Positions 1 to 16,446 of a stretch of DNA of 16,446 nt are shown piece by piece. The stretch is taken from the NCBI RefSeq assembly GCF_004570345.1, contig NZ_SPQM01000109.1, positions 1-16,446 on the forward strand, given 5' to 3'. Position numbers and translations under genes: made by a program. This DNA comes from Blastococcus sp. CT_GayMR20. Its GTDB lineage: Bacteria; Actinomycetota; Actinomycetes; Mycobacteriales; Geodermatophilaceae. The first letter of the stretch is position 1; each line of letters opens with the position of its first letter. The notes under the pieces were generated by a model, which worked only from the letters and a program-made list of their open reading frames with translations, ran no database searches and was not told where the DNA came from.

Positions 1-47
1 AAAGAACGGGACCGTCTGCAATGACAGCCGACGGATCGGCCGCCAAC

Positions 48-67
48 CATCGGCAGAGCGACCGATT
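48..67. promoter_or_regulatory. 20-bp palindromic operator candidate, site 1
   Basis: The sequence reads CATCGGCAGAGCGACCGATT. Its outer half-sites ATCGG and CCGAT are inverted around a fixed centre. The first 19 bases are identical to site 2 at 1002-1021, while the flanking DNA is unrelated, so this is not a simple duplication. It lies just downstream of the broken regulator gene (stop at 89-91). If functional, it would serve a gene to the left of the window. Which protein binds it is unknown. Confidence 0.6.
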
Positions 68-88
68 CGCAGCCGGCGTCGGATCGGC

Positions 89-897
89 TCAGGGCCCTCC
101 TGTCAGCCCCGGCGGGATGCGCAGCCCGTCGCGGAGGGCGCGGACCGCGGCGGCCGTGAGATCGCCCGTACGGAGGGCGGTCAGGCTCCGCCCGAGGGAG
201 TCGGCCACCGCCTCCATGCCGAGGTGCAGCGCCTGCCCGAGGGCCCGGACGTCGGTCACGCCCTCGACGAGCAGTCCCAGGACCCGGAGGTCCACGGGGG
301 TGAGGCCGCGCAGGTCGCCGGGTGGGCACAGGAGCCGGTGCCCGGTGCAGGGGCGAGGAACGTGGTGTACGCGTCGTTGTCCGCCAACTCGTCCGCGGCG
401 ACCGCGAGGACCGGTGAACCCGGCGCCAGCAGGCGGTCGTCGGGCAGACCCGGTAGCGGCAGGACGTCGCCCCCGCGGGTGAGCACGACACCGGCGCTGG
501 CCCGTCCGATGACCAGGGCCGTCTCGGCGATCTCCCGGGTCCGGTCCAGGTCGTCGGCGATGACTGCGGTGACGGCTGCGACGATCCTCCGGTCGGGCGG
601 GTTCGGCCGCGAGGGATCGGCGCAGAGCAGGCTGAGGAAGCCGACGTGCCGCCCGTCCGTCGTGAAGAGGCCGCCCGCCACGCCCTGACGGAAACCTGCC
701 GGGAGCAGGTGGTCCGCCCACGCGCGGACCTCGGTCAGCGGGCCCGGGATCTCGCTGGCCAGCATCGGCAGCCGGCGCCGGTCGAGCCCGAGCTGGTCCA
801 CCTCCTCGTCGGCCTCCGGACGGCCGAAGTAGTTGCGGAGAGGCGCGGCCGCGAACTCCGACCGCAGCCCCGGAGGCTCGGGTTCACTCCCGCTCAT
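89..897 (-). pseudogene. GAF-like/LuxR-HTH regulator, frame broken in the middle
   Basis: Starting from ATG at 897-895 (upstream GAGGAAGG), one frame gives about 185 residues of a GAF-like sensor region, including ADHLLPAGFRQGVAGGLF, then GVVLTRGGDVLPLPGLPDD, and ending near APAPGTG. That frame runs into a stop at 256. The next part of the family pattern, LRGLTPVDLRVLGLLVEG followed by VRALRDGLRIPPGL, continues in a different frame down to a stop at 89. It is a LuxR-type HTH. The frames change at roughly 325-350, and the span of 809 nt is not a multiple of three. From memory of related actinobacterial GAF-LuxR proteins, the linker here also looks short, so a deletion with frameshift fits better than one miscalled base, though a sequencing error is not excluded. 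The HTH has diverged: the usual CSNRQIA stretch is replaced by VTDVRALG. Before decay it probably was a DNA-binding stress regulator, perhaps of the local palindromes. Confidence 0.7.
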
Positions 898-901
898 CCC
901 C

Positions 902-985
902 GCTGGCCCACCTTCCTCGGGAGACGACGAGGGTGCGCGCGATCTGCCTGTTCGAGCAACCCTCCACGACGTCAAGGGTGCGGGG
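902..985 (-). pseudogene. Remnant of a second LuxR-type HTH domain
   Basis: Read on the minus strand from 976 to 902, 25 codons encode LDVVEGCSNRQIARTLVV followed by SRGRWAS. This matches the core of actinobacterial LuxR HTHs, in which VAEGCSNRQIARxLVV is followed by a turn and a TVASHV-like recognition helix. In the last seven codons the helix has lost its pattern in a way a small indel would explain. There is no intact sensor domain upstream and no complete HTH downstream. The remnant ends within five bases of the start codon of the next regulator, whose ribosome binding site lies inside it. I read it as a fossil of a sibling regulator gene. Confidence 0.5.
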
Positions 986-1001
986 ACGTCCCGGCGTCCG
1001 A

Positions 1002-1021
1002 CATCGGCAGAGCGACCGATG
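1002..1021. promoter_or_regulatory. 20-bp palindromic operator candidate, site 2
   Basis: The sequence reads CATCGGCAGAGCGACCGATG. It lies 105 bp upstream of the start of the broken regulator (897, minus) and about 250 bp upstream of clpC (1270, plus). A role in autoregulation of the regulator gene would fit, but this is inference. Confidence 0.65.
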
Positions 1022-1187
1022 CGCCCATGTGCTCGGAGCCCCTCCGCGACCCGGACAGCGATCGGTCGTGGCAACCGACGCCTGCGACGCCACGCCTGCC
1101 AGGTGACGGATCTCGTCGCCGAGGGACATGCGCGCGGACGGTGACTGCGGTGATCTCGGTGGTCGGGTCCGCCTCGCCGGACGGCCG

Positions 1188-1207
1188 CCTCGGCAGGATG
1201 ACCGATG
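1188..1207. promoter_or_regulatory. Weaker 20-bp operator candidate, site 6, upstream of clpC
   Basis: The sequence reads CCTCGGCAGGATGACCGATG. The right half-site GACCGATG is intact; the left half has one change (CCTCGG instead of CATCGG) and the centre differs at a few positions. It ends 62 bp before the clpC start codon, a distance similar to the other sites. It is less certain than the other five because it matches the consensus imperfectly. Confidence 0.45.
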
Positions 1208-1269
1208 GAGATCCCGTTCCGCGAGGAGTAGGGCAGTAGGGACCACGCCACTCCCGGGACGGATGAGCG

Positions 1270-3795
1270 ATGACCAGCGGATACTTCCCAGGCCCCTACG
1301 GCAGCCCCTTCGACGACTTCTTCGGCCGCTACATGGGCGGCCCTCGCCAGCCGCGCCAGCGCGTCGACATCACCCAGTTCCTCAGTGAGCAGGCCCGGGA
1401 ACTGGTGAACGCGGCCGCGCGCCGGGCCGCCGAGGTGGGCAGCCCGGACCTCGACACCGACCACCTGCTGTGGGCGATGACCGAGGAGGGGCCCACCCGG
1501 CAGCTGATCGGCCGCGCGGGAGCGGATCCGGCGCAGCTGCGCGCCGAGCTCGACGGCGTGCCGCGTCGCGGCGAGCCGCGCGCCGAGACGCCGGCGCTGA
1601 CCCCGGCGGCCAAGCGCGCCCTCCTCGACGCCCACCAGATCTCCCGGGCGCTGGGCTCCACCTACATCGGCCCCGAACACCTGCTGTTCGCGCTGGCGGT
1701 CAACCCGGACTCGCCGGGCGGGCGTCTCCTGCGCCATCGGGGCGTCACGCCGGAGGCGCTGCAGCAGGCCGCCATCGGCGCAGGCGGCGGCCAGGGCGGG
1801 GCCGGCCGGCCCCCGTCGAGCACCCCGACGCTGGACGAGTACGGCCGGGACCTGACCGCGATGGCCCGCAACGGTGAGATCGACCCCGTGATCGGCCGGG
1901 AGCAGGAGATCGAGCAGACCGTCGAGGTGCTCTCCCGGCGACGCAAGAACAACCCCGTGCTCATCGGGGAGGCCGGCGTCGGCAAGACCGCGATCGTCGA
2001 GGGGATCGCCGCCCAGATCGCCGAGGGCGACGTCCCGGAGACCCTCCGCGGCCGCCGGGTGGTCGAGATCGACCTGACCGGACTGGTCGCCGGCACCCGC
2101 TACCGCGGCGACTTCGAGGAGCGGCTGAAGAAGGTCATCGACGAGATCCGGGAGCACAGCGACGAGGTCATCGCCTTCATCGACGAACTGCACACCGTCG
2201 TCGGGGCAGGCGCCTCCGAGGGGTCCGGCGGTGCCGGCAACATGCTCAAGCCGGCCCTCGCCCGCGGGGAGCTGCACATCATCGGCGCCACGACCCTGGA
2301 CGAGTACCGGCGCAACATCGAGAAGGACGCCGCGCTGGAGCGCCGGTTCCAACCGATCCTGGTGGCCGAGCCCAGCATCGAGGACACGGTGCAGATCCTG
2401 TGCGGGCTGCGTGACCGCTACGAGGCCCACCACCAGGTGCGGTTCACCGACGAGGCCGTCGTCGCGGCCGTGGAGCTCTCCGACCGCTACATCCCCGACC
2501 GCCACCTGCCCGACAAGGCGATCGACCTCATCGACCAGGCGGGGGCACGCGTGCGCCGCCGGGTGAAGATGCCCCCGACCGACCTGCGTGGCCTGGAGCA
2601 CGAGGTGGAGCGGCTGCAGCGGGAGAAGGACCAGGCGGTCGCGGCCGAGCAGTACGAGCGGGCCTCCGAGCTCCGCGACCAGGTCGCCGAGGCCCAGCAG
2701 CGGCTCGAGCAGGCCCGGGACGGCGGCGGCGAAGGTCCAGGTGTCCCCGAAGTGGGTGTCGAGGACATCGCCGAGGTGGTGTCCCGCGCCACCGGCATCC
2801 CGGTCAGCCAGCTCACCCAGGAAGAGATGGAGCGGCTGCTCGACCTCGAGCAGCGCCTGCACGAGCGGGTGGTCGGGCAGGACGAGGCGGTCGAGGTCGT
2901 CGCCGAGGCGGTGCGCCGCTCCCGTGTCGGCCTCGGCGACCCGGATCGGCCGATCGGCAGCTTCCTCTTCCTGGGCCCGACCGGCGTGGGCAAGACCGAG
3001 TTGGCGCGGGCCCTCGCCGAGGCGCTCTTCGGCGACGAGACCCGGATGATCCGGCTGGACATGAGCGAGTTCCAGGAGCGGCACACGGTCAGCCGGCTGG
3101 TCGGGTCCCCGCCCGGATTCGTGGGGTACGAGGACGCCGGGCAGCTGACCGAGGCGGTGCGCCGCCGGCCGTACTCGGTGGTGCTCTTCGACGAGATCGA
3201 GAAGGCCCACCCCGACGTCTTCAACACCCTGCTACAGGTGCTCGACGACGGCCGGCTGACCGACTCCCAGGGCCGGACCGCCGACTTCCGCAACGCGGTC
3301 ATCATCATGACCAGCAACCTCGGGTCGGAGCTGATCGTCGGGCGACGCGGGCCGCTCGGGTTCGGCAGCAGCACCGCGCACGAGTCCAACGCCGACCTGC
3401 GCGACCAGGTGATGCGCCGGCTGCGGGAGGCGTTCCGCCCGGAATTCCTCAATCGGATCGACGAGATCGTGGTGTTCCAGCAGCTGGACGCCACCCAGCT
3501 GGAGCGGATCACCGAACTGATGCTCGACGAGACCCGCCGACGGCTGCGGGGGCAGGGCATCGAGGTCGAGTTCGACCCGGAGGCGGTCACCTGGCTCGCC
3601 GAGCGCGGGTTCGAACCGCGCTTCGGCGCCCGACCGCTGCGCCGGGCCATCCAGCGCGAGGTGGACAGCCGGCTCTCCCGGCTGATGCTCGACGGCCGGG
3701 TGCGCAGCGGCCATCGGGTTCGCGTCGTGGTCCGGGACGGGGACCTCGACCTCGAGGTCGAGGACGTGCGGGAGGCCGCGGCGGCGCAGGCGTGA
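1270..3795 (+). CDS. clpC: ClpC-type AAA+ unfoldase (Clp protease ATP-binding subunit)
   Basis: This 841-residue two-ring AAA+ protein would unfold proteins for ClpP in the cytoplasm. In order it has a leader rich in Gly, Pro and aromatics (about 1-34), a Clp N-domain repeat pair (about 35-170), a first AAA module with Walker A GEAGVGKT (233-240) and Walker B FIDE (303-306), a UVR-like coiled coil (about 445-480), a second AAA module with Walker A GPTGVGKT (569-576) and Walker B LFDE (639-642), and a C-terminal small domain. The UVR segment and the short middle region favour ClpC over ClpB. An LGF tripeptide (696-698) sits where ClpP-docking loops occur, so partnership with ClpP is likely. 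The leader differs from the MFERFT-type start of housekeeping ClpC, which suggests an additional stress-linked paralogue. ATG at 1270 has only a weak upstream purine stretch. Two palindromic sites lie upstream. Confidence 0.93.
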
Positions 3796-3866
3796 GCGGT
3801 CGTCCCCGGTGTCCCGTGCCGACTCCAGGGGAGGCCCGGAACCGACGCGGCGAGGGGCCGTCCAGG

Positions 3867-4085
3867 TCAGACGAGCCCCTCGTTGTGGGGCTCGATGCTG
3901 GCCGAGGGATCCACTCCGTCGTCGGCGGCCGGCTGGACGGGTCCTTCGCCCGGCTCCGAGCCGGAGCCGGCGGCGGTGTTGCGGGACGACCGCTCCGGAT
4001 CGGTCACGTCCGTGGTCGTCGGTGCCTGGCCGATGCGCTTGGCGGCCGGCCCGGTTCCGGTCTCCTCCAGCTCTGACTCGCTCAC
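3867..4085 (-). CDS. Small acidic, probably disordered protein of unknown function
   Basis: I do not recognise a family. From GTG at 4085-4083 the gene gives 72 residues, starting VSESELEETGTGPAAKRIGQ, rich in Glu, Asp, Ser, Pro and Gly, with no hydrophobic stretch, so it is probably a soluble disordered protein. I chose this start because GGAGGAG lies just before it; a GTG at 4121 in the same frame would add 12 residues but has a poorer ribosome binding site. It is divergent from the winged-helix-like gene at 4377, with palindromic site 3 between them, and it ends in a hairpin shared with the 3' side of clpC. Codon third positions are less biased than in the neighbours, so the call is moderate. 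Confidence 0.5.
   Translation of the reverse strand: MSESELEETGTGPAAKRIGQAPTTTDVTDPERSSRNTAAGSGSEPGEGPVQPAADDGVDPSASIEPHNEGLV
3872..3894. terminator. Hairpin between convergent clpC and the small acidic gene
   Basis: Perfect 8-bp arms CGAGCCCC (3872-3879) and GGGGCTCG (3887-3894) enclose a 7-nt loop. The hairpin is 77 bp past the clpC stop and overlaps the last codons of the minus-strand gene. There is no T-run on either strand, so it would be a non-canonical, possibly bidirectional terminator of the kind often proposed in high-GC actinobacteria. Confidence 0.4.
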
Positions 4086-4264
4086 AACTCCTCCATCCAG
4101 TTCCTTCGATGCAGTGATCACGCAGTGGGCTCCACGAGCTCGGGGAGGCCCGCGCGATGGCCGAGGGGGTGGGCGGTCGGCGGTCCGGCGCGGACGCCGG
4201 CGCCGGTCCTACCTCGGTCCTGGCGCCCTGTGCTGCCAGCCTGGAGGACGCCGCCGTGGGAAGC

Positions 4265-4284
4265 CATCGGCAGAGCTGCCGATG
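4265..4284. promoter_or_regulatory. 20-bp palindromic operator candidate, site 3
   Basis: The sequence reads CATCGGCAGAGCTGCCGATG. Its arms CATCGGCAG and CTGCCGATG are perfectly inverted except for the central two bases. It lies 92 bp before the start of the gene at 4377 (plus) and about 180 bp before the acidic-protein gene (minus), so it could serve either or both. Confidence 0.7.
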
Positions 4285-4376
4285 TGCGCCCGCCGTCCGG
4301 GTACCGATGCGGAAGCCGGGTATGCCTCCCGCGCCGCCGACCGCGGTGTCGAGCTGCCGTCCCGGGAAGGACCACC

Positions 4377-4616
4377 ATGCGCGTCGAAGACCTGTCGCGG
4401 GAAGACGCCGCGGTCTACCGGGCCGTGGCCGAGGTGGAGGTCGGTGCCGGTGCCCCGCATCTGAGCGACATCGCTCGTCGCGCCGGCCTGGACCTGGATC
4501 GGACGCGGGCCGCGGTCCACCGCCTGCTGCACAGCGAGCCGAAGATCCTGCACGAGGTACCGGACACGAGCCGGACCGATCTGGGGCCGGTGTACGAACT
4601 GGCGCCGCGGACCTGA
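4377..4616 (+). CDS. Small winged-helix-like protein, 79 residues
   Basis: Residues about 26-48 (PHLSDIARRAGLDLDRTRAA followed by VHRLL) look like a helix-turn-helix, and the C-terminal part ending VYELAPRT could form a wing, as in small MarR/ArsR-like folds. The whole protein would be one DNA- or protein-binding domain with no sensor. ATG at 4377 is preceded by GGAAGG six bases upstream, a good ribosome binding site. It stands alone on the plus strand and is convergent with the DUF2795 gene. Palindromic site 3 is 92 bp upstream, which places it in the putative regulon. The function is not known to me; DNA binding is inferred from the HTH-like pattern only. Confidence 0.7.
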   Translation: MRVEDLSREDAAVYRAVAEVEVGAGAPHLSDIARRAGLDLDRTRAAVHRLLHSEPKILHEVPDTSRTDLGPVYELAPRT

Positions 4617-4685
4617 CTCCTCAGGCAGGTCAGCAGACCGGCCCCCAGGAGTCGGCCGTCGGTGCCGGGTGCCGTCGACCCGGTG

Positions 4686-4970
4686 CTACCGGGGCTCGCG
4701 CATGTGCTCGGCGACTCCCGCGGGGGCGTGCGTGCTGGCCTGCTCGGCCGCCCGGCTCGCCGACCGGCCCGCCCCGGGGTCGACGGGCACCGACCGCACC
4801 ACCTCCGCACGGTTGCGGTACTCGACCGGCGGGATGGCCCGCAGGCTGCGGACCACCGCATCGGGTGCGCCCGCCCGCTCGGCGGCGGCGACCAGCACCT
4901 CCTTGCCGGCCGGGTAGTCGACGTCCACCAGGTACTGCAGGACCTGGTCGGGGGTGGTCGCATCGGTCAC
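4686..4970 (-). CDS. DUF2795 family protein
   Basis: The first 65 residues match the DUF2795 pattern: VLQYLVDVDYPAGKEVLVAA, then AERAGAPDAVVRSLRAIPP and EYRNRAEVVRSV. The family is a small helical domain of unknown biochemical role, common in actinobacteria and often near stress genes. The remaining 29 residues are Ala/Arg-rich and probably unstructured. GTG at 4970-4968 is preceded by AGGAAGG with 8-base spacing. It is the last gene of a minus-strand operon, 34 bases after the DUF2267 fusion gene. Expression is probably driven from the promoter upstream of 6166. Confidence 0.85.
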   Translation of the reverse strand: MTDATTPDQVLQYLVDVDYPAGKEVLVAAAERAGAPDAVVRSLRAIPPVEYRNRAEVVRSVPVDPGAGRSASRAAEQASTHAPAGVAEHMREPR

Positions 4971-5004
4971 GGGGATTGCCTTCCTGGTCGGGGCCCTCGG
5001 GGGG

Positions 5005-5721
5005 TCAGCCGTGGGACCCGACCGCGGCGATCGCCGCGTCGATCCGCCGGGCGAGGTCGACGTCCATGTCGGTCACGCGGTCGAGCGAATGCGTCCAGAC
5101 CTCGAAGGTGACCGTGTCCTGCAGTTGCTCGACGCGCGCGTGGTGGGTCATGTCCAGCTCGGCGCGGGCGACGGCGTCGCGCAGTGGCCGATGCCGGTCG
5201 GGCGGGAGCACGACGGTGCGCCGCAGCCGGTGTTCATCACCCTCCCAGCCCTCCAGGGCCGCGAGCGCGCGGTCGATCTCATCCCGCTCGAGCAGTCGCG
5301 GGGTCAGCCCGATCAGCACCCCGGAACCGCGTGGCGGAACCCCCTGGTCGATCGGTGCGAACAGCTCCTCAGCGTCCGGCAGTCGCCGGGCGAGGACGCC
5401 GGCCACCTCCGGTTCGGAGCCGGCCAGTGTGGAGAGGACCGCCTGGGTGTAGAACCGGGCCCGCTCGGCCGGGCATCCGGACCCGGCGCTCACCGCGGAG
5501 ACCAGGGCGGCGCCGCTGTCGGGGTGCACGGACTGCGCCTGGGTCTCAGCGGCGCCGCGGAGGGAGCCGGGCAGGACCGCGGCCAGCCGGTCGCGGTCGG
5601 GCTCCTCCAGTGACGCGGCCACTGCGGCGATGACCGCCTCCACCGCCCGGCGAGCCTCCTCGGTGTCGGCCGCGCCGAGCTGCGCTCCCACGGTCTGGAC
5701 GAACGTCGCGTACTGGATCAC
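5005..5721 (-). CDS. DUF2267 domain fused to a pterin-4a-carbinolamine dehydratase-like domain
   Basis: The N-terminal half of this 238-residue protein follows DUF2267: MIQYATFVQTVGAQLG, then RAVEAVIAAVAASLEEPDRD and LAAVLPGSL. Residues about 138-232 follow the pterin-carbinolamine dehydratase (PCD/DCoH) fold: LTPRLLERDEIDRALAAL, GWEGDEHRLRRTVVL, then DMTHHARV, VTFEVWTHSLDRVTDMD and LARRIDA. The family's catalytic histidines appear conserved as His193, His194 and His211. The Pro after the His pair is Ala, and the usual aromatic a few residues on is Gln, so activity is uncertain. PCDs dehydrate 4a-hydroxytetrahydropterin; no aromatic hydroxylase is visible nearby, so another use of the fold is possible. 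It follows the first DUF2267 gene by 67 bases and precedes DUF2795. The start encodes MIQYATF, matching the MDYATF start of its neighbour. Confidence 0.8.
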   Translation of the reverse strand: MIQYATFVQTVGAQLGAADTEEARRAVEAVIAAVAASLEEPDRDRLAAVLPGSLRGAAETQAQSVHPDSGAALVSAVSAGSGCPAERARFYTQAVLSTLAGSEPEVAGVLARRLPDAEELFAPIDQGVPPRGSGVLIGLTPRLLERDEIDRALAALEGWEGDEHRLRRTVVLPPDRHRPLRDAVARAELDMTHHARVEQLQDTVTFEVWTHSLDRVTDMDVDLARRIDAAIAAVGSHG

Positions 5722-5770
5722 CGGGCTCCTCCTGACCTGGTGCGGCCCTGCTCTTCCGGTCGCGGCCGAT

Positions 5771-5794
5771 GCCTGAGCGCGGAGGAGCTCAGGC
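5771..5794. other. Inverted repeat at the end of the first DUF2267 gene
   Basis: Arms GCCTGAG (5771-5777) and CTCAGGC (5788-5794) pair perfectly over a 10-base loop and overlap the stop codon of the first DUF2267 gene. With no T-run and a further gene of the operon downstream, it may be a processing or attenuation hairpin rather than a terminator. Confidence 0.3.
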
Positions 5795-6166
5795 CATCGG
5801 TCCGACCAGCTCCCGGTACTCCTGCGGCAGCTGGGACAGGACGTCGTCGAACTCCCCGGGCGTGACTGCTTCCCGCACCGTGGTCAGGACGGCGACGGCC
5901 CCGCTCCGGGCTTCCTCGGGTCCGACGTCCCCACGTTCCGCGACGCGGCGCACGAACTCGTCGACGCCGAACGCCTCCGCCTCTTCGCGCGGGGGACGCA
6001 AGTCGTCCTGGAGCCGGGCCGGCAACTGCGCGGCGAGGTCCTGGGCCTCACCGCCGCTGATGCGATCGGCGAGGGTCCGCAGGGTGGCGTGCTCGATCCG
6101 CTCCGCTGTCGCCTCTGGCAGCCCGGCCCGCTCGGCCGCGGTCCGCGTGAACGTCGCGTAGTCCAT
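5789..6166 (-). CDS. DUF2267 family protein
   Basis: The 125-residue protein fits DUF2267 over its full length: MDYATFTRTAAERAGLPEAT, then EHATLRTLADRISGGEAQDL, AAQLPARLQDDL, FVRRVAERGDV and VLSQLPQEYRELVGP. It has two related helical halves, each ending in a xxLPxxL/Y motif. The biochemical function of the family is unknown; it recurs in actinobacterial stress and dormancy-type gene clusters. ATG at 6166-6164 is preceded by GGGAG. It is the first gene of a minus-strand operon that continues into the DUF2267-PCD and DUF2795 genes. Palindromic site 4 is 92 bp upstream. Confidence 0.9.
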   Translation of the reverse strand: MDYATFTRTAAERAGLPEATAERIEHATLRTLADRISGGEAQDLAAQLPARLQDDLRPPREEAEAFGVDEFVRRVAERGDVGPEEARSGAVAVLTTVREAVTPGEFDDVLSQLPQEYRELVGPMA

Positions 6167-6257
6167 GTCCGCTCCCGGAGGCGCCGTCGGGCGCCGGTCG
6201 TAGAGATTCCGTCGATCGACCGCGGCTCAGACGCTAGGACCGTTCCTGGCGCGCGGA

Positions 6258-6277
6258 CATCGGTCGATCGGCCGATG
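6258..6277. promoter_or_regulatory. 20-bp palindromic operator candidate, site 4
   Basis: The sequence reads CATCGGTCGATCGGCCGATG, and symmetry extends two bases further on each side (6256-6279) with a single mismatched pair. It lies 92 bp before the DUF2267 start on the minus strand, the same distance as site 3 from its gene, in the divergent region shared with the dehydrogenase operon. Confidence 0.7.
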
Positions 6278-6320
6278 TCGTCCCGGGCGGGGGACCTGCT
6301 CCGCTTCCGGGCCGGCCCCG

Positions 6321-6352
6321 GCCCGGTATCGGCATGTCTGCCGATACCGGGC
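6321..6352. promoter_or_regulatory. Palindromic operator candidate, site 5, with 14-bp perfect arms
   Basis: The 20-bp core at 6327-6346 reads TATCGGCATGTCTGCCGATA. The inverted repeat extends to perfect 14-base arms (6321-6334 and 6339-6352) around a TGTC centre, making it the most symmetrical site in the window. It lies about 80 bp upstream of the GTG start at 6426. It could fold like a terminator stem, but there is no T-run and no gene ends here, so an operator is the better reading. Confidence 0.7.
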
Positions 6353-6425
6353 GCCACGCCGCGCCGGGTGCAATCAAGGGCCCCGGCTCCAGCCGGTGGC
6401 GAGGGGACCATGACGAGGAGGCAGC

Positions 6426-7586
6426 GTGAAGGCAGTCGTGTACGACGGACCCCGCCAAGTCAGCGTCAAGGACGTGCCGGACGCCCGCATCGAGCGGCCG
6501 ACCGACGTCCTGGTACGGATCACGTCGGCGAACATCTGCGGTTCGGACCTGCACATGTACGAGGGCCGGACCGACTTCGAGCCCGGCCGCTGGTTCGGGC
6601 ACGAGAACATGGGCCAGGTGGTCGAGGTCGGCGACGGGGTCGACAAGGTGCGGGTGGGCGACTGGGTCGTGCTGCCGTTCAACATCGCCTGCGGACACTG
6701 CAAGAACTGCGAGCGCCAGCTCACGAACTACTGCCTCACCGCGCAGCCCAAGCCGGAGTGGGCCGGCGCCGCGTACGGCTTCGCCGACATGGGCCCGTAC
6801 GGCGGGGGGCAGGCCGAGCTGCTGCGCGTGCCCTGGGGGGACTTCAACTGCCTTCGGCTGGGCGAGGACGCCGAGCAGCGGCAGACCGACTACGTGATGC
6901 TGGCCGACATCTTCCCGACCGGCTACCACGCCACCGAGATGGCCGGCGTACAGCCCGGCGACCAGACGGTGATCTACGGCGCCGGCCCGGTAGGGCTGAT
7001 GGCCGCCCTCTCGGCGACCATCCGCGGGGCCAGCAAGGTGATGGTCGTCGACCGGCAACCCGACCGGCTGCGGCTGGCCGAGTCGATCGGGGCCATCGCC
7101 ATCGACGACTCGAAGGTCGATCCCGTGCAGGCCGTCCTCGACGAGACGATGGGGCTGGGCGCGGACAACGGCTGCGAGTGCGTCGGCTACCAGGCGCACG
7201 AGCCCGACGGGCAGGAGCAACCGGAACTGACGCTCAACCGGCTGGTCGCCTCGGTGCGGTTCACCGGCAAGATCGGCGTCGTCGGGGTGTACGTCCCGCA
7301 GGACCCCGGCGCGCAGGACGAGCTGGCCAAGCAGGGCAAGGTCGCATTCGACTACGGCATGTACTGGTTCAAGGGCCAGAAGATGGGCAGCGGCCAGGCA
7401 CCGGTGAAGAGGTACAACCGGCAGTTGCGCGACCTGATCGCCGCCGGCAAGGCCGAGCCGTCGTTCATCGTGAGCCACGAGCTGCCCCTCGACCGCGCGC
7501 CGGAGGCCTACGAGCACTTCGACAAGCGGGACGACGGCTGGACGAAGGTCGTCCTCCACCCGGCGATGGCGGGGGCGGGCGCCTGA
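6426..7586 (+). CDS. Zinc-dependent dehydrogenase, glutathione-independent formaldehyde dehydrogenase-like
   Basis: This is a 386-residue medium-chain dehydrogenase. Catalytic zinc ligands are Cys38 (NICGSDLHMYEGR), His59 and Glu60 (GHENMG). Structural zinc cysteines are 89, 92, 95 and 103. The NAD(P)-binding loop is GAGPVG (185-190). The NICGSDLHMYEGR signature and overall length resemble the glutathione-independent formaldehyde dehydrogenase branch, which oxidises formaldehyde or other small aldehydes with tightly bound NAD. The true substrate cannot be told from sequence. GTG at 6426 is preceded by GAGGAGG. It is the first gene of a plus-strand operon; the next start is one base after its stop. 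Palindromic site 5 lies about 80 bp upstream. Confidence 0.88.
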   Translation: MKAVVYDGPRQVSVKDVPDARIERPTDVLVRITSANICGSDLHMYEGRTDFEPGRWFGHENMGQVVEVGDGVDKVRVGDWVVLPFNIACGHCKNCERQLTNYCLTAQPKPEWAGAAYGFADMGPYGGGQAELLRVPWGDFNCLRLGEDAEQRQTDYVMLADIFPTGYHATEMAGVQPGDQTVIYGAGPVGLMAALSATIRGASKVMVVDRQPDRLRLAESIGAIAIDDSKVDPVQAVLDETMGLGADNGCECVGYQAHEPDGQEQPELTLNRLVASVRFTGKIGVVGVYVPQDPGAQDELAKQGKVAFDYGMYWFKGQKMGSGQAPVKRYNRQLRDLIAAGKAEPSFIVSHELPLDRAPEAYEHFDKRDDGWTKVVLHPAMAGAGA

Positions 7587-7587
7587 C

Positions 7588-8163
7588 ATGGCAGGAGAGC
7601 TGAACGGACGGCGGGTCGCCATCCTCGCGGCCGACGGCGTGGAGCGGGTGGAGCTGGAGCGGCCGCGGCAGGCGCTGGAGGAGGCGGGCGCCCGCACCGT
7701 GGTCGTCTCCATCTCCAGCGGCGAGATCCAGGCACGCGACCACGACCTCGAGGACGCCGGCACCTTCGCGGTCGACCAGCTGGTCGGCGCGGCGTCGGTC
7801 GACGACTACGAGGCGCTGCTCCTGCCGGGCGGGACGGTGAACCCGGACAAGCTGCGGATGCAACCCGCGGCCGTGCAGTTCGTCCGGGACTTCGTCCAGT
7901 CGGGCAAGCCGGTCGCCTCGATCTGCCACGGCCCGTGGAACTTCGTCGAGGCCGACGTCGCGCGCGGGCGCCGGCTGACCTCGTGGCCGAGCGTGCGCAC
8001 CGACCTGCGCAACGCCGGGGCGGAGGTCGTCGACGAGGAGGTCGTCACTGACGGCAACATCACGACCAGCCGGTCGCCCGACGACCTGCCGGCCTTCTGC
8101 GAGCGCATCGTGCAGGAGTTCGCGCGGGCCCCGCAGGCCGCCGCCGCGGTCGGTCGCTCATGA
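7588..8163 (+). CDS. DJ-1/PfpI family protein
   Basis: The protein has 191 residues. The nucleophile elbow is SICHGPW with Cys113 and His114, and the N-terminal acidic position expected for the catalytic triad is in DGVERVEL (Glu19 or Glu22). The pattern LLLPGGTVNPDKLR, followed by FVRDFVQSGKPVASICHGPW and LTSWPSVRTDLRNAGAEVVD, is that of the PfpI/YhbO branch. Members have been described as proteases, glyoxalase III-like enzymes or deglycases, so a role against reactive carbonyl damage is plausible beside two aldehyde-type dehydrogenases. Its start is one base after the preceding stop, and its end overlaps the next start by four bases (ATGA), indicating translational coupling. Confidence 0.9.
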   Translation: MAGELNGRRVAILAADGVERVELERPRQALEEAGARTVVVSISSGEIQARDHDLEDAGTFAVDQLVGAASVDDYEALLLPGGTVNPDKLRMQPAAVQFVRDFVQSGKPVASICHGPWNFVEADVARGRRLTSWPSVRTDLRNAGAEVVDEEVVTDGNITTSRSPDDLPAFCERIVQEFARAPQAAAAVGRS

Positions 8164-8645
8164 CCAGCTCCATCGGGAGCGTCGCGTCCCTCGCCGCCCG
8201 CGCCGGCGGAAGCGTCGTCCGACAGGTGCGGTCGGCCGTCGACCCCACCGCTGCCCGGCCGGCCGGTGGGGGCCAGCCGGCGTCCGGGTGGCTCGTGGTG
8301 ACCGTGTTCGGGGACCAGTCCGACGTCGACACCGCACGGCTGCCCGCACCCCTGGCGGAGTTCGGCGAGCAGATCGAGGTCCGCGTCCGCCCGGCCGCCG
8401 GAGGCAAGGGCACCGAGCTCGGCGCCCGGCTGCGCACCCAGCCCTCCGGCAGCGCTCTCGGCCGGCTCACGGGCAGCGATCCGCAGGCCGACCTGCGGTC
8501 CGCGCTGCGCCGGGCCAAGCAGCTCCTGGAGGTGGGCGAGGTGCTGGCGGTCGACCCCGCACCGCACGGCAAGCGGACCGCGACCCCCGGCGGCGCGCTC
8601 CTGGAGGCCTGGACCAGGGTGGCGCCCAAGGCAGGTGTGCGATGA
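8160..8645 (+). CDS. Short SRPBCC-like protein, C-terminal part of the fold only
   Basis: This 161-residue protein starts in an ATGA overlap with the PfpI gene and ends in an ATGA overlap with the second dehydrogenase, so the frame is secure. Residues about 72-128 (VRVRPAAGGKGTELGARLR, then LTGSDPQADLRSALRRAKQL and LEVGEV) match the last strands and C-terminal helix of SRPBCC/cyclase-type proteins, in which a phrase like PAPGGRGTEV precedes an EDP...LRRFKQLLETGE helix. The N-terminal half of the usual SRPBCC cavity (the pxxxVWxxLxD region) is not visible; in its place is a basic, low-complexity N-terminus. It may be a shortened lipid- or ligand-binding protein. The function is unknown. Confidence 0.75.
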   Translation: MTSSIGSVASLAARAGGSVVRQVRSAVDPTAARPAGGGQPASGWLVVTVFGDQSDVDTARLPAPLAEFGEQIEVRVRPAAGGKGTELGARLRTQPSGSALGRLTGSDPQADLRSALRRAKQLLEVGEVLAVDPAPHGKRTATPGGALLEAWTRVAPKAGVR

Positions 8646-9817
8646 AGGCGGTGACCTGGCGCGGGGTCAACGAGATCGGCGTCGAGGACGTCCCCGAGCC
8701 CACGATCCTCAACAGCCACGACATCATCCTCGAGGTGGGGCTGACTGCGACCTGCGGGTCCGACCTGCACCTGATGGGCGGCTACATCCCCGCCATGCGG
8801 GCGGGGGACGTGCTGGGCCACGAGTTCATGGGCACGGTCGCCGAGGTCGGGCCCGCTGTCACGAAGCACCGGGTGGGCGACCGCGTGGTGGTGGTGTCCT
8901 TCACCAGCTGCGGGCAGTGCTGGTACTGCCGGCAGGGGCTGTGGTCGCTGTGCGACAACGGCAATCCGAATCCAGGGATCACCGAGGCGCTGTGGGGCCA
9001 GGCGATCGGCGGCTGCTACGGGTACTCGCACGCACTGGGGGGCTGGGCGGGTAGCCACGCGCCGTACATCCGGGTGCCCTATGCCGACCAGGGGGCCTTC
9101 GCGATCCCGGACGGCGTCTCCGACGAGCGGGCGCTGTTCGCCTCCGACGCAGCACCCACCGGCTGGACGGGCGCGCACCAGGCCGGGGTCCAGGCGGGGG
9201 ACGTCGTCGCTGTGTGGGGGGCCGGCGGCGTGGGACAGATGGCTGCCCGTGCGGCCATGCTCATGGGGGCCGAGGAGGTCGTCGTCATCGACCGGTACGA
9301 CAACCGGCTCGAGCAGGTCCGGACGCACGTCGGGGCGGAGACCGTCGACTACGAGGAGGTGGACGTCCCCGCCGAGCTGCGCGAGATGACCGGTGGCCGA
9401 GGCCCGGACGTCTGCATCGAGGCGGTGGGCATGGAGGCGCACAGCCCTGGCCCCCAGTACCTGTACGACCAGGTCAAGCAGCAGATGCGGCTGCAGACGG
9501 ACCGACCCACGGCGGTGCGGGAGGCGATCTACGCCTGCCGCAAGGGGGGAACGGTGTTCACCCTCGGCGTCTTCGCCGGCCTCGTCGACAAGTTCCCTCT
9601 CGGCGCGGTGATGAACAAGGCGCTGACCCTGCGCGGCGCCCAGCAGCACGGGCACCGCTACATCCCGGAGATCCTCGACCGCATGAGCCGGGACGAGGTG
9701 AGGACCGAGCACCTCGCCACGCACGTGATGCCGCTCGACGACGGGCCGAAGGGCTACCGGATGTTCAAGGAGAAGGAGGACGGGTGCGTCCGTGCGGTGT
9801 TCCGTCCGGGTGGCTGA
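8642..9817 (+). CDS. Zinc-dependent alcohol/aldehyde dehydrogenase, second copy
   Basis: This is a 391-residue medium-chain dehydrogenase in the same broad group as the gene at 6426 but clearly divergent. Catalytic zinc ligands are Cys38 (TATCGSDLHLM), His60 and Glu61 (GHEFMG). Structural cysteines are 90, 93, 96 and 104. The coenzyme loop is GAGGVG (193-198). A roughly 20-residue insert before AIYACRKGG (PGPQYLYDQVKQQMRLQTDR) is a feature I associate with formaldehyde-dehydrogenase-like family members that bind the coenzyme tightly. The start overlaps the previous stop by four bases. The substrate is unknown. Together with the first dehydrogenase and PfpI it suggests an aldehyde-handling operon. 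Confidence 0.88.
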   Translation: MKAVTWRGVNEIGVEDVPEPTILNSHDIILEVGLTATCGSDLHLMGGYIPAMRAGDVLGHEFMGTVAEVGPAVTKHRVGDRVVVVSFTSCGQCWYCRQGLWSLCDNGNPNPGITEALWGQAIGGCYGYSHALGGWAGSHAPYIRVPYADQGAFAIPDGVSDERALFASDAAPTGWTGAHQAGVQAGDVVAVWGAGGVGQMAARAAMLMGAEEVVVIDRYDNRLEQVRTHVGAETVDYEEVDVPAELREMTGGRGPDVCIEAVGMEAHSPGPQYLYDQVKQQMRLQTDRPTAVREAIYACRKGGTVFTLGVFAGLVDKFPLGAVMNKALTLRGAQQHGHRYIPEILDRMSRDEVRTEHLATHVMPLDDGPKGYRMFKEKEDGCVRAVFRPGG

Positions 9818-9908
9818 GGCGCCGACGGGCGGCCCCCCCCGGTCCCCGGCGCCGAGCCGGACGGTGGACCGGCGCGGGACCGTCGCCGGCCCGGTGCGGA
9901 GCTGTTGA

Positions 9909-10583
9909 GTGAGCGTCGCGCCCGGCAGGACGGCGGTGGAGGCGGGCCTGCGGCCGACGATCCTGTCGTGGCGCCGCCTGCTGATCTGTCTCGGCGGCGG
10001 CCTCCTCGCGGCCGCGCTCACCACTGTCGCCGGCGTCCCTCAGATGGCGGTACTCGTCGGCTGGGCCGTCGCCGCCGGGGGCCTGCTGCTCTGGGTGTGG
10101 CGGATCAGCTGGCCCCGCGGCCCGGAGGGGACCAAGCGGCTGGCCGAGGAGGAGGGGCGCACCCGCGTCACGGACACTGTCGTGCTGAGCGCGGCGGTGG
10201 CCAGCCTCGCCGCCGTCGTGGAGGCGCTCGTCCGGTCCGGCACGGGGGACGCCGTCGGCGTCGCGACCGTGCTGCTCGGCGTCCTGGTGGTGATCCTGTC
10301 CTGGGCGCTTGTCAACACCGTCTTCGCTCTCAAGTACGCGCGTCTGTACTACTCCGGCGGGGACGGTGGCATCGACTTCGGCCAGCGGGAACCGCCTACC
10401 TACAGCGACTTCGCCTACGTCGCGTTCACCGTCGGGATGAGCTTCGCCGTACCGGACACCCAGCTCGCGGCCACGTCGATCCGCAAGGTCGCCCTCGGGC
10501 ACGCTCTGCTGTCCTATCTGTTCGGCACCGTGGTGATCGCCGTGGCGGTCAACCTCGTGACCAACCTGGGGCAGCAGGGATAG
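9909..10583 (+). CDS. DUF1345 family integral membrane protein
   Basis: The protein has 224 residues with likely membrane segments at about 24-42, 46-65, 89-108, 117-140 and 195-220 and perhaps a shorter one at 168-181. The DUF1345 signature is clear: NTVFALKYARLYYSG, GGIDFGQREPPTYSDFAYVA, FTVGMSFAVPDTQL, then HALLSYLFGTVVIAVAVNL. The function of the family is unknown. GTG at 9909 is preceded by GGAG seven bases upstream. It lies 91 bases after the second dehydrogenase, with a C-rich stretch and an inverted repeat (9818-9824 with 9847-9853) between, so it may be a separate transcript or read-through from the operon. Confidence 0.9.
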   Translation: MSVAPGRTAVEAGLRPTILSWRRLLICLGGGLLAAALTTVAGVPQMAVLVGWAVAAGGLLLWVWRISWPRGPEGTKRLAEEEGRTRVTDTVVLSAAVASLAAVVEALVRSGTGDAVGVATVLLGVLVVILSWALVNTVFALKYARLYYSGGDGGIDFGQREPPTYSDFAYVAFTVGMSFAVPDTQLAATSIRKVALGHALLSYLFGTVVIAVAVNLVTNLGQQG

Positions 10584-10641
10584 GCCCGTGGTGAGGCGCG
10601 GTCCAGGGCGGCCCCGGCCCGACCAGGAGCACGATGGCCCG

Positions 10642-11067
10642 GTGGAGCAGAGCACGAGGATCGACGTCCAGGCCCCGGTCCAGCAGGTGTGGGAGGTGCT
10701 GCGCGAGGTCGAGCGGTGGCCCGAGTGGGCGCCGACGGTGACCGCGGTGCGACGCCTCGACGACGGGCCGCTCGCCGTCGGGTCCCGGGCCCGGGTGGAG
10801 CAGCCCCGGATCCCTCCGACCGAGTACGTGGTGACCGAGCTGGAGCCGGGCCGCTCTTTCACCTGGGTGGCCGCCGGTCCCGGCGTCCGCACCACCGCCC
10901 GGCACCTGCTCGAGGAACTCGGCACCGGCAGCACGCGCGTGACGCTGGCGGTGGAGCAGGCCGGGCCCGTGGGCGCGGTGATGGGACGGTTCTACCGCCG
11001 CCTCACCGATCGCTACCTGGCCGCCGAGGCCGAGGGGATCAAGGCCAGGAGCGAAGGGCGGGTGTGA
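10642..11067 (+). CDS. SRPBCC family protein (polyketide cyclase/dehydrase-like)
   Basis: The 141-residue protein is one SRPBCC domain: STRIDVQAPVQQVWEVLREV, ERWPEWAPTVTAVRRLD, then PTEYVVTELEPGRSFTWVA and a C-terminal amphipathic helix MGRFYRRLTDRYLAAEAEGI. Such proteins bind hydrophobic ligands in a helix-grip cavity; the ligand is unknown. I chose GTG at 10642 because the domain begins right after it and AGGAG is about 12 bases upstream. A GTG at 10588 in the same frame would add 18 Arg/Pro-rich residues that do not look like part of the fold. It follows DUF1345 and is convergent with the hydrolase gene, whose stop is 9 bases away. Confidence 0.85.
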   Translation: MEQSTRIDVQAPVQQVWEVLREVERWPEWAPTVTAVRRLDDGPLAVGSRARVEQPRIPPTEYVVTELEPGRSFTWVAAGPGVRTTARHLLEELGTGSTRVTLAVEQAGPVGAVMGRFYRRLTDRYLAAEAEGIKARSEGRV

Positions 11068-11076
11068 ACCGACCGC

Positions 11077-12774
11077 TCACCGGGTGCGGCGGCCGAACAG
11101 GCGCCGGTACCAGGGACGCCGTTCCTCACGGCGCTCCGTGGCGTCGGCGTCCCTCGCCGACGCCGGGGCCGCCACCTCTGCGCCGGCTCCGCCGGCCCGC
11201 GCGGTGGTCACCGGAAGGGACTGGCCCCGGCCGGTCACCGTGAGGGTGATCGTCGCGTCCTTCCCCAGGATCCCGGCGGCCGTCCGCGGGAACGGGATGT
11301 TCCCCCGCCACCTGCCCGGGGCCTCGACCGTGTCCGCTATCAGGAAGGCCTCACCCGGCACCCACGCGCGGATGGCGCCGGGGATGACGGAGTTCCACGT
11401 GGCCCACACCCGTGGTCCTCTGGTTCCGTCCCCAGGGGCGAAGTCGACGACGAGGGTGTCGTCGAAGTCGGCCGTCTGCTCCAGGTGGTCCCCGAAATTG
11501 AAGATGCCGCCCTTCTCCCGGATCGAGAGCAGACGCAGCCGCAGGGCGTGGCGGAGCGCGCCCCCCGCCCTGCCCTCCGGGCGCGCTGCCTTGCTCGAGA
11601 GAAAGGTCGTCAGCAGAGGAACCGGCGTGTCGGCGCTGTCCTCGGACTCCCGCCACTCGATCTGGACCGGGCAGTGGTGGGCAGTCGTCTGTTCGTGCAT
11701 GAGGACGGGCAGGCCACGGATGGCCAGCTGGCTCTCCAGGTGCCAGACGATCTCGTCGTCCGGCGTGCCCCGGACCCGTAGCCCGTGGAGTTCGACGTCG
11801 ATCTCCAGGTCGCCGAAGAGGAATCGACGCAGGTTCTGGTATCCCTCCTCGGAGTTGACCAGGCCGTAACGACCGCTGTGGCTCCGGTGGACGAACGCGC
11901 GGTGGGCATCTTTCACGTATGCGTTGTCGATCTGCACCAGGCCGTCGCTGCGGGCTCCGACGGCCTTGGACGACAGGCCGAGCGCGACGTCGTAGTCCTC
12001 GGGGTTGGTGCCGACCAGGCAGAAGACCCGCTCGACCGGGAACCCGTCCGCCGGCATCTCCTGCGCCTTCCAGTTCTCCGGTCGCTCGCCGGCCTGGTCC
12101 GTCTCCGGCGTCAGGTACCGGTACATCCGGTCCGGCCCGAAGATCTCCGCGCCGTTGACGTCGAAGAAGTCACGCAGCCGCTCGACCATCCCGAAGCCGA
12201 CGGAGAACTCGATGCCGCCGTGCGGGGTGCCGTACGTGAACAGGCGGTCGACGTACTCGGTGGCTGCGGACGGCCCGCCGCCGGTGATCTCGGGGATGAA
12301 GCGCTGGATCATCGACCGGCAGATGAGGCCGCCCATGGAGTGCGCGACGAGGTGCACGCGCGGGGCTCCGGTCTTCGCGAGCACGAGCTGCACGAGGGCG
12401 AAGAGATCCTTGGCTGCTTCCTCCAGGGTGAACTTCTCCGGGTGGCTGCCGAGGGTGGACGCGGCCTCGTCGTAGAAGCGGTGGATCCAGATGGTCATCG
12501 GGGAGACGGATCCATCCGTCCGGCCCTCCAGGTAGGCCTTCTGGCCTCCCTGGACGAGCAGGGAGTAGGTCTCGTCCGGGCCGTCGTGAGCGTCGAGGAG
12601 GAGCCGCAGCATCGGGCTCTCGAACTGGTGGAAATGCGGCCGGCTGTCCGTGCCACCGCCGACGCGCACGTGCACCGAACCCTCGTTGAAGCCGTAGAAC
12701 GGATCGTCCACGGCCTTGTTGATCCCGGACGTCGCACCAGCGAATCCGCGCACGTAGACGATGGGCAGCTTCAC
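11077..12774 (-). CDS. Alpha/beta hydrolase (lipase/esterase-like) with a C-terminal beta-rich domain
   Basis: The 565-residue protein begins VKLPIVYVRGFAGATSGI, an early strand plus oxyanion-type loop. The nucleophile elbow is HLVAHSMGGL with Ser146; likely partners are Asp277 (RSDGLV) and His299 (HRSHSGRYG). YGTPHGG (181-187) is typical of lipases. Residues about 322-540 form a second, beta-rich region, and the protein ends in a basic tail (ERREERRPWYRRLFGRRTR) that could bind membranes or nucleic acid. No signal peptide is visible, so it is probably cytoplasmic. I chose GTG at 12774 because GAGGGAG lies upstream and the fold starts there; an upstream ATG at 12966 would add 64 residues with no protein character. 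The substrate is unknown. Confidence 0.8.
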   Translation of the reverse strand: MKLPIVYVRGFAGATSGINKAVDDPFYGFNEGSVHVRVGGGTDSRPHFHQFESPMLRLLLDAHDGPDETYSLLVQGGQKAYLEGRTDGSVSPMTIWIHRFYDEAASTLGSHPEKFTLEEAAKDLFALVQLVLAKTGAPRVHLVAHSMGGLICRSMIQRFIPEITGGGPSAATEYVDRLFTYGTPHGGIEFSVGFGMVERLRDFFDVNGAEIFGPDRMYRYLTPETDQAGERPENWKAQEMPADGFPVERVFCLVGTNPEDYDVALGLSSKAVGARSDGLVQIDNAYVKDAHRAFVHRSHSGRYGLVNSEEGYQNLRRFLFGDLEIDVELHGLRVRGTPDDEIVWHLESQLAIRGLPVLMHEQTTAHHCPVQIEWRESEDSADTPVPLLTTFLSSKAARPEGRAGGALRHALRLRLLSIREKGGIFNFGDHLEQTADFDDTLVVDFAPGDGTRGPRVWATWNSVIPGAIRAWVPGEAFLIADTVEAPGRWRGNIPFPRTAAGILGKDATITLTVTGRGQSLPVTTARAGGAGAEVAAPASARDADATERREERRPWYRRLFGRRTR

Positions 12775-12965
12775 GCTCGAACAACTCCCTCGGCGAGGGT
12801 GGTGGAGGGCGGCCCATGAGTTCACCGGGACCCGTGGCCGGTCAACGGCCGCATCGACGGCGTCGGCCCCGTTGCCGCGCCGTGTGCGCTGCGTCAGGGC
12901 CGCACCCCAGCCTGTGATCGCGACGCGCCGGTTTCCCGACCGCCGGAGAGTCATCGGTGATCTCA

Positions 12966-12993
12966 TGTCGAGAAGTCCCGGCCGGCTCCGCTC
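12966..12993 (+). promoter_or_regulatory. Candidate ECF42-type promoter upstream of the DGPF gene
   Basis: TGTCGA at 12966-12971 equals the -35 element I remember for ECF42 sigma factors, which typically drive their own DGPF-sigma operon. About 17 bases on is CGCTC (12989-12993), an imperfect match to the described CG[A/T]C -10. The ATG of the DGPF gene is about 50 bases downstream. The -10 mismatch keeps confidence low. Confidence 0.4.
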
Positions 12994-13043
12994 ACCAGGT
13001 GAAGGGCCCCGACAGGCGAGGCCCGAGACACCAGGAGATCCCC

Positions 13044-13454
13044 ATGCCGAAGTACCTGCTCCTCAAGCACTACCGCGGCGGCCCGGAGGCGCACCGTCCC
13101 TTCGCGCCGATGGACCAGTGGGCCCCCGAGGACGTCGAGGCGCACTTCGCCTTCCTCGGGCACGTCCGTGCGCTGCTCGAGAAGAACGGTGAACTCGTGG
13201 ACGTGCAGGCGCTGACGTCGGCACAGACGTGGGTGCGCTACGGCGGCCCGGACGCCGCCCCGGTCACCACCGACGGGTCGCTGCCCGAGACCAGCGATCT
13301 GGTCGCGGGCTGGTACCTCGTCGACGTCGAGTCGCGGGAACGCGCGCTGGAGATCGCGGCCTACATCTCCTCGGAGCCCGGCCCCGGCGGGACGCCGTTG
13401 CACGAGTGGATCGACGTCCGGGAGGTCATGTCCGACGCGCACTCGGACGACTGA
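13044..13454 (+). CDS. DGPF/YCII-related protein, partner of the ECF42 sigma factor
   Basis: The 136-residue protein begins MPKYLLLKHYRGG and continues MDQWAPEDVEAHFAFLGHVR, LVDVQALTSAQTWVRYGG, then LVAGWYLVDVESRERALEIA and HEWIDVREVM. This is the DGPF/YCII pattern, although the name-giving DGPF motif is here DGSLPET. ATG at 13044 has AGGAG upstream; an ATG-like start at 12957 would add 29 residues unlike the family. The gene is seven bases from the sigma factor gene, the arrangement known for ECF42 groups. Its biochemical role is unknown. Confidence 0.9.
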   Translation: MPKYLLLKHYRGGPEAHRPFAPMDQWAPEDVEAHFAFLGHVRALLEKNGELVDVQALTSAQTWVRYGGPDAAPVTTDGSLPETSDLVAGWYLVDVESRERALEIAAYISSEPGPGGTPLHEWIDVREVMSDAHSDD

Positions 13455-13461
13455 CCCGGCC

Positions 13462-14667
13462 GTGATCGACGAGCCGACGCCACCGCTGGACGAGGGCGCG
13501 CTGCGGGCCCTCGTCCCCCGGGTGCTCGCCGGTCTCGTCCGGCGGGGGGAGGACTTCGACGCCGCCGAGGACGCGCTGCAGGAGGCGCTCCTGGAGGCGC
13601 TCCGGGTCTGGCCGGAGCACCCACCTCGCGATCCGCGTGCCTGGCTGTCGACGGTCGCGACCCGGCGGCTCGTCGACGCCCGCCGCAACGAGGCCGCGCG
13701 GTCCCGCCGAGAGGAGGCGACCTACGCCGAGCCGCCGGCCGGCGCGACCGAGGAGGGCGACGACACCCTCTTCCTGCTCTTCTGCTGCTGCGCCCCCGAC
13801 CTCCCGCCGGCGTCCCAGGTGGCGCTCACCCTGCGCGCCGTCGGCGGCCTCACGACCCGGGAGATCGCCGACGCGTTCTACGTGCCGGAGGCGACGATGG
13901 CGCAGCGGATCAGCCGGGCCAAGCGCGCTCTGCAGGGCCGCCCGCTCGACCAGCCCGGGGACCTCGCCGTCGTGCTGCGGGTGCTCTACCTCGTCTACAC
14001 GGCCGGCCATGCGGACCGGGTGGACCTGGCCGGCGAGGCGATCCGACTCGCCCGCCAGCTCACCCTCGCCACCGAGGAACCGGAGGCCCGCGGGCTCCTG
14101 GCGCTCATGCTCCTCAACCACGCGCGCCGCCGGGCGCGACTGGACTCCGAGGGGCGCATCGTCCCGCTCGACCGACAGGACCGCGGCCTCTGGGACACCC
14201 GGGAGATCGCCGAGGGAGTCCGCGTCCTGCAGTCGGCGCTGGCCGCCGAGCGCCCCGGCCGCTACCAGGCCGAGGCGGCCATCGCCGCCCTGCACGACGA
14301 CGCGGCGAGCGCCGGGGAGACGGACTGGCCGCAGGTCCTCGCCTGGTACGACGACCTCGTCGCTCTCACCGACGACCCCGTGCGCCAGGATCCCGCCGCC
14401 GTGCTGGGGCGCGCGGTCGCGGTCGGCCACGTCCACGGCGCCGCCGCCGGGCTGCGGGAGACCGACCGGCTGCGCGAGGTGCTCGGCGAGCGGCACCGGT
14501 GGCACGCCGTCCGCGGCCACCTGCACGAGCTCGGCGGTGACCTGCCCGCCGCAGCCGACGCGTACGCCGAGGCCGCCCGTCGCGCCACGCACGTGGCCGA
14601 GCGCGACCACCTCGTCGGTCAGGCCGCCCGCGCGCGGGCCGCCGGAACGCGGAGGACGGACGCATGA
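13462..14667 (+). CDS. ECF42-group RNA polymerase sigma factor with a long C-terminal extension
   Basis: The 401-residue protein has a sigma2 region (DAAEDALQEALLEALRVWPE, PRAWLSTVATRRLVDARR) and a sigma4 HTH (LTLRAVGGLTTREIADAF, then YVPEATMAQRISRAKRAL). After about residue 170 comes the helical extension typical of ECF42/DUF6596 proteins (VLRVLYLVYTAGHADRVDLA, LLALMLLNHARRRARLDSEG, QDRGLWDTREIAEGVRVL, TDWPQVLAWYDDLV, and a TPR-like end). In this group the extension, rather than an anti-sigma factor, is thought to control activity, and none is seen nearby. GTG at 13462 has only a weak ribosome binding site, fitting translational coupling to the DGPF gene. Together they probably form an autoregulated pair. 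Confidence 0.92.
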   Translation: MIDEPTPPLDEGALRALVPRVLAGLVRRGEDFDAAEDALQEALLEALRVWPEHPPRDPRAWLSTVATRRLVDARRNEAARSRREEATYAEPPAGATEEGDDTLFLLFCCCAPDLPPASQVALTLRAVGGLTTREIADAFYVPEATMAQRISRAKRALQGRPLDQPGDLAVVLRVLYLVYTAGHADRVDLAGEAIRLARQLTLATEEPEARGLLALMLLNHARRRARLDSEGRIVPLDRQDRGLWDTREIAEGVRVLQSALAAERPGRYQAEAAIAALHDDAASAGETDWPQVLAWYDDLVALTDDPVRQDPAAVLGRAVAVGHVHGAAAGLRETDRLREVLGERHRWHAVRGHLHELGGDLPAAADAYAEAARRATHVAERDHLVGQAARARAAGTRRTDA

Positions 14668-14732
14668 CGATCCAGCGCCACGGTCCGCGGCACGGAGGGA
14701 TCATCGTCGTCCTGATGGCGCGGATCGGCTGA
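14664..14732 (+). CDS. Possible 22-residue peptide overlapping the sigma factor stop
   Basis: ATG at 14664 overlaps the sigma factor stop in an ATGA and has GGAGG eight bases upstream, both signs of translational coupling. The frame gives MTIQRHGPRHGGIIVVLMAR followed by IG and a stop. It could be a regulatory peptide, the stub of a lost downstream gene, or chance. I give it low confidence because the length allows no family test. Confidence 0.25.
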   Translation: MTIQRHGPRHGGIIVVLMARIG

Positions 14733-14740
14733 GGTCTGCG

Positions 14741-15415
14741 TCAGTCGTGCGCCCGGCACCAGCTCTGCAGCTCCTCGCGAGCCTCGCGCCACGGATCCGC
14801 GTCGCTCTCGTCGAGGACCTCGCGCGTGGCGAGGCCGTCGTGCAGCGCGGTCACTGCCGCCATGGCGGGGCGGGCCGCCGATGGCAGCCCGGCGCCCATC
14901 CGGTTCGCGGCCTGCTGCGCCCGGTGCCACGCCGCCCGGATCTCGGCAGCAGCCGCCGCGCGGTCGCCTCCACCCCCGCCCTCGGCGAGTGCCAGCGTCT
15001 CGTAGCCGATCACGGCATCGGTCAGTGCCTCGATCACGCCGTCGCAGGCCACCGCCATCGCTGACTCGCCATCGGAGGCTGCCGCCTCCGCGTCTCCCAC
15101 GGGCCCGGCCCCGTCGACAGCCGCCTCGTCCGGCGCGGGCGGTGCAGGGTCCGGAGGTGCGGGGTCGGGAGGTGCAGGGTGGGGAGGTGCGGGGTCGGGA
15201 GGTGCAGGGTCGGGAGGTGCGGGGTCCGGAGGCGCCGGGTCCCACGGGGCAGGGGCGGGCGGATCGGCGTCGCTGGGGCCGGCCGAGGTCGGGCGCGGAA
15301 CCTCGGTCACCCGGCTCGTGTCCGCGAGCGGGTCGTCGCCGCTCCGGGAGGTGCAGCCGCACAGCACGAGGACGACGGCGAGCGCCCACGTCGGTCGCCG
15401 TCCTCGCGAGCGCAT
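14741..15415 (-). CDS. Proline-repeat lipoprotein of unknown function
   Basis: The 224-residue protein begins MRSRGRRPTWALAVVLVLCG followed by Cys: a charged start, a short hydrophobic stretch and a lipobox (LCGC), so it is probably a lipoprotein anchored at the outer face of the membrane. Next is a Pro-rich spacer of repeated DPAPP units (7 copies, encoded by the 15-bp repeat), then a helical domain (AVACDGVIEALTDAVIGYET, AEIRAAWHRAQQAANRMGAG, PWREAREELQSWCRAHD) with two cysteines that might pair. The spacer probably spans the cell wall. The start is uncertain: ATG at 15415 gives a standard signal peptide but a poor ribosome binding site, while an ATG at 15463 would lengthen it by 16 residues. 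The family is not recognised. Confidence 0.7.
   Translation of the reverse strand: MRSRGRRPTWALAVVLVLCGCTSRSGDDPLADTSRVTEVPRPTSAGPSDADPPAPAPWDPAPPDPAPPDPAPPDPAPPHPAPPDPAPPDPAPPAPDEAAVDGAGPVGDAEAAASDGESAMAVACDGVIEALTDAVIGYETLALAEGGGGGDRAAAAAEIRAAWHRAQQAANRMGAGLPSAARPAMAAVTALHDGLATREVLDESDADPWREAREELQSWCRAHD
15141..15245. repeat. 15-bp tandem repeat inside the lipoprotein gene
   Basis: Seven units of ggtgcRgggtcgggA type follow one another. Units with gcA and gcG at the same place alternate, so there is also a 30-bp higher-order period. The last unit (15231-15245) has decayed. The repeat keeps the reading frame and encodes DPAPP blocks. Copy number may vary between strains by slippage. Confidence 0.85.
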
Positions 15416-15629
15416 GCCCGACGGTGGCAGCCCGCTCTCGATCGGTCGGCAGGACGGCGTCATGGCCGGTCCGGTGTCCGTCGTGCCGTGACGCAGCGGC
15501 ACGGACAGCCCCGGATCGCGTTGACGTCCGCGTTCACCCGGCTGGGCGACATGGGGCCCCCGGCGCTCAAGTGCGGTGCCGCGGCGCCCGACGTTCTGGA
15601 CAGGAGTCCAACTCGGGGCGCGGGGGTCG

Positions 15630-16028
15630 ATGGTGATCGTCAGGTGCAAGGCCACGGCGGCCGCGCCGGATCTGCACGTCGTCACCGAGGTGGCGGGCGT
15701 GCTGGATCGCCGTGCCGCGCTGAAGCACCCGCCGGTCACCCTGGCCGTCTCCGACGCCGTGGCGCTGGGGATCGCGGGCATCTTCCGGAGTCCGACGCCC
15801 TCGGGGGAGGTGCTGGGCCGCTTCTATCGGACCGGTTCGGTCGACAGTGCGCAACTGATCGAGGCGGCGAGGACCGAACAGGGGTACGCGTCGCCGGAAG
15901 GCCACGCGGCTCTGTACTGCCTCATCGGATGGGTGAACGCGCAGCTGCACACCCGTCGGGCCGACGACTTCGAACCGGGGGAGAAACCCCCGGGATGGAC
16001 GAATCGGCAGGTCAACGCGCGATCGTGA
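15630..16028 (+). CDS. Unrecognised 132-residue protein upstream of flagellin
   Basis: I do not recognise a family. From ATG at 15630 the frame has strongly GC-biased third codon positions, like neighbouring genes, which supports it being real. It is a soluble-looking alpha/beta protein with phrases VTLAVSDAVALGIAGIFRSP and EQGYASPEGHAALYCLIGWV and a Pro/Gly-rich end. GGGGG before the start is a possible ribosome binding site; GTG at 15633 is an alternative. It is divergent from the lipoprotein gene and about 150 bases ahead of flagellin. Its C-terminal coding region holds a strong hairpin at 15975-15993. Confidence 0.55.
   Translation: MVIVRCKATAAAPDLHVVTEVAGVLDRRAALKHPPVTLAVSDAVALGIAGIFRSPTPSGEVLGRFYRTGSVDSAQLIEAARTEQGYASPEGHAALYCLIGWVNAQLHTRRADDFEPGEKPPGWTNRQVNARS
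15975..15993. other. GC-rich hairpin near the end of the small gene
   Basis: Perfect 7-bp arms CCGGGGG (15975-15981) and CCCCCGG (15987-15993) enclose an AGAAA loop. It lies inside the coding region about 35 bases before the stop. No T-run follows, so it could be a weak terminator, an RNA stability element or a by-product of codon bias. Confidence 0.35.
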
Positions 16029-16081
16029 CCGTGGTCGACGTCCGTCGTCACACCGGTCCCAAAAAACTCAGGGGTTTCAGC

Positions 16082-16109
16082 TCAACCTTCACATCGATCC
16101 CGCCGTAAC
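16082..16109 (+). promoter_or_regulatory. Candidate sigma-28-type flagellar promoter
   Basis: TCAACCTT (16082-16089) and GCCGTAAC (16102-16109) are separated by 12 bases, close to the flagellar/WhiG sigma consensus TAAA-N15-GCCGATAA. They are about 70 bases upstream of the flagellin start, suggesting a leader of some 60 bases. The match has a few differences, so this is a hypothesis. Confidence 0.4.
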
Positions 16110-16178
16110 CACCTGCAGCAAGGCCTCGGCTACACGGACGCAGCCGGGGAGAAGTAACCCTTCCAAGGAGGAAACACC

Positions 16179-16446
16179 GTGGGTCTGCGCGTCAACAACA
16201 ACATCGCGGCGCTCAACGCGTACCGCAACCTGTCCGTCACCGACGGCCAGATGAGCAAGTCGCTGGAGAAGCTGTCCTCCGGTTTCCGTATCAACCGCGC
16301 TGCCGATGACGCAGCCGGGCTGGCCATCTCCGAGGGACTCCGGTCCCAGATCGGTGGCCTGAAGGTCGCCGTCCGCAACACCCAGGACGGCATCTCGGTC
16401 GTGCAGACCGCTGAAGGTGCGCTCACCGAGACGCACAGCATCCTCC
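16179..16446 (+). CDS. fliC: Flagellin, N-terminal part, truncated by the window end
   Basis: The first 89 residues carry the classic conserved N-terminal flagellin domain: [17 protein letters not shown], then [40 protein letters not shown] and [18 protein letters not shown]. It would be exported by the flagellar type III apparatus and polymerised into the filament. GTG at 16179 is preceded by AAGGAGG (16165-16171) with seven bases of spacing, an excellent ribosome binding site as expected for an abundant protein. The gene continues beyond the window. Its presence implies a motile organism. Confidence 0.95.

Follow-up and report, generated by a model that had tools for sequence, protein, structure and literature searches.

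The 16,446 nucleotides of Blastococcus sp. CT_GayMR20 analysed here (contig NZ_SPQM01000109.1; hereafter the window) carry a palindrome that recurs between genes, which raises the question of whether its copies mark a regulon and, if so, which protein would read them. A sequence-only reading had proposed that six copies of this 20-bp palindrome, identically spaced, define a local stress regulon.

A 20-bp dyad recurs in the window

All six sites named in that reading are present: five have exact ATCGG-N8-CCGAT cores (starting at 49, 1003, 4266, 6259 and 6328), and a sixth, weaker copy of the same 20-bp dyad occupies 1188-1207. The features of the region are listed below. Scores come from a matrix built on 59 sites of related loci with the window's own sites left out (the full training set has 64 sites, 59 + 5).

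48..67, no strand: candidate operator site 1; 25.4 bits; TGTCAT leftward at offset 21
95..867, minus strand: frameshifted paralogue (type B) of the GAF-LuxR regulator, from tblastn with intact relatives, Pfam and alignment
920..985, minus strand: short relic that resembles a type A helix-turn-helix; 26-residue match, best E 8e-5; adjoins the site at 1002
1002..1021, no strand: candidate operator site 2; 26.5 bits; adjoins the regulator remnants; no clear -10
1188..1207, no strand: candidate operator site 3 (weak); 15.1 bits; 62 bases 5' of clpC; TAGGGC at offset 21
1270..3795, plus strand: island-type clpC-like AAA+ gene; 91-92% identity to the island copies of relatives
3867..4085, minus strand: acidic 72-aa ORF that diverges from site 4; related ORFs in other islands; matches no Pfam family
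4265..4284, no strand: candidate operator site 4; 28.7 bits; separates a divergent pair of small ORFs; no clear -10
4377..4616, plus strand: 79-aa ORF; relatives adjoin sites of other islands; matches no Pfam family
4686..6166, minus strand: genes for DUF2267, DUF2267 + pterin-4a-carbinolamine dehydratase, and DUF2795; apparently one operon
6258..6277, no strand: candidate operator site 5; 26.7 bits; 91 bases 5' of the DUF2267 gene; TAGCGT leftward at offset 21
6327..6346, no strand: candidate operator site 6; 31.9 bits; 79 bases 5' of the dehydrogenase; TGCAAT rightward at offset 22
6426..9817, plus strand: FdhA-like dehydrogenase, DJ-1/PfpI, a familyless 161-aa protein and a second FdhA-like dehydrogenase; apparently one operon

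The number of sites is far above that in shuffled sequence: 500 dinucleotide shuffles of the window gave a mean of 0.016 and a maximum of 1 match of at least 14 bits, where 6 are observed, and 0.034 exact cores are expected, where 5 are observed. The best match other than the sites scores 10.6 bits, within clpC. Among the listed matches of at least 5 bits, none past the site at 6327 exceeds 5.3 bits. The 14-bp perfect arms ascribed to the site at 6327 are visible in the sequence. The signal strength resides in the strict core, and a loose IUPAC search allowing 3 mismatches discriminates poorly (17 matches against 8.3 expected, with 2 of 200 shuffles reaching 17). Spacings of 62-105 bp to start codons had also been proposed, and this holds for clpC (62 bases), the dehydrogenase (79), the DUF2267 gene (91) and the 79-aa ORF (92); the site at 48, with TGTCAT to its left, probably serves a gene past the window's left edge, if any.

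The window clpC is only ~50-53% identical to other Clp genes, and the window dehydrogenase is 95% identical to its Geodermatophilus aquaeductus counterpart, which places this high-GC actinobacterium near the Geodermatophilaceae. We label both dehydrogenases FdhA-like only, because their TIGR02819 scores (322.3 and 160.5 bits, in gene order) are under the curated cut-off of 636.95; the nearest solved structures to the dehydrogenase are those of FdhA (4jlw, 1kol). An aldehyde-stress role of the island is a guess from gene content. The regulon part of the proposed stress regulon is supported; "stress" is drawn from the gene content only. A winged-helix identity for 4377-4616 found no Pfam support.

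The sites are conserved and concentrate in an accessory island

We compared the window with 80 related loci fetched by their dehydrogenase (81 sequences in all, 1.57 Mb). Half-sites with an 8-base gap occur 64 times in this set, against a mean of 3.1 per gap for the remaining 24 lengths in the range 0 to 24, which makes the spacing shared by the copies a specific one. The scoring matrix was derived from exact sites in the loci themselves, a choice that fixes the core letters in advance but has no bearing on gap, position or intergenic placement; with it, 88 sites reach at least 18 bits. Only 2 of the 88 lie within genes, as predicted with a simple codon-usage caller, in sequence of which 84% was called as coding: the rates inside and outside genes, a comparison set in advance by the sequence-only reading, are unequal.

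Upstream of the dehydrogenase, a site of at least 18 bits is found in 46 of the 80 related loci and one of 14-18 bits in 6 more, and the nearest site starts 79-140 bases before the start codon. Loci with no site there include those of Streptosporangium, Nonomuraea, Amycolatopsis, Lentzea, Leifsonia and several Actinoplanes. In eight aligned Geodermatophilaceae sequences the site and the hexamer that follows it are kept while the flanks have diverged. The counterpart of the weak clpC site is a block at equal distance in all four island orthologues (15.0, 15.0, 15.7 and 7.0 bits), with a TAG element after it and diverged DNA around it, and this footprint confirms, at the level of sequence comparison, that the site at 1188 belongs to a conserved block 5' of clpC. 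The other comparison set in advance, conservation upstream of orthologues, also came out in favour of the proposal, for the dehydrogenase and, weakly in one of four cases, for the island clpC.

Among the clpC copies of genomes that encode the candidate regulator described below (L147-L163), 5 of 17 have a site and 12 have none. The five are the four island copies (one at 7.0 bits) and that of Amnibacterium (L157), which has two sites and lies ~570 kb from the dehydrogenase. None of the six clpC copies of regulator-free genomes (L164-L169) has one. A site general to clpC promoters is ruled out by the 12 copies without it in regulator-positive genomes, and membership of the regulon mostly follows island location.

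The same concentration is seen in whole genomes. The pattern ATCGGYN6RCCGAT occurs at 2-9 places per genome in eight Geodermatophilaceae genomes and a reversed-pattern control at 0-1, the control being non-palindromic, hence lenient. Consensus-like sites cluster round the dehydrogenase: six fall within 20 kb of the 5.4 Mb genome G001, four of nine are near it in G002, and three each in G004 and G006. The sites therefore concentrate in an accessory island, and the description of the regulon as local fits most consensus-like sites, with exceptions away from the island in G002 (C3:33724) and G008 (C12:440405, at 440 kb). In a phylum-wide sample, 43 of 396 genomes contain the pattern, G001 among them, and many of these are GC-rich with matches that look like chance; the reversed pattern used as control there, also no palindrome, does not give a fair chance rate.

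Genome G088 has two pattern matches, one within a predicted gene.

In relatives, the genes adjoining sites encode two zinc dehydrogenase types, PfpI, DUF2254, DUF2267, the 79-aa protein and ClpC. Further neighbours are cytochrome bd subunit I, a glycogen-debranching-like enzyme, a glycosyltransferase, SRPBCC proteins, a LysR protein, a GGDEF-EAL protein, type B regulators and, in Amnibacterium, phosphatidylserine decarboxylase.

The sites stand at a preferred distance from a -10-like element

A T...AT hexamer starts at base 21 or 22 past the 22-mer in 37 of 58 dehydrogenase promoters, with the other 30 offsets together giving 1. The same two offsets account for 12 of 100 other gene-facing flanks (3 at other offsets) and for 5 of 58 flanks with no close gene (2 at other offsets). 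In the window, a recognisable -10-like element follows four of the six sites (TGTCAT, TAGGGC, TAGCGT and TGCAAT), and a clear -10 is absent at the sites at 1002 and 4265. Taking the hexamer as the -10 would put the dyad centre near -43, with the site over the -35. Such a position would correspond to the placement of a class II activator, by analogy with class II tra-box promoters, in which the box lies ~45 bases before the start and overlaps the -35 (PMC3907764).

A GAF-LuxR protein is the best candidate reader

The most likely reader of the sites is a GAF-LuxR protein, here type A, of ~340 aa with an N-terminal GAF sensor domain, a middle domain and a GerE helix-turn-helix. Three type A proteins scanned with Pfam match PF00196 above its 23.5-bit cut-off (54.3, 56.2 and 45.0 bits) and match no receiver or autoinducer-binding family. 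The N-terminus is modelled as a GAF fold; in Foldseek the model matches chains of SdiA, CviR and TraR, and DevR structures are among the sequence matches of the helix-turn-helix. The fold searches named no ligand, and the GAF matches are generic.

We compared GAF-LuxR and LysR proteins as candidates for co-occurrence with the site. A dehydrogenase site is found in 27 of 36 genomes with type A and in 0 of 14 without it; since the genomes are kin and regulator and site are often linked, p-values on these counts overstate their independence. The agreement in whole genomes holds even where the regulator is not beside the dehydrogenase. Nine regulator-positive genomes (Actinoplanes and relatives) have no good dehydrogenase site. 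Within the Geodermatophilaceae, four genomes have a regulator match and no exact site match, and three have the reverse (G005, G453 and G478). The regulator of G005 is frameshifted, and the exact matches of G453 and G478 are chance-like; that of G478, within a predicted gene of a genome with no regulator match, was set aside as chance.

The window itself contains no intact regulator: type A is present there as a fragment beside the frameshifted type B paralogue. The frameshift separates pieces 867-340 and 334-95, and tblastn with intact relatives did not find the N-terminal ~60 residues. Type B proteins are 60-75% identical to the first one compared in four of five cases and 46% identical in the fifth; their C-terminus is conserved, yet Pfam detected no GerE match there in the single relative scanned. 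This broken gene near the window's left end thus probably does not encode the protein that reads the box, and more likely stems from a paralogue with no recognisable helix-turn-helix; an intact copy of the reader is expected elsewhere in the source genome.

In the 350 bases upstream of the eight type B genes, a site of 18 bits is found in four cases (L001, L013, L033 and L055) and is absent in the other four (L006, L037, L048 and L049). In some genomes type B would itself be under the operator.

Discussion

We consider it probable that the six sites are operators of one activator, most likely the type A GAF-LuxR protein. A type A dimer would bind a dyad of 18-20 bp (YATCGGYM-N4-KRCCGATR) centred near -43, over the -35 region, and bring in RNA polymerase. 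It would thereby switch on genes of aldehyde detoxification (FdhA-like dehydrogenases, DJ-1/PfpI), ClpC-like protein quality and the DUF2267/DUF2254 type, as well as cytochrome bd in some relatives; the GAF domain may, at a guess, sense an aldehyde, electrophile or respiratory signal. Binding, dimer formation and activation by type A are all inferred here.

The regulon could be real and have another reader, such as the LysR-type protein found in some islands or a response regulator encoded at another place, with GAF-LuxR a travelling target. Some Geodermatophilaceae sites do adjoin a LysR gene (L001 15404, L033 7270), the type A gene is itself in the island, so that co-occurrence could be linkage, and the nine regulator-positive genomes without a dehydrogenase site fit as well. 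The LysR cluster, however, is found in 6 of 80 loci and one overlapping short piece, all Geodermatophilaceae, whereas the site is found in 46 loci of many families, and regulator and site agree in whole genomes even without the gene beside the dehydrogenase; we regard another reader as unlikely. That GAF-LuxR reads the sites as a repressor is very improbable: a repressor could also sit over the presumed -35, and could repress its own, often divergent, gene, but a fixed distance to the -10 with a weak -35 is typical of activator-dependent class II promoters and is not needed by a repressor. Slimmest of all is the chance that the inverted repeats act as RNA hairpins, belong to a repeat element or arise by accident in GC-rich DNA. 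The perfect arms at 6327 could fold as RNA, but many copies have unequal halves (ATCGGCAGAGCGACCGAT), the conserved hexamer downstream would place the site outside that transcript, the site is kept while its flanks diverge, and shuffles give a mean of 0.016 matches.

Beyond an activator with its operators, the island may be a self-contained, horizontally moving regulon with its own activator, an operator for each gene and type B, lacking the helix-turn-helix, as a brake that acts through heterodimers unable to bind DNA; incoming genes such as clpC would gain the operator, and copies outside would be without it. We hold this fuller model to be doubtful, and the four of eight type B genes with no upstream 18-bit site count against its brake.

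The DosR box has GGGAC half-sites, and the ATCGG-N8-CCGAT core differs from it, as had been noted at the outset. The likeness of the gene set to a DosR regulon, also suggested there, is weak as far as the window proteins scanned with Pfam go, since none matched a Usp, Hsp20 or nitroreductase family; the target lists of relatives were sampled. DosR/DevR of Mycobacterium and OsdR of Streptomyces coelicolor share with the system here a GerE helix-turn-helix and a palindromic box. By layout, OsdR is the nearest described actinobacterial case: an OsdR/DosR-type regulon centred on one chromosomal region that includes an alcohol dehydrogenase, much like the island (PMC5069765). The OsdR consensus box given there, AGGGCCGATCGGCCCT, differs from ATCGG-N8-CCGAT in its outer bases, with GG and inner GA in similar register (PMC5069765). 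This class of regulator has a receiver domain, while the candidate here carries a GAF domain and matches no receiver family. Because box and regulator architecture both differ, we do not file the island regulon under DosR/DevR or OsdR.

The tra box shares inner GCAGATCTGC with the operator here. TraR with its tra boxes also has in common an 18-bp inverted repeat of dyad symmetry and class II placement (PMC3907764). TraR belongs to an autoinducer-binding family, which Pfam did not find in the scanned type A proteins, and it targets conjugation, while the island targets are detoxification and protein-quality genes. By analogy, the regulator would work like a LuxR-family class II activator. No account of the island regulon was found in the open-licence literature, and the local regulon is genuine, known in kind and apparently undescribed.

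In islands where genes for DUF2267, DUF2254, DUF2795 and DUF1345 adjoin those for a second ClpC, DJ-1 and aldehyde dehydrogenases, the operator hints at the ones that act together, and the signal may be sought through the GAF domain. The conserved paralogue without a DNA-binding domain would, if true, be a regulator turned modulator. Together, the sites and the GAF-LuxR protein make up a candidate regulator-operator pair that can be tested across a broad range of actinobacteria.

Genes in the right part of the window

Window 13044-14667, genes for a YCII-like protein and, next after it, a sigma factor (family matches)
Window 15140-15250, GGTGCRGGGTCSGGA-like short tandem repeats within a predicted ORF, minus strand
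Window 16179-16446, flagellin N-terminus (Flagellin_N match)

The sigma factor combines Sigma70_r2/r4_2 domains with DUF6596, and with the YCII-like gene it apparently makes up an ECF pair, which falls beyond the cluster of sites. The tandem repeats encode a proline-rich stretch, and the flagellin gene is incomplete, its coding region being truncated by the window's right edge.

Regulator and dyads in relatives

L082 1112-1429, Blastococcus litoris (the same place as L006), reduced type A regulator

In B. litoris one copy of type A, the GAF-LuxR protein that is the candidate reader of the sites, has shrunk to a short ORF fusing its N-terminal and helix-turn-helix parts, and it adjoins the dehydrogenase site. 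This is a second case of a type A remnant, resembling that of the window.

Two ATCGGTCG-type dyads in one scanned genome (G088, locus L137) are separated by 9.4 kb, one of them falling within a predicted gene. In an Actinoplanes-type locus (L024), two dyads upstream of position 10001 carry an altered half-site, TTGGCA...TGCCAA, a change that hints that operator and regulator have co-diverged.
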